Assembly (NCBI GenBank): GCA_029219885.1
Contig: JAQXUH010000062.1
Coordinates: 1 to 49,626 of the forward strand
Direction of reading: 5' to 3'
Source: Eubacteriales bacterium
Lineage (GTDB): Bacteria; Bacillota; Clostridia; Oscillospirales; Acutalibacteraceae
Length of the DNA: 49,626 nt
In this document: piece after piece, positions 1 to 49,626 of the stretch
How positions within the stretch are numbered: position 1 is the stretch's first letter
Layout of the letters: the number at the start of each line of letters is the position of its first letter
Notes under the pieces: model-generated
Told to the model about the DNA's origin: nothing
The model's database searches: none
The model's input: only the letters and a program-made list of their open reading frames with translations
Program-made: the position numbers and the translations under genes

Positions 1-123
1 CTAAAAAGCAGGCTTCTAAAGTTTTACTACCTTATGAAATTACACTATTCTCAAACAGCTCTACGATAAGATCCGGTAAATCATCCGGTTTTACTACCTT
101 ATGAAATTACACTATTCTCAAAC
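1..123 (-). CRISPR. Type II-A CRISPR array, leader-proximal end (two repeats; continues left)
   Basis: Two identical 36-nt repeats lie at 21-56 and 88-123. They are separated by a 31-nt spacer (57-87), and 20 nt of a second spacer are cut by the window edge. Read on the minus strand the repeat starts GTTTGAGAATAG and ends GGTAGTAAAAC, the orientation of the GTTTGAG class of type II-A repeats. That strand matches the cas operon and pairs with the tracrRNA anti-repeat near 6103-6130. The leader and csn2 lie to the right, so 88-123 is the newest repeat. No match to the complete spacer was noticed elsewhere in the window. Confidence 0.95.
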
Positions 124-201
124 CTCAAATAAACTGTGCCACTAAACACAGGGTAACTCATAAGGCATATATATTATAAAGCTAATAATAGAATTTGTCA
201 A
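124..201 (-). promoter_or_regulatory. CRISPR leader with embedded pre-crRNA promoter and leader-anchoring sequence
   Basis: On the minus strand the last 7 nt before the first repeat are ATTTGAG (124-130). This is the leader-anchoring sequence known from streptococcal type II-A systems. A consensus sigma-A promoter reads into the array: TTGACA (196-201), 17-nt spacer, TATAAT (173-178), with a predicted start near 166. The -35 lies inside the 3' coding end of csn2, so the leader is only 58 nt long. Confidence 0.8.
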
Positions 202-859
202 TCAAGCACAAATCTTTATCAACTATATGAACACACTCAAAATCAATTCTGTCCTTTGGGGTAAAACATTCTAATAGAAACAAAGTAATGTGATTTGCAA
301 TAAGAGTTTCATAAATAGATTTCAGTTCGTCAGTATCAAAATACAGATGCAAATTTGGAATGACAAAAAGCTTTGTTTTTAAATACTTTGAGCAAAGGAG
401 AATAAAGAGAATAAAATTTTCCGCCTCTGTATTTTCAGGCACACCGACTTTGAATTGAAGAAGCTTAATAATATCCGGAGTTAAAATGTCACTATTATAT
501 GTACAGTCAAAATCTGTCAAAAAGCATAGCTTGTCAGCAAAAGAAATAAGCTCACTTCTTATTTGAGAAAGTTCTGTTTCGAGCTCATTATTTGAAATTG
601 TTTCAAGGTATGTTGTTATTTTCGTTATAAGCTTTTTGCTGTTAAGCTCGATATCAATTGCATTAGAAATAAAAAGTCCTTTTTTAGAAAATTCAAAGGG
701 CTCGAAGTTTTCGGAAAACACAAAATTCTCATCAGCATTATCCTCTTCAAAGGATAAAACTATTTGCCGATAAAGCTGTTTATTTTCAACTGCAAGCACA
801 GAAATACTACTATCGCTTAACTCAATCGTATTGTTTAGAGATTTTAAATTAACCATCAT
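182..859 (-). CDS. csn2: CRISPR-associated protein Csn2 (type II-A)
   Basis: This 225-residue protein matches streptococcal Csn2 in length and layout. Csn2 family members form tetrameric rings that bind double-stranded DNA ends and act with Cas1-Cas2-Cas9 in spacer acquisition. Seen here are an N-terminal beta-rich part ([17 protein letters not shown]), a central helical region (about 75-130) and the C-terminal segment [13 protein letters not shown], which resembles the streptococcal LTVLFLEPRE. The start overlaps the cas2 stop by 4 nt (ATGA), implying translational coupling. Two ATG codons are adjacent and I took the first. The gene's 3' end carries the -35 of the array promoter. Confidence 0.93.
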
Positions 860-1176
860 AATATCAACAGCCTTTCATCACTTGAAACAACATTGCTTGA
901 CGAACAGCCGACAATAGTTTCCATCTTTGAAAACTGTTTTTCTGTTACTGTAAGAAGCTGAACAACTCCTGCTTTAGGTTTTTGCTTTCTTACACTTTCG
1001 CTAATTCCTGCGGCAACATTTTGATTCAAAGCAATTTTAGAATATACTGATTCCTGCATCATAATAAATCCGCTTTTGACAAGAAACTTTCTAAACCTCG
1101 AATATTCTCTTCTGTCATTTTTGGTTTTAACAGGCAGGTCAAAAAACACTATAACTCGCATAAATCTATAACTCAT
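856..1176 (-). CDS. cas2: CRISPR-associated endoribonuclease-fold protein Cas2
   Basis: The 106-residue protein begins [16 protein letters not shown], nearly the same as streptococcal Cas2 (MSYRYMRMILMFDMPT), which fixes the start. It has the ferredoxin-like Cas2 fold with Asp13 at the end of beta-1 and the family motifs [19 protein letters not shown] and LLTVTEKQF. Cas2 dimers bridge two Cas1 dimers in the integrase. The gene overlaps the end of cas1 by 11 nt and the start of csn2 by 4 nt, so the acquisition genes are tightly coupled. Confidence 0.96.
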
Positions 1177-2047
1177 AATTCATCTGCGGATATTTTATTA
1201 AAGAAATATCATTTTCCTCAATAGCGTTAAAAACGCTTTTTGCATAAATTTTAATTGTATTAAGCAAGGTGTTATCTCGATTATCAATTACAAACTCGCT
1301 GTTAAGCAAAGATACAAGCTGAACTTTTTCATCTTTATCAAACTTTTCAGGCATCATATATTTAACTTTTAAATCTATGATAGGTCTGAACGGTTCCATA
1401 ATATCACAGCTGAGATTGTATTGATTAAACATATTGTCATGAAACAGTCCCAGCTGTGTTAAATAGCCGTTTAATACAACTTCTCTGTTAAAGCAAGAAA
1501 GTATCAAACTGTAGCCGTAATTGAGTGCGGAATTTGTCGGAATATCATCACTTCTGCTGAACGTTTTTCCAAACAAGGCGTTAAAATAAACTTTTGCAGA
1601 ATGCCCTTCTCTGTTGGACTCGTCATTAAACTCCAATTCTCCGAGATAATCAAGAAGCATTTTATATTGTTCGAGTTCAAAGTGTTTCAGCACAAGCATC
1701 TGATTTTTAATCTTTTCCGCAACAATACTTGTCCAAGTCTGCTGTTTGGCAGTTACGCTCCATTCGATTTGATTTTTCAGCTTACGGCTGCAATCGTGAC
1801 TTCCGTAATAAGCAGTAAGTTCAAAAGACGGATTTCTCTTTTCGTCGCAGAAAATAACTTTTATCTTTTTTGCAATCATTTGATTCATTAAAACGGCAGT
1901 TACAGAGCTGGCAGTATTTTCAACAATAACAACACTTATTTCCGACAGATGTATTTTGACAGTTGAGTCAACATCACGAACAACAAGGTAGCCCATACTG
2001 TAATCAAGTTTTGACGGTTTCGTTATCATTACTGTACGCCAGCTCAC
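1166..2047 (-). CDS. cas1: CRISPR-associated integrase Cas1
   Basis: The 293-residue Cas1 catalyses spacer integration. Expected metal ligands are visible: Glu147 in [12 protein letters not shown], His203 in GLFHDN and Glu218 in [11 protein letters not shown]. The N-terminal beta domain starts [15 protein letters not shown], close to streptococcal type II Cas1. The start codon is GTG, supported by an AGAGGTGA ribosome site and by homology of the N terminus. It lies 13 nt after the cas9 stop and overlaps cas2. Confidence 0.97.
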
Positions 2048-2060
2048 AACTATTTCACCT

Positions 2061-5000
2061 CTACTTTAATAAATCTATTTCATTTTCAAACAGACCTGTA
2101 ATTGACTGATTAATAAGCTTTACAGAAGATATATCTTTGATTTCAGAAAGTTTGCTGTTTGTTGCACATATACCTGCGTGCTTTGCTAAACCAATATTAC
2201 TTAAATCTCCTAACATCGCGTTACAATGAAGTATTTTAACAATTTCTGCAAGAACAAAACTTTGTTTTTCAACAGAAATATTTTCAAACTTTTCAGTCTT
2301 ATCAGCAAGTTTATTACCGAAATCAGCAAACTTCACGCTGAAAATGGTTGATGTCATCTTTTCAATAAGACTGTTGAAAAGAGAAATGTTTTCATCCGCT
2401 GTAATATGGTCATATTCATTTATATCTCTGTATGAATATCTTTCAAGATATTTAGAAATATTGCGAAAATAATTTTCTTCATCCGTATTCAAAATCAATT
2501 GCATTGCGGGTTTATAGGCAATTTGCGAACCACCGCCACTGCTTGCACTAATGTGCATTCTAAACCCATCAAAAGACAGGCAGGAGTTGTATTTGATTTT
2601 CTCCATAATAACTTCTGCATCACAACCTAAAATATCTGAAACAAAAGCATCAGGATTTGCGAGATAATCTTTTTCCTTATAGGCATTTATTGGCACAAGC
2701 TGAATTATCGTTTTACCCTTTTTATCAAAATATTTGACAAGTGAAAAATATTTAGACAAGGCTTTGTTGTATCCGCCATACTTTGAAATATCGCTGATAG
2801 GACCTGTTGCTTTAATCGAAACCTGACCGTTTCCTTTTTTCAAAAGCTGACGGTCAAAAAGTCCGCCGTGCTGTTCATAAGAATAACGAGTGTATCTAAT
2901 GTTGTTCTTTTTCATAGTATTCTTAACAATCATCAGCGATTTGTTATTATCTGCAACCCACGCACCCGGAGTATTGAAATTGAACATTCTATTAAGACTG
3001 AAGCCGTGAGGTCCTGTCATTTGAAGACCTTTAACAAAAGCTGCTCTGTTATGAGTAAACTTAACATTATAGACATTACCCACAACAATATTGAGGTAGG
3101 CATCCTTTGCGTGATGAAAATCGTTAATGTCTCTGCATTTAAGCAAATCATACTGCTGTCTGAAGTCGGAAACAAGACCAGCCTTAACATATACTATTTC
3201 AGTATCAGGATACAGCTGCGACAAAATTCCTGCAACGGCTTTAGTTGACTGCCTTGTTTCAACAAGCTGACGGGAAATAAAGGCGGAAAGCTCATCATCA
3301 GAAAGCGGTAAAGTTCTTACAAGACGATTATACTTCTCGTTGCTTATAAGTTCTTTTTGCAGTAAGAATCTCCAAAACGGCTTTCTGCTTTCCTGAATTT
3401 TTGAATCAATAGGATATTCGTTAGTTTTCTTGTTATTAACTACCTTTTTAACAAGAACTCTATTGTCAAGACTGTCATCTTTAATCTTTGACTGTGGATA
3501 GATGTGGTCAATATCCCATTTACTGTTAGGACCGAGAAGGTCATCCAAATCAATCTTTTCGCCTGTGTACATACATTCTCCGAACTGTGTATAATAAAGA
3601 TAAAGCTTATCCTTTCTCAGCTCATCATCGCTCTTATCGCAGAGAGATTTATACAGGTCGTCATATTCTTTTCCGCAGGACTTATATAGGTCAACAAGTC
3701 TTTGCTTTCTTGAGGACTTACGGCCCGAATTGTCAGTGCCTCTTGCAACCTCAACAAATATCTTTTTAGGCGGACAGGATTGTATTTTCTCAATTTCCTT
3801 GGCGATAAGCAAAGATTGATAAACAGGTCTTTTAACTTTTGGTGAGATATAGAGCTCATCTACCATTTTACTGAGCGATTTTGATGAATCAAAGCTATTC
3901 ATTTCTGCAATCTTATCAATAAAAGTCTTGTCATCACTGCCGTCAGCAGAATAATTATTTGAATACAAGATCTGCATCAAATTATCATTAGTCTGCCACA
4001 TAGCGGTAATGATGTTTACATATTCTCCTGTGTTTTTGTCAGTACATTCAACCTGCGTCAAGAACTCCTTGGAAAGTCTGCTCCAGCCTGTATATTTAAG
4101 TTTGGAAATCTTTTTGATTTCATCTTTGCTTAACTTGCCGGAATAGTTTTTCTCAAGACGCTTTAGCAGAAGTTTCTTATCGTCACCAAAAATAGTAATA
4201 GACTTGATAATTTCTTCCTTTTCCTCTGTTGAGAGATTATATGACTGCAAATCAAGAATAGGTTTAAGAGATGATTTGAAATCGCCGTCAATACCTGTAA
4301 CAGAATCAACATCTAAGCCTTGAGTTGACTTAAGGTAAGACAGCAAAGCTTTTCTTGTAACCTTGTAATGTTTCATAAACAAATCATTATAAATGTCCTG
4401 CTTTAAAGAAACATCAATTTTTTCACCATTAATCTTCAAATTGTTCAACTCATTAAGAACGGTAAACTTAGAATAAAGAATAGAATTCTTAGGTATAACA
4501 TCATACTGAGGAAGATATGTACATTTGCTTGTAAGATTTTCTATAAAGCTTTCCGCAGACTTATCAAAATCAACAACTTCTCTAATGTTCCATGGGTAAA
4601 TTTTTTGATTGTTCCTTACAAGCCAAGAATATTTGCTATGGGTGTTAAGAGGTCCTATATAATAAGGTATTCTGTAATCGAAAAGAGCGATAATTTTATC
4701 ATAGACAGTTTTGCCGTCACTATCTGCTTGGCCAAGGAACGACAAATATTCCTTTGCATTATCGAGAATTTTAACAAGCTCTGCACGATGTATCTGCATC
4801 GGAATTACACCGTTTTCCTTGCCGGTCTGCTTTGGCATAAACGAGCCGGCTTCAATTTCATCAAACATATTCAAATACGAATCATCTGTACATACGCCGA
4901 GAGTTTTCTTCAAATAAGCACAGAAATCTTCCTGTGTGCAATGTTCATTTAAAACGCCTGTTTTGGAGTTCTTTTTCACATGTGCAGAATATGCAGTATA

Positions 5001-6041
5001 ATTGTTTAAACCTTTTTTGCTAAGTTTGAAAATTTCATTATATTTATCAGGAAGGTATGTTTTTACATACTCTTTCAGCTGTTTAAGGTCTGACTTATGC
5101 TTGTCATACACCTTAACCTTAGCAAATGAAATATACTGTTCGCCGTCAAGAATATCTGCAAGAATAGCCCAATCGTATACTGCCTTAAGCATTTCTATAA
5201 GCTCAAAGCGTTCTCCGAGAATGCTTTCATATTCGGCAGCCGTGTCATCAAAATTACCACTTAATGATATATTTTTCTTTTCAGCATCTTTCAGCGTTTC
5301 GTCGTTGAACACATCCGAAAGCTTGACGCTTGAGCCTGAAAGCAGGGAAAGAATATATGCTGCCTGTTCCTTTTTATCAAGACCGAAAAGCTTTATTATC
5401 TGCTCATTTTTCTGTCTTTTGCCAATTTTCTTGTTCTTAAGAAGCTGTGAAAATTCATCTAAATCACTGCAATTAAGCGTGATTTCGTAATTATTCAAAA
5501 GATAAAGGCTTAAATCATTATAAACAGCATTAAAATCATTAACGCTGTCAGCACTGAGAGAATCAAAAAGGAAGTGTCCTCTGTACTTAATAATGTGATG
5601 AAGTGCAAGGAAAACAAGTCTTGCATCGTGAGGCTCTTTGCTTTCAATCAGTTCTTTTCTTAAATGATAGACAGTAGGATATTTTTTGTGAAAATCTGCA
5701 TCTGTAAAATCTTCGTCATTAAAAATGCAATACTTTCCTTCAACGCCTTTATCCTCAGCATAAAGACTGCTGTCCTTTAGCCTTTGATAAAAAGAAATAT
5801 CCTTTTTGCTGATTTCCTCATCAAAAAGAATTTCGAGAAGTTCAAGGCGTTCTCTCTTTCTCATTACACGTCGGCGTGATGACCTGTAACTTCTTCTTTC
5901 ATCAGCAGGCTGACTTTCTTCAAAAAGCCTGATACCCCACATTGAATTGCCTTTGAACTTTGGTATTTTGTACTCGTTATCTGTAACTGCCCATCCTACA
6001 GAATCAGTACCAATATCAAGTCCTAAATAATAATCTTTCAT
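2061..6041 (-). CDS. cas9: CRISPR-associated endonuclease Cas9 (type II-A)
   Basis: The 1326-residue effector has all nuclease motifs intact. RuvC-I is YLGLDIGTDSVGW with Asp9, the Arg-rich bridge helix is about 43-75, and RuvC-II is IFVEVARG with Glu764. The HNH motif is WDIDHIYPQSK with Asp845 and His846, and RuvC-III is DFHHAKDAYLN with His977 and Asp980. The remaining C terminus (about 1000-1326) should hold the PAM-interacting domain; the PAM cannot be read from sequence. I chose the ATG at 6041 because AGAAAGGAG precedes it and the protein then begins next to RuvC-I. A longer reading to 6101 would run through the tracrRNA promoter. It is first gene of cas9-cas1-cas2-csn2 and diverges from the tracrRNA. 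Confidence 0.97.
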   Translation of the reverse strand: MKDYYLGLDIGTDSVGWAVTDNEYKIPKFKGNSMWGIRLFEESQPADERRSYRSSRRRVMRKRERLELLEILFDEEISKKDISFYQRLKDSSLYAEDKGVEGKYCIFNDEDFTDADFHKKYPTVYHLRKELIESKEPHDARLVFLALHHIIKYRGHFLFDSLSADSVNDFNAVYNDLSLYLLNNYEITLNCSDLDEFSQLLKNKKIGKRQKNEQIIKLFGLDKKEQAAYILSLLSGSSVKLSDVFNDETLKDAEKKNISLSGNFDDTAAEYESILGERFELIEMLKAVYDWAILADILDGEQYISFAKVKVYDKHKSDLKQLKEYVKTYLPDKYNEIFKLSKKGLNNYTAYSAHVKKNSKTGVLNEHCTQEDFCAYLKKTLGVCTDDSYLNMFDEIEAGSFMPKQTGKENGVIPMQIHRAELVKILDNAKEYLSFLGQADSDGKTVYDKIIALFDYRIPYYIGPLNTHSKYSWLVRNNQKIYPWNIREVVDFDKSAESFIENLTSKCTYLPQYDVIPKNSILYSKFTVLNELNNLKINGEKIDVSLKQDIYNDLFMKHYKVTRKALLSYLKSTQGLDVDSVTGIDGDFKSSLKPILDLQSYNLSTEEKEEIIKSITIFGDDKKLLLKRLEKNYSGKLSKDEIKKISKLKYTGWSRLSKEFLTQVECTDKNTGEYVNIITAMWQTNDNLMQILYSNNYSADGSDDKTFIDKIAEMNSFDSSKSLSKMVDELYISPKVKRPVYQSLLIAKEIEKIQSCPPKKIFVEVARGTDNSGRKSSRKQRLVDLYKSCGKEYDDLYKSLCDKSDDELRKDKLYLYYTQFGECMYTGEKIDLDDLLGPNSKWDIDHIYPQSKIKDDSLDNRVLVKKVVNNKKTNEYPIDSKIQESRKPFWRFLLQKELISNEKYNRLVRTLPLSDDELSAFISRQLVETRQSTKAVAGILSQLYPDTEIVYVKAGLVSDFRQQYDLLKCRDINDFHHAKDAYLNIVVGNVYNVKFTHNRAAFVKGLQMTGPHGFSLNRMFNFNTPGAWVADNNKSLMIVKNTMKKNNIRYTRYSYEQHGGLFDRQLLKKGNGQVSIKATGPISDISKYGGYNKALSKYFSLVKYFDKKGKTIIQLVPINAYKEKDYLANPDAFVSDILGCDAEVIMEKIKYNSCLSFDGFRMHISASSGGGSQIAYKPAMQLILNTDEENYFRNISKYLERYSYRDINEYDHITADENISLFNSLIEKMTSTIFSVKFADFGNKLADKTEKFENISVEKQSFVLAEIVKILHCNAMLGDLSNIGLAKHAGICATNSKLSEIKDISSVKLINQSITGLFENEIDLLK

Positions 6042-6059
6042 CTTTTTCTCCTTTCTGTA

Positions 6060-6089
6060 TTGACAAAAGACTTTTGCTGTGATATTATA
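6060..6089 (+). promoter_or_regulatory. tracrRNA promoter, with overlapping cas9 -10 on the other strand
   Basis: On the plus strand TTGACA (6060-6065), a 17-nt spacer and TATTAT (6083-6088) form a consensus promoter, with a predicted start near 6095. The same bases read TATAAT on the minus strand (6084-6089) and could be the cas9 -10, although no good minus-strand -35 is seen at 17 nt. The -35 lies in the cas9 5' untranslated region. Confidence 0.8.
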
Positions 6090-6094
6090 TAGCC

Positions 6095-6113
6095 ATCTCA
6101 AACCTTATGAGAT
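6095..6113 (+). repeat. Inverted repeat at the 5' end of tracrRNA
   Basis: ATCTCA (6095-6100) and TGAGAT (6108-6113) are perfect 6-nt inverted arms around AACCTTA. The hairpin would begin at the predicted start site and hold the first part of the anti-repeat in its loop. The G at 6111, which differs from the repeat complement (A), is what completes the second arm. Confidence 0.6.
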
Positions 6114-6208
6114 TACACTATAAGTTCAAATAAGAATTTATTCAAATCGCCGTTTACCGGCTTCACAGTGTGTGAATTAAAGTCCTCTTATGAGGACTTT
6201 TTCTTTTT
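6095..6208 (+). ncRNA. tracrRNA
   Basis: The anti-repeat at about 6103-6130 matches the complement of the CRISPR repeat. CCTTATG and ATTACACTAT are shared exactly, and TTCAAAT can pair with the repeat 5' end GTTTGA across a short bulge. Downstream hairpins follow in order: AATAA-GAAT-TTATT (nexus position), GCCG-TTTAC-CGGC, TTCACA-GTG-TGTGAA, and the terminator AAGTCCTC-TTAT-GAGGACTT (6180-6199) with a T-rich tail. The 5' end is set by the promoter at 6060-6088. The RNA is predicted to pair with pre-crRNA, recruit RNase III and scaffold Cas9. Confidence 0.93.
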
Positions 6209-6351
6209 AAGTAAAACTACTGCTAAATTAAAAATAGCATAAATTTGTAAATAATTCAATATTTGTAAATATATTTTTGGCAAAGAGAATTTTTTAGGAC
6301 TATGAATAGCAAAAATTATTGTTTTTACAAAATTTTTTTGCATATAACAAT
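6209..6351. other. AT-rich gap after tracrRNA
   Basis: Very AT-rich sequence with long A and T runs. A possible 64-codon reading frame on the minus strand (6188-6382) begins inside the terminator hairpin at 6352-6379 and has no credible ribosome site. I see nothing convincing here. Confidence 0.5.
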
Positions 6352-6379
6352 AGCACCTTGCGATAAAACGCAAGGTGCT
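6352..6379 (-). terminator. Hairpin terminator after the small-protein operon
   Basis: AGCACCTTGCG (6352-6362) and CGCAAGGTGCT (6369-6379) form an 11-bp perfect stem with a 6-nt loop. No tight T tract follows on the minus strand, so termination could be weak or processing-related. It lies 80 nt beyond the last gene of the operon. Confidence 0.55.
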
Positions 6380-6459
6380 CAATTATTTTATAAAATTCTA
6401 TACAAAAACCATAAGCTAACTTGTAATGACAGATAGATTATTGTTTACTCTATTAGCTT

Positions 6460-6714
6460 TTATATATCATTGCTAATGAATTCTACTGCCTGTTTCTTAA
6501 TATCAACATTCTGTGTCTTGTAGCCTGCATTGAGCCAACCGAAAGCAAAAGAATGTGATTGAGTATTTGAACAATAAGCTTGGTGTACATATGCGGAATT
6601 AGAAAGTTTGAAACCTAATATTTTTTCAACATCTGAAAAAGACATTTTCACTATATCCTTATTACATTTATCAAGGTATACTGTTAATGCAACAAACTTA
6701 TCACCTTTTGGCAT
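6460..6714 (-). CDS. Small DUF7662-like protein
   Basis: This 84-residue protein resembles the DUF7662 family. It begins with a lysine-rich segment, then has VYLDKCNKDIVKMSFSDVEK, a strand-helix motif, and an aromatic/His segment (AYVHQAYCSNTQSHSFAFGW LNAGYK) typical of that family. Function is unknown. A good AGGAG site precedes the ATG. It is the second gene after the basic peptide gene (10-nt gap), downstream of the promoter at 6964-6992. It sits next to the CRISPR locus but nothing in its sequence ties it to CRISPR. Confidence 0.75.
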   Translation of the reverse strand: MPKGDKFVALTVYLDKCNKDIVKMSFSDVEKILGFKLSNSAYVHQAYCSNTQSHSFAFGWLNAGYKTQNVDIKKQAVEFISNDI

Positions 6715-6724
6715 CTTTTTTCTC

Positions 6725-6931
6725 CTATGAATTATTTATAATGTTTTTAATTGTACGATTTGTAGCTAATGCTATAGTGCAGGCGGCTGCTTTTCGGGAG
6801 TTTCTTTTCTTCGCTTTCTTTGTGGCTTTTGCTCGTTTCTTCGCCGCCTTGTTACTATAATAAGTACTGCATCCTCCTCCTTCGCAGAAACCTTCTACAA
6901 AGGCAAAAACATTATTCCAATTAATTTTCAT
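6725..6931 (-). CDS. Small basic protein of unknown function
   Basis: The 68-residue product starts MKINWNNVFAFVEG, has a glycine/cysteine turn (FCEGGGCST), then a strongly basic stretch at about 29-48 (KAAKKRAKATKKAKK), then a short hydrophobic Cys/Ala segment. It has no signal peptide or recognised domain. I chose the ATG at 6931 because GAGGTAA precedes it; an upstream extension to 6973 overlaps the promoter -10. The Lys-rich part could bind nucleic acid, but that is only a guess. It is first in a two-gene operon with the DUF7662-like gene. Confidence 0.6.
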   Translation of the reverse strand: MKINWNNVFAFVEGFCEGGGCSTYYSNKAAKKRAKATKKAKKRNSRKAAACTIALATNRTIKNIINNS

Positions 6932-6963
6932 ATTTATTACCTCATTTGTGTTTACTTTAACTA

Positions 6964-6992
6964 AAAATAGCACACAAGAAAAGAGGAATCAA
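6964..6992 (-). promoter_or_regulatory. Promoter of the small-protein operon
   Basis: Minus strand: TTGATT (6987-6992), 17-nt spacer, TATTTT (6964-6969). It is placed about 30 nt upstream of the basic peptide start. Confidence 0.5.
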
Positions 6993-7081
6993 TAAATTTA
7001 AAAATGTTGTTTAATACAGGGTGATTTTTAGTACTGTAATTTACAAAAATGCGTGGCATATTGTACTGTAAACAAAAGCAC

Positions 7082-7111
7082 TTGACTTACAGATAAAAAA
7101 GGAATTATACT
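7082..7111 (+). promoter_or_regulatory. Promoter of small structured RNA 1
   Basis: Plus strand: TTGACT (7082-7087), 18-nt spacer, TATACT (7106-7111). The predicted start is at the GG at 7119-7120, exactly the 5' base of the closing stem of the RNA. Confidence 0.65.
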
Positions 7112-7118
7112 AAATTCA

Positions 7119-7189
7119 GGTGATATGTCGCTGGGTGTCGCACAAAGCTATTCCCAGTCTTGAACGGCATATCATCTTTTTTATTTTTT
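7119..7189 (+). ncRNA. Small structured RNA 1 (about 70 nt, unclassified)
   Basis: The RNA is closed by a 9-bp stem: 7119-7127 (GGTGATATG) with 7168-7176 (CATATCATC), including one G-U pair. An inner stem is CTGGG (7131-7135) with CCCAG (7153-7157). The closing stem is followed at once by a T tract (7177-7189), so the whole RNA acts as its own terminator stem. Internal loops hold TGTCGCACAAAGC and TCTTGAA. No reading frame fits. I could not match it to a known RNA family. It lies between two convergent-side gene ends and so is not an obvious leader of a gene. Confidence 0.6.
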
Positions 7190-7207
7190 AATTATACGAT
7201 TTAATTT

Positions 7208-7234
7208 AAAGATACCAATTATTTTGGTATCTTT
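7208..7234 (-). terminator. Terminator of the isc-nadA-mnmA-nudix operon
   Basis: AAAGATACCAA (7208-7218) and TTGGTATCTTT (7224-7234) form an 11-bp stem that overlaps the nudix stop codon. T-rich sequence follows on both strands, so it may work in both directions. Confidence 0.7.
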
Positions 7235-7697
7235 ATTTTGTATAAAGCGAATATGGGCTATATTTTTCAGAGCTTGTAAAATCGGTCTCGGTAAGTGGAT
7301 GATTGTTATTCAATGCACTTTCGATAAGTCTTTTTGTAAGTTCAGGAACATCTTCGTGTTTTAGTGCGTCGGCTGTATCAAGCCATATGACTTCGCTGTT
7401 TTCATCATTATCAGACCTTGCTACGCCGTCTATGTAATCTGCCGAAAACGCCACATACCAATCATGGGTATTAAAACGAATACCGATTATATCTTTAGGT
7501 TCAATTGTAATTCCTGTTTCCTCAAGGAATTCTCTTTTAACTGCTTGTTGAGGAGTTTCGCCGTTATTTACATAACCTCCGGGAATTATCAATCTGCCCT
7601 TCCCTGCTCCGTAAGTGTGGCGTGCTAAAAGGACTTTTCCGTCTTTTATGACAACTGCGGTAACTGACTGCTGCCAATTCGTATTGCCGTTTTCCAT
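7233..7697 (-). CDS. NUDIX hydrolase
   Basis: The 154-residue protein has a complete Nudix box, GGYVNNGETPQQAVKREFLEETGI (about 40-63), with the REFLEE metal-binding core. The family hydrolyses nucleoside diphosphates linked to another group; the substrate cannot be told from sequence. The start ATG shares one base with the mnmA stop (TAATG), so it is the last, coupled gene of the operon. Coupling to Fe-S/thiolation/NAD genes might suggest NAD or nucleotide housekeeping, but this is inference. Confidence 0.88.
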   Translation of the reverse strand: MENGNTNWQQSVTAVVIKDGKVLLARHTYGAGKGRLIIPGGYVNNGETPQQAVKREFLEETGITIEPKDIIGIRFNTHDWYVAFSADYIDGVARSDNDENSEVIWLDTADALKHEDVPELTKRLIESALNNNHPLTETDFTSSEKYSPYSLYTK

Positions 7698-8761
7698 TAG
7701 ACAATTGTACCTCCTCCGAGGACTGAATCGCCGTCATAAAGGACAACTGCCTGACCTTTAGTTATGGCTCTCTGCGGTCGGTTAAAAATTACTTTTACAT
7801 TGCCGTTTTCAAGGATATACGCTGTTGCTGGTTGTTCTTTCATATTGTATCTGACTCTTGCAGAGCATTTAATCTCGCTGCTCGGATTTGGAATTATCCA
7901 GTTAAAATCAACGGCTGTCAGCTCACTTGAGAACAATTCATCATTAGTGCAAAGAGTTACTGTATTCTTTTCAATATCTTTACCGGCAACATACATTGGC
8001 TGACCGAATGCCACACCTAAGCCCTTACGCTGACCGTTAGTGTACCTTATTATTCCCTGATGAGTGCCGATAGGTTTGCCGTTAATATCAACAAAATCTC
8101 CCTGCGGATAGGTCTTACCTGTATATTTCTCAATAAACGATGCATAGTCGCCGTCAGGAACAAAGCATATGTCCTGACTGTCCTTTTTCCTTGCATTGAG
8201 AAAGCCCTGAGCCTCTGCAATATCACGAATTTCAGCCTTAGTATACTCGCCCAAAGGAAGCATAATATGAGAAAGCTGATACTGTGTCAATGAGTACAAC
8301 ACATAGCTTTGGTCTTTCGTATTGTCAACAGCCTTTTTGAGATAAAACCAACCGTCTTTCTCCTCAATTCTTGCATAATGGCCTGTCACAACATAATCGA
8401 AATCAAGTTCGTTCATACGCTGAAAAAGCTTTTCAAACTTAAGATATCTGTTGCAGTCGATACAAGGATTTGGTGTTCCGCCGTTTTCATAGGTTGAGAT
8501 AAACTTATCAATAACCTTTTTTTCAAATTCATCCTTGAAGTTAAAAACATAGTAAGGCATAGAAAGCCGTCTTGCAACGGCTCTTGCGTCCTCAATATCA
8601 TCAAGCGAACAACAGGTCTTTTCCCTGCTGATACCGATTTCTTCGTTATCGTAAAGCTTCATTGTTGCACCGATGCAATCGAAGCCTTTTTCTTTCATTA
8701 AAAAAGCGGCGACACTTGAATCAACGCCGCCGCTCATTGCGATTATAGCTTTATTTTTCAT
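7697..8761 (-). CDS. mnmA: tRNA-specific 2-thiouridylase MnmA
   Basis: The 354-residue enzyme makes 2-thiouridine at position 34 of Glu, Gln and Lys tRNAs. The PP-loop SGGVDSS is at 10-16. The catalytic pair is Cys103 (in NPCIDCNR) and Cys199 (in SQDICFVPDGDY). It needs persulfide sulfur, which the IscS encoded in the same operon could supply. The stop of nadA is immediately followed by its ATG. Length is normal for the family. Confidence 0.97.
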   Translation of the reverse strand: MKNKAIIAMSGGVDSSVAAFLMKEKGFDCIGATMKLYDNEEIGISREKTCCSLDDIEDARAVARRLSMPYYVFNFKDEFEKKVIDKFISTYENGGTPNPCIDCNRYLKFEKLFQRMNELDFDYVVTGHYARIEEKDGWFYLKKAVDNTKDQSYVLYSLTQYQLSHIMLPLGEYTKAEIRDIAEAQGFLNARKKDSQDICFVPDGDYASFIEKYTGKTYPQGDFVDINGKPIGTHQGIIRYTNGQRKGLGVAFGQPMYVAGKDIEKNTVTLCTNDELFSSELTAVDFNWIIPNPSSEIKCSARVRYNMKEQPATAYILENGNVKVIFNRPQRAITKGQAVVLYDGDSVLGGGTIV

Positions 8762-9673
8762 TTAACCAAGCCTTATCATTTCATCAATACATCTCTTAGC
8801 ACCTGTATAGGTTTCCTCGTCAAGAGTTATTTCCTCACCGAAAATTCCCTTACAGCAGTTAAGAACGTCAACAAGAGTTGTTGCTTTCATATTATGGCAC
8901 ACACAATCCTTTGAAAGCGGATAGAAAAGCTTATCAGGACAGGACATTTGAAGATGAGTAACAATGCTGTTTTCTGTGCCGATAATAAACTCCTTAGCGT
9001 CGCTTTCCTTAGCAAAATTCATAATACCTGTTGTTGAGCCAACATAATCTGCGTGCTTAACAACATCAGGAACGCACTCAGGATGAACAAGGAAAAGGGC
9101 ATTAGGATGCTTTTCTTTAGCCTTAATAACATCCTTTTCCGACATTCTTGCGTGGGTAGGACAGCCGCCGCTTAAAAGCTTAAAGTTCTTTTCAGGAAGC
9201 TGTTTTGACACCCAATCACCAAGGTTGCAGTCAGGAATGAAAAGAATGTTATCATTTTCAATCTTTTTGCAAATCTTAAGAGCTGATGATGATGTTACGC
9301 AAACATCACAGATAGTCTTAAGCTCGCTTGTAGTATTGATATACGCAACAACTGTATAATCAGGGTACTGCTCTTTAACAAGAGAAATTACCTCTTTATC
9401 CATCATTTCTGCCATAGGACAGCCTGCGTCAGGATTAGCAAGATAAACAGTTTTTTCCGGAGAAAGAATCTTAACGGTTTCTGCCATAAAGCGAACACCG
9501 CACATAATAACTGTTTTATTCTCAACCTTTGACGCTTCAACAGACAAGGCAAAGGAGTCGCCTGTAAAATCTGCAATCTCCAAAATCTCAGGAGACTGAT
9601 AACAGTGGGCAAGAATACAGATATCCTTTTCCTTTTTAAGCTTTAAAATCTCTTGCTGAACATCTTTAATCAT
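8762..9673 (-). CDS. nadA: Quinolinate synthase NadA
   Basis: The 303-residue protein condenses iminoaspartate with dihydroxyacetone phosphate to give quinolinate for NAD synthesis, using a [4Fe-4S] cluster. Likely cluster ligands are Cys85 (DAGCPMAEM), Cys171 (SGGCPTHARM) and Cys259 (CHNMKATT). The neighbours nadB and nadC, often adjacent, are not in the window. The start overlaps iscU by 4 nt (ATGA), which ties production of an Fe-S enzyme to Fe-S assembly genes. Confidence 0.96.
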   Translation of the reverse strand: MIKDVQQEILKLKKEKDICILAHCYQSPEILEIADFTGDSFALSVEASKVENKTVIMCGVRFMAETVKILSPEKTVYLANPDAGCPMAEMMDKEVISLVKEQYPDYTVVAYINTTSELKTICDVCVTSSSALKICKKIENDNILFIPDCNLGDWVSKQLPEKNFKLLSGGCPTHARMSEKDVIKAKEKHPNALFLVHPECVPDVVKHADYVGSTTGIMNFAKESDAKEFIIGTENSIVTHLQMSCPDKLFYPLSKDCVCHNMKATTLVDVLNCCKGIFGEEITLDEETYTGAKRCIDEMIRLG

Positions 9674-10107
9674 TCGTGTACTCCGCAGTGTGCACAGTCG
9701 CCGGGACAGAATTTCTCGGCGTCATATGCAATTCCCTTCTTATCATAATAATCTTTAACAGCTGCCTTAACAGCCTCTTCTGCAAGAACGGAGCAATGAA
9801 CTTTAACTGCCGGCAAACCGTCAAGAGCCTCGACAACTGCCTTGTTTGTAAGCTCTAACGCCTTATCAATAGGCTGACCTTTAATCATCTCGGTAGCCAT
9901 TGAGCTTGAAGCAATAGCGGAAGCACAGCCGAAAGTGTTAAACTTAACATCCTCGATAATTCCGTCATCGCTGACCTTAATGTATATTTTCATAATGTCG
10001 CCGCATTTTGCGTTGCCGACTTCACCGACACCGTCTGCGTCTTCTATTTTACCAACATTTCTTGGATTTGTAAAGTGGTCCATTACCTTTTCTGAATAAA
10101 GAGCCAT
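9670..10107 (-). CDS. iscU: Fe-S cluster assembly scaffold IscU/NifU-N
   Basis: The 145-residue scaffold has the three conserved cysteines, Cys35 (NAKCGD), Cys61 (FGCASAIASSS) and Cys105 (VHCSVLAEEA), plus Asp37. An extra C-terminal tail (CPGDCAHCGVHE, Cys134, Cys138, Cys141) is seen in clostridial NifU-like proteins and could bind metal. It receives sulfur from the cysteine desulfurase encoded 3 nt upstream. Its stop overlaps the nadA start. Confidence 0.95.
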   Translation of the reverse strand: MALYSEKVMDHFTNPRNVGKIEDADGVGEVGNAKCGDIMKIYIKVSDDGIIEDVKFNTFGCASAIASSSMATEMIKGQPIDKALELTNKAVVEALDGLPAVKVHCSVLAEEAVKAAVKDYYDKKGIAYDAEKFCPGDCAHCGVHE

Positions 10108-10110
10108 AAT

Positions 10111-11295
10111 TTATTTTTCCTCCTTAACTATTTTTTCCCAAACAGGTGAAATTGAACGAAGATATTTAACTACCTGTGGTACTGTTTCAACTATATAATC
10201 CATTTCTTCCATGGTGTTATACTCACTTATTGAAAGACGAAGTGAGCCGTGAGCAATTTCAACAGGAACGCCAATTGCAAGAAGTACGTGTGATGGGTCA
10301 AGACTTCCGCTGGTGCAGGCTGAACCGCTCGATGCACAAATTCCCTTTTGGTCGAGGAGAAGAAGTAAGCTTTCGCCCTCAATACCCTCAAAGCACATAT
10401 TAAGTGTTCCGGGAAGTCTGCTGTCCATATCGCCGTTTATTCGGCTTCTTTCAATACCCTTAAGGCCATCAATAAGCCTGTCACGCATTGCAGTAACCTT
10501 TTTTGCATTTTCGTCAAGGCTTGCAACTGCATCTTTCAAAGCAGCAGCCATACCTACGATTGACGCCATATTCTCGGTACCTGCTCTCTTTCCTCTTTCC
10601 TGTGCACCGCCCTCAATTATGTTCTTGAGAAGAATGCCTTTTCTTGCATAGAGGAAGCCTACGCCTTTCGGTCCGTGAAATTTATGAGCTGATACTGAAA
10701 GCATATCAACCTTCATATCCTTAACATTAACAGGAATATGGCCTACTGCCTGTACTGCGTCTGTGTGGAAAAGAACGCCCTTTTCCTTACAGATATCGGC
10801 AATCTCGGAAATCGGCTGAATTGTGCCAATCTCGTTATTTGCTGTCATAATTGTTACAAGACAGGTTTCGTCTGTAATTGCATTTCTAACATCCTCAGGC
10901 TTAACGATACCATTTGAGTAAACATCAAGAAGTGTTACTGTAAAGCCCTCTTTTTCAAGAGCGTTAAGAGTATGCAAAACTGCGTGATGCTCAAATTTAG
11001 AAGAAATAATATGTTTCTTGCCTTTCTTTGCACCGATTGCAGCAGCAGTACGGATAGCCTGATTGTCAGCCTCGCTGCCCCCTGAAGTGAAGTAAATCTC
11101 TTTAGCGTCAGCACCGATAGCATCGGCGATAGTCTGCCTTGCCTCTTCCAAATGCTCTTTTGCAATTTGACCTACTGTGTGAAGTGATGACGGATTTCCG
11201 TAGATATCAGTCATTAAAGGCATCATTGCATTTAAAGCATTTTCGCTTAATTTTGTTGTTGCAGCATTATCTGCATAAATGACTTTATTTTCCAA
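10111..11295 (-). CDS. iscS: Cysteine desulfurase IscS/NifS
   Basis: The 394-residue PLP enzyme moves sulfur from cysteine to IscU and MnmA. The PLP lysine is in SAHKFHGPKG and the catalytic cysteine in the loop SSGSACTSGS. I chose a TTG start at 11295, giving MENKVIYADNAATT, because AGGTAGG precedes it and the family starts there. A GTG at 11334 would add 13 residues and overlap the promoter-proximal operator box. It is first in iscS-iscU-nadA-mnmA-nudix. Confidence 0.95.
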   Translation of the reverse strand: MENKVIYADNAATTKLSENALNAMMPLMTDIYGNPSSLHTVGQIAKEHLEEARQTIADAIGADAKEIYFTSGGSEADNQAIRTAAAIGAKKGKKHIISSKFEHHAVLHTLNALEKEGFTVTLLDVYSNGIVKPEDVRNAITDETCLVTIMTANNEIGTIQPISEIADICKEKGVLFHTDAVQAVGHIPVNVKDMKVDMLSVSAHKFHGPKGVGFLYARKGILLKNIIEGGAQERGKRAGTENMASIVGMAAALKDAVASLDENAKKVTAMRDRLIDGLKGIERSRINGDMDSRLPGTLNMCFEGIEGESLLLLLDQKGICASSGSACTSGSLDPSHVLLAIGVPVEIAHGSLRLSISEYNTMEEMDYIVETVPQVVKYLRSISPVWEKIVKEEK

Positions 11296-11305
11296 TTTTA
11301 ATATA

Positions 11306-11361
11306 CCTACCTTTTCAATAGGAAATAATAGCACTAATTTCCTACCTTGTCAATAGGAAAT
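11306..11361 (-). promoter_or_regulatory. isc operon promoter with two operator-like boxes
   Basis: Minus strand: TTGACA (11348-11353), 17-nt spacer, TATTAT (11325-11330). Two 21-bp boxes, 11341-11361 and 11306-11326, differ at a single base and are 35 bp apart. Each reads ATTTCCTATTGA-N-AAGGTAGG on the minus strand. One covers the -35, the other covers the -10 and the start region. The first is flanked by inverted TTTCCTA/TAGGAAA arms. This is a repressor-site layout, probably for an Rrf2/IscR-type Fe-S sensor. The regulator is not in the window. Confidence 0.7.
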
Positions 11362-11413
11362 AGAATATATTTTATCTCATTACATAATTATTGCCAATTA
11401 TTTTGAAAATAAC

Positions 11414-11440
11414 AAAAGACCTTCGAGGTGAAGGTCTTTT
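11414..11440 (-). terminator. Terminator after the Lys-rich membrane protein gene
   Basis: AAAAGACCTTC (11414-11424) and GAAGGTCTTTT (11430-11440) form an 11-bp stem. On the minus strand it is followed by TTTTGTTATTTTC. Confidence 0.75.
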
Positions 11441-11453
11441 AATTAAGCCAATA

Positions 11454-12326
11454 TTAGTCAAAAAGAATATTGTCGTTGTTGAATGAAAGCGGTTCATACT
11501 CGCCGTCGTGGCAATAGTAAACAGCAGAAAGCTTAACAGAAACTGCAAAAGTCTTACCACCGCAGGTGAACATAAAGCAATCAGCACCATTAACGTTTTG
11601 AATACTGTTCTTAAATGTAATTGCACCGTTTGACGGGTCACTTGAATATCCGCAAATTCTATAGTTATCGTGAAGAGTCTGCTGAAGAAGCTTTCTTGCA
11701 TCTGCTGTGCTGTAATCAGGTGTAGTAGTGATTTCGTGAACATTTGAATATGTTTCGTACTCAGCAGGAACAACCTCACCAACAGTGGTAGTTTCTTCAA
11801 CTGAAACAGGTGCTATGTACTCATAATTGATATACATAATCATAAAGTAGATAAGAGCCCAAATGAGAAGAAGGAGAATTATCATAAGAATAATCTTGCC
11901 TGTCTTATTCTCGTTAGCGGCAGAGTTAGCAAATTCGTCCTTGTCAGGAGTCTGAATCGGAACAAAAGGCTTACCCTTTTTAGCACACTTCTTTTCAGTT
12001 TTAGCGTTCTTCTTATCAATCTTTTTTACATACTTAGCGTATGCCTTGTCAATGCTCTTAGCAGCTTTTTTCTCTGACTTTGACATATAATCGTCAATTG
12101 CAGGAATGGCAATCGGAACAAACTCCTTACCGTCGCTTGCAGCCTTAGCCTGGAGCTTTGCATTCTTCTTTTCAGTTTCCTTTACAAAGCTATTGTACGC
12201 CTTAGCGTGCTTTTTGTCTGCTTTAGCCTTATATTTTGCATTAGCCTTTTCAGCCTTTGCTTCCTTTTTTGCAAGCTTTGCCTCTTTTTTGGCAAGCTTT
12301 TTAGCGTCTTTTACTTCATTACTCAA
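11454..12326 (-). CDS. Lys/Ala-rich single-pass membrane protein, unknown function
   Basis: The 290-residue protein has a cytoplasmic N-terminal half made mostly of Lys, Ala and Glu, likely coiled coil. It contains two copies of a roughly 39-residue repeat (about 42-80 and 93-131), each ending in a FVPIxxPxxDxx motif. A single membrane segment follows (about 143-166, IILMIILLLLIWALIYFMIM), then an external C-terminal domain of about 120 residues with several cysteines and a Thr-rich linker. The start is TTG, supported by AAGGGGG 8 nt upstream; no in-frame ATG is nearby. It is a single gene with its own promoter and terminator. Confidence 0.75.
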   Translation of the reverse strand: MSNEVKDAKKLAKKEAKLAKKEAKAEKANAKYKAKADKKHAKAYNSFVKETEKKNAKLQAKAASDGKEFVPIAIPAIDDYMSKSEKKAAKSIDKAYAKYVKKIDKKNAKTEKKCAKKGKPFVPIQTPDKDEFANSAANENKTGKIILMIILLLLIWALIYFMIMYINYEYIAPVSVEETTTVGEVVPAEYETYSNVHEITTTPDYSTADARKLLQQTLHDNYRICGYSSDPSNGAITFKNSIQNVNGADCFMFTCGGKTFAVSVKLSAVYYCHDGEYEPLSFNNDNILFD

Positions 12327-12355
12327 GGCAGTTACCCCCTTATATATCTAAAGAT

Positions 12356-12384
12356 AGTATACCATTAACGATATTAAATTTCAA
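12356..12384 (-). promoter_or_regulatory. Promoter of the Lys-rich membrane protein gene
   Basis: Minus strand: TTGAAA (12379-12384), 17-nt spacer, TATACT (12356-12361), about 30 nt upstream of the TTG start. Confidence 0.7.
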
Positions 12385-12494
12385 TAAAAAATTTATCATA
12401 AATCGCCGTATTTTATGAACAAATTGTAAACATTGTCACAAAATACTGTATAATTTTTCACTAATAGAACAATGTTTATTATTTTGTCCGAAAA

Positions 12495-13670
12495 TTATGA
12501 TAAATATTTTTCAAGCAAACTTTCCGCTTTCGAGAAAGAAATGTTATTTTCATTGGCAACTTTCTTTATGCTTTCATATTCTATCTTAAAATTTTCTGTA
12601 CCGAAACCGTCGGAATACTTTACGGATATTTCACCATATGGTGTATTAACTATTTTTTCTCGGCGATTGAGAATATAGCGAGAACAGATATTTTCCCTGA
12701 CACCGAGGGTTTTTGTATTTTGGAAAATTGCTTTAACAATCTCATCTTTGTCGGAAACGGAGCATAAAACAGTCAGCTTCACGGCAGGTCTGTTCTTTTT
12801 CATATATATTGACGTGGTAAAAACATCAAGAGCACCTGCCGAAAAGAACTTTTCGCAGGCAAAAGAAATCTCCTCTCCTGTCATATCGTCAATATTGCAG
12901 GAAAGCTCGCAAATTTTATCACTACCGCCGTTTTCTTCGCTGAGAAATACGCGGAGAATATTCGGAGCAGAAAGATTTTTACTGCCGACGCCAATGCCGA
13001 TTTTTGAAACATTAAACGTGGGCGTTTCAGTAAATTCATCGGTAAAATATTTTAAAACTGCGGCACCTGTAGGAGTGCACAATTCAGTATCAATCTTACT
13101 TTTGTAATAAGGCACTCCTTTCAGAATCTCAGCGGTTGCCGGAGCAGGTACAGGCAAAATGCCATGAGCACATTTAACAGTTCCTCTGCCCACATTTATA
13201 GGAGAAGTGATTATCCTGTCGACGCCGAGCTTATCTAAAAGAAAGCAGAATACAGTAATATCAGCAATAGCATCCATCATTCCAAGCTCGTGAAAATGAA
13301 CCTTGCTGACCTCAACGCCGTGAACTTTGCTTTCAGCCTTTGCAATAATGCTATATATATTCAGTATATCATTTTTAACTTTTTCTTTTAAGTTAAGAGC
13401 AGAAACAATTGTACCGACATCATTCACGTTATTTGCATGAGTGACGAAATTTGAATTTTTCCCCTCTTCTGCACCGCAACAAAGAACCTTACAACGAAGT
13501 CCGCAAATTGTGCTTTCGTTTTTATTTTCAAAAAAAATCTCTGTTTTTGGAAGTCCTATCTGAGCAATTTCCTTTTCCAAGACAGATTTATCATCAAACA
13601 AATCGGCAAGAGAAGCACAAAGCATATCTCCTGCCGCACCTGTATTACATTCAAAATAAAGAGTTTTCAT
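12495..13670 (-). CDS. larC: Nickel pincer cofactor cyclometallase LarC
   Basis: The 391-residue protein is LarC (formerly DUF111), which inserts nickel into the pyridinium dithiocarboxylate precursor in a CTP-dependent step. The N-terminal motif MKTLYFECNTGAAGDM matches the family, and the central KVHFHELGMMDAIADI supplies metal-binding His and Asp/Glu residues. It is a single uninterrupted frame, unlike Lactobacillus plantarum where a programmed frameshift joins larC1 and larC2. The ATG at 13670 follows GGAGAATTTA. It lies 11 nt downstream of larB. Confidence 0.93.
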   Translation of the reverse strand: MKTLYFECNTGAAGDMLCASLADLFDDKSVLEKEIAQIGLPKTEIFFENKNESTICGLRCKVLCCGAEEGKNSNFVTHANNVNDVGTIVSALNLKEKVKNDILNIYSIIAKAESKVHGVEVSKVHFHELGMMDAIADITVFCFLLDKLGVDRIITSPINVGRGTVKCAHGILPVPAPATAEILKGVPYYKSKIDTELCTPTGAAVLKYFTDEFTETPTFNVSKIGIGVGSKNLSAPNILRVFLSEENGGSDKICELSCNIDDMTGEEISFACEKFFSAGALDVFTTSIYMKKNRPAVKLTVLCSVSDKDEIVKAIFQNTKTLGVRENICSRYILNRREKIVNTPYGEISVKYSDGFGTENFKIEYESIKKVANENNISFSKAESLLEKYLS

Positions 13671-13681
13671 TAAATTCTCCA

Positions 13682-14428
13682 CTATATTTTATTTATCATA
13701 CTTGCAAGATATCCTGCGCCGAAGCCATTGTCAATATTAACTACGCTGACACCGCTGGCACAGGAATTAAGCATTGAAAGAAGTGCAGAAAGACCGCCGA
13801 AGTTAGCACCATAACCAACGCTTGTAGGAACGCCGATAACAGGACAGGACGCAATACCACCGATGACGCTGGCAAGAGCACCCTCCATACCTGCAACGGC
13901 AACAATCACCTTTGCATCTGCTATTGTATCCACATTGTCAAAAAGCCTATGAATACCTGCAACGCCTACGTCATAAAGACGCACAACATTGTTTGAATAA
14001 AATTCGGCAGTAAGTGCCGCCTCTTCGGCAACAGGAATATCGCTTGTGCCTGCTGCTGCAATAACGATTTTGCCGAATTCAGATTTTTTCGGCTTTTCTC
14101 CGGCGATACCGATTTTGGACATACTGTCATAAAAAAGCGGTATGCGTTCTTTTACATAATCGACGAAGTCTCTGTCCATTTTAGTGATAAGGACTGAACG
14201 TTCGCCGCTTTCAAGCATTGATGAGGCAATTTCGCAAATCTGCTCTTTTGTCTTCCCTGCTCCGTAAATAACCTCGGCAGTACCTTTCCTGACGCCCCTT
14301 TGAGTGTCAATTTTAGCAAAGCCTAAGTCCTTATACGGCTCGGTATTTATTTTCAGCAAAGCATCATCAGGAGAAAGCTCGCCTGATGACACCTGCTCAA
14401 GTATATTTTTTAAATCATCTTTATTCAT
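13682..14428 (-). CDS. larB: LarB, pyridinium-3,5-biscarboxylate mononucleotide synthase
   Basis: The 248-residue protein has a PurE-like domain in its C-terminal half, with glycine-rich motifs AAAGTSDIPVAEEAA and GVPTSVGYGANFGG. LarB carboxylates and hydrolyses nicotinate adenine dinucleotide, the first step of nickel pincer cofactor synthesis. The N-terminal motif GFAKIDTQRGVRKGTAEVIYG is typical of the family. The start at 14428 follows AGGAGCAGCA and overlaps the end of larE by 8 nt. Confidence 0.94.
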   Translation of the reverse strand: MNKDDLKNILEQVSSGELSPDDALLKINTEPYKDLGFAKIDTQRGVRKGTAEVIYGAGKTKEQICEIASSMLESGERSVLITKMDRDFVDYVKERIPLFYDSMSKIGIAGEKPKKSEFGKIVIAAAGTSDIPVAEEAALTAEFYSNNVVRLYDVGVAGIHRLFDNVDTIADAKVIVAVAGMEGALASVIGGIASCPVIGVPTSVGYGANFGGLSALLSMLNSCASGVSVVNIDNGFGAGYLASMINKI

Positions 14429-15191
14429 TGCTGCTCCTGAATTTTGAATCAAGCGTAATATTATTATAATATCTGCCGAGTATTTCAAGTATATCTTTTC
14501 TTTTTCCTGCAAACAGAGGAAAGTCATCTTCAGTAATTTGAAGAAGTGCGTTGCCGTCGCAATACCTTACCCTGAAATTTGAAAAGCCTAAACTAAAAAG
14601 CTCTCTTTCCGCCTTTTCGGTTATATTGAGTATTTCCTCGGTAATTTGCGTACCTGTTGGCACACGAGTGGCAAGACAGGCGTATGACGGCTTACTGCTG
14701 ACAGGAATATTATTTTCCTTTGCAAGCTGTCTTATATCACATTTTGTAAAGCCGTAAAGTCTAAGAGGTGAAATAACGCCCATTTCCTGTAAAGCTTTAT
14801 ATCCGGGACGGTCGGCAATATCATCAGTTGCGTTTGTGCCTTCAAGGACAATATCGTATCCGTCGCTTTTCGCCTTTTGCACTATACTGCCGAAAATTGC
14901 TTTTTTGCAGTAATAGCACCTATTTTGCGGATTTGAGACTATAGAATCATCAGACAAAACGCTCAAGTCAATTATCTCGAGTTTAGCGTTTAAAGTGTTA
15001 CAAATTGACAAAGCGTCGTCAAGCTCAAAGGCAGGCTGAAATTCACTTTTTACAAAATACGCTTTTACGCTTTTCCCGTATTTCTCTGCGAGATAAAGCA
15101 GAACTGCCGAATCAACGCCGCCTGAAAGAGCGACGGCAATCCTGCTGTTAATGGTGAAAAACTCGTGAATATCCTTTAATTTATCATTCAT
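14421..15191 (-). CDS. larE: LarE, ATP-dependent sulfur transferase for the nickel pincer cofactor
   Basis: The 256-residue PP-loop protein adds the two sulfur atoms of the pincer. SGGVDS lies at 23-28. It has three cysteines in the pattern Cys92-X2-Cys95 (RCYYCKK) and Cys172 (SYACLATR). A CxxC plus distal Cys is the pattern described for [4Fe-4S]-dependent LarE proteins that transfer sulfur catalytically, so this copy probably is not the sacrificial-cysteine type. I chose the ATG at 15191, 13 nt after the transporter stop; the ribosome site is poor, suggesting coupling. No larA is in the window. Confidence 0.93.
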   Translation of the reverse strand: MNDKLKDIHEFFTINSRIAVALSGGVDSAVLLYLAEKYGKSVKAYFVKSEFQPAFELDDALSICNTLNAKLEIIDLSVLSDDSIVSNPQNRCYYCKKAIFGSIVQKAKSDGYDIVLEGTNATDDIADRPGYKALQEMGVISPLRLYGFTKCDIRQLAKENNIPVSSKPSYACLATRVPTGTQITEEILNITEKAERELFSLGFSNFRVRYCDGNALLQITEDDFPLFAGKRKDILEILGRYYNNITLDSKFRSSNE

Positions 15192-15204
15192 TGGCAATAA
15201 TGTA

Positions 15205-17367
15205 TCATGCCTCAACTGTACTGCTGACAAGCTTACTGTACATAGCTTCAACATCATCAAGGTGGCTGTAATTTTCAGCCTGTGCAATAAGTCTTTTTGC
15301 GTGGTCATAAGGAGCAGTTGCTCTGTCATAAACAGACCTTTTCTTGGTGAGAGCCTTAAGGTCATTTTTAGCTTTCATTTGCTCACGCATAGTTTTAGTT
15401 TCTCTGTTTTCAATCTCTTCCTTTTCCTCATCGGTAGGATATGAGATATTTTCTATACCATACTTATTTATGAGCTTAACTGCCGTTCTCTTACTGCGAA
15501 CAAGTGCGATAGCGTCAGACCTGATTTCCTTTTCTTCTTTAGTCTTTTTAGGCATTGCTTTTGCAGCAGTCATTTCAGCGTCAATATTTTCATATAAGCA
15601 AAGAGTGCCCATTGCGAATGTTTTTTTAGCTGCCTCAAGCTGTGCCTGATATCTTGGAGTAGAAAATTTAGTAAGCTCGTCGGTAACGATAGGCATAACG
15701 TCTATCATTTCGTTTCTTTCCTTGATACTTCTTATTTCAGCTCTTGCCTTTTTGATTTCTGCTTTTCTCTCCGCTTTTTCTTCATCAGTATTTTTAGGAA
15801 GCTTCTTTGCGTTTTTAAGTGCAGTTTTATCAACAGGCTGCGGTTTACTGCCTACAAGCTCTCTTGCGTTGTAAATAATTTCCATACCCTCTTTAAGCTC
15901 TGTTTCGTCAAGGTCGCCGTCGCCGTAATCTTCAAACATTGCTCTGATTTTAAGTACATTGATATATCCCTTATGCTTGCTTTCAGTCAAATCGTAGAAC
16001 AGATAAGGAATAAGATTAAGAATTGCACCGATAATAGAGCATATAATCATAACCTCAAAGAGATTATTTCTCATAGCGTCATTATAAAGAACGTCGTAGT
16101 CCTCGTGAAGTCCCATATGCTCATAAATAGCCGGAACAACAAGTCCTGTACCAAAGCTCAATACAGTACCTATCATACCGAGAGGACCGAACATACCGTC
16201 AATTCTGACACCTGTTTTCCATTGATGATAGTCTCTCATATCGGCATTGATATTAGGAAGATAAATATTGCCGAAAGTATTAACAAAGCCGTTAAGATAG
16301 AATATAACGCAAATCATAACAAGGCTCTTATAAGAGAAGAACATTGCTATAAACAGCACAACATTTATCAGGTTGCACATTATAAGCAAATTTCGTTTAC
16401 CGAACTGCTTTATAGCAAGAGGTGCAAGAAGCATTGCCCACAGTGCGGCATTACCGATAATAGTATTGGCTACACCGAGCATTGCCTGCTTTTCACCATT
16501 TTGAGCATAGACGAATGACCAGCCTAAAACTACGCCGCAGGCACCCTCAAGAAAGCCTATCCAGCCTGCACCGTTAATCAGCCAAAAATATTTATTTTTA
16601 GACACCTCTCTCAAGGCGTCAATAATGCTGACATATTCAACCTTATGCTTTGGAATAATAAGTCTTTCCTTAACTTTTCTGAAGAAAATATAGTTGAATA
16701 CAAGGCCTATAATTGTAAAAGCAGGATAAATAATTCTGTATGTCCAAATGTTATTAAGACCATATGTAAGTCCTGCTGCTGTTGGAATAATAAAGTTTGT
16801 TACGGTAGGTGCAAATGAATAAATAATCTGCGAGATACTCATAACAGTTGCTCTTTCCTGAGCGTTTGGAGAAATTATCTGCTGTAAATATGAAAAGCCC
16901 TCAAGATAAAAGCACAGGAAAACCTGAAGCAAAAGATACATTGCTTCAACAACAACTGCCTTAACTATATATGACATACTGTCATAAGGCAGCCACACAA
17001 ATACAGTTGAGATTGCAAAAATCGGAAAAGCAGAATTGAGCATAAACGGTATAAATTTACCGCCTTTCATATGGTGGTTATCAAAATACCAGCCTCTAAA
17101 AAGTCCGATTGGCAAGCCGATAAGATTAGCCACAATAAGCATTATCTGCAAATCAAGAGGCTTAAGTCCGATACAGGCACCGACTAAAAAGTTACCTGCA
17201 CTAAGTCCGATACTGCTTGCAAGAGTTGTAGTCCAATGAACACCGAGACCTGCACAGCCTAAAGACGCTACTTCCTTATAAGGAACATAGTTTCCGTTTG
17301 CAGGAGTGTTCCAATATTTCTTTGCAACGGAAAAACCGTCGCTTATTTTTTGTTTAATACCAGCCAT
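15205..17367 (-). CDS. GPH/MelB-type sugar transporter with long cytoplasmic tail
   Basis: The 720-residue protein starts with a normal GPH (glycoside-pentoside-hexuronide) cation symporter core: 12 predicted membrane segments over about 1-470 and the family motif YDLTESKHKGYI at the end. A roughly 240-residue, highly charged Lys/Glu-rich tail follows, probably helical. The usual family length is about 450-500. The start at 17367 follows GGAGGGATTTTT. It precedes larE by 13 nt, so it is likely co-transcribed with larEBC. The substrate is unknown; the operon suggests an organic acid or sugar whose use needs a LarA-type enzyme. Confidence 0.85.
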   Translation of the reverse strand: MAGIKQKISDGFSVAKKYWNTPANGNYVPYKEVASLGCAGLGVHWTTTLASSIGLSAGNFLVGACIGLKPLDLQIMLIVANLIGLPIGLFRGWYFDNHHMKGGKFIPFMLNSAFPIFAISTVFVWLPYDSMSYIVKAVVVEAMYLLLQVFLCFYLEGFSYLQQIISPNAQERATVMSISQIIYSFAPTVTNFIIPTAAGLTYGLNNIWTYRIIYPAFTIIGLVFNYIFFRKVKERLIIPKHKVEYVSIIDALREVSKNKYFWLINGAGWIGFLEGACGVVLGWSFVYAQNGEKQAMLGVANTIIGNAALWAMLLAPLAIKQFGKRNLLIMCNLINVVLFIAMFFSYKSLVMICVIFYLNGFVNTFGNIYLPNINADMRDYHQWKTGVRIDGMFGPLGMIGTVLSFGTGLVVPAIYEHMGLHEDYDVLYNDAMRNNLFEVMIICSIIGAILNLIPYLFYDLTESKHKGYINVLKIRAMFEDYGDGDLDETELKEGMEIIYNARELVGSKPQPVDKTALKNAKKLPKNTDEEKAERKAEIKKARAEIRSIKERNEMIDVMPIVTDELTKFSTPRYQAQLEAAKKTFAMGTLCLYENIDAEMTAAKAMPKKTKEEKEIRSDAIALVRSKRTAVKLINKYGIENISYPTDEEKEEIENRETKTMREQMKAKNDLKALTKKRSVYDRATAPYDHAKRLIAQAENYSHLDDVEAMYSKLVSSTVEA

Positions 17368-17478
17368 AAAAATCCCTCCACTCACTACTATAACAGAAAT
17401 GGAATGTAAAATAAAGAAATTTTTATATTATTTTACTAATATATTTAACAAATATATGAATTCGGCTGAATAAAAAAT

Positions 17479-17513
17479 ATCCCTGAAAACGCTTTCGGGC
17501 AATCTTCAGGGAT
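17479..17513 (-). terminator. Terminator after the alpha-glucosidase gene
   Basis: ATCCCTGAA (17479-17487) and TTCAGGGAT (17505-17513) form a 9-bp stem with further pairing inside. ATTTTTTATT follows on the minus strand. Confidence 0.8.
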
Positions 17514-17528
17514 AAATCTTATAATGTT

Positions 17529-19193
17529 TTATTCAAAATAGTACACTCTTGTTTCGTAAGGTCTTGTAATAAACATATTTGCTGTCTGCGGAGTATCAGA
17601 ATAATTGCACAGAATAGGCTGACCTTTTTCAAGATTAAAGCCCTCGGGAGCCTTAAATACAACAGACTTGTCGGTATACGAGCAGACAACAAGCAGACGT
17701 TTGCCTTGGTAATTTCTTTCGTAAACATAAATCTGTTTGCTTGTTTTGTTGTGTTCTTTGTAGTCGCCGTAAAGAACAATAGGGTTTTCCTTTCTGAACT
17801 TAATCAAAGCCTTGTAGTGATTATAGATGGAATTTGGATTTGCCATTTCTTCCTCGGCGTTAATGCCCTCTTTATAGTTCGGATTAACAGGCATCCAAGG
17901 AGTGCCGGTAGTAAAGCCTGCATTTTCGCTGCTGTTCCACTGAACAGGCGTTCTTGCGTTACCTCTTGTAACTCTCTTCAAACGCTCCTTTGCTTTTGCA
18001 TCGGATATGCCGAGCATCCTGAGAGTTTTGTAGTTATTAATCGTAAAAACATCCTGATAATCTTCAAGCTCCGGGAGACTTATATTAGTCATTCCCAGCT
18101 CCTGACCTTGATAAATGAACGGTGTACCGCTTTGAAGAAAGTAGGAATTGGCAATAGACTTACCGCTTTCCTCTCTGTAATTTTCGCTGCCGTAACGTGA
18201 TATAATTCGAGGATGGTCGTGATTTTCCATATAAAGAGCGTTCCAAGCCTTGCCCTGTAACTTAGTCTGCCACTTGGTAAATGCTCGTTTCATCTTTCTT
18301 AAATCGAAAGGCATTGCAAGAAATTCAGTAAACAGGCAGTCGGCACCCATATGCTGAAAATGGAACATCATATCAAGCTCTTGATTTGGTCCTTCGGTTA
18401 TGTAGGAAAGTGCCGTTTTAACATCCATCATAGGAGCTTCGCCCACAGTAAAGCAGTCATATTCATCAAGGACCTGACGAAATTCCTTTAAATATTCGTG
18501 AATATGCGGACCATCCTTGTAATGCTCCATACCGCAGGCCTGCGGAATAGGAATACCATTTGGCAGCCCCTCTCGCTTGGAGATAAAGGTTATAACGTCC
18601 TCTCTGAAGCCGTCAACTCCCATATCAAGCCAAAAACGCATTATGTCCTTGACCTCTTGTCTTACCTTTGGATTATCCATATTCAAGTCTGGCTGTTTCT
18701 TTGCAAAGAGATGAAGATAATACTGATTATTTTCCTTGCAGTATTCCCAAGCCTTGCCCTCAAAGAGAGATGACCAGTTGTTAGGAAGTGACTTCCCTTT
18801 TCCATCACGCCAGATATAATAATCGTGGTATGGGCTGTTTTTATCAATTCCCTGTTTAAACCACGGGTGCTCGTCAGAGGTGTGATTAACAACAAGGTCC
18901 ATTATAACTTTCATTCCTCTTTCGTGGGCGGCGTCAAGAACCTTTTTGAAAAGCTCGTTGTCGCCATAATCAGGAGAAATATTTTTATAGTCGGAAATAT
19001 CGTAGCCGAAATCGGCATTAGGCGAACAGTAAAGAGGTGAAAACCATATGCAGTTTACACCTAAATCTTTAAGGTAATCAAGCTTTGAGAGAACACCCTC
19101 CAAATCACCGATTCCGTCGCCGTTGCCGTCACAGAAAGAACGAGGCCAAATTTGATAGCATACAGCGTCTTTATACCAATTTGTCTTTTTCAT
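17529..19193 (-). CDS. Alpha-glucosidase, probably oligo-1,6-glucosidase (GH13)
   Basis: The 554-residue enzyme has all GH13 regions: DLVVNHTSDEH, the nucleophile Asp199 in GFREDVITF, the acid/base Glu252 in FTVGEAPMM, and Asp326 in MENHDHPR. QPDLNMDNP (167-175) is a GH13_31 signature. Val200 directly after the nucleophile is the residue linked to alpha-1,6 specificity in this subfamily (Thr favours alpha-1,4), so isomalto-oligosaccharides are likely substrates. No signal peptide is seen, so it is intracellular. The start at 19193 follows AAAGGGAGC. It has its own terminator, so it is not co-transcribed with the GPH-lar operon. Confidence 0.93.
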   Translation of the reverse strand: MKKTNWYKDAVCYQIWPRSFCDGNGDGIGDLEGVLSKLDYLKDLGVNCIWFSPLYCSPNADFGYDISDYKNISPDYGDNELFKKVLDAAHERGMKVIMDLVVNHTSDEHPWFKQGIDKNSPYHDYYIWRDGKGKSLPNNWSSLFEGKAWEYCKENNQYYLHLFAKKQPDLNMDNPKVRQEVKDIMRFWLDMGVDGFREDVITFISKREGLPNGIPIPQACGMEHYKDGPHIHEYLKEFRQVLDEYDCFTVGEAPMMDVKTALSYITEGPNQELDMMFHFQHMGADCLFTEFLAMPFDLRKMKRAFTKWQTKLQGKAWNALYMENHDHPRIISRYGSENYREESGKSIANSYFLQSGTPFIYQGQELGMTNISLPELEDYQDVFTINNYKTLRMLGISDAKAKERLKRVTRGNARTPVQWNSSENAGFTTGTPWMPVNPNYKEGINAEEEMANPNSIYNHYKALIKFRKENPIVLYGDYKEHNKTSKQIYVYERNYQGKRLLVVCSYTDKSVVFKAPEGFNLEKGQPILCNYSDTPQTANMFITRPYETRVYYFE

Positions 19194-19218
19194 AATAAGC
19201 TCCCTTTCATCAATAAAC

Positions 19219-19232
19219 ACTTTGTGTAAAGT
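19219..19232. promoter_or_regulatory. Palindrome upstream of the alpha-glucosidase gene, candidate operator
   Basis: ACTTT-GTGT-AAAGT forms a perfect 5-4-5 inverted repeat 26 nt upstream of the alpha-glucosidase start, just downstream of a weak minus-strand -10 (TATATT-like). The position would suit a LacI-family sugar repressor. There is no regulator gene nearby. Confidence 0.35.
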
Positions 19233-19318
19233 TTAATATAATTTTAGCATATTAGCACAAATTTGTAAATATGAATATAAAATTATTGTATTATTTGTCT
19301 AATGAAAATAAAAAAAAT

Positions 19319-19350
19319 AAATCTAAGCCCAAATAAATGAGCTTAGATTT
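19319..19350 (-). terminator. Terminator after the 77-residue protein gene
   Basis: AAATCTAAGC (19319-19328) and GCTTAGATTT (19341-19350) form a 10-bp stem with a 12-nt loop. ATTTTTTTTATTTTC follows on the minus strand. Confidence 0.75.
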
Positions 19351-19394
19351 ACAGCAGTATATTGTATTTATCTCTTTTTTTCTTTAAATATCAT

Positions 19395-19423
19395 TTGACA
19401 TTTTTATTCAAATCAAATATGCT
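19395..19423 (+). promoter_or_regulatory. Promoter of small structured RNA 2
   Basis: Plus strand: TTGACA (19395-19400), 17-nt spacer, TATGCT (19418-19423). The block ATTTGACATTTTT-N-T-N-CAAAT recurs in the promoter of RNA 3. Confidence 0.65.
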
Positions 19424-19429
19424 ATTGTT

Positions 19430-19507
19430 GCCAGCAGATTGTGTAGCAGAATCGACTTTGCTTTGCGAAGCCGCCTGCATTCATAATCTGCTGTTCTTTT
19501 ATTTTTT
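19430..19507 (+). ncRNA. Small structured RNA 2 (about 75 nt, unclassified)
   Basis: The RNA is closed by a perfect 9-bp stem, CAGCAGATT (19432-19440) with AATCTGCTG (19485-19493). A T-rich tract (19494-19507) follows directly. Inside are GCAG (19446-19449) with CTGC (19475-19478), and CTTTGC (19456-19461) with GCGAAG (19465-19470) around a TTT loop. The predicted start from the promoter is next to the stem. Its end overlaps the stop region of the minus-strand 77-residue gene. Confidence 0.6.
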
Positions 19508-19732
19508 ACAAGTTATCATTATTGTCACCTTAAGCAATTCTTCTTCACTTATTGTTCCTTTTTCATCATATCTTTTCAGCATTGACAAAAGCATTGTTTC
19601 TAAATTTTCTCTATTTAATCCTAAATAATTTGCTATTGTCAGTGCCGGCGTTTCCCCAATATCCAATAAATCAAAAAACTGAAACATCAATTGCATTAAC
19701 TCATCTGTTGTGTATTTTTCTAATAACCCCAT
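19499..19732 (-). CDS. Small acidic protein of unknown function
   Basis: The 77-residue product starts MGLLEKYTTDELMQLMFQFF and is probably all-helical, with alternating acidic and hydrophobic residues and a KYDEKGT-type turn near the C terminus. I do not recognise it. GGGAGAG 5 nt upstream decides the ATG at 19732; longer frames to 19822 run into the promoter of RNA 3. It is flanked on the opposite strand by two small RNA genes, and its stop codon lies in the T tract of RNA 2. Confidence 0.5.
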   Translation of the reverse strand: MGLLEKYTTDELMQLMFQFFDLLDIGETPALTIANYLGLNRENLETMLLSMLKRYDEKGTISEEELLKVTIMITCKK

Positions 19733-19793
19733 ATTCTCTCCCATTTTTAATAACGCAACAAACCATTCCAATTTTGTATATACTGAATATGAT

Positions 19794-19823
19794 TTGACAT
19801 TTTTGTACAAATTAAGATACAAT
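19794..19823 (+). promoter_or_regulatory. Promoter of small structured RNA 3
   Basis: Plus strand: TTGACA (19794-19799), 18-nt spacer, TACAAT (19818-19823). It is nearly the same as the RNA 2 promoter over AATAT-N-ATTTGACATTTTT. Confidence 0.65.
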
Positions 19824-19829
19824 CAACTG

Positions 19830-19907
19830 TAGAAGTGGTTGCGAATAGTTGATTTCATCAGCAATTTCGGCGTCGATAAGACGAGCCACTTCGTTTTTAT
19901 TTTTTAT
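19830..19907 (+). ncRNA. Small structured RNA 3 (about 78 nt, unclassified)
   Basis: The closing stem is GAAGTGG (19832-19838) with CCACTTC (19886-19892), followed by GTTTTTATTTTTT. Inside are TTGC (19839-19842) with GCAA (19861-19864), TGAT-TTC-ATCA (19850-19860 region), and a CGTC-GATAA-GACG hairpin (19871-19883). It has the same architecture as RNAs 1 and 2 but little primary sequence in common. Confidence 0.6.
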
Positions 19908-19950
19908 ATTGCTTTTTGAATATTTAAAATGTTGCTTTGATAATTTCAAA

Positions 19951-21004
19951 TCATTTAACTGTATTCAAATTTATTTTCTTTACGCTGAGAAGTTTCAGTT
20001 CGTTTGCTTTCGGCACAAGATTGATTTCATTATAGACGTTGCCTACACCAAATTTTGTAGGCGGAACAGTTTTTATTACAAACTCTTTTCCGCTTTTGAT
20101 ATATTCTTCAAACTCACGCAGGCGGATAACGTATCTGCCGTTGGTGTTGAAATAATCGTCAATAAGCGTTTTGCCGCAGAAAAGCTGAAGATTAAGTCCC
20201 GTAAAATCAAAAGTCAACTCTGCATCATAGCAGTTATCAAGAATTGAACTGTCAATTCTAAGAGAATAATACTTTCTTTTTCCGTACGAATAGAGATAAT
20301 AATCATATGGCAGTTTTATTTTTTCTCTGTCTGAAAGAGTTATGTATTTGCGTAAATCTGCATTATCATCAATTTTTTCGCAGAATACTGTACCGTTGTC
20401 ATAATAAACAGTTCCCTTTTCAAAAATGATTTTACCGCTGATGTTATGGAGTTGTAAAGCTTTATCTTTGGACAGTACAATTATTTGTACGCCGTTTTGC
20501 TCAAATCCGATTTGGTCAACGGGCAGACTTATTTCTTCATTTGATGTTTTGAGCTTTGGAGAAACACCGTCGATTTCCATAAAATAGCATATAGTCTTGC
20601 CGTCTTTTTCCTGATAAGTGCATTAGCTTTAACGAATTTATCAAAGGATGGTGCGTTTTCATAAGCGTCATTAAAATTGATATGAACGCTGACTATTGTG
20701 TGGTACTTCTTCGCCTCGTCAATAAGCCACATCAACTTTCGTGAGCAGTTTTGTCAGGCAGTTTAAGTGCCTCATTTACCTCAAAGAAATCCGGATATTT
20801 GTCATCGTGGCCGTTATACTGCCAGCCGACAAGATAGATGATTTTAGGCATACCGAGAGTTATGGCGTCAACTCTTTTGATTATCTCCAAGGCGTCGGCA
20901 AAGGTGTTGATTACTGTTGAACCGCCTTTTCTGTCAGGAAACGCCATAGGCATTTTCATCATCATTGTTTTTGGGTAATCATAATTGTAGTCAAATTTTT
21001 TCAT
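19951..21004 (-). pseudogene. Decayed glycoside-hydrolase-like gene (at least two frameshifts)
   Basis: Three consecutive minus-strand frames read as one protein. The first (20732-21004) contains YLVGWQYNGHDDKYPDFFEV, the second (20529-20735) MWLIDEAKKYHTIVSVHINF, the third (19951-20580) a beta-rich C-terminal part. Adding one T near 20733 joins parts 1 and 2 (HESLMWLIDEAKK). Adding one A in the A5 run near 20620 joins parts 2 and 3 (RKKDGKTICYFMEIDG). The TIM-barrel motifs recall large endo-alpha-N-acetylgalactosaminidase-like glycosidases. At about 350 codons the gene is much too short, so an internal deletion is also likely. It follows a GPH transporter by 20 nt. Confidence 0.7.
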
Positions 21005-21024
21005 AATTATTTTCTATATTATGT

Positions 21025-22719
21025 TCAGTTACTTTCCTGCTTAATTTGGCTGATACAGTTCAGCGTATCGCCGTTTTTCTTAATTTCTTTCAAAAGCAGC
21101 TCGTTATTGTCTGCAACAGCTTTTTGGCAGATTTCATTGACCTTGACAGAATCTTCATCTGAAAGCGTACCGTCTTTATAATTTTGAACAGCGGCACGAA
21201 TTTCAAGTGCGTTAATATAATCGGCGTGTTTCTTCTCTGTCAAATCATAAAACAGCATAGGAATAACGCAGATAACCGAGAATATGATACCAAGCCAAGT
21301 AACGCTCTTAAAGGTGTTATACATAGTTGTAGGATCTTTGAGTGCTGTGTCAATATTGTCGCTGAAGCCTACGCCGCCAAAGGACATAAAGAGAGGCATA
21401 AGTGCACCTGTGAACAGGCCGAAAAATGTGAGAATAAAATTGTTGAAATTCTGCCAGAAGCCCTCAAGCCTTTTGCCTGTTTTCCATTGCTGATAATCAA
21501 GCACGTCGGAAACCATAATATTTGCAATATAGCTGAGTCCGTTAAATAAATTTTGGAAGAATATTGCCACCAGCATAAGATAAGGGTTATGTAGAGTGAA
21601 AAGCTGCATAAACGCCATAACAGTAAAGCCAACAGTTGAAATTATCATAACCTTACCTTTGCCGAACTTTTTAATAAGCCAAGGGCCGAGAAGCATTCCT
21701 GGAATCAATGCGTTATTCAAAACCATATTGCAGATGGTGAGGACAAATGCACCGGTTTGACCGCCGATTGCGTAATTGCATATCCACAAATACATATTGA
21801 TATTGCCTCTTACTGCAACTGCAATATTGAAAATTGTGATTATCCAAAAGTATTTATTGCCTGCCATCTGCTTAAGGCCGTCGGAAAATTTAACCTTTGC
21901 CACATATTTGTTATGAACAACAGTTCTTTCCTCTGTTCCGAAATAAGCAAAGAGAACTAAAATTATTCCGCCGATACCGCAGATTGGAAATGCCCAGCGG
22001 TAAAGCTCAATATTATTCATTGGATTTTCGCTGTCGGCAAAAGCAAGTCCTGCTGCAAAAGGAATTATGATATTAACTATGGAGCTTGGGATGTTTGAGA
22101 TAAGTCCCTTAAAAGCACCGATGTTTGCTCTTTCCTGTGACACAGGTGAAATTGTCTGCTCAATACCTGTCAGGCATTGAGTGAGAAGTGTTGAGAAAAA
22201 TGTTCCCAGCTGAACGAGAATAAACATAACGAGTACGCCGAGTGACACTTCAATATGTGATGCCGCAACAGCGAACACGGGAATAGCAGGAATATCAAAG
22301 CCGAAAAGAACATTTTCTATCCACGATTCAGGAATAAACGGTATAAATGTAAAGCTTAATACAGTCAGTATCGCACTCCACAAAAGAAACGGTTTAAACT
22401 TGCCACGCTTTGAATTTGAATTGTCAATGAGCATCGAAAGTATAGGTGCTCTCAAAAGTCCGATAAGAGATGCTATAACACTTGACACGAACACAAAGCC
22501 TGTTGAAACCTTGAAATAGCTAATCATAATCGGGATGTTAATAGCTATTGCAGTCCAGCTTATAATTACGCTGAGAAACGATAACGAACCGCTGCCCAAA
22601 GCAAGATTAAGAAATTCCTTGTAGCTTACATAATAGCCGTCAGGAGGAGTTTTCCAATGAGATTTAAGAGTATTAAGCCCGTCACTTATTTTCTGCTTTA
22701 ATTGTACTTTTTCAGCCAT
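21025..22719 (-). CDS. GPH/MelB-type sugar transporter
   Basis: The 564-residue protein shares its plan with the transporter at 15205-17367: a start with QKISDGLNTLKSHWKTPPDGYYVSYKE, 12 predicted membrane segments, SPVSQERANI in the central part and YDLTEKKHADYINALEIRA at the end. The C-terminal tail is only about 70 residues. AGAGGT 6 nt upstream supports the ATG at 22719. The downstream partner gene is a decayed glycosidase, so the intact transporter may have lost its original pathway. Confidence 0.88.
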   Translation of the reverse strand: MAEKVQLKQKISDGLNTLKSHWKTPPDGYYVSYKEFLNLALGSGSLSFLSVIISWTAIAINIPIMISYFKVSTGFVFVSSVIASLIGLLRAPILSMLIDNSNSKRGKFKPFLLWSAILTVLSFTFIPFIPESWIENVLFGFDIPAIPVFAVAASHIEVSLGVLVMFILVQLGTFFSTLLTQCLTGIEQTISPVSQERANIGAFKGLISNIPSSIVNIIIPFAAGLAFADSENPMNNIELYRWAFPICGIGGIILVLFAYFGTEERTVVHNKYVAKVKFSDGLKQMAGNKYFWIITIFNIAVAVRGNINMYLWICNYAIGGQTGAFVLTICNMVLNNALIPGMLLGPWLIKKFGKGKVMIISTVGFTVMAFMQLFTLHNPYLMLVAIFFQNLFNGLSYIANIMVSDVLDYQQWKTGKRLEGFWQNFNNFILTFFGLFTGALMPLFMSFGGVGFSDNIDTALKDPTTMYNTFKSVTWLGIIFSVICVIPMLFYDLTEKKHADYINALEIRAAVQNYKDGTLSDEDSVKVNEICQKAVADNNELLLKEIKKNGDTLNCISQIKQESN

Positions 22720-22736
22720 ATCTATACCTCTGAAAT

Positions 22737-22820
22737 TTAAAATTTAGAAATACTTACTGTGGGTGTATTTGTTTCGTCAAATTCGATTACTGTTCCTCCG
22801 AGAACGTCAAAATCGAACCA
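22737..22820 (-). pseudogene. C-terminal remnant of an unknown protein gene
   Basis: About 27 codons upstream of the transporter read WFDFDVLGGTVIEFDE and then TNTPTVSISKF before a TAA at 22737-22739. The codon composition is protein-like but there is no start and the sequence upstream is not coding. It looks like the end of a deleted gene, perhaps another glycosidase. I cannot name the family. Confidence 0.35.
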
Positions 22821-22966
22821 TCAGTACACACCTATATTAAAAACCGAGAAATTTAGTTATAAAATTTCTTCTTATATTATACAATCATTATACAATATTT
22901 GCCAAGATAAAATTTTAAAAATCCGACTTTAAAATATAGAAATTCTGCTATTTTTATAATAAAAAA
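22821..22966. other. AT-rich gap
   Basis: Very AT-rich sequence with no convincing gene or RNA. It probably contains the promoter for the transporter but I could not place one with confidence. Confidence 0.4.
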
Positions 22967-22991
22967 CTGCCCTCAAAATCAGTGAAGGCAG
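22967..22991 (-). terminator. Second terminator downstream of the tRNA genes
   Basis: CTGCCCTC (22967-22974) and GAAGGCAG (22984-22991) pair with one mismatch. Six T residues follow on the minus strand. Confidence 0.6.
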
Positions 22992-23043
22992 AATATATAT
23001 GACAGCAGAATTATAAAACACTGTTTAATGAATAAAAATAAAA

Positions 23044-23075
23044 AAACGGCAACTTTCAAAAGAAAATTGCCGTTT
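23044..23075 (-). terminator. Terminator of the tRNA operon
   Basis: AAACGGCAA (23044-23052) and TTGCCGTTT (23067-23075) form a 9-bp stem. TTTTTATTTTTATTC follows on the minus strand, directly after tRNA-Trp. Confidence 0.8.
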
Positions 23076-23076
23076 A

Positions 23077-23153
23077 TGGCAGGGGTACAAGGATTCGAAC
23101 CCTGACTTGTGGTTTTGGAGACCATCGTGCTAACCGTTGAACACTATACCCCT
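23077..23153 (-). tRNA. tRNA-Trp(CCA)
   Basis: The cloverleaf is readable on the minus strand: acceptor AGGGGTA with TACCCCT, discriminator G, encoded CCA end, T loop GGTTCGAATCC, and anticodon loop CTCCAAA with anticodon CCA. It shares a promoter with the CAU tRNA upstream. Confidence 0.95.
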
Positions 23154-23167
23154 ATATTAAAAACAAT

Positions 23168-23244
23168 TGGTGGGCCATCAGGGACTCGAACCCCGGACCG
23201 ACCGGTTATGAGCCGGTGGCTCTAACCAACTGAGCTAATGGCCC
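23168..23244 (-). tRNA. tRNA with CAU anticodon (elongator Met or Ile2)
   Basis: Minus strand: acceptor GGGCCAT with ATGGCCC, A73, encoded CCA, D arm TAGCTCAGTTGGTTAGAGC, anticodon loop CTCATAA. CAU could be elongator methionine or the lysidine-modified Ile2 tRNA. The TTAGCTCAGTTGGTTAGAGC start resembles Ile2 but I cannot decide. It is not the initiator (no three G-C anticodon-stem pairs of initiator type). Confidence 0.9.
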
Positions 23245-23285
23245 ACGAAAGCCGTATGCCGATTAACTCGACTTGCGACTTTGAT

Positions 23286-23314
23286 ATAATACCACCAAAA
23301 TGAGCAGTTGTCAA
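23286..23314 (-). promoter_or_regulatory. tRNA operon promoter
   Basis: Minus strand: TTGACA (23309-23314), 17-nt spacer, TATTAT (23286-23291), all consensus. It lies directly downstream of the YhhN-family gene stop. Confidence 0.85.
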
Positions 23315-23319
23315 TAGTT

Positions 23320-24015
23320 TTATTTAACAAACATTACCGAAGCGGCAATTAAATATTGACCTGCATAATAAAGAAAATGATTTACAAACAAATGGATCGG
23401 CTTATCCTTTCCTCTGCCAAAGAATGTATTTGAAAGAACAGCGTCGGAAAGAAGAAACAGTATAGCACCAATCATCATAAGGACATAGCCTTTTTGGAAA
23501 CCGCTGACAAAAGCTGCAATAACAGATGTAACCATTGTCATTGCAAGGAATGAAACGTAAACGGCAACAATTTTTCTGTATGCACCGTAGTGAACTTTCA
23601 TAATATTTGCAGTCAGAATTGAGCCAACACCTATGCCAACAGAAACAACGGCAGCGATTAAAATGAGCCACCATTTAATCTTAAGAGAATAAATCACAGC
23701 ACAGATATAGAAAATATGGCCTACTAAAAAGAAGATAAATCCGCCGTTAAGATATGTTTTTTCTTCTGACTTATAGATACCCTTAAGGTCAAGAAGAATA
23801 TCGCCGACAAGACCTAATGCACCGCCCATAATAATAAGCGAGCCGTAGGTGTAAGCGGTACTATTGTCGATAAGAGCAAAAACAGCGGTTAAAAGATAAC
23901 ACAAGCTTGATACCGATTTAAAAAGCAGATTTTTAACGCTGTAGCCTTTACTTCTTTGGCAGCAGAAAGCAAATGAAACGATAACGCCAACTGATAATAC
24001 TACATAATAGAACAT
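23320..24015 (-). CDS. YhhN/TMEM86-family membrane protein (lysoplasmalogenase family)
   Basis: The 231-residue protein has about eight membrane segments. It carries the family motifs GALGLVGDILLDL (about 70-82) and FLLSDAVLSNTFFGR (about 188-202), with conserved acidic residues in the membrane. Family members cleave lysoplasmalogen vinyl ether bonds in animals; bacterial roles are less clear. I prefer the ATG at 24015 after AAGGGTG over a GTG at 24024. It is 2 nt from the MATE stop and probably co-transcribed with it. Confidence 0.8.
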   Translation of the reverse strand: MFYYVVLSVGVIVSFAFCCQRSKGYSVKNLLFKSVSSLCYLLTAVFALIDNSTAYTYGSLIIMGGALGLVGDILLDLKGIYKSEEKTYLNGGFIFFLVGHIFYICAVIYSLKIKWWLILIAAVVSVGIGVGSILTANIMKVHYGAYRKIVAVYVSFLAMTMVTSVIAAFVSGFQKGYVLMMIGAILFLLSDAVLSNTFFGRGKDKPIHLFVNHFLYYAGQYLIAASVMFVK

Positions 24016-24016
24016 A

Positions 24017-25366
24017 TTATTCACCCTTTTCCAATGCTAATTTTTTAAATTTTTTCTGTTTTGAAAGATAAATTATAACAAGCGGAATATCCGCAAGTAA
24101 CCACGCCGCAGGACCTGCATAGCAAATAGCGTCAAAGCCAATAAGCGGTGTGAAAACAAGTGCTATGGCAAGTCTGCCGAAAAGCTCACCTGCACCGGCA
24201 ATCATATTCGCATATGTAAATCCGAGACCTTGAAGTGTGTTCCTGAACACAAACAAAATTGAAACCAAGCTGTAACACTGAGCAATAGCTAAAAGATATC
24301 TCTTGGCAGCAAACATAATTTCTTCGTTATATTCCGTCATAAACAGTCCTACAACAGACGGACCTATTGAGATTAAAATTATACTGCATACAACCGAAAC
24401 AAGCAGGTCTAAAAGGAATATCTTTTTAACGCTGTCGATAATTCGTCTGTACTTCCCTGCTCCGTAATTCTGCGACACAAAGGTCATTGTGCCAACGCCC
24501 AAGCCTGACATAGGAATGTTAGTAATCTGTTCTACTCTGCCGGCGGCGGTAAATCCTGCAATAACATTCGCACCAAAGCCATTAACGGCAGTTTGAAGAA
24601 TCATTGAGCCGATTGAGGTTATAGTAAACTGCAAGGAAATAGGAATACCCAACTTAATCTGTGACCAGGAAATTCTGCCCTCAAGGCGTAAATCCGAAGC
24701 TTTTATATCAAGAACCTTATTATGTTTCAATACGGAGAAAGCCGACAGAATTGCCGCTGTAAGCTGAGAAATCGCTGTAGCCCAAGCGGCACCCACAACG
24801 CCCCATTTAAAATATCCTACGAACAGCAAATCAAGAATAAGATTTACAAACACGCCGGCAATAAGAAAATACAGCGGTTTCTTACTATCGCCCACAGCTC
24901 TTGAAATTGCGTTAAAGTTGTTAAGCGTCATTTGAATCGGCACTGAATAATACAGAACATTCACATACTGAGAGGACATCTCGATAATTTCATCAGGCGT
25001 ATCAATGAGCCTTAAAAGCGGAGTTGAAAGAAAATGTGCAACGATAACAATAATCACGCCTATTAGCAGAGCCAATGAGATACTGTTACCTGCGTACTTA
25101 TTCATTCTCTTTTTATCGCCTGAGCCATAGCTTTGTGCAACAAAAATTGTAAAGCCTGAAGTAAGCCCCAAAGATGCACCGATGATAAAGCTGTTAATAG
25201 AGGCTACATTTCCCACAGCAGCTAAAGCATCAGTACCTACAAAACGGCCAACAATTATGTTATCGACCAAATTGTAATTATATTGAAGCATCGAACTGCC
25301 CATTATGGGAAGTGCAAAGGAAATTATACTCTTTAAAGGTTTGCCGTTTAATAAATCTGTTTTCAT
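24017..25366 (-). CDS. MATE family multidrug/Na+ antiporter
   Basis: The 449-residue protein has 12 predicted membrane segments in two homologous halves. Family signatures include LPIMGSSMLQYNYNLVDNIIVGRFVG near the N terminus and NYGAGKYRRI at the start of the second half. MATE proteins export cationic compounds by Na+ or H+ exchange. The substrate cannot be read from sequence. The start ATG has only a distant GAGG site. Confidence 0.92.
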   Translation of the reverse strand: MKTDLLNGKPLKSIISFALPIMGSSMLQYNYNLVDNIIVGRFVGTDALAAVGNVASINSFIIGASLGLTSGFTIFVAQSYGSGDKKRMNKYAGNSISLALLIGVIIVIVAHFLSTPLLRLIDTPDEIIEMSSQYVNVLYYSVPIQMTLNNFNAISRAVGDSKKPLYFLIAGVFVNLILDLLFVGYFKWGVVGAAWATAISQLTAAILSAFSVLKHNKVLDIKASDLRLEGRISWSQIKLGIPISLQFTITSIGSMILQTAVNGFGANVIAGFTAAGRVEQITNIPMSGLGVGTMTFVSQNYGAGKYRRIIDSVKKIFLLDLLVSVVCSIILISIGPSVVGLFMTEYNEEIMFAAKRYLLAIAQCYSLVSILFVFRNTLQGLGFTYANMIAGAGELFGRLAIALVFTPLIGFDAICYAGPAAWLLADIPLVIIYLSKQKKFKKLALEKGE

Positions 25367-25408
25367 TATAATATGTATTTGCCTCGTAAATGTTCTTACC
25401 CTAACAAC

Positions 25409-25437
25409 ACTTTACCATTAAAAGGCAATCAAGTCAA
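25409..25437 (-). promoter_or_regulatory. Promoter of the MATE-yhhN operon
   Basis: Minus strand: TTGACT (25432-25437), 17-nt spacer, TAAAGT (25409-25414), about 43 nt upstream of the MATE start. Confidence 0.6.
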
Positions 25438-25553
25438 CATATATTTATAATTTCAGCAATAAGTGTTAATTATTTGACATTTTTCTATTATTTTAAGGTT
25501 AATTTCGGCATTATGGTTAGGGAAGCAGAATAAAATTAATTGAGGTGATGAAA

Positions 25554-26237
25554 ATGATTAGTGCTATACTATCGGCACTGAGTGCACATTTGATTTATTT
25601 CATTTTGCACATTCAAAACACATCAAGCTTTCCGAAACCTCTGCCGCCGAAAGAGGAAAAAGAAATGCTTGAGAGGATGAAAAACGGCGACAAAAATGCA
25701 CGAGCCACGCTGATTGAGCGAAACCTGCGTCTTGTGAGCCACATTGTTAAAAAATACTATTCAAAAACAAATGACACGGATGATTTGATAAGTATCGGCA
25801 CAATCGGACTTATAAAAGGCATAGACTCCTTTGACGCTGACAAAGGAACAAAGCTTGCCACATATGCGTCAAGGTGTATTGAAAATGAGATACTTATGCA
25901 TTTCAGAGCAGGAAGAAAACAGTCAAATGACGTGTATCTCAGCGATGCTTTAGAGGTTGACAAAGATGGAAATCCTTTGACAATTGAGGACACGGTAAGC
26001 AGTCCTGATGATATTGCAGAGGACCTGGAAACAAAGGTACAATGGGAAAAAGCAGCAAAAATTATTGAAAATCTTGAGGACGAAAGAGAAAGAGAAATAA
26101 TCATTCTGCGATACGGATTGGATAACAAAAAGCCCCTGACGCAACGCGAGGTTGCTCAGAGGCTGAATATTAGCCGAAGCTATGTATCAAGAATTGAAAA
26201 GAAAGTATTAAACGATATAAAGAGAAAGCTTGATTAG
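25554..26237 (+). CDS. sigK: RNA polymerase sporulation sigma factor SigK
   Basis: The 227-residue protein is a clear SigK. It has a hydrophobic pro-sequence (ILSALSAHLIYFILHIQ), then region 2 motifs RNLRLVSHIVKKYY, DDLISIGTIGLIKGIDSF and KLATYASRCIENEILMHFRA, and a region 4 helix-turn-helix (LTQREVAQRLNISRSYVSRIEKK). SigK controls late mother-cell genes. The gene is intact, without the skin-type insertion seen in some relatives. The ATG at 25554 fits the GAGGTG site better than the two upstream starts. Neighbouring genes are not sporulation genes. Confidence 0.95.
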   Translation: MISAILSALSAHLIYFILHIQNTSSFPKPLPPKEEKEMLERMKNGDKNARATLIERNLRLVSHIVKKYYSKTNDTDDLISIGTIGLIKGIDSFDADKGTKLATYASRCIENEILMHFRAGRKQSNDVYLSDALEVDKDGNPLTIEDTVSSPDDIAEDLETKVQWEKAAKIIENLEDEREREIIILRYGLDNKKPLTQREVAQRLNISRSYVSRIEKKVLNDIKRKLD

Positions 26238-26464
26238 TCTTGCTTAAACTTTTTCAGCTGTTCTTTGAGCTCCTTGTTTTCTTCCTCAAGAGCTTCAAGC
26301 ATAGCAATATTTTGCTTAAGCTCCCTGCCGGCAGATTTAAGCTGAAAATCAAGATTTGAATTAATTATTTCAAGACGCTGACACTCGAAATTAACATCCT
26401 CAAGAGCGGCGGTCAAGCGTGATATTTCATCAGTAAGTCTTTTTATATCGGAAAGTTTATTCAT
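26234..26464 (-). CDS. Small coiled-coil protein
   Basis: The 76-residue product is almost entirely heptad-patterned (LTDEISRLTAALEDVNFECQ, ELKQNIAMLEALEEENKELK) and should form a coiled coil. Function is unknown. AGGTGAATTG supports the ATG at 26464. It converges with sigK, and the two stop codons overlap by 4 nt. Confidence 0.65.
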   Translation of the reverse strand: MNKLSDIKRLTDEISRLTAALEDVNFECQRLEIINSNLDFQLKSAGRELKQNIAMLEALEEENKELKEQLKKFKQD

Positions 26465-26496
26465 CAATTCACCTGAAATTTAAATATGTATATCAC

Positions 26497-26523
26497 AAAA
26501 GAGGTTGACAAGCAACCTCTTTT
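26497..26523. terminator. Terminator of the first foldase gene, possibly bidirectional
   Basis: AAAAGAGGTT (26497-26506) and AACCTCTTTT (26514-26523) form a 10-bp stem, with T runs on both sides. It separates the foldase gene at 26530 from the coiled-coil gene. Confidence 0.75.
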
Positions 26524-26529
26524 TTAATA

Positions 26530-28359
26530 TTAGTTGTCGATGTCTACGTCTTTTTCAAAGTAACGTGAACCAAACCAATTAACCTTAAGAGTGTATTCCT
26601 CTTCGAGCTTAGATGAAGCGTCGGAACTGTCGTTTGAAGACAAAGCATCATTAGCTGTCTGCTCCCAAACTGCCAAATCGCCATCGCCAACATAGTACAT
26701 AATATGATAACCGAAATCAGACTTTACAATACCTGTATCGCCTGCTTTTCTGCCAGGCTCAAAGCACCAAGCTGAGAAGGAGTCAACCATCTGTCCCGGA
26801 ACAACGTCTTCGTAAAGACCGCCTGTTTCAGCAGAGCCTGTATCATCTGTATTATCAGCAACAAGTGATGCGAAATTATCCTCTGTTGCGTCTTTCTTAA
26901 ATTCAGCAAGGAGGTCATTTGCTTTCTTTTCAGCGTCTTTCCACTGAGCAGTTGTAGCATCTGTAGCATCTGTATCTTCATCGTCTGTTTCAGGAGCGAT
27001 TAAGATGTGACGAACATTTGCAGTCTTCATATCGCTGATAGATGCAGGTGAAAGAACATATACAACTGTTGTGCTGTACTGATAAGCGTCGCCTGCGTTT
27101 CTGTCGCTGCTGAAGAGCCAATCAAGACCCGGAGTTTCATCCTTATCGTCAGCAGTTGCAATAGCAAGACCCTTTGATTCAAGAATTGACTTTGTTGCAC
27201 CGTAGATAGTTGAATAGCCATCCTCGTTTGCGTAAGCTGTCTTATAGAATGTAGAATCGGAAGATGTATATTTACCGCAAAGTGAGGTGAAGTTAGAGCC
27301 GTCAGCCTTAAGAGCAGCCTTAAATGCCTTAGCGTCATCTTCATTAGTACACTCAAAGAATCTGATATCTACTGACTTAAGCTCGTCCTTATGCTCATCC
27401 TTATAAGCATCATAATCTTCCTGAGAATATCCCTCTTCAGCGATTTTCTCCTGAATTTCTGTCTTATAGTTATCAGCTATATAGCTTCTTGTAGTTTCTG
27501 TTCTGAATACAGACTCGGTAACGCCCTTACCCATAGCCTTTACAAGATAACCGCTGAGGGTGTAGCCGTAGCTTTCAGCAGTTTCTCTGTACTGGCTGAG
27601 AGTATCGTCAAGCTCTGACTTCTGCTCGTCTGTAATTTCAGGCTCCTCACCGCCGTTAGCTTCAACAGCAGCAAGATAATAAGTGTATGTCTCCTCGATT
27701 GACTCAAGAACCTCGTCATAGAGATATTCTGCCCAAGTAACCTCTTCGTCGTCGTGATTCTTTGTCATCTGCTTAGAAAGCTTCTGGTCAAAGTCAACAT
27801 CCATATCATACTCAGCAGGGTCAAGACCATACTGTGTATACTGCTCCTGAGTTGAACGAAGATTATTATATGTTAAAGCAAAATAGTAGTTGTAAGTAGC
27901 AACCTTAATCTTAGCTTTCTGCTCGCCGTTAGTTACAGTCATACCTGTAAAATGCTGAGCAGGAATACCGAGAGAGGCTACAAAGCCCTTACGAACTGCA
28001 CCTGTTGCAACATATGTAACAAGCAAAGCTACTACGATAACGATACAGATAACAGATTTGATAATTCTTGCTGTTCTCTTAGGAACACCTGTACCTTCGC
28101 TGCCGACTGATGTGTACTTATCGGAAAGCTTTTTAATCTTAGCGTTAAGCTCCTCAATCTTCTTTTCGTCAGTTTCAGAAGCCTTTTCCTGCTTAAGAGC
28201 ATCAATCTGCTTTTTAATTTCAGCTCTTTTAGCGTCATTCTTTTCACGCTTTTTAGCAGCCTTTGCAGCGTTCTTTTCTGCTTTTTTTGCTGATTTATCT
28301 TTATCGGAATTAAGGCTTCCGCCTGTCAATAAATCATCATCTAATTGTTTCTTTGCCAT
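26530..28359 (-). CDS. Membrane-anchored parvulin-type peptidyl-prolyl isomerase (foldase)
   Basis: The 609-residue protein has a Lys-rich cytoplasmic N terminus with coiled-coil character (about 20-85), one membrane segment (about 99-120), a long SurA/PrsA-like chaperone region, and a parvulin domain (about 442-560) starting VRHILIAPE and ending DFGYHIMYY. There is no lipobox, so it is anchored by a transmembrane helix and not as a PrsA lipoprotein. It should assist folding of exported proteins. It is a paralogue of the next gene, with its own promoter (28405-28433) and terminator. Confidence 0.88.
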   Translation of the reverse strand: MAKKQLDDDLLTGGSLNSDKDKSAKKAEKNAAKAAKKREKNDAKRAEIKKQIDALKQEKASETDEKKIEELNAKIKKLSDKYTSVGSEGTGVPKRTARIIKSVICIVIVVALLVTYVATGAVRKGFVASLGIPAQHFTGMTVTNGEQKAKIKVATYNYYFALTYNNLRSTQEQYTQYGLDPAEYDMDVDFDQKLSKQMTKNHDDEEVTWAEYLYDEVLESIEETYTYYLAAVEANGGEEPEITDEQKSELDDTLSQYRETAESYGYTLSGYLVKAMGKGVTESVFRTETTRSYIADNYKTEIQEKIAEEGYSQEDYDAYKDEHKDELKSVDIRFFECTNEDDAKAFKAALKADGSNFTSLCGKYTSSDSTFYKTAYANEDGYSTIYGATKSILESKGLAIATADDKDETPGLDWLFSSDRNAGDAYQYSTTVVYVLSPASISDMKTANVRHILIAPETDDEDTDATDATTAQWKDAEKKANDLLAEFKKDATEDNFASLVADNTDDTGSAETGGLYEDVVPGQMVDSFSAWCFEPGRKAGDTGIVKSDFGYHIMYYVGDGDLAVWEQTANDALSSNDSSDASSKLEEEYTLKVNWFGSRYFEKDVDIDN

Positions 28360-28404
28360 TTTTTCATCCTACCTAATTCATAATAGTAAAATAATACAAA
28401 ACAT

Positions 28405-28433
28405 ATTTTACACCATTATTGTTAATATTACAA
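28405..28433 (-). promoter_or_regulatory. Promoter of the first foldase gene
   Basis: Minus strand: TTGTAA (28428-28433), 17-nt spacer, TAAAAT (28405-28410). Confidence 0.55.
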
Positions 28434-28467
28434 GTATTATTTTACTTTTATTTTTTGTTGTAACAAA

Positions 28468-30384
28468 TTACTCCTCAGTATCCGACATAGAGGTGTCAAG
28501 CTGTGACTGAATTTCCTGAATCATATTGTACTCCTCAACAGCGTTGTCAACGATTTTATCATTAACCTTAATGTCTGCATCATCCATAATCTTATCGAGC
28601 TCTTGCTCTGACAAATCGGAAATAATGCTTGCTTCATAAGACGGACAAGTACGTACAAAGAACATAATGTGATAGCCGTAATCGGACTTTACAATATCTG
28701 TATCGCCGTACTTTCTTGATTTATCAAAGGACCAGTCTTCAAATTCAGGGACCATCTCACCCTCTGTAACGCCCTCGTAAAGACCACCGAAGGTATCGCT
28801 GGAGCTTGCAGATGTAGAGCCTGTATCAGAGCTGTATTCTTCAGCAAGAAGTGCAAAAGAAAATTCTGTCTTATCGCCCTTGTTGTACTCCTCAAGGACC
28901 TTATCAGCCTTAGTTCTTGCAGCAGCCCACTGCTCGTCGGTATATTCTGTGGTTTCTTCATCATCGCTTTCAGGCTGAATGAGAATATGTCTTACTGTAT
29001 AGGTATTGTCATCAAGAAGTGAGGCGTCCTCAGTCTTGAGAATAACGTAGATATAGCCTGCTGATTCGTCAGCATAGTAATTTGTAGAGCCGACTTTAGT
29101 ATCTGCACTGAACAGCCAATTTGTTACTTCTGTATCAAATGGTGAATCGGCACCTGTAATTGTAGCATAGGTATTTTCCTCGTAAGTAGCAATTGCATCG
29201 GCAGTAGCTTCCTCTTTAGTTATACTGCTGTCTGACTCCATTGCATATTCAGCATCAGAAGCAATGTAATCAGCATAAACCTCCTCAACCAAATCTTTAA
29301 CTGCATCGGCATCTGTCATCTTTGACATATAACTCTTTGCCTTGTTGATAGAATTTTTAGTTGTAGTGTCATCGGTAGTATCATAAGGGAAAGCCAGATA
29401 TGTAAATGTAATCTGCTGATATTCGTCCTTATGCTCGTCGAAATACTTATTGATTTCTTCTTCGCTGAAATCGTTTTGAGCAGAAAGCATACCCTTATAA
29501 TTTGCTGTGATATAATACTGCTCAAGCATAAGCTCAAGAGTTTCCTCTGAACAGTACTGACCGAAATTAGCAGAAATATACTCATCAAGAGATACACCGT
29601 TTTCGGATGCAGAGGTCTTGAGAGATTCCATCTGAGAATCGAGAGTTTCCTGCTGAGATGCGGTAAGAGTTACGCCTGCTGCCTTACCTGCTGTGTAATA
29701 AGCGGTAGTAGTTTCAATTTCCTTGAGACATTCCTGAATAAAGAAATCTTCCCAAGTTATTTGGTTGCCCTCGTCATCAGTTGTATACTGAGAAGAATAG
29801 TCCTTTGTAGTATCAAGGTCGAAATAGCCATAAGCCGCATACTGCTCATAGTAGCTTACCATACTTGAATAGTAATAGTTAAACATACCTGTGCTGACCT
29901 TTGTGCCGTCAATTTCAGCAACTACAGAGCCGGGATTCATCATATCTCCCTCTTTGCCGTTAGGTACTGTATAATATCTTACGCCTAAAACAGCCAAAAC
30001 TGCAATAACGGCAGCAACAAAAATTGCAACGCCTACAAATTTAACAATATCCTTGTTCTTTGCTTTCTTTGCAGGCTGAGGTGCAGGTACATCCTCTGCA
30101 TCGTCCTTTTTGCTTTTGCTGTCGCTTTCTTTACTGCTTTTAAGGTCAATTTCAAAGCGGTCATCCTCTAAAACAAGGTCATCCTCAAGAGTAGGTGCAG
30201 ATGCGTCAAACTGCCAATTATCATTGGTTTCGTACTTAACGCCGTCCTTTTCCTCAAGAGTATCGTCTGCCTGTTCTTCACTTTCAGGCTGAGAATCGTT
30301 TACAGCTGTATCCTCTGTTTCGTTTGTGTTTTGTTCTTCGTTTTCTTCGGAAAGCTGTTCCAATTCCTTTTCTTTTTCGTCCAT
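28468..30384 (-). CDS. Membrane-anchored parvulin-type peptidyl-prolyl isomerase (foldase paralogue)
   Basis: The 638-residue protein has a very acidic cytoplasmic N terminus (1-100, the opposite charge to its neighbour), one membrane segment (about 115-136), a chaperone region and a parvulin domain (about 460-585; VRHILIQPE and DYGYHIMFF). It ends with a long acidic tail. The layout copies the gene at 26530, so the pair is a tandem duplication with diverged N termini. GGGGTGACATT supports the ATG at 30384. Confidence 0.88.
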   Translation of the reverse strand: MDEKEKELEQLSEENEEQNTNETEDTAVNDSQPESEEQADDTLEEKDGVKYETNDNWQFDASAPTLEDDLVLEDDRFEIDLKSSKESDSKSKKDDAEDVPAPQPAKKAKNKDIVKFVGVAIFVAAVIAVLAVLGVRYYTVPNGKEGDMMNPGSVVAEIDGTKVSTGMFNYYYSSMVSYYEQYAAYGYFDLDTTKDYSSQYTTDDEGNQITWEDFFIQECLKEIETTTAYYTAGKAAGVTLTASQQETLDSQMESLKTSASENGVSLDEYISANFGQYCSEETLELMLEQYYITANYKGMLSAQNDFSEEEINKYFDEHKDEYQQITFTYLAFPYDTTDDTTTKNSINKAKSYMSKMTDADAVKDLVEEVYADYIASDAEYAMESDSSITKEEATADAIATYEENTYATITGADSPFDTEVTNWLFSADTKVGSTNYYADESAGYIYVILKTEDASLLDDNTYTVRHILIQPESDDEETTEYTDEQWAAARTKADKVLEEYNKGDKTEFSFALLAEEYSSDTGSTSASSSDTFGGLYEGVTEGEMVPEFEDWSFDKSRKYGDTDIVKSDYGYHIMFFVRTCPSYEASIISDLSEQELDKIMDDADIKVNDKIVDNAVEEYNMIQEIQSQLDTSMSDTEE

Positions 30385-30419
30385 AATGTCACCCCAACTG
30401 TGAATTTAAATACTAATAA

Positions 30420-30448
30420 ATTATACTATAATACAAATATTATTGCAA
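30420..30448 (-). promoter_or_regulatory. Promoter of the second foldase gene
   Basis: Minus strand: TTGCAA (30443-30448), 17-nt spacer, TATAAT (30420-30425). Confidence 0.6.
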
Positions 30449-30520
30449 CAAATTTATTCTAATGATTATATAAATTTTCTGTTAATTACATATGATTTTT
30501 CACTTGGAAAATTATTTTAC

Positions 30521-30549
30521 TTGAAAAATAGTTACAATAGGTGTATTAT
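30521..30549 (+). promoter_or_regulatory. Promoter of the O-antigen-ligase-like gene
   Basis: Plus strand: TTGAAA (30521-30526), 17-nt spacer, TATTAT (30544-30549). It leaves an untranslated leader of about 95 nt. Confidence 0.65.
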
Positions 30550-30649
30550 TGTGGTGTATTTCTGTATACGCAGGACGAATTGTATTAAGCTTTGACAAAG
30601 TAAAATTAAAATAATTTTTAATTTTCAAACGATGCAATCAGGAGATTAT

Positions 30650-32056
30650 ATGAAAAAAGCAATACTTGATTTTAAGGAAAGGTACCGAAGTAATCCCGGC
30701 GGATATTGGCTTCTTGCAACAATATTCCTGTTTCCGATTCTGCCGGAATATGTAAGTCCTTTCATTCTGTTTATAGGATTTATTGTATTTAAGCGTCAAT
30801 GGACCAGAGAGGGCAAAAAGGCTAAGGTCGGAACCATCGGCAAAATAATGATGGTGTTTATGGGCTTTGCACTTATAAGCACAATTTGGTCTGACACTAA
30901 ATTTTCTACCTTTGCAACTGCTATGATGTGGTGGGGGATGTTTTTGATAGAGGTTATGATTTATAACCTTGCAAGAACAAGAAAGAAGATTGACCGAATA
31001 CTTGCTACTATGGTGGCGTCAGGTGCATTAAACGGCTTAGTTGCAGTTTTGCAGATTTGCTCATACACTCTTTACAGATATGATTATATAGAGAAATCTC
31101 AGGTGTTCACAACGCCTTTTTACAAGCCGCTTGACAAGCTTGTATACACTTGGCTGCCATTTGATATTGATACAACACTTTGGTGGGATTCGAGAGCCAG
31201 CGGATTTTTCTCAAACCCTAATCTGCTTGCAACATATCTTCTTATGGTTTATCCCATATCAATATATCTGTTCCTTAACACTAAAGGCAAAAAGCACAAG
31301 ATAATTTACTTTATGGCAAACGTGCTTATCAGCGGTGGTATCAGTGCTACACTCACTCGTGCAGGATGTGTTATCGCCATTGCCGGATGGGTATTTATGT
31401 TTATTATACTCATTAAGCAGCATTGGAAAGAGCTTCTTGAAATATTTATTCCGACAGTATGTGTTATCGTTCCGTCGCTTTTGACAAGGTACGGAATAAT
31501 ATTCAAAGCAAGAGGCGGCGGCGAGGAAGCTAAAAAATCTTCTGCGGCTCACTTCCAGATTTGGGGAAGTCTTATAGATTACATAACCGAACACATAAAT
31601 GCTTTTCTTGTTGGTCTTGGCTTCGGCTGTGAATCTACGGGAATGGTGCTTTTAAATGAATATAATCTTGACAAGCCCCACGGTCACAATTTTGTTATTG
31701 AAACATGGATGGAAGTAGGCGTAATCGGAGTTATTATTCTTTTTGTAGCACTGATTTTCTCCTTCGGAAAGCTGCTTGAAATCAATGCTAATAACGGAAA
31801 GAAGTTCACTCTTGTATTCTGCGTATTTACATCAATGCTTTTGTATCTCCTCTTTGGACTGACAGATTACATTTTCAACTCACCAAAGCAGATTATACTT
31901 TTGTTTATTCTTTTGGGACTTACTCAGGCAATGAGTGCCTGCTATGACAAGACGCTGATACACGACGCTCAAAGTCTTAAAGAGGCAGCGGAAATTGAAA
32001 TTCAAAACGCCACTCATCAAAAGCCAATCAGGAAAATAAGAAAAAGAAGTAAATAA
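30650..32056 (+). CDS. O-antigen ligase / Wzy-like polysaccharide polymerase family protein
   Basis: The 468-residue membrane protein has about ten to twelve predicted segments and the Wzy_C-type large external loop, including FSNPNLLATYLLMVYP, and then DKPHGHNFVIETWMEVG, which holds the conserved His region. Such proteins join or polymerise surface glycans. In a monoderm the target could be a cell-wall or capsule glycan. The C terminus is a basic cytoplasmic tail. AGGAGATT supports the ATG at 30650. It is a single gene, not within a glycan cluster here. Confidence 0.82.
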   Translation: MKKAILDFKERYRSNPGGYWLLATIFLFPILPEYVSPFILFIGFIVFKRQWTREGKKAKVGTIGKIMMVFMGFALISTIWSDTKFSTFATAMMWWGMFLIEVMIYNLARTRKKIDRILATMVASGALNGLVAVLQICSYTLYRYDYIEKSQVFTTPFYKPLDKLVYTWLPFDIDTTLWWDSRASGFFSNPNLLATYLLMVYPISIYLFLNTKGKKHKIIYFMANVLISGGISATLTRAGCVIAIAGWVFMFIILIKQHWKELLEIFIPTVCVIVPSLLTRYGIIFKARGGGEEAKKSSAAHFQIWGSLIDYITEHINAFLVGLGFGCESTGMVLLNEYNLDKPHGHNFVIETWMEVGVIGVIILFVALIFSFGKLLEINANNGKKFTLVFCVFTSMLLYLLFGLTDYIFNSPKQIILLFILLGLTQAMSACYDKTLIHDAQSLKEAAEIEIQNATHQKPIRKIRKRSK

Positions 32057-32067
32057 GACAAGACAAA

Positions 32068-32101
32068 AAATACAGGTACCAAAATTCAGGTACCTGTATT
32101 T
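32068..32101. terminator. Bidirectional terminator between the ligase-like gene and spoVM
   Basis: AAATACAGGTACC (32068-32080) and GGTACCTGTATTT (32089-32101) form a 13-bp perfect stem with T runs on both sides. It ends the plus-strand gene and the long minus-strand operon. Confidence 0.9.
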
Positions 32102-32109
32102 TTTTATAA

Positions 32110-32199
32110 TTATGTTTGAGATTTAACCTTTTGAATTTTAAAAATCGACCTTAAAATCGGTGCTAATACCTTTGGACTTTTAATGAGTACAACTTTCAC
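32110..32199 (-). CDS. spoVM: Stage V sporulation protein SpoVM
   Basis: A 29-residue peptide reads MKVVLIKSPKVLAPILRSIF followed by KIQKVKSQT. It has the length and pattern of SpoVM, the amphipathic helix that marks the forespore membrane by curvature (Bacillus: MKFYTIKLPKFLGGIVRAML). The start is GTG with AGAGGGG upstream. In Bacillus spoVM also lies just after thiN, so both sequence and order support the call. It is too short for ordinary gene finders. Confidence 0.82.
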   Translation of the reverse strand: MKVVLIKSPKVLAPILRSIFKIQKVKSQT

Positions 32200-32215
32200 G
32201 CTTATCCCCTCTTGC

Positions 32216-32359
32216 CTATTTTTTACAGCAAATTATGCCGAGGATAATTACAACAATGGCAAGAATTCTGGTTATCCATACTGTAGGAAAACAGCACGCC
32301 ATAACGCATCCAACGCCGAAAGCTATCCAAAGATAATCGCGTCTGCACATTTTCTTCAT
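32216..32359 (-). CDS. Small single-pass membrane peptide
   Basis: A 47-residue product begins MKKMCRRDYLWIAFGVG, then has a hydrophobic segment WITRILAIVVIILGIICC and ends KK. Two vicinal cysteine pairs flank the membrane helix. GAGGTGA lies 7 nt before the ATG. I do not recognise a family. It sits between thiN (51 nt away) and spoVM and may be co-transcribed with both. Confidence 0.65.
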   Translation of the reverse strand: MKKMCRRDYLWIAFGVGCVMACCFPTVWITRILAIVVIILGIICCKK

Positions 32360-32410
32360 TGATGTATCACCTCAATTTACTGTTTCTGATACATACTATG
32401 AAAGAAAAGC

Positions 32411-33040
32411 TTAATCGTTACTCTGAATAAGCAAAATTTTTCCGCTTTTAAATTTCAGCTGTACCTTTTCGTCCTTAAGCTCGTTGCTTTGAGCCAAAGG
32501 ACAATCAGCAGTTAATGTATAATCGGTAACGTTATACTCTGCTCCTGTAATTGTTAAATCTACACAGTCGCCGAAAAGAGCGAAAAGAGAAAAGTATTTA
32601 TATCCGTCGCTTTCAAAAATCGTGTCATTTGTCAGCACACGGATTTTATTGTTTTTATTGAGCATTACAGCGTTAATATTCCTGTCGGCACAGTAGTTCA
32701 GGCAAAGAATATTGTCATATGTATGGTCAATTCTTGAGCCTATACCACCGAGAATCAAGATATCGTTAAAGCCTCTTTTAACAGCTTCCTTGACAGAATA
32801 AAATGTATCTGTATCGTCCTTTCTTACAGGCAAGACAATAGTTTCAGCGTCTGTTTGGGGCTTTTCAGAGGAGTCAAAATCGCCGATTATCAAGTCAGGC
32901 TCAAGGCCTAATTTGACGCATTTTTTATATCCGCTGTCAGCACTTATTATAAATCTGCCGTCAAGGTGATTTTTATAATATTGAATTTCGTTTTCAGGTG
33001 CACCTGTAATAATTGCACAGCTTTTTATTTTAGTTCCCAT
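32411..33040 (-). CDS. thiN: Thiamine pyrophosphokinase
   Basis: The 209-residue enzyme makes thiamine diphosphate from thiamine and ATP. The motifs ADSGYKKCVKLGLEPDLIIG DFDS, DDTDT and GGIGSRIDHT are those of the ThiN family. The gene overlaps the end of rsgA by 16 nt. In many Firmicutes rpe stands between these two genes; it is absent here. Confidence 0.93.
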   Translation of the reverse strand: MGTKIKSCAIITGAPENEIQYYKNHLDGRFIISADSGYKKCVKLGLEPDLIIGDFDSSEKPQTDAETIVLPVRKDDTDTFYSVKEAVKRGFNDILILGGIGSRIDHTYDNILCLNYCADRNINAVMLNKNNKIRVLTNDTIFESDGYKYFSLFALFGDCVDLTITGAEYNVTDYTLTADCPLAQSNELKDEKVQLKFKSGKILLIQSND

Positions 33041-33909
33041 TCTTTAATATCCTTGACCTCGTTATACATTTGAACGTAGCTTTCGTGCCTGCTTTTTGAG
33101 ATAATTCCGTCATCTACTGCCTGCTTAACTGCACAGCCCTTATCGTTAATATGAGAGCAGTTAGCGGCGAATTTACATTCGTCAAGATAAGGACGAAATT
33201 CTCTGAAGCAGTATGGCAAATCGTCCTTTAAAATTCTTTCACAGCGTTCGATATCGAGAGATGAAAAGCCAGGAGTATCTGCCACATATCCGCCTGCTAC
33301 TTTGAAAAGCTCACAGGCTCTTGTGGTATGACGGCCTCTGCCAAGCTTTTTACTTGTCTGACCGGTAGCAAGGGAAAGACTGCTGTCAATATTGTTCAAA
33401 AGCGAGGACTTGCCCACACCTGTATTTCCTGTAAACGCACTGACTTTATCCTTTAAAAGTGCCTTAATTTCCTCTGAGCCCTTACCGCTGACGTTATCAC
33501 ATACAACTGTTTTAAAGCCTGCTTTTGAATAGATGTCTGCATATTCTTCATAGCCGTCGGCAAGGTCAATTTTTGTAAAAACAATTATCGGCTCAATTTC
33601 CTTATACTCCGCAATTGCAATAAGCCTGTCAAGAACGCCTGTATTTATTGCAGGACTGACAAGAGAGCAGACAATAAAAAGTCTATCAATATTTGCCAGA
33701 GGAGGTCTTACAAGAAAATTCTTTCTTTCTTCAATGACATCAATAGTATTTTCCGCATTAGTGTTGACGGAAATCTTAACTCTGTCACCAACAAGAGGAG
33801 TAATTTTTTCTTTCCTGAAAACACCTCTTGCTTTACATTCATATATGCCGTCAGCGGTTTCCACATAGTAGAAACCGCCGATTCCTTTAATTATTAAACC
33901 ATCAAGCAT
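33025..33909 (-). CDS. rsgA: Ribosome small subunit GTPase RsgA
   Basis: The 294-residue circularly permuted GTPase helps mature the 30S subunit. The G4 motif TKID is at 112-115, the P-loop GNTGVGKSS at 161-169 and the G3 DTPG at 211-214. The C-terminal zinc ligands are Cys245, Cys251, His253 and Cys259. The N-terminal OB domain covers about 1-66. It follows prkC by 1 nt. Confidence 0.95.
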   Translation of the reverse strand: MLDGLIIKGIGGFYYVETADGIYECKARGVFRKEKITPLVGDRVKISVNTNAENTIDVIEERKNFLVRPPLANIDRLFIVCSLVSPAINTGVLDRLIAIAEYKEIEPIIVFTKIDLADGYEEYADIYSKAGFKTVVCDNVSGKGSEEIKALLKDKVSAFTGNTGVGKSSLLNNIDSSLSLATGQTSKKLGRGRHTTRACELFKVAGGYVADTPGFSSLDIERCERILKDDLPYCFREFRPYLDECKFAANCSHINDKGCAVKQAVDDGIISKSRHESYVQMYNEVKDIKEWELK

Positions 33910-33910
33910 A

Positions 33911-35971
33911 TTATTCTCCTACATAGCCGTCAACATCGGATGGTGCATTTACATCACCTTGATTTGGAGGAGCGGAAGTAGGTTCACTGCTGTCGGAAAA
34001 TCCGCTGAAATCAACCTTAATGCTCTGATTATTCTTGGTATCTACGGACTTTGTTTCAACAGCACCTACGTCGGTAAGAGAAACTTTGATTGTTACATCT
34101 GTTTCGTCTTCAATCTTAATGCTGACATTTGCCTTACTGCCGTTAAGGGTTACAGCTTGATTAAGGTAGGTTTCGCCGTCTAACATAACCTCGAGAGAAT
34201 CAACTGCATACTCGCCGTTGCCGTCGGACACGGTAGGAAGAATTACAGAAAGTGAAACCTTTGTGGATGGCTTTGTAGTTGTAGTAGTAACGCCTGAGGA
34301 AATAACTACCCTGATTGAATCATCAGCAACTGCCATAACACCTGCACTCGGTGACTGAGAAATAACAACGCCCTTTGGTGCTGTGCTGTCCTCTGTTACA
34401 AATGAGATATTGGTAAAGCCTGTTTTTTCAAGAAAAGCTCTTGCACCCTCCTGGCTGAGGCCTTTGACATCAGGAACTTTAATCTCCTGTTCAACAACAG
34501 TTGTTGGACCTGAGCTGAGGAAAATTGTAATCTGCGTATCGGAAGAAACTACTGTACCTGCCTTAGGGTCGGTATATACAACATATCCCTCTTCAACGCT
34601 TTCGCTTGAAATAGTCGTAACTGTATAGTTCATCAGTCCCTCATTTTCAAGTGCTTTCTTCGCCTTTACAGCTGTAAGATTGTAGATATTCGGGACATTT
34701 ATATCATCTGTAGAAGCAGACACAACGAGAGTTACCTGACTGCCCTCAATGACCTTAGTACCTGCTTCAGGTGACTGACTGATAACAATTCCCGGCTCGT
34801 ATTCGTCTGTCTTTTCCTGCTCAAGAACGAACTCGTAATCATACTTATTAGAGCTTACAAGCTCATCGTATGAGAAACCGACAAAGCTGTCAAGAGTGCT
34901 CGTATCTGTATTAAAGGAGCCTGTTATAGCCATAACCAAAATTACAATTGCCGCAACGAGAAGAATTATTCCCACAAGAACTGCTGATATAATCTTTTTC
35001 TTATGGTCAGGGTCATAATAGGAGTCATCGTCCTCATCATAGGCCTCATCATTCTCCTGCTTTTGAACTGCCTTGTCGTCAGTTTTCATTACATATTTAG
35101 TAGGCTCTTTATCAACAAAATATGAATAGTCAAATTCTGTCTTAGGATTTTTTATAATCTCCTCAATATCAAGGAGCATTTCTGTGGCAGTCTGATATCT
35201 GTCAGCAGGGTCCTTCTGCATAGCGTGGATACAAATCTGCTCAAGTCCCTTAGGAATATCGGGATTTATATCCGTAAGCTTTTGGGCGTCATTCTGAACC
35301 TGCATAAGTGCAACTGAAACAGCACTTTCTGCCTCAAAAGGAACCTTGCCTGCAAGCATTTCATAAAGCACAACGCCAACGGAATAAATGTCCGCTCTCT
35401 CGTCTGTAAATTCACCCTTTGCCTGTTCAGGACTGATATAGTGAACAGAGCCTATTGCGGTATCGGTAAGAGTCCTTGTTTCACTTCTTGAAAATCTTGC
35501 GATACCGAAATCGGCAACCTTAATGTTACCGTTAGAGAGAAGAATTATATTCTGTGGCTTAATGTCCCTGTGGACTATGCCCTTATCGTGTGCGTGCTGG
35601 AGAGCCTTTAAAATCTGCGTCATAAAGAAAAGTGCATCATTCCACGTAATAGCACCTTGCTTTTGGATATACTCCTTGAGCGTAATTCCGTCAACATACT
35701 CCATAACGATGTACTGAAGCTTCTCGCCGAAGCTGACATCGTACACCTTAACAATATTCAGATGTGACAAAAGTGCGATTGCCTTAGACTCATTCTTAAA
35801 GCGTCTTACAAATTCGTCATTAGTTAGAAATTCATCCTTAAGAATTTTGACAGCAACAATCCTGTCATCTACATTATCATAAGCCTTATAAACGACAGAC
35901 ATTCCGCCAACGCCCACAATTTCCTGTATCTCGTATCTGCCGTCAAGACGCTTTCCTACATAATTATCCAT
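33911..35971 (-). CDS. prkC: Membrane Ser/Thr protein kinase with PASTA repeats (PrkC)
   Basis: The 686-residue kinase senses muropeptides and regulates wall and spore functions in Firmicutes. The kinase domain has the glycine loop (20-23), Lys42, HRD (134-136) and DFG (154-156). The membrane segment is about 327-349. Three PASTA repeats follow (about 360-424, 426-494, 500-565), then a beta-rich tail and a Ser/Pro-rich end. It is paired with the phosphatase gene prpC 16 nt upstream. Confidence 0.96.
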   Translation of the reverse strand: MDNYVGKRLDGRYEIQEIVGVGGMSVVYKAYDNVDDRIVAVKILKDEFLTNDEFVRRFKNESKAIALLSHLNIVKVYDVSFGEKLQYIVMEYVDGITLKEYIQKQGAITWNDALFFMTQILKALQHAHDKGIVHRDIKPQNIILLSNGNIKVADFGIARFSRSETRTLTDTAIGSVHYISPEQAKGEFTDERADIYSVGVVLYEMLAGKVPFEAESAVSVALMQVQNDAQKLTDINPDIPKGLEQICIHAMQKDPADRYQTATEMLLDIEEIIKNPKTEFDYSYFVDKEPTKYVMKTDDKAVQKQENDEAYDEDDDSYYDPDHKKKIISAVLVGIILLVAAIVILVMAITGSFNTDTSTLDSFVGFSYDELVSSNKYDYEFVLEQEKTDEYEPGIVISQSPEAGTKVIEGSQVTLVVSASTDDINVPNIYNLTAVKAKKALENEGLMNYTVTTISSESVEEGYVVYTDPKAGTVVSSDTQITIFLSSGPTTVVEQEIKVPDVKGLSQEGARAFLEKTGFTNISFVTEDSTAPKGVVISQSPSAGVMAVADDSIRVVISSGVTTTTTKPSTKVSLSVILPTVSDGNGEYAVDSLEVMLDGETYLNQAVTLNGSKANVSIKIEDETDVTIKVSLTDVGAVETKSVDTKNNQSIKVDFSGFSDSSEPTSAPPNQGDVNAPSDVDGYVGE

Positions 35972-35987
35972 AAAAAATCAAACCTCA

Positions 35988-36716
35988 TTATTTTGAAATA
36001 ACTACTACCGTAATATTATCTCCGCCGCCGTTTTCGTTAGCTTTCTGAACTAATCTGTCAGCAAAGGCATAATGCTTGCCGTCGCTCATTAAATCTATAA
36101 TTTCGTCGTTTGTTACATAATTTGAAAGTCCGTCGGTACAGAGAAGAAGTGTTGAATTGTCGTCCAAATCAATCTGGTCAAAATCAATTTCAATGCTTTT
36201 GTCAACGCCTACTGCCCTTGTGATAATATTTTTATTCGGGTGATGAGCCGCCTGCTCGTCAGTAATCTTACCTCTGTCAAGCAAATCCTGAACCATACTG
36301 TGGTCAGTTGTAATCTGCTTAATACCACCGTCGGAAAGGACATAAGCTCTGCTGTCACCTGCGTGAGCAATAAACGCCTGATTATCCCTGACAATAGCAC
36401 AGACAACAGTAGTGCCCATACCGTGAAGCTCAGGCTTGGCATCTGCCATATCGTAAACCTCAATATTAGCGGCAGTCAAAGCTGAATCAAGCATATTTTT
36501 AACAGAAACATCACGCATCTTTTCCCTATAAGAAGCATTGATTTTGTCGCTGATGACCTTAACTGCAAGTGCACTTGCGATATTACCGCCTGCTGCACCG
36601 CCCATACCGTCACAGACAACAGCCCATACTACCTCGTCGGAAAATTCGCCCACAGCGTAAGCGTCCTGATTAGTTTCCCTGACGTGACCTCTGTCGGTTT
36701 TGGCAACAATTTTCAT
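35988..36716 (-). CDS. prpC: PP2C-type Ser/Thr phosphatase PrpC (Stp1)
   Basis: The 242-residue phosphatase reverses PrkC phosphorylation. Metal-binding motifs are intact: TDRGHVRETNQDA (7-19), VCDGMGG (34-40), AHAGDSRAYV, LCTDGLSNYV and GGGDNITVVV at the C terminus. The ATG shares a base with the rlmN stop (TAATG). Confidence 0.96.
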   Translation of the reverse strand: MKIVAKTDRGHVRETNQDAYAVGEFSDEVVWAVVCDGMGGAAGGNIASALAVKVISDKINASYREKMRDVSVKNMLDSALTAANIEVYDMADAKPELHGMGTTVVCAIVRDNQAFIAHAGDSRAYVLSDGGIKQITTDHSMVQDLLDRGKITDEQAAHHPNKNIITRAVGVDKSIEIDFDQIDLDDNSTLLLCTDGLSNYVTNDEIIDLMSDGKHYAFADRLVQKANENGGGDNITVVVISK

Positions 36717-37753
36717 TACTTATCACCTCTGTTTTTCAGGCGTCTGAGCTGACCGCAGGATGCGTTGATATCAGAGCCTAATGTTCTTCTTATTGTAGCA
36801 TTTATTCCCTTGCTTTTCAATACGCTTTGGAATTTAATAATATCCTGCTTTGAGCCACGGACGTTACCTCGTTCCTCAACATCATTGACGGGAATTAAAT
36901 TTACGTGGGACAGCATACCTGAAAGCTTTGAGGCAAGCTCCAAAGCATCTCTTTCACTGTCATTTACACCTTTAATTAATGTATATTCAAAGCTTACCCG
37001 TCTGCCTGTTTTCTTGGCATATGCCTTACAGGCGGTTAAAAGCTCGTCAATATTATACTTCCTGTTCACCGGCATTGTTCTGCTTCTTATCTCGTCATTT
37101 GGTGCGTGAAGAGAAATTGTCAATGTCAGCTGTAGGTCAAGATTCATTAAATCATAAATTCTCGGGACAATACCGCAGGTGGAAAGAGTAATATTTCTCA
37201 TACTGATATTAAGTCCGTTTTCGTCATTTACATTTTTGAGAAAAGAAATAACATTGTCGAAATTATCAAGAGGCTCCCCTATTCCCATAAGTACAATATG
37301 AGAAATTTTGATATTCAAGTCATTTTGAGCTGAATGAAGCTGTGACTCAATTTCTCCTGCCGTCAGATTACGCTTAAAGCCTGCAAGAGTTGAGGCACAG
37401 AAGGTACAGCCCATTTTACAGCCAACCTGAGAGGAAACGCAAATTGTGTAGCCGTACTTGTATTTCATTACAACCGACTCAATATACTCGCCGTCATAAA
37501 GGCGGAAGAGATATTTAACAGTATCATCGAGCTTTGATTCGTACTTATCCTCAATTGCACAGGAGGAAATATAATACTTTTCCGAAAGCTTTTCACGCAA
37601 ATCTTTGCTTATATTCGTCATATCGTCAAAGGAAGAACAGCCGAATTTGTGAAGCCACTGAAAAATCTGCTTTGTCCTGAACTTCGGCAATGACATTTCG
37701 GAAAGCTCGTTATTAAGTTGTTCATATGTAAGAGCTTTAATATCAGTTTTCAT
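36716..37753 (-). CDS. rlmN: Dual-specificity 23S rRNA/tRNA methyltransferase RlmN
   Basis: The 345-residue radical SAM enzyme methylates A2503 of 23S rRNA and A37 of some tRNAs. The cluster motif is Cys112-X3-Cys116-X2-Cys119 (GCKMGCTFCAS). The methyl-carrying Cys near the C terminus is Cys333 (INASCGQLR). It overlaps rsmB by 11 nt. Confidence 0.96.
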   Translation of the reverse strand: MKTDIKALTYEQLNNELSEMSLPKFRTKQIFQWLHKFGCSSFDDMTNISKDLREKLSEKYYISSCAIEDKYESKLDDTVKYLFRLYDGEYIESVVMKYKYGYTICVSSQVGCKMGCTFCASTLAGFKRNLTAGEIESQLHSAQNDLNIKISHIVLMGIGEPLDNFDNVISFLKNVNDENGLNISMRNITLSTCGIVPRIYDLMNLDLQLTLTISLHAPNDEIRSRTMPVNRKYNIDELLTACKAYAKKTGRRVSFEYTLIKGVNDSERDALELASKLSGMLSHVNLIPVNDVEERGNVRGSKQDIIKFQSVLKSKGINATIRRTLGSDINASCGQLRRLKNRGDK

Positions 37754-38978
37754 TCTTCACCATTACTGCATAATAAAATCCGTCACCGCCGTCAATTGAC
37801 GGAAAAACAGTCTTTTCGTAAACTAAAGCAAAGCTTTTATTTTTATCTAAAAAGGCAGAAACCACCTTTTCGTTTTCTTTTTTATTTAAAGTACAGGTGG
37901 AATAAACAATCGTACCGCCTGTTTTAAGATATTCGGAAGAAATCTCAAGTATTTTAAGCTGAAGAGCAGGCAAATCTTTAATGCTGTCTAAATCTTTATA
38001 TCTGATTTCAGGCTTTCTTCTGATAATGCCGAATCCCGAGCACGGAACATCACAAAGAACTCTGTCGGCTTTCGGCAAATTCTCGTTAAATACCGACGCA
38101 TCATTAACTGATGCTTTAATATTTTCAATGCCTAATCTTCCGGCAGATTTTTCGATAAGTCCCACTCTCTGCTCGTAAAGGTCAAAAGCATAAAGAGTAC
38201 CGCTGTTTTCCATATCAAGAGAAACGGAAAAGGCTTTACCGCCAGGAGCGGAACACATATCAAGAACAGTTTCGTCTTTTTTTGCACCTAATGCCTTTGC
38301 ACAATTGTAGCTTGACAGGTCCTCGATATAAAAAAGTCCGTTTTCAAAGGCTTTTGACTCAGACAAATCAAAAGGCGAGATTATCTTAACAACGTCACCG
38401 CAGACTTCGCTTTCAATTCCGTCGCAGGCAAGCTCGTATGTAAGCTCCTCAGCGTCAACAAAAAGCGTATTGGGAATTGCAAATACAGGCGGTTTATCAT
38501 TTACACACGGCAAAAATTCTTTAACTGTATCCTCACCGTACTGCTTGCACCACATATTTATTAAATTCTGCGGTACTGAATATTTAACCGACAAATCATC
38601 AGGAATCTGCCTGTCGCCGTCAACCTTATGCAAAACAGCATTGACAAGCTTTGAATAATAGTCCTGCTTGATTTCCTTTGTCAGCTTAACGCTTTCGTTA
38701 ATGGCGGCACTTGCAGGTACTTTATCCATAAAAAGCAGTTGATAAATACCCATACGCAGAATGATTTTAACTTTAGGCTTCAGCTTACAATCTGTGTATT
38801 TTTCAATAAAATAATCAAGTGTCAGCTTTCTTTCTGCAACGCCGTAGACAAGAGCAGAAATAAACTGCTTGTCGTCCTGAGTGTTTTTCAGTACGCTGTC
38901 AAGGACAAGATTTGAATATGAATTGTCGCTGAATATTTTATAAAGCGTTTCAAACGCAATTAATCGTGAACTTTTCAT
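37743..38978 (-). CDS. rsmB: 16S rRNA m5C967 methyltransferase RsmB
   Basis: The 411-residue protein has an N-terminal NusB-like helical domain (about 1-130) and a C-terminal SAM methyltransferase domain. The SAM loop is LDMCSAPGGKA (239-249). The two family cysteines are Cys313 (DVPCSGFG) and the nucleophile Cys362 (YSTCTLNKKEN). The ATG at 38978 shares a base with the protease stop (TGATG). Confidence 0.95.
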   Translation of the reverse strand: MKSSRLIAFETLYKIFSDNSYSNLVLDSVLKNTQDDKQFISALVYGVAERKLTLDYFIEKYTDCKLKPKVKIILRMGIYQLLFMDKVPASAAINESVKLTKEIKQDYYSKLVNAVLHKVDGDRQIPDDLSVKYSVPQNLINMWCKQYGEDTVKEFLPCVNDKPPVFAIPNTLFVDAEELTYELACDGIESEVCGDVVKIISPFDLSESKAFENGLFYIEDLSSYNCAKALGAKKDETVLDMCSAPGGKAFSVSLDMENSGTLYAFDLYEQRVGLIEKSAGRLGIENIKASVNDASVFNENLPKADRVLCDVPCSGFGIIRRKPEIRYKDLDSIKDLPALQLKILEISSEYLKTGGTIVYSTCTLNKKENEKVVSAFLDKNKSFALVYEKTVFPSIDGGDGFYYAVMVKNEN

Positions 38979-39673
38979 CAATTTCTGTTATTTCTTCCTG
39001 AAAGAAGTAAAAGTCTCAAAAGTGTGGCAAGTGCTGATGCAAGAGCGGCAACATAGGTAAGTGCTGCGGCTGTCAATACTTTCTTTGCACCTGTGTACTC
39101 CTCGCCCTCAAGAAAGCCGTTAGCGTCAATAGTTTGAAGTGCACGTTTTGACGCATTAAACTCAACAGGCAGAGTTATAAACTGAAAAATAGCAACGGCA
39201 CCGTAAAGGATAATTCCTGCATAAATCAGCGGGTCGCTTGAAATAAACATACCTAAAAGTGCAAGAGGAACACCGAGATTTGAGCCAATTCTCGTAATAG
39301 GAATAACGGCATTTCTAATCTTAAGAGGTGCATACCCCTGTGCGTGCTGACAAGCGTGACCTGCCTCGTGACAGGCAACACCGATTGCAGCAACACTTCT
39401 TGATGCGAACACATCCTGAGAAAGGCATATTTCCTTTTTCTTAGGGTCGTAATAATCAGTAAGAGTACCGCCCACCTGCCTGATTTTAACATCTGTAATT
39501 CCGTTTAACATAAGAAGCTTATAGGCAGCGTCTGCACCTGTCATTCCTCGTCTGTTTGCGATTTTTGAATATTTGTTAAAAGAATTTTTCACCTTTATTT
39601 GGCAAAACATTGCAAAGATAAAAACAGGAATCATAATATAACCTGTAAGATAATATGCAAAATATGTTCCCAT
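38978..39673 (-). CDS. Membrane zinc metallopeptidase (YugP family)
   Basis: The 231-residue protein has a zinc HExxH motif, His102-Glu103-His106 (CHEAGHACQH), between membrane segments at the N terminus (about 5-25) and three or four in the C-terminal half. It matches the YugP family, whose role is not well known. The gene sits inside the translation-factor operon, 2 nt after fmt. Confidence 0.88.
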   Translation of the reverse strand: MGTYFAYYLTGYIMIPVFIFAMFCQIKVKNSFNKYSKIANRRGMTGADAAYKLLMLNGITDVKIRQVGGTLTDYYDPKKKEICLSQDVFASRSVAAIGVACHEAGHACQHAQGYAPLKIRNAVIPITRIGSNLGVPLALLGMFISSDPLIYAGIILYGAVAIFQFITLPVEFNASKRALQTIDANGFLEGEEYTGAKKVLTAAALTYVAALASALATLLRLLLLSGRNNRN

Positions 39674-39675
39674 AG

Positions 39676-40605
39676 CTATTCTCCTAAAATTGTTCCTGTA
39701 TCAATTTTATTTCCGAGTAAAAATGATGCGGTATCCATTCGTTTTTTGCCGTCTGCCTGAAGCTCGAGAATGTCAACGCACTTTCCGTCACCGCAGGAAA
39801 CGGTAATAACATTTTTATTATCAACAACTTCGCCGGCTTTATTACCTGTTTTGCCTGGCAAAGCTGTTTTGTGAATTTTAAATTTTTTGCCGTTGATTGT
39901 TGTTACGGCACAAGGCCAGGTTTGAAGTCCTCTGACTAAATTGTGAACCTCTTGTGCAGACTTGTTCCAATCAATATTGCTGATATCCTTAGTGATTTTT
40001 TCAGCATATCCGAAATCACCCTTTGGCTGTTTAATAGGCTCAATATTACCTGCTTCAATATTTTTAAGCGTTTTGGCTAAAGCGTCTGCACCAATGAGAG
40101 AAAGGCGGTCAAAAAGCTCCTCAGAGGTTTCGTTTTCGCCTATAGGAGTTTTCTCCACATAAAGCATATCGCCTGTGTCAAGACCTTCGTCCATTTGCAT
40201 AATTGTAACGCCTGTTTCGCTGTCGCCGTTGATTACTGCCCACTGAATTGGTGCGGCACCACGATACTTTGGAAGAAGTGACGCGTGAACATTTACGCAG
40301 CCGTATTTTGCAGAGGTCAGTATCTCTTTCGGCAGAATTTTGCCATAGGCAACTACTACGATAATATCAGGCTGATATTCGTTTATTATGCCAAGAGCCT
40401 TACCGTCTTTCATAGTGACAGGCTGATACACAGGAATATTATTCTCCAAAGCAAGTGATTTCACAGGAGGAGGAGTTAAAATCTGTTTCCTGCCTACAGG
40501 CTTATCAGGCTGAGAAAAGACGGCACAGACATCGTGCTTTTCGTCGATTAGTTTTTGCAGACAACAAACGGCAAAATCAGGCGTTCCCATAAAAATAACT
40601 TTCAT
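39676..40605 (-). CDS. fmt: Methionyl-tRNA formyltransferase
   Basis: The 309-residue enzyme formylates initiator Met-tRNA. The N-terminal MGTPDFAV, the catalytic Asn105, His107 and Asp143 (NVHASLLPKYRGAAPIQW and GLDTGD) and the C-terminal OB-like domain (about 205-309) are all present. def lies 10 nt upstream. Confidence 0.96.
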   Translation of the reverse strand: MKVIFMGTPDFAVCCLQKLIDEKHDVCAVFSQPDKPVGRKQILTPPPVKSLALENNIPVYQPVTMKDGKALGIINEYQPDIIVVVAYGKILPKEILTSAKYGCVNVHASLLPKYRGAAPIQWAVINGDSETGVTIMQMDEGLDTGDMLYVEKTPIGENETSEELFDRLSLIGADALAKTLKNIEAGNIEPIKQPKGDFGYAEKITKDISNIDWNKSAQEVHNLVRGLQTWPCAVTTINGKKFKIHKTALPGKTGNKAGEVVDNKNVITVSCGDGKCVDILELQADGKKRMDTASFLLGNKIDTGTILGE

Positions 40606-40615
40606 TAAATCACCA

Positions 40616-41074
40616 TTAGTCCTTTAAAGCTTCGCCGTCTACAGCGTGAGAGGTAAAAAGAATACCGTCAAGATGGTCGATTTCGTGGCAGAATGCACGA
40701 GCTTTTAATTCTTCACCGGTAAATACCTGCCATTTTCCGTTTCTGTCCTGAGCTTTAACCTGAACCTTCATCGGTCTTTTGGTGTTTGCCCATTTTCCCG
40801 GAAGAGAAAGACAGCCCTCCTGAGCAATCTGCTCGCCCTCTTCCATAGTGATTTCAGGGTTTACAAGCTCAATAGGTCCTTCGCCGATATCAATTACCAC
40901 TACTCTTTTAAGTATTCCCACCTGAACGGCTGCGAGGCCAACGCCGTTAGCGTTATACATAGTATCGAGCATATCGTCAATAAGCTGCGAAAGCTTATCG
41001 TCAAATTTTTCAACTGTTCTGCTTTTTTTGTATAAAATCGGGTCACCGAGCTTAACAATATTTCTTAAAGCCAT
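40616..41074 (-). CDS. def: Peptide deformylase
   Basis: The 152-residue metalloenzyme removes the formyl group from nascent proteins. The three motifs are [10 protein letters not shown] (44-53), EGCLSLPG (Cys88) and HEIDHLDG (His130, Glu131, His134). It works with Fmt, encoded next to it. Confidence 0.97.
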
Positions 41075-41083
41075 TATATTCTC

Positions 41084-43303
41084 CTAATTCATATCGCAAG
41101 GGTTCATATCAAGCGATATTAAAACATCTTTATATTTTCTTATTTTACGCACATTTTTTAACACATCATTAAACATAGTACGAATATTCTTTGAATTTTT
41201 ACATTTAACAAACAGCTTATATCTGAAGCTGTTGTTGATTTTTGAAATTTTCGCAGGTGACGGACCTAAAACAATAAGCTTTTCATTTCGCTGTTGATTG
41301 ATATTTGTCAGCACTTCGAAAAATTCCTTGGCACAAAGTGCAACATCATTTTCGTTTTCGCCTGTAAAGGAGGCTGATAAAATATCGCAGTAAGGCGGAT
41401 AAATCATCATTTTTCTAAGTGCGATTTCGTCACCAAAAAAGCTTTTATAGTCCTGCTCGGCTGCGTATTCGAGAGTTTCGTTATAAGGGTTGACGGTCTG
41501 TATTACAGCTTTTCCCTCAAAATCTCTCCTGCCGCTTCTGCCTACAACCTGAGTAATTAAATCGAAGCACCTTTCAGCACTGTTGAAATTCTCGTCATAA
41601 AGAGAATTGTCTGCATTAACCACTCCCACAAGTGTTACATCAGGAAAATCGAGACCCTTTGCAACCATTTGAGTGCCGATTAAAATATCGTACTCGTGAT
41701 TGGAAAATGCAGTAAAAAGCCTGTCGTGGCTGAATTTTGTTGAGGTGGTATCGGCATCCATACGAAGCAGTTTTGCATCAGGAAAAAGTGCCGAAATCTC
41801 ATCCTCAATTCTCTGTGTTCCATAACCGCTGTATCTTATATTTTCACTGTTACATTCAGGGCAGACATTGTCAAGACGCTTGGTATAACCGCAGTAATGA
41901 CAGGTCAGCCGATTGTTGTAGCTGTGATAAGTAAGTGAAATGGAACAATTGGGACAGGTTATTACGTGACCGCAATCGTTACAGGCAATAAAGGTATTAT
42001 ATCCTCTCCTGTTAATAAGAAGAATCGCCTGCTTGCCGTTGTCGAGAGTTTCCTGCAAAAGCTCTTTAAGCTTGGCGGAAATCGGCGATTTGTTGCCGTT
42101 TTTCATCTCCTGCTTCATATCAACAGTAATGACCTGTGGAAGTCTGGAGTCGCCGTAACGCTCGTTCATTTCGCAAAGGACATATTTGCCTTTAACAGCA
42201 TTTGAATAGCTTTCCAGTGACGGAGTTGCAGAGGTCAAAAGCAGTAAAGCTTTATTAAACTTACACCTGAAATTAGCCACCTCTCTTGCGTGATAGCGTG
42301 GCGTTCTTTCACTTTTATAAGTATGCTCCTGCTCCTCGTCAATAATAATCAACCCTAAGTTATGAAGCGGTGCAAAAACGGCACTTCGGGTACCGATTAC
42401 GATTTTAGCCTCTCCTCTGTCTGCTCTTTTAAATTCGTCATTTCTTTCGCCCAATGACAGACCGCTGTGCATTACTGCCACCTGACTGCCGTAGCGTTTG
42501 TGGAATATAGAAAGAGTCTGAGGAGTCAGGCTGATTTCGGGAACGAGAACAATAACGTCCTTTTTCTGCTTAAGTGCAGCGTCAATAAGCTTAAGATAAA
42601 CCTGCGTCTTACCGCTGCCGGTTACGCCGTAAAGGAGTCCTGTACCGCCGTCACCCTCAAGCATACTGAGGTAGGTATCATATGCTTTCTGCTGCTGAGA
42701 GGAAAGAGTAATCTTTTCCTTAACAGCGTTGCTTTCAGCCTTATAAGGAGTTCTGTAAACTTCATTATCGTAAAATTCAATTACGCCGTATTTTTCAAGA
42801 TTTTTGAGAACAGCTTTGCCAACAGAACAAAACTCGCAGACCTCGTCAACACCAGCCGAACCGATGTCAAAAAGCAGATTTACAACGCTTTTCTGCTTAG
42901 GAGTAAGCTTTGGAAGTTCATCCTCACTATCAATAAGAATACGGACCATTTTTTCACTTGCGTCTCTTATTTTGCCGAAGCCTCTCGGGAGCATCTGTCT
43001 CAAGCAGTCGAAAGTTGTGCAGAAACAGCGTTCCTTCATCCAAAGTGCAAGTGAAATCATTTCTTCGTCAAGGACAGGCTTGTCGCCTACAACCTCTTTA
43101 ATCTCTTTCAAAGAAGAATTGATTGCAGTATAAAGCTTGACTACAATGCCATCACGAAGCTTATTTCCGCTGCCGAAAGGAACCTTAACACGCATACCGA
43201 CCTGAACAATTTTTTCGTACTCAGAGGGTACGTAATAGTCATAGTCGGAATCGGTATTAAAAAAGGTATTCTCTACTGCAACAGAAGCAATAATTCGGTT
43301 CAT
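41084..43303 (-). CDS. priA: Primosomal replication restart helicase PriA
   Basis: The 739-residue helicase restarts stalled forks. Walker A is GVTGSGKT (226-233) and Walker B DEEQEH (322-327). A zinc-binding insertion carries paired cysteines (CNDCGHVITCPNCS, CHYCG, CPEC). The N-terminal DNA-binding domain covers about 1-110. The ATG overlaps the rpoZ stop by one base. In many Firmicutes coaBC lies between rpoZ and priA; it is missing here. Confidence 0.96.
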   Translation of the reverse strand: MNRIIASVAVENTFFNTDSDYDYYVPSEYEKIVQVGMRVKVPFGSGNKLRDGIVVKLYTAINSSLKEIKEVVGDKPVLDEEMISLALWMKERCFCTTFDCLRQMLPRGFGKIRDASEKMVRILIDSEDELPKLTPKQKSVVNLLFDIGSAGVDEVCEFCSVGKAVLKNLEKYGVIEFYDNEVYRTPYKAESNAVKEKITLSSQQQKAYDTYLSMLEGDGGTGLLYGVTGSGKTQVYLKLIDAALKQKKDVIVLVPEISLTPQTLSIFHKRYGSQVAVMHSGLSLGERNDEFKRADRGEAKIVIGTRSAVFAPLHNLGLIIIDEEQEHTYKSERTPRYHAREVANFRCKFNKALLLLTSATPSLESYSNAVKGKYVLCEMNERYGDSRLPQVITVDMKQEMKNGNKSPISAKLKELLQETLDNGKQAILLINRRGYNTFIACNDCGHVITCPNCSISLTYHSYNNRLTCHYCGYTKRLDNVCPECNSENIRYSGYGTQRIEDEISALFPDAKLLRMDADTTSTKFSHDRLFTAFSNHEYDILIGTQMVAKGLDFPDVTLVGVVNADNSLYDENFNSAERCFDLITQVVGRSGRRDFEGKAVIQTVNPYNETLEYAAEQDYKSFFGDEIALRKMMIYPPYCDILSASFTGENENDVALCAKEFFEVLTNINQQRNEKLIVLGPSPAKISKINNSFRYKLFVKCKNSKNIRTMFNDVLKNVRKIRKYKDVLISLDMNPCDMN

Positions 43304-43512
43304 TATTTTGACTTGAGCTCATCAGGCTCTTCGATAACATACTTGCCGTCGAGAATTTCTTCAATAGCTGTTGAAACGGTTTTAACATCAATATGCTCTT
43401 CACGCTCAATAGCCTCATCTCTAATCTCTCTTGCTCTTTTAGCTGTACCGATTACAAGGCTGTAACGGCTGTTTACGCCCTTTAACATTTCTTTCAAATC
43501 CGGATTAAACAT
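43303..43512 (-). CDS. rpoZ: RNA polymerase omega subunit
   Basis: The 69-residue omega protein has the family core RYSLVIGTAKRAREI and a conserved start (MFNPDLKEMLKGVNS). It stabilises the RNA polymerase beta' subunit. Its position after gmk is the standard order. Confidence 0.92.
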   Translation of the reverse strand: MFNPDLKEMLKGVNSRYSLVIGTAKRAREIRDEAIEREEHIDVKTVSTAIEEILDGKYVIEEPDELKSK

Positions 43513-43538
43513 AATAAAAATCTCCTTTTCAGTATTAC

Positions 43539-44111
43539 TTAATTATTTCTTTTTTCAAGCTCTTCGCTTAAGATTTTATCAATAAAATTAACGCAATCGT
43601 CAAGATTGTCATTAACTATTTTGTATGTATATTTGTCCTGATATTCAAGCTCGCTTTTTGCAATTTCAAGACGGCTTTTGATAACTTCCTCGCTGTCATT
43701 ATTTCTCTTATAAAGACGGCTTTCCAAAACCTCAAGACTTGGAGGAATAAGGAAAATTGAAACGCAGTCAGGAAAAAGCTCCATAACCTTTTTAGCACCC
43801 TGCACTTCAATGATAAGAAAGCAAATTTTTCCTGAATCTACAGCATTTTTAACGCCCTCAACAGGAGTTCCGTAGTAGCAATTGTTATAAACTGCGTACT
43901 CGAGAAGCTGGTCATTAGTAATCATTTCTTTGAACTTATCTTCTGTAACAAAGAAATAATTAACGCCGTCAACCTCACCTGTTCTCGGTGCTCTTGTAGT
44001 GGCGGAAACGGACTCAACAATATCCCCTCTGCGTTTGAGGAGTGCGTGGAAAACAGTATCCTTACCGCATCCGCTTGGTGCAGAAAGAACTACAACCATA
44101 CCTTTATTCAT
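43539..44111 (-). CDS. gmk: Guanylate kinase
   Basis: The 190-residue enzyme turns GMP into GDP. The P-loop reads SAPSGCGKDTV (10-20), a common clostridial form with Asp after the Lys. The GMP-binding segment includes TTRAPRTGEVDGVNYFFV. I chose the ATG at 44111 because GGAGGTG precedes it; it overlaps the remA stop by 8 nt. Confidence 0.95.
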   Translation of the reverse strand: MNKGMVVVLSAPSGCGKDTVFHALLKRRGDIVESVSATTRAPRTGEVDGVNYFFVTEDKFKEMITNDQLLEYAVYNNCYYGTPVEGVKNAVDSGKICFLIIEVQGAKKVMELFPDCVSIFLIPPSLEVLESRLYKRNNDSEEVIKSRLEIAKSELEYQDKYTYKIVNDNLDDCVNFIDKILSEELEKRNN

Positions 44112-44355
44112 CCAAATCCACCTCCGAGCCGAACTTTGCTGCAATCTGCTTTAAATCAAGATAGGACAAAACCACATTGTCACTGTCGGTAATAATAACA
44201 CTCATTGTTTTTCTGCCGTGGGTAGCGTCAATCAAAGTACCCTGCGCCTTGCTCTCACGAACAATTTTTTTAACCGGCGCAGACTCTGGGGAAACTATTG
44301 AAACTACTCGGTCAGCGTTAATGAGATTTCCGAAGCCGATATTTACAAGCTCCAT
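44104..44355 (-). CDS. remA: Extracellular matrix / biofilm regulator RemA (DUF370)
   Basis: The 83-residue DNA-binding protein begins ELVNIGFGNLINADRVVSIV and has SPESAPVKKIV and LIDATHGRKT, matching Bacillus RemA. RemA forms ring oligomers that activate matrix and osmoprotection genes in Bacillus. It lies 1 nt from yicC and overlaps gmk, the usual order. Confidence 0.94.
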   Translation of the reverse strand: MELVNIGFGNLINADRVVSIVSPESAPVKKIVRESKAQGTLIDATHGRKTMSVIITDSDNVVLSYLDLKQIAAKFGSEVDLDE

Positions 44356-44356
44356 A

Positions 44357-45235
44357 TTATTCTATATTCTGTATTTGCTCTCTGATTTTTTCAATCTCTG
44401 CCTTGACGTCGACAACCTTCCTTGCGATTTCAACATCATTGCATTTAGAGCCGATAGTATTTGTTTCCCTGTTAATTTCCTGAACTAAGAAGTCCATCTT
44501 TCTGCCCACAGCCTCGTCGCTTTCAAGGAAAGTTCTGAGCTGGTCGATATGAGAGCGAAGTCTGACTGTTTCCTCTGCAACAGCTACCTTGTCAGCGTAA
44601 ACTGCCACCTCTTGAAGTATTCTGCCCTCGTCGAGTGTAACATCGCCGAGCAAATCGTGAACACGCTCTACAAGCTTGTCATTATACTCTTTCACGGTCT
44701 GCGGTGACCTTTCCTCAATAAACGAAACAGTATCAAGAATGAACTGACTGCGGGAATATACATCCTCGTACATCTTAGCACCCTCGATGCGACGCATTTC
44801 GATAAACTTATCAACTGCCTCTTCGGCAACCGACTTGACAATATTCCAAATCTTTTCCTCGTCCTCCTCGGACTTTCTGACAACTAAAACATCAGGAAAG
44901 CGAGCAACTGTTGACGCACCAAAATCTTCCTTAAGCTCATATGTTGAAGAAAGCTCCTTAAGAGCCTTAACATATGCGGCAGCGAGAGTGTGATTAACTG
45001 CAACGTCGGCAGCGTCGGTATTAAGTGCATCAATAGAAACAAAGCACTCAATCTTACCTCTTGACACCTTGGAATTGATAAAAGATTTCAGCTTATCCTC
45101 AATAAAGCCATACTGCCTCGGACAGCGTGAGGAAAACTCGAAATACCTGTGGTTGACAGATTTAAGCTCGACGGAAACCACATATCCGTCAATCTCCCTA
45201 ACGGCTCTGCCAAAGCCTGTCATTGACTTAACCAT
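44357..45235 (-). CDS. yicC: YicC family endoribonuclease-like protein
   Basis: The 292-residue protein starts MVKSMTGFGRAV, the family signature, and ends with FLVQEINRETNTIGSKCND and a helical tail. YicC proteins cleave or help to clear certain small RNAs in enterobacteria. AGAGGAGTATTT supports the ATG at 45235. It is the first gene of the long operon, behind the promoter at 45283-45311. Confidence 0.93.
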   Translation of the reverse strand: MVKSMTGFGRAVREIDGYVVSVELKSVNHRYFEFSSRCPRQYGFIEDKLKSFINSKVSRGKIECFVSIDALNTDAADVAVNHTLAAAYVKALKELSSTYELKEDFGASTVARFPDVLVVRKSEEDEEKIWNIVKSVAEEAVDKFIEMRRIEGAKMYEDVYSRSQFILDTVSFIEERSPQTVKEYNDKLVERVHDLLGDVTLDEGRILQEVAVYADKVAVAEETVRLRSHIDQLRTFLESDEAVGRKMDFLVQEINRETNTIGSKCNDVEIARKVVDVKAEIEKIREQIQNIE

Positions 45236-45282
45236 AAATACTCCTCTGATAGTGTTTGTCACTTATATTTATATTAAAAATA

Positions 45283-45311
45283 ATTATATGTACATAAAAG
45301 CGTATAGTCAA
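45283..45311 (-). promoter_or_regulatory. Promoter of the yicC-to-thiN operon
   Basis: Minus strand: TTGACT (45306-45311), 17-nt spacer, TATAAT (45283-45288). The leader is about 40 nt. Confidence 0.75.
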
Positions 45312-45314
45312 GGT

Positions 45315-45355
45315 TTTGTTCACACATTGTTTACAATATTAACTTATTGTTTACA
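45315..45355. repeat. Repeated TGTTTACA-type boxes upstream of the yicC promoter
   Basis: ATTGTTTACA occurs at 45326-45335 and 45346-45355, 20 bp (two helical turns) apart. A weaker copy, TTTGTTCACA, is at 45315-45324. They lie upstream of the -35, where an activator would bind. Confidence 0.45.
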
Positions 45356-45372
45356 TTTTAAAAGCTACAAAC

Positions 45373-45399
45373 AAAGACAGCTTGTAAAAAGCCGTCTTT
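45373..45399 (-). terminator. Terminator after uxaA
   Basis: AAAGACAGCTT (45373-45383) and AAGCCGTCTTT (45389-45399) pair with one G-U. GTTTGT follows on the minus strand. Confidence 0.7.
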
Positions 45400-45404
45400 A
45401 ATGT

Positions 45405-46877
45405 TTACATTATAACTCCGTCTTTGAAAATTGAAATTTCACGATAGCCGTTAAGTTCGGTTTTCGTTTTTTCACCTGAGGCGGTTTTAATTACCAAATC
45501 TAAAAGGTCACCGCTCATTTTGTCAAAATCAGGATTTGTAATAAGCTCCCCTGCGTTGAAGTCAATCCAGTTTTTCTTTTTCTCTGCCAAAGCAGAATTC
45601 GAGGAAATTTTAACTGTTGGAACAGGAGCACCGAGAGGGGTACCTCTGCCTGTTGTAAAGAGAATAATCTGTGCACCTGCGGCAGTTAAATTTGTGATAG
45701 AAACAATATCATTTCCGGGACCTGTCAGCAGGTTAAGTCCCTTTGATTTTACGGACTCGCCATATTCAAGAACGCCTGTAACAACAGCCTTTCCGCCCTT
45801 TTGAATACAGCCGAGAGATTTTTCCTCAAGAGTAGTGAGACCGCCGTCGTGATTGCCCGGTGACGGATTTTCATAGCACTGCTGATTGTGGCTGAAAAAG
45901 TAATTTTTAAAGCCGTTAATCATATTCACCGCATCATTGAAAACTTTTTCATTCTCGGCTCTTTGCATCAGCAGATGCTCTGCACCGAACATTTCCGGAA
46001 CCTCAGTTAAAATGGTTGTGGCACCGAAAGAGGTCAGCTTATCTGTAAGTCTGCCGCACAAAGCGTTAGAAGTTACGCCGCTGAAAGCATCTGAGCCGCC
46101 GCATTTATATCCTACAATCAGCTTGTCGATTGGTACACTCTGACGCTTAAATGTCAAGGCATAATCAATCAGCTCGCTGATAAGACGCTCACCCTCAAGA
46201 AGCTCGTCCTCGCAGTCCTGAGTTACAAGGAACTTTACTCTGTTTTCGTCAATATCGCCCAGGTATTTTTTTAAGGTTTCGACGTTAGTATTTTCACAGC
46301 CTAAGGACACCACAAGAACGCCTGCTGCATTAGGATGATTTACGAGAGCTGCAAGAATTTTTCTTGTATTTTCCTGGTCATCGCCAAGCTGACTGCAACC
46401 AAATGGATGAGTATAGGAGTAAACGCCGTCACAACCCTCTGTAACAAACGGCTGACCTAATTTTTCAAGACGCTGAGCCGTTTTATTTACACAGCCAACA
46501 GTTGGAATTATCCAAATTTCGTTTCTTGTACCAACCTTGCCGTCAGGACGGACATAGCCCTGAAATGTTAAATCGGACCTTTGAGGAACATACGGGTTGT
46601 CCTTTTCGTATTTATATTCGATTATATCCGAAAGATTTGTTTTCAAATTATGCTCGTGGATATGAGAGCCTTTCGGCGTATCTTCAATAAGATGGCCTAT
46701 AGGATTTGAATATTTTATAACATTGTCGCCTTTTTTCAAGTCACAAAGGAGCACCTTATGACCGAAAGGAATATCGTCAAGGAGAGTTATTCCCTGCTCC
46801 TGATAGCCTTTTTTCAGCTCCTCAAGAGCGATGGCAACGTTGTCATTTTCGTTAATTTTAAAAAGCTTATTCACCAC
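45405..46877 (-). CDS. uxaA: Altronate dehydratase
   Basis: The 490-residue enzyme turns D-altronate into 2-keto-3-deoxygluconate in galacturonate breakdown. The N-terminal SAF domain covers about 1-90 and the main domain carries YKCGGSDAFSGVTSN and GNHDGGLTTLEEKSLGCIQKG. The start is GTG (46877 or the next codon), after GGAGGG inside the uxaB end. It is coupled to uxaB by an 11-nt overlap. Confidence 0.93.
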   Translation of the reverse strand: MVNKLFKINENDNVAIALEELKKGYQEQGITLLDDIPFGHKVLLCDLKKGDNVIKYSNPIGHLIEDTPKGSHIHEHNLKTNLSDIIEYKYEKDNPYVPQRSDLTFQGYVRPDGKVGTRNEIWIIPTVGCVNKTAQRLEKLGQPFVTEGCDGVYSYTHPFGCSQLGDDQENTRKILAALVNHPNAAGVLVVSLGCENTNVETLKKYLGDIDENRVKFLVTQDCEDELLEGERLISELIDYALTFKRQSVPIDKLIVGYKCGGSDAFSGVTSNALCGRLTDKLTSFGATTILTEVPEMFGAEHLLMQRAENEKVFNDAVNMINGFKNYFFSHNQQCYENPSPGNHDGGLTTLEEKSLGCIQKGGKAVVTGVLEYGESVKSKGLNLLTGPGNDIVSITNLTAAGAQIILFTTGRGTPLGAPVPTVKISSNSALAEKKKNWIDFNAGELITNPDFDKMSGDLLDLVIKTASGEKTKTELNGYREISIFKDGVIM

Positions 46878-48315
46878 AAACTGCCCTCCGTACTGCCTCT
46901 TTCATTCCAAGTGAATTAATGCTGTCAAAATACGATTTTACTGTATCGTAAAGGCCGTCGATTTCTGTTAAATCAATATCCCAGAAATCTTTATTTTCAA
47001 GAACTGCTTTTACCACATCATCAGTTTTGTATGCCTTATCAAAGTAGTCTGTAACTTCTTTTGAGTCCTTGATTATATAGTCATTTCCGTCACGATGACC
47101 GACGAAAATTTCACCATCATATGTGCCGTTATAAAAGGCAATCAACGCAGAAAGACCGAAGCAGATAACTGATGGAAGCTCACCTGTCAGCTTAACATAA
47201 TCGAGTAATGACGGCAGGCATCTTGCCTTGAATTTTGACACGGAATTAAGGGAAATATCAAGAAGTCTATGGTCGATAAAAGGATTATCAAATCTGTCAA
47301 GAACGGCGGCAGCAAAAGCGTCAAGCTCTTTTTCAGGCAAGTCGATTGTCTTTTTAACCTGAGCAAGTCCTTTATTTATGTAGCGACTGAAAAGCTCGTC
47401 CTGCATCATATCACGGACAATATCAAAACCTGCAAGATATCCTGCTAAAACAGACATTGTGTGAGCACCATTGAGGATACGTACCTTTCTTGTTCTGTAA
47501 GGTGTAATATCGTCGCACCAGGTAATGTTAAGTCCTGCTTTGTGAATCGGAAAAAGCTCTGCCCACTGAGGATTTCCCTGAATTATCCAGCTGTTATACG
47601 GCTCGCAGACAGTAATAAGCTTATCATCATAGCCAAGCTTTTGTGTAATTTTATCATAATCGTTTTTCGGAAAGCCTGTAACAATTCTGTCAACGAGAGT
47701 TGAACAAAACTTACATTCGTTGTTGATATAATCGCAGAAATCATCACCAAGCTGCCACAATGACGCATACTGAAGTACATATTTTTTCAGCACATCGCCG
47801 TTATTTTCGATAAGTTCCACAGGCAGAATCAAAAGTCCACTGCCGTTTTTCTTAAATCTTTCATAAAGTAAAGCAGTCAGCTTTCCGGGATATGTTACAT
47901 CAGGAACGTCTTCAAATTTATCGCTTTCATTATAAGCAATTCCGGCCTCTGTGGTGTTAGAAATCACCACCTGCAAATCAGATGAAACTGCAATTTCAAC
48001 AAGTGATTTATAATCGTCAAAGGTATTGATACAATGGGACACGCAGGAAATTCTGTCATAGCTTTCAACAACCTGTCCGTTTTCTCTGCCCATAAGAGCC
48101 ACAGTATAAAAGCAGTCCTGCGAGTTTAAAAAATCTGCTCTGCCGTGAGGTGTTGGCTGAGCCATAACTACTTTAGAGTTAAACACGCCTTTTTCATCTG
48201 CCTTTTGAATATACCAATCGGCAAAGGCTCTTAAAAAATTGCCCTCTCCAAACTGCAAAACCTTAATCGGCAGGTCTTTAAAATTTTTACTGAATTTACT
48301 GCAAATGCTGTCCAT
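46867..48315 (-). CDS. uxaB: Tagaturonate reductase / mannitol dehydrogenase family
   Basis: The 482-residue NAD enzyme belongs to the long-chain mannitol dehydrogenase family. The nucleotide-binding part starts LPIKVLQFGEGNFLRAFADW, and the catalytic motif is RKVRILNGAHTMS (with Lys, Asn and His). Next to uxaA the likely role is tagaturonate to altronate. AGGTGACTTT supports the ATG at 48315. A longer frame to 48423 would cover the terminator of the RNA gene upstream and its promoter, so I rejected it. Confidence 0.9.
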   Translation of the reverse strand: MDSICSKFSKNFKDLPIKVLQFGEGNFLRAFADWYIQKADEKGVFNSKVVMAQPTPHGRADFLNSQDCFYTVALMGRENGQVVESYDRISCVSHCINTFDDYKSLVEIAVSSDLQVVISNTTEAGIAYNESDKFEDVPDVTYPGKLTALLYERFKKNGSGLLILPVELIENNGDVLKKYVLQYASLWQLGDDFCDYINNECKFCSTLVDRIVTGFPKNDYDKITQKLGYDDKLITVCEPYNSWIIQGNPQWAELFPIHKAGLNITWCDDITPYRTRKVRILNGAHTMSVLAGYLAGFDIVRDMMQDELFSRYINKGLAQVKKTIDLPEKELDAFAAAVLDRFDNPFIDHRLLDISLNSVSKFKARCLPSLLDYVKLTGELPSVICFGLSALIAFYNGTYDGEIFVGHRDGNDYIIKDSKEVTDYFDKAYKTDDVVKAVLENKDFWDIDLTEIDGLYDTVKSYFDSINSLGMKEAVRRAVCGE

Positions 48316-48352
48316 AAAGTCACCTGTATTTCTTACAAAAGTCTCTACTTGA

Positions 48353-48381
48353 ATTATATAATATAAAATATATAAAATCAA
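48353..48381 (-). promoter_or_regulatory. Promoter of uxaB-uxaA
   Basis: Minus strand: TTGATT (48376-48381), 17-nt spacer, TATAAT (48353-48358). It lies after the terminator of the upstream RNA gene, so the operon has its own start. Confidence 0.65.
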
Positions 48382-48396
48382 GAAAAAGGCAAAAAA

Positions 48397-48419
48397 CAGG
48401 AGGGAAAAATTCCCTCCTG
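48397..48419 (-). terminator. Terminator of the large noncoding RNA
   Basis: Minus strand: CAGGAGGGAA (48410-48419) and TTCCCTCCTG (48397-48406) around a TTT loop, followed by six Ts (48391-48396). Confidence 0.9.
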
Positions 48420-48478
48420 ACAACTTTAAATTTAATTTTATTTGTTAATTAATTTATGATATTCAGTTTTTTAAATAA

Positions 48479-48549
48479 TTAGTACATCGGTCTATACCTC
48501 GTAAATATTTTGTGCGAAGTAAAATACTTAGTCCATTGGTCTGTACCTC
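48479..48549 (-). repeat. Tandem 22-nt motif inside the large noncoding RNA
   Basis: Two copies at 48528-48549 and 48479-48500 share 19 of 22 bases, with starts 49 nt apart. Both read GAGGTA-Y-AGACC-R-ATG-K-ACTAA on the minus strand. A related piece, TCCAATGGAGTTA, occurs at about 48818-48830. Confidence 0.7.
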
Positions 48550-48907
48550 AATCTATATTTTATAGATACTTTTCATAATTTTGTTGATAATTGAATATTG
48601 GTTATGGCTTTCGCCACAAGCTGCCGGCAGTAGCAACCGATATTATATATCCTTACTATTCAATTTTCGCACTCGACTGCAATTAACCAATTCTGCCAAA
48701 TAACTTTATAATTCTTTAGAAAGTGCGTATCCGTAGGTAATTCCGATTTACCTCTGCCGATACAAATAATCCGTTAAATCATTGGATTACAGCCTGAGTG
48801 CTTGTCTGACCTGGTTCTAACTCCATTGGACAAGCCTCCTTTCATAATCTGGAACAATCTCTTTGACCTTAACTACTTCCTAAGGTCTCTCCCTTTGTTC
48901 ATCTACA

Positions 48908-48936
48908 TAATAGCATTATAATTGTTATTTGTCAAT
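48908..48936 (-). promoter_or_regulatory. Promoter of the large noncoding RNA
   Basis: Minus strand: TTGACA (48931-48936), 17-nt spacer, TATTAT (48908-48913), both consensus. The predicted start is at 48900-48901, the first base of the first helix. Confidence 0.85.
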
Positions 48937-49004
48937 AGTTTTTTTGAATTTTCTTATATTTTTTTTGTATATATTAAACAATTGTAAAATTACACATATT
49001 TCTA

Positions 49005-49033
49005 TTGACGAACTGAATAAAAAAATATATAAT
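49005..49033 (+). promoter_or_regulatory. Promoter of the DUF1292 gene
   Basis: Plus strand: TTGACG (49005-49010), 17-nt spacer, TATAAT (49028-49033). Confidence 0.75.
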
Positions 49034-49066
49034 GTAATGGTACGATTAATTAAGGAGGACGCATAT

Positions 49067-49387
49067 ATGGCAGAAAACGAGGAATACTATGAGCCGGACA
49101 TCCTCAGCGTAACAGACGAGGACGGCAACGAAATTCTCTTTGAGCTTTTGGAAAGATACGAAACTGACAGCGACGTTTATGTTGCTATTACAAGATATTA
49201 TGAAACTGATGAAGAAATCGTTGAGGGCGATTATGAGGTTATTATCCTCAAGGTTCAAAACGATGACAACGGCGACGAATACCTTGTTGAAATTGAAGAC
49301 GAAATGGAATTTGAACAGGTTTCCGATATTCTTATGGCAAAGGTTGAAGAAAAATACGACGTAGAATATTTTGAGCCTGAACAGTAA
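49067..49387 (+). CDS. DUF1292 family protein (YrzB-like)
   Basis: The 106-residue, very acidic protein has the DUF1292 pattern DILSVTDEDGNEILFELLER and YVAITRYYE, with an extended acidic C terminus. Function is unknown; relatives stand near alaS-yrrK in other Firmicutes. AAGGAGG precedes the ATG at 49067; the longer frame upstream has no site and runs through the promoter. 6S RNA follows on the same strand. Confidence 0.85.
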   Translation: MAENEEYYEPDILSVTDEDGNEILFELLERYETDSDVYVAITRYYETDEEIVEGDYEVIILKVQNDDNGDEYLVEIEDEMEFEQVSDILMAKVEEKYDVEYFEPEQ

Positions 49388-49401
49388 ATATGTTTTTATT
49401 T

Positions 49402-49581
49402 CTGCCCTTCTCGATAACCGCAGACTTTAGTAACCCGAACACGTTTTTTAAGGGATTTGTCTTCTGTGAAACAGGAATGCAGACCTCCCTGCTTTTGCAG
49501 GATGTTGGGAGCACAAAGTGAACAGAGCTTAACCCACCTGCTTGAGGTGCAGGTTATTCACAGCTTGCGGCGGCTGGGCGG
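49402..49581 (+). ncRNA. ssrS: 6S RNA
   Basis: The roughly 180-nt RNA folds as one long interrupted hairpin. CTGCCC (49402-49407) pairs with GGGCGG (49576-49581), CCGCA (49418-49422) with TGCGG (49566-49570), TCTGT (49463-49467) with ACAGA (49522-49526), and CTCCC (49485-49489) with GGGAG (49507-49511). The 3' segment ACAGCTTGCGGCGGCTGG is almost the same as the conserved ACAGCCTGCGGCGGC end of E. coli 6S RNA. 6S RNA mimics an open promoter and holds sigma-70/A polymerase in stationary phase. Confidence 0.82.
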
Positions 49582-49589
49582 AATTATAA

Positions 49590-49625
49590 AAAGATGTTAC
49601 CTAAGTTATCTTAAGTAACATCTTT
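49590..49625 (+). terminator. Hairpin terminator after 6S RNA
   Basis: AAAGATGTTAC (49590-49600) and GTAACATCTTT (49615-49625) form an 11-bp stem ending at the window edge, so the T tract cannot be fully seen. Confidence 0.65.
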
Positions 49626-49626
49626 T

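Follow-up and report, generated by a model that had tools for sequence, protein, structure and literature searches.

The window analysed here is a stretch of 49,626 nucleotides from a member of the Eubacteriales (family Acutalibacteraceae). Near its end an RNA gene lies on the minus strand at 48391..48904, with homologues in relatives, of which 64 copies were collected, 61 from genomes of the genus and three from other genera (G112, G227 and G237). As the initial annotation had proposed, a sigma-70 type promoter, TTGACA-17-TATTAT, was found by pattern search on the minus strand at 48907..48935. It matches the consensus at 11 of 12 positions, TG precedes its -10 element, and its position would put the transcription start near 48900. 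The promoter pattern was present upstream of 61 of the 64 copies, while promoter-like sites around the RNA gene occurred at about the chance level (6 found vs 5.1 expected). The proposed intrinsic terminator, a 10-bp stem followed by TTTTTT at 48391..48419 (minus), was likewise present. Terminator-like sites were above chance (1 found vs 0.3 expected), and a script found a terminator-like hairpin in 49 of the 64 copies.

The folding energy of 48391-48904 on the minus strand was -124.3 compared to -99.2 (sd 5.8) for 100 shuffles (z -4.3), below every one of them. Since the plus strand of the same interval folded equally unusually (z -5.2), the orientation of the RNA rests on the promoter and the terminator. 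A 5' hairpin, GAACAA/UUGUUC with an inner hairpin, is predicted at 48852..48900 (minus) from the fold of one sequence, and the hairpin with a GAAA tetraloop described earlier was located at 48603..48618 (minus) in both sequence and fold. The promoter, the terminator and the strong covariation reported below bear out the view of this locus as a large structured RNA with transcription signals of its own. The accompanying statement that no long frame is open holds inside the gene, but it overlooked short conserved frames.

Divergently from the RNA runs a DUF1292 gene (PF06949; 49067..49387, plus), and behind it lies a 6S RNA (49396..49588, plus; RF00013, E 3.6e-5, 32.1 bits). DUF1292 was the divergent upstream neighbour in all 61 testable loci, the other 3 of the 64 copies having at most 203 nt of upstream sequence. 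A 6S RNA at gathering score was found in 12 of the 25 relatives' loci scanned, in two families, namely in 2 of 5 (L039 and L040) and in 10 of 20 (L098, L112, L195, L196, L200, L205, L206, L208, L210 and L211); several loci counted as lacking it are short or may not hold the RNA. The 6S RNA of the window scores 32.1 bits against a gathering score of 46.4 and was missed by a scan at that cut-off. On the downstream side, a gene with mannitol dehydrogenase domains (46867-48315, minus) starts 76 nt past the terminator; from knowledge of the family we take it to be UxaB. It is followed by a D-galactarate/altronate dehydratase, and a promoter-like site separate from that of the RNA lies between the terminator and the uxaB-like gene. 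As judged by eye, the sequence downstream of the RNA varies among copies, including uxaB-like frames, T-box leaders (L027 and L036) and others.

A scan of 4227 Rfam models gave zero matches at gathering score over 48391-48904, in agreement with the annotation, which could assign no class and had named ROOL, GOLLD, OLE and raiA for checking. At E up to 10 only sub-threshold matches were obtained over the RNA, the best being sraA on the other strand (25.2 vs 56 bits). The relatives' loci gave no gathering-score match over the RNA itself, and the best sub-threshold match in L040 was NrrF (28.4 vs 60 bits, E 0.0013). The tmRNA model RF00023 did not match over the RNA; a separate tmRNA is present in this genome (G000:C17), and an ordinary tmRNA scored over cut-off in 28 of 31 genus genomes. 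The RF00013 match belongs to the separate neighbour at 49396-49588 and not to the RNA. Neither blastn against phage and plasmid collections nor the start pattern of the first short frame (ORF1, see below) in viral contigs gave a match, and thus nothing pointed to a mobile origin. No description of the RNA was found in the open-access PMC literature.

Searches with blastn at E up to 0.01 gave matches, some of which are short and weak, in 67 of 198 relatives. Two alignments were made, A1 with 28 of 30 sequences (L012 and L019 left out) and A2 with 26 of 28 (L016 and L026 left out), and a covariance model of the core with 173 positions and 34 pairs was built from 26 sequences. This model found the RNA in 61 of 80 genus genomes and in 45 of the 51 of good quality. 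Among 398 genomes of the family it matched in 11, seven of which belong to the genus. The RNA was accepted in three other genera (G112, G227 and G237); the match in G237 (E 0.005) was accepted on its promoter, ORF1, unit and DUF1292 synteny. A match in G405 (E 0.052) was rejected by eye, as it looks like protein-coding sequence. Among the 19 genus genomes without a model match, 16 had no DUF1292 match at E 1e-5 and the remaining three have DUF1292 no more than about 115 nt from a contig end. No intact site lacking the RNA was seen in the genus, and true loss is possible in the 16. The three truncated assemblies (G011, G052 and G072; L263, L264 and L262) all stop on the RNA side of DUF1292, so that the region may be hard to assemble. 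A named relative is Candidatus Eubacterium faecigallinarum (Clostridia). Two of 13 matching records, L183 and L191, hold the ORF1 start pattern and are titled Bacteroides sp. and Deltaproteobacteria; these are probably mislabelled metagenome bins.

A covariation check of the kind that the annotation had called for was run on 26 and on 64 sequences, and the claim of a structured RNA withstood it. With 26 sequences, 27 of the 34 pairs had changed on both sides and 88.2% of cells were paired, compared to 29-41% with slid partners and 75.8% in shuffles; of the five measures, only the count of further pair types was not above shuffles (112 of 500 reached it). With 64 sequences, all 34 pairs had changed on both sides, 90.3% of cells were paired vs 34-39% with slid partners, and none of the five measures was reached by any shuffle, in an alignment that was fitted to the covariance model and so leans towards it.

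The core is made up of several helices on the minus strand. Helix P1 (48800..48835; model helices 1-2) pairs 48829-48835 with 48800-48806 and carries the ORF1 start codon in its loop. It is followed by the long helix P2 (48671..48799; model helices 3-5), the 5' arm of which (about 48777-48799) doubles as the 3' half of ORF1 and the 3' arm of which lies at about 48671-48698. Helix P3, GUAUC/GAUAC, encloses an inner helix P4, GGUAA/UUACC (48727..48763; model helices 6-7). By eye, a likely pseudoknot spans 48626..48697, where GGCAG (48693-48697) could pair with CUGCC (48626-48630). A pseudoknot of the form GCAGG/CCUGC is probably part of the core, and matching variants were seen as GUCGG/CCGAC, GACAGG/CCUGUC and UACAGG/CCUGUA. 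When the loops of 62 of the 64 copies were paired with their own or with foreign partners, the mean was 5.77 vs 5.36, and runs of at least 5 occurred in 58 of 62 own pairings vs 81% of foreign ones, a weak control because most copies share GCAGG/CCUGC.

The first short frame, ORF1 (MELEPGQTSTQAVIQ; 48779..48826, minus), has 15 codons, ends with TGA and is preceded by the Shine-Dalgarno sequence AGGAGG (48835..48840, minus). In all 64 copies an SD core lies ahead of the ORF1 AUG, the AUG sits 10-18 nt into the covariance model, and the frame is 10-19 codons long. Its stop falls at a nearly constant place and is TAA, TAG or TGA, and in frames +1 and +2 of the same region the stops scatter. In the 24 copies with E-P and fifteen codons, part of the variation at codons 2-5 is synonymous: GAA is invariant, proline is CCN and leucine is CTN or TTA. 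At the amino acid level ORF1 is poorly conserved overall, with entropies of 0.98, 0.94 and 1.05 at the three codon positions (37 copies). An acidic residue followed by P occurs within residues 2-8 in 51 of the 64 copies, and one subclade has frames like MKLQIDSSATCKVSQ without P. The C-terminal half is variable and bound up with the helix. In the available text of PMC11282234, the EPDP sequence of MgtL destabilises the ribosome; the E-P start of ORF1 recalls it, which by analogy is a lead only.

Two much shorter frames lie in the 3' half of the RNA on the minus strand. Unit 1 (GAGGTACAGACCAATGGACTAA; 48528..48549) consists of an SD and AUG-GAC-UAA (frame 48528-48536), and unit 2 (GAGGTATAGACCGATGTACTAA; 48479..48500) of an SD and AUG-UAC-UAA (frame 48479-48487). 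To find such units in the other copies, the 3' halves were searched for RGG-N3-7-CC-R-AUG regardless of the codons that follow, in tails that were cut at a terminator where one was found (49 of 64 copies) and otherwise at 450 nt. This gave 140 units with 106 distinct sequences. Of the 64 copies, 62 held one unit or more and 58 held two or more, the number per copy being 0-4 here and up to six elsewhere. An SD-like core was present in all 140 units, in the form of GAGG or GGAG in 116. The frames were of two codons in 99 of 140 units, of at most three in 128 and of at most five in 137, whereas the other AUGs in the same tails opened frames of at most three codons in 44 of 226 cases and of at most five in 65. 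When the units were read off-frame, a stop came within three codons in 56 of 140 (+1) and 14 of 140 (+2). The stops were TAA in 106 units, TAG in 21 and TGA in 10, the three longer units not being read. Units whose third codon is a sense codon have a stop further on in the same frame (AUGUACAGUUAA and AUGUACAAGUAA).

The commonest unit peptides were MY, MG, MYS, MH, MF and MYK, and codon 2 ended in C in 128 of the 140 units. For comparison, the genes of the window use TAC for 146 of 512 Tyr codons and TTC for 162 of 486 Phe codons; the difference is less striking for GGC (283 of 659 Gly codons) and CAC (76 of 146 His codons). A script picked 28 window genes with an SD-AUG start, and CC-R preceded the AUG in none of them. 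Successive units were never less than 45 nt apart, with 43 of 78 spacings at 45-56 nt, 21 at 98-117 nt and 14 others, a spacing that would leave room for one ribosome on each unit; its regularity may come from tandem duplication. The search for shared structure around the units gave only GG/CC pairs, and the predicted openness of the unit SDs was not raised (0.31 vs 0.43 for the whole RNA; AUG 0.46; 44 of 64 copies). The 3' end of 16S rRNA, GGCTGGATCACCTCCTT, was seen in two of 40 genomes (G005, and G127 of the order), and a candidate pairing of the units with it fits AGGUGA plus UCC with an extra G. As regards its anatomy, the RNA is almost certainly a real and conserved structured class in its own right, with minimal frames arrayed in its 3' half; its translation and function we infer. 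It is not purely noncoding, a term that tells only half of the story.

Beyond the genus, DUF1292 was used as a landmark, being present in 113 of 150 family genomes. Five close genomes were left out and the other 108 were taken, from which 85 upstream regions were read. With the strict pattern, these regions of other genera held 51 units compared to 5 on the reverse complement. Units were found in 30 of the 85 regions and none in 55, some of which hold an ORF1 that the pattern missed (L100 and L101, by eye); the upstream region of L105 looks empty by eye. The presence of the RNA in the family is therefore patchy or undetected. Frames of up to five codons made up 25 of the 51 units; of the other 26, 25 had 8-30 codons, like ORF1. 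ORF1 starts resembling M-x-S-E-E-P were seen in other genera. In L098, MNSTEPKSLKANAFSGVCL is followed by one MK, four MYK and one MYS frame, the last lying past the 1000-nt limit of the unit scan, and copies between the units keep GGUGAGUCC with no AUG. At about 570-1250 of the L098 upstream region we observed a lattice of about 55 nt in which AUG units alternate with AUG-less ones that keep AAAGGTGAGTCCAA. Some units of L208 and L108, like those of L098, keep GGUGAGUCC without AUG, so that the SD-like part may matter more than translation.

In another family, MDSEQTARYHAGFSIVR (L208) or MDSEKTARYHAGFSIVR (L209) is followed by MY, MR and MT frames, and L205 has MYR, MK, MYT, MK and MI. All three loci carry DUF1292, and the two scanned for 6S RNA, L205 and L208, both have it. 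In L199 and L200 an RNA-like locus was seen for which DUF1292 gave no match even at E up to 1; L200 has a 6S RNA. Across the order, AGGTGAGTCCRATG occurred 44 times in 31 of 295 genomes compared to once for the reversed pattern, these matches being placed in part only; outside the order it was at chance, with 5 occurrences in 279 genomes vs 3 reversed. In other families of the order AGGTGAGTCCRATG appears to mark RNAs of this kind, although not exclusively, as one match precedes a 196-codon frame (L198). In genome G553 it lies at four scattered places, and the two that were read (L215 and L216) precede a 48-codon frame starting MYVATE. In the other genera, then, the promoter, the place, ORF1 and the units are recognisable while the core escapes the model.

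What the RNA does was considered in the light of these features. It is close to an even bet that it engages ribosomes, either as a decoy or as a sensor of free ribosomes or initiation capacity. Each unit would be initiated and terminated at once and could hold the ribosome or let it re-initiate, and a ribosome on ORF1 would open the core helices P1 and P2. The RNA would then be a translational counterpart of the adjoining 6S RNA, a decoy or sensor for ribosomes, with an output of either ribosome storage or a changed fold or stability of the RNA when ribosomes are scarce. Without decoding of the units, it would be hard to account for the in-frame stops of all three kinds, for their replacement by a following stop and for second codons of the form NNC. 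Promoter, place, ORF1 and units can still be made out across the order while the core changes, which points to the ribosome as the partner. The AUG-less units, the SD openness and the patchy detection in the family count against this reading. According to the available text of PMC8708949, re-initiation by ribosomes takes place on minigenes that have strong SDs, and frames of two codons may protect an mRNA; this indicates how a trap, or a shield as in one of the alternatives below, could work. A stronger version is conceivable but on the unlikely side, in which frames about 50 nt apart would each hold one ribosome and ORF1 would set the core fold throughout the order, so that ribosomes would be stored or counted much as RNA polymerase is by 6S RNA.

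The strong covariation of the core within the genus would also be expected if the function lay in the core, as a binder of a protein or small molecule, and the frames merely loaded ribosomes that shield the A/U-rich tail from ribonucleases. Such a ribosome-protected scaffold would agree with the mini-ORFs that, in the available text of PMC8708949, are reported as stabilising mRNAs in cis, but in other genera, where the model no longer detects the core, ORF1 and units can still be recognised, and we regard it as improbable.

A sponge is improbable as well. Its units would titrate a protein or a small RNA that recognises RGG-N-CC-R-AUG starts, the stops serving only to halt ribosomes; several decoy-like start regions do lie within one RNA, copies without AUG exist, and CC-R before AUG is unusual, given its absence from the 28 window genes. 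However, outside the RNA GAGG-N4-6-CC-R-AUG was found at 13 and 5 places in two genomes compared to 9 and 2 for the reversed pattern. Of these 18 matches, 3 look like the beginnings of long genes, two in one genome (L257 and L258) and one in the other (L242); judged from their first residues, these candidates differ between the two genomes. A protein site would need neither the codon-2 bias nor in-frame stops, and the sponge leaves the core and ORF1 without a part.

The acidic residue and P in 51 of the 64 ORF1 copies, the partly synonymous changes in codons 2-5 and the M-x-S-E-E-P-like starts of other genera might suggest instead that ORF1 yields a functional peptide of about 15 residues, with an acidic N-terminus and E-P, the rest of the RNA being regulatory. 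We consider this quite improbable, as the C-terminal half varies and is tied to the helix, the subclade with MKLQIDSSATCKVSQ-like frames has no P, and the E-P start could instead act by destabilising the ribosome, by analogy with the EPDP of MgtL (available text of PMC11282234). A leader or attenuator of the downstream gene, here uxaB, is very improbable despite the 76 nt that separate them, because a strong terminator and a separate promoter-like site intervene and the sequence that follows differs among copies while DUF1292 on the other side is constant.

The closest relations in kind of the RNA can be found among several known systems. 6S RNA mimics a promoter for RNA polymerase. It is likewise a free-standing regulatory RNA that imitates a nucleic-acid start signal, and it adjoins the present one, whereas the signal mimicked here would be the start site of the ribosome, in an RNA with no Rfam 6S match. 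CsrB titrates CsrA, and sponges of the CsrB/RsmY type likewise present a start-region motif several times over as decoys within a single RNA; they carry GGA loops and are not known to have AUG-codon-stop frames. tmRNA is also a structured RNA with a short internal frame, and the RNA described here has no RF00023 match. ROOL, GOLLD, OLE and raiA are likewise large or structured RNAs of Bacillota, without an Rfam match here, and to our knowledge they have not been described as bearing tandem minimal frames. The bar gene of phage lambda is a two-codon minigene. The units have in common with bar and with mg2 of axe-txe (available text of PMC8708949) an SD, an AUG, one sense codon and a stop, here kept in relatives. 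The minigenes of that text act singly within mRNAs, whereas the units stand up to six in tandem in a free-standing, structured and inherited RNA. The MgtL leader also has a short frame with acidic and proline residues near its N-terminus; it controls its own mRNA, whereas the RNA described here has no constant downstream gene. No regulatory RNA made up of arrayed minimal frames was found in the open-access PMC literature.

If ribosomes sit on the units, these bacteria could use an RNA to sequester ribosomes or to meter them, a point of relevance to how translation capacity is set in anaerobes. Start-codon-stop frames could then be selected parts rather than noise, and structured RNAs regarded as noncoding may be translated in units too short for gene finders.

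Some tails of the RNA carry further elements between the units. In the subclade of L007, L026, L027, L030 and L037 there is an extra frame of about 10 codons starting MLR with its own SD (MLRNFIVSKK in L027), which sits between minimal units and ends just before the last. In L018, L024 and L028, near-identical repeats of about 55 nt (GTACGAACGAATATCAACAATCC...) were found between the MF and MG units, which suggests recent tandem duplication.
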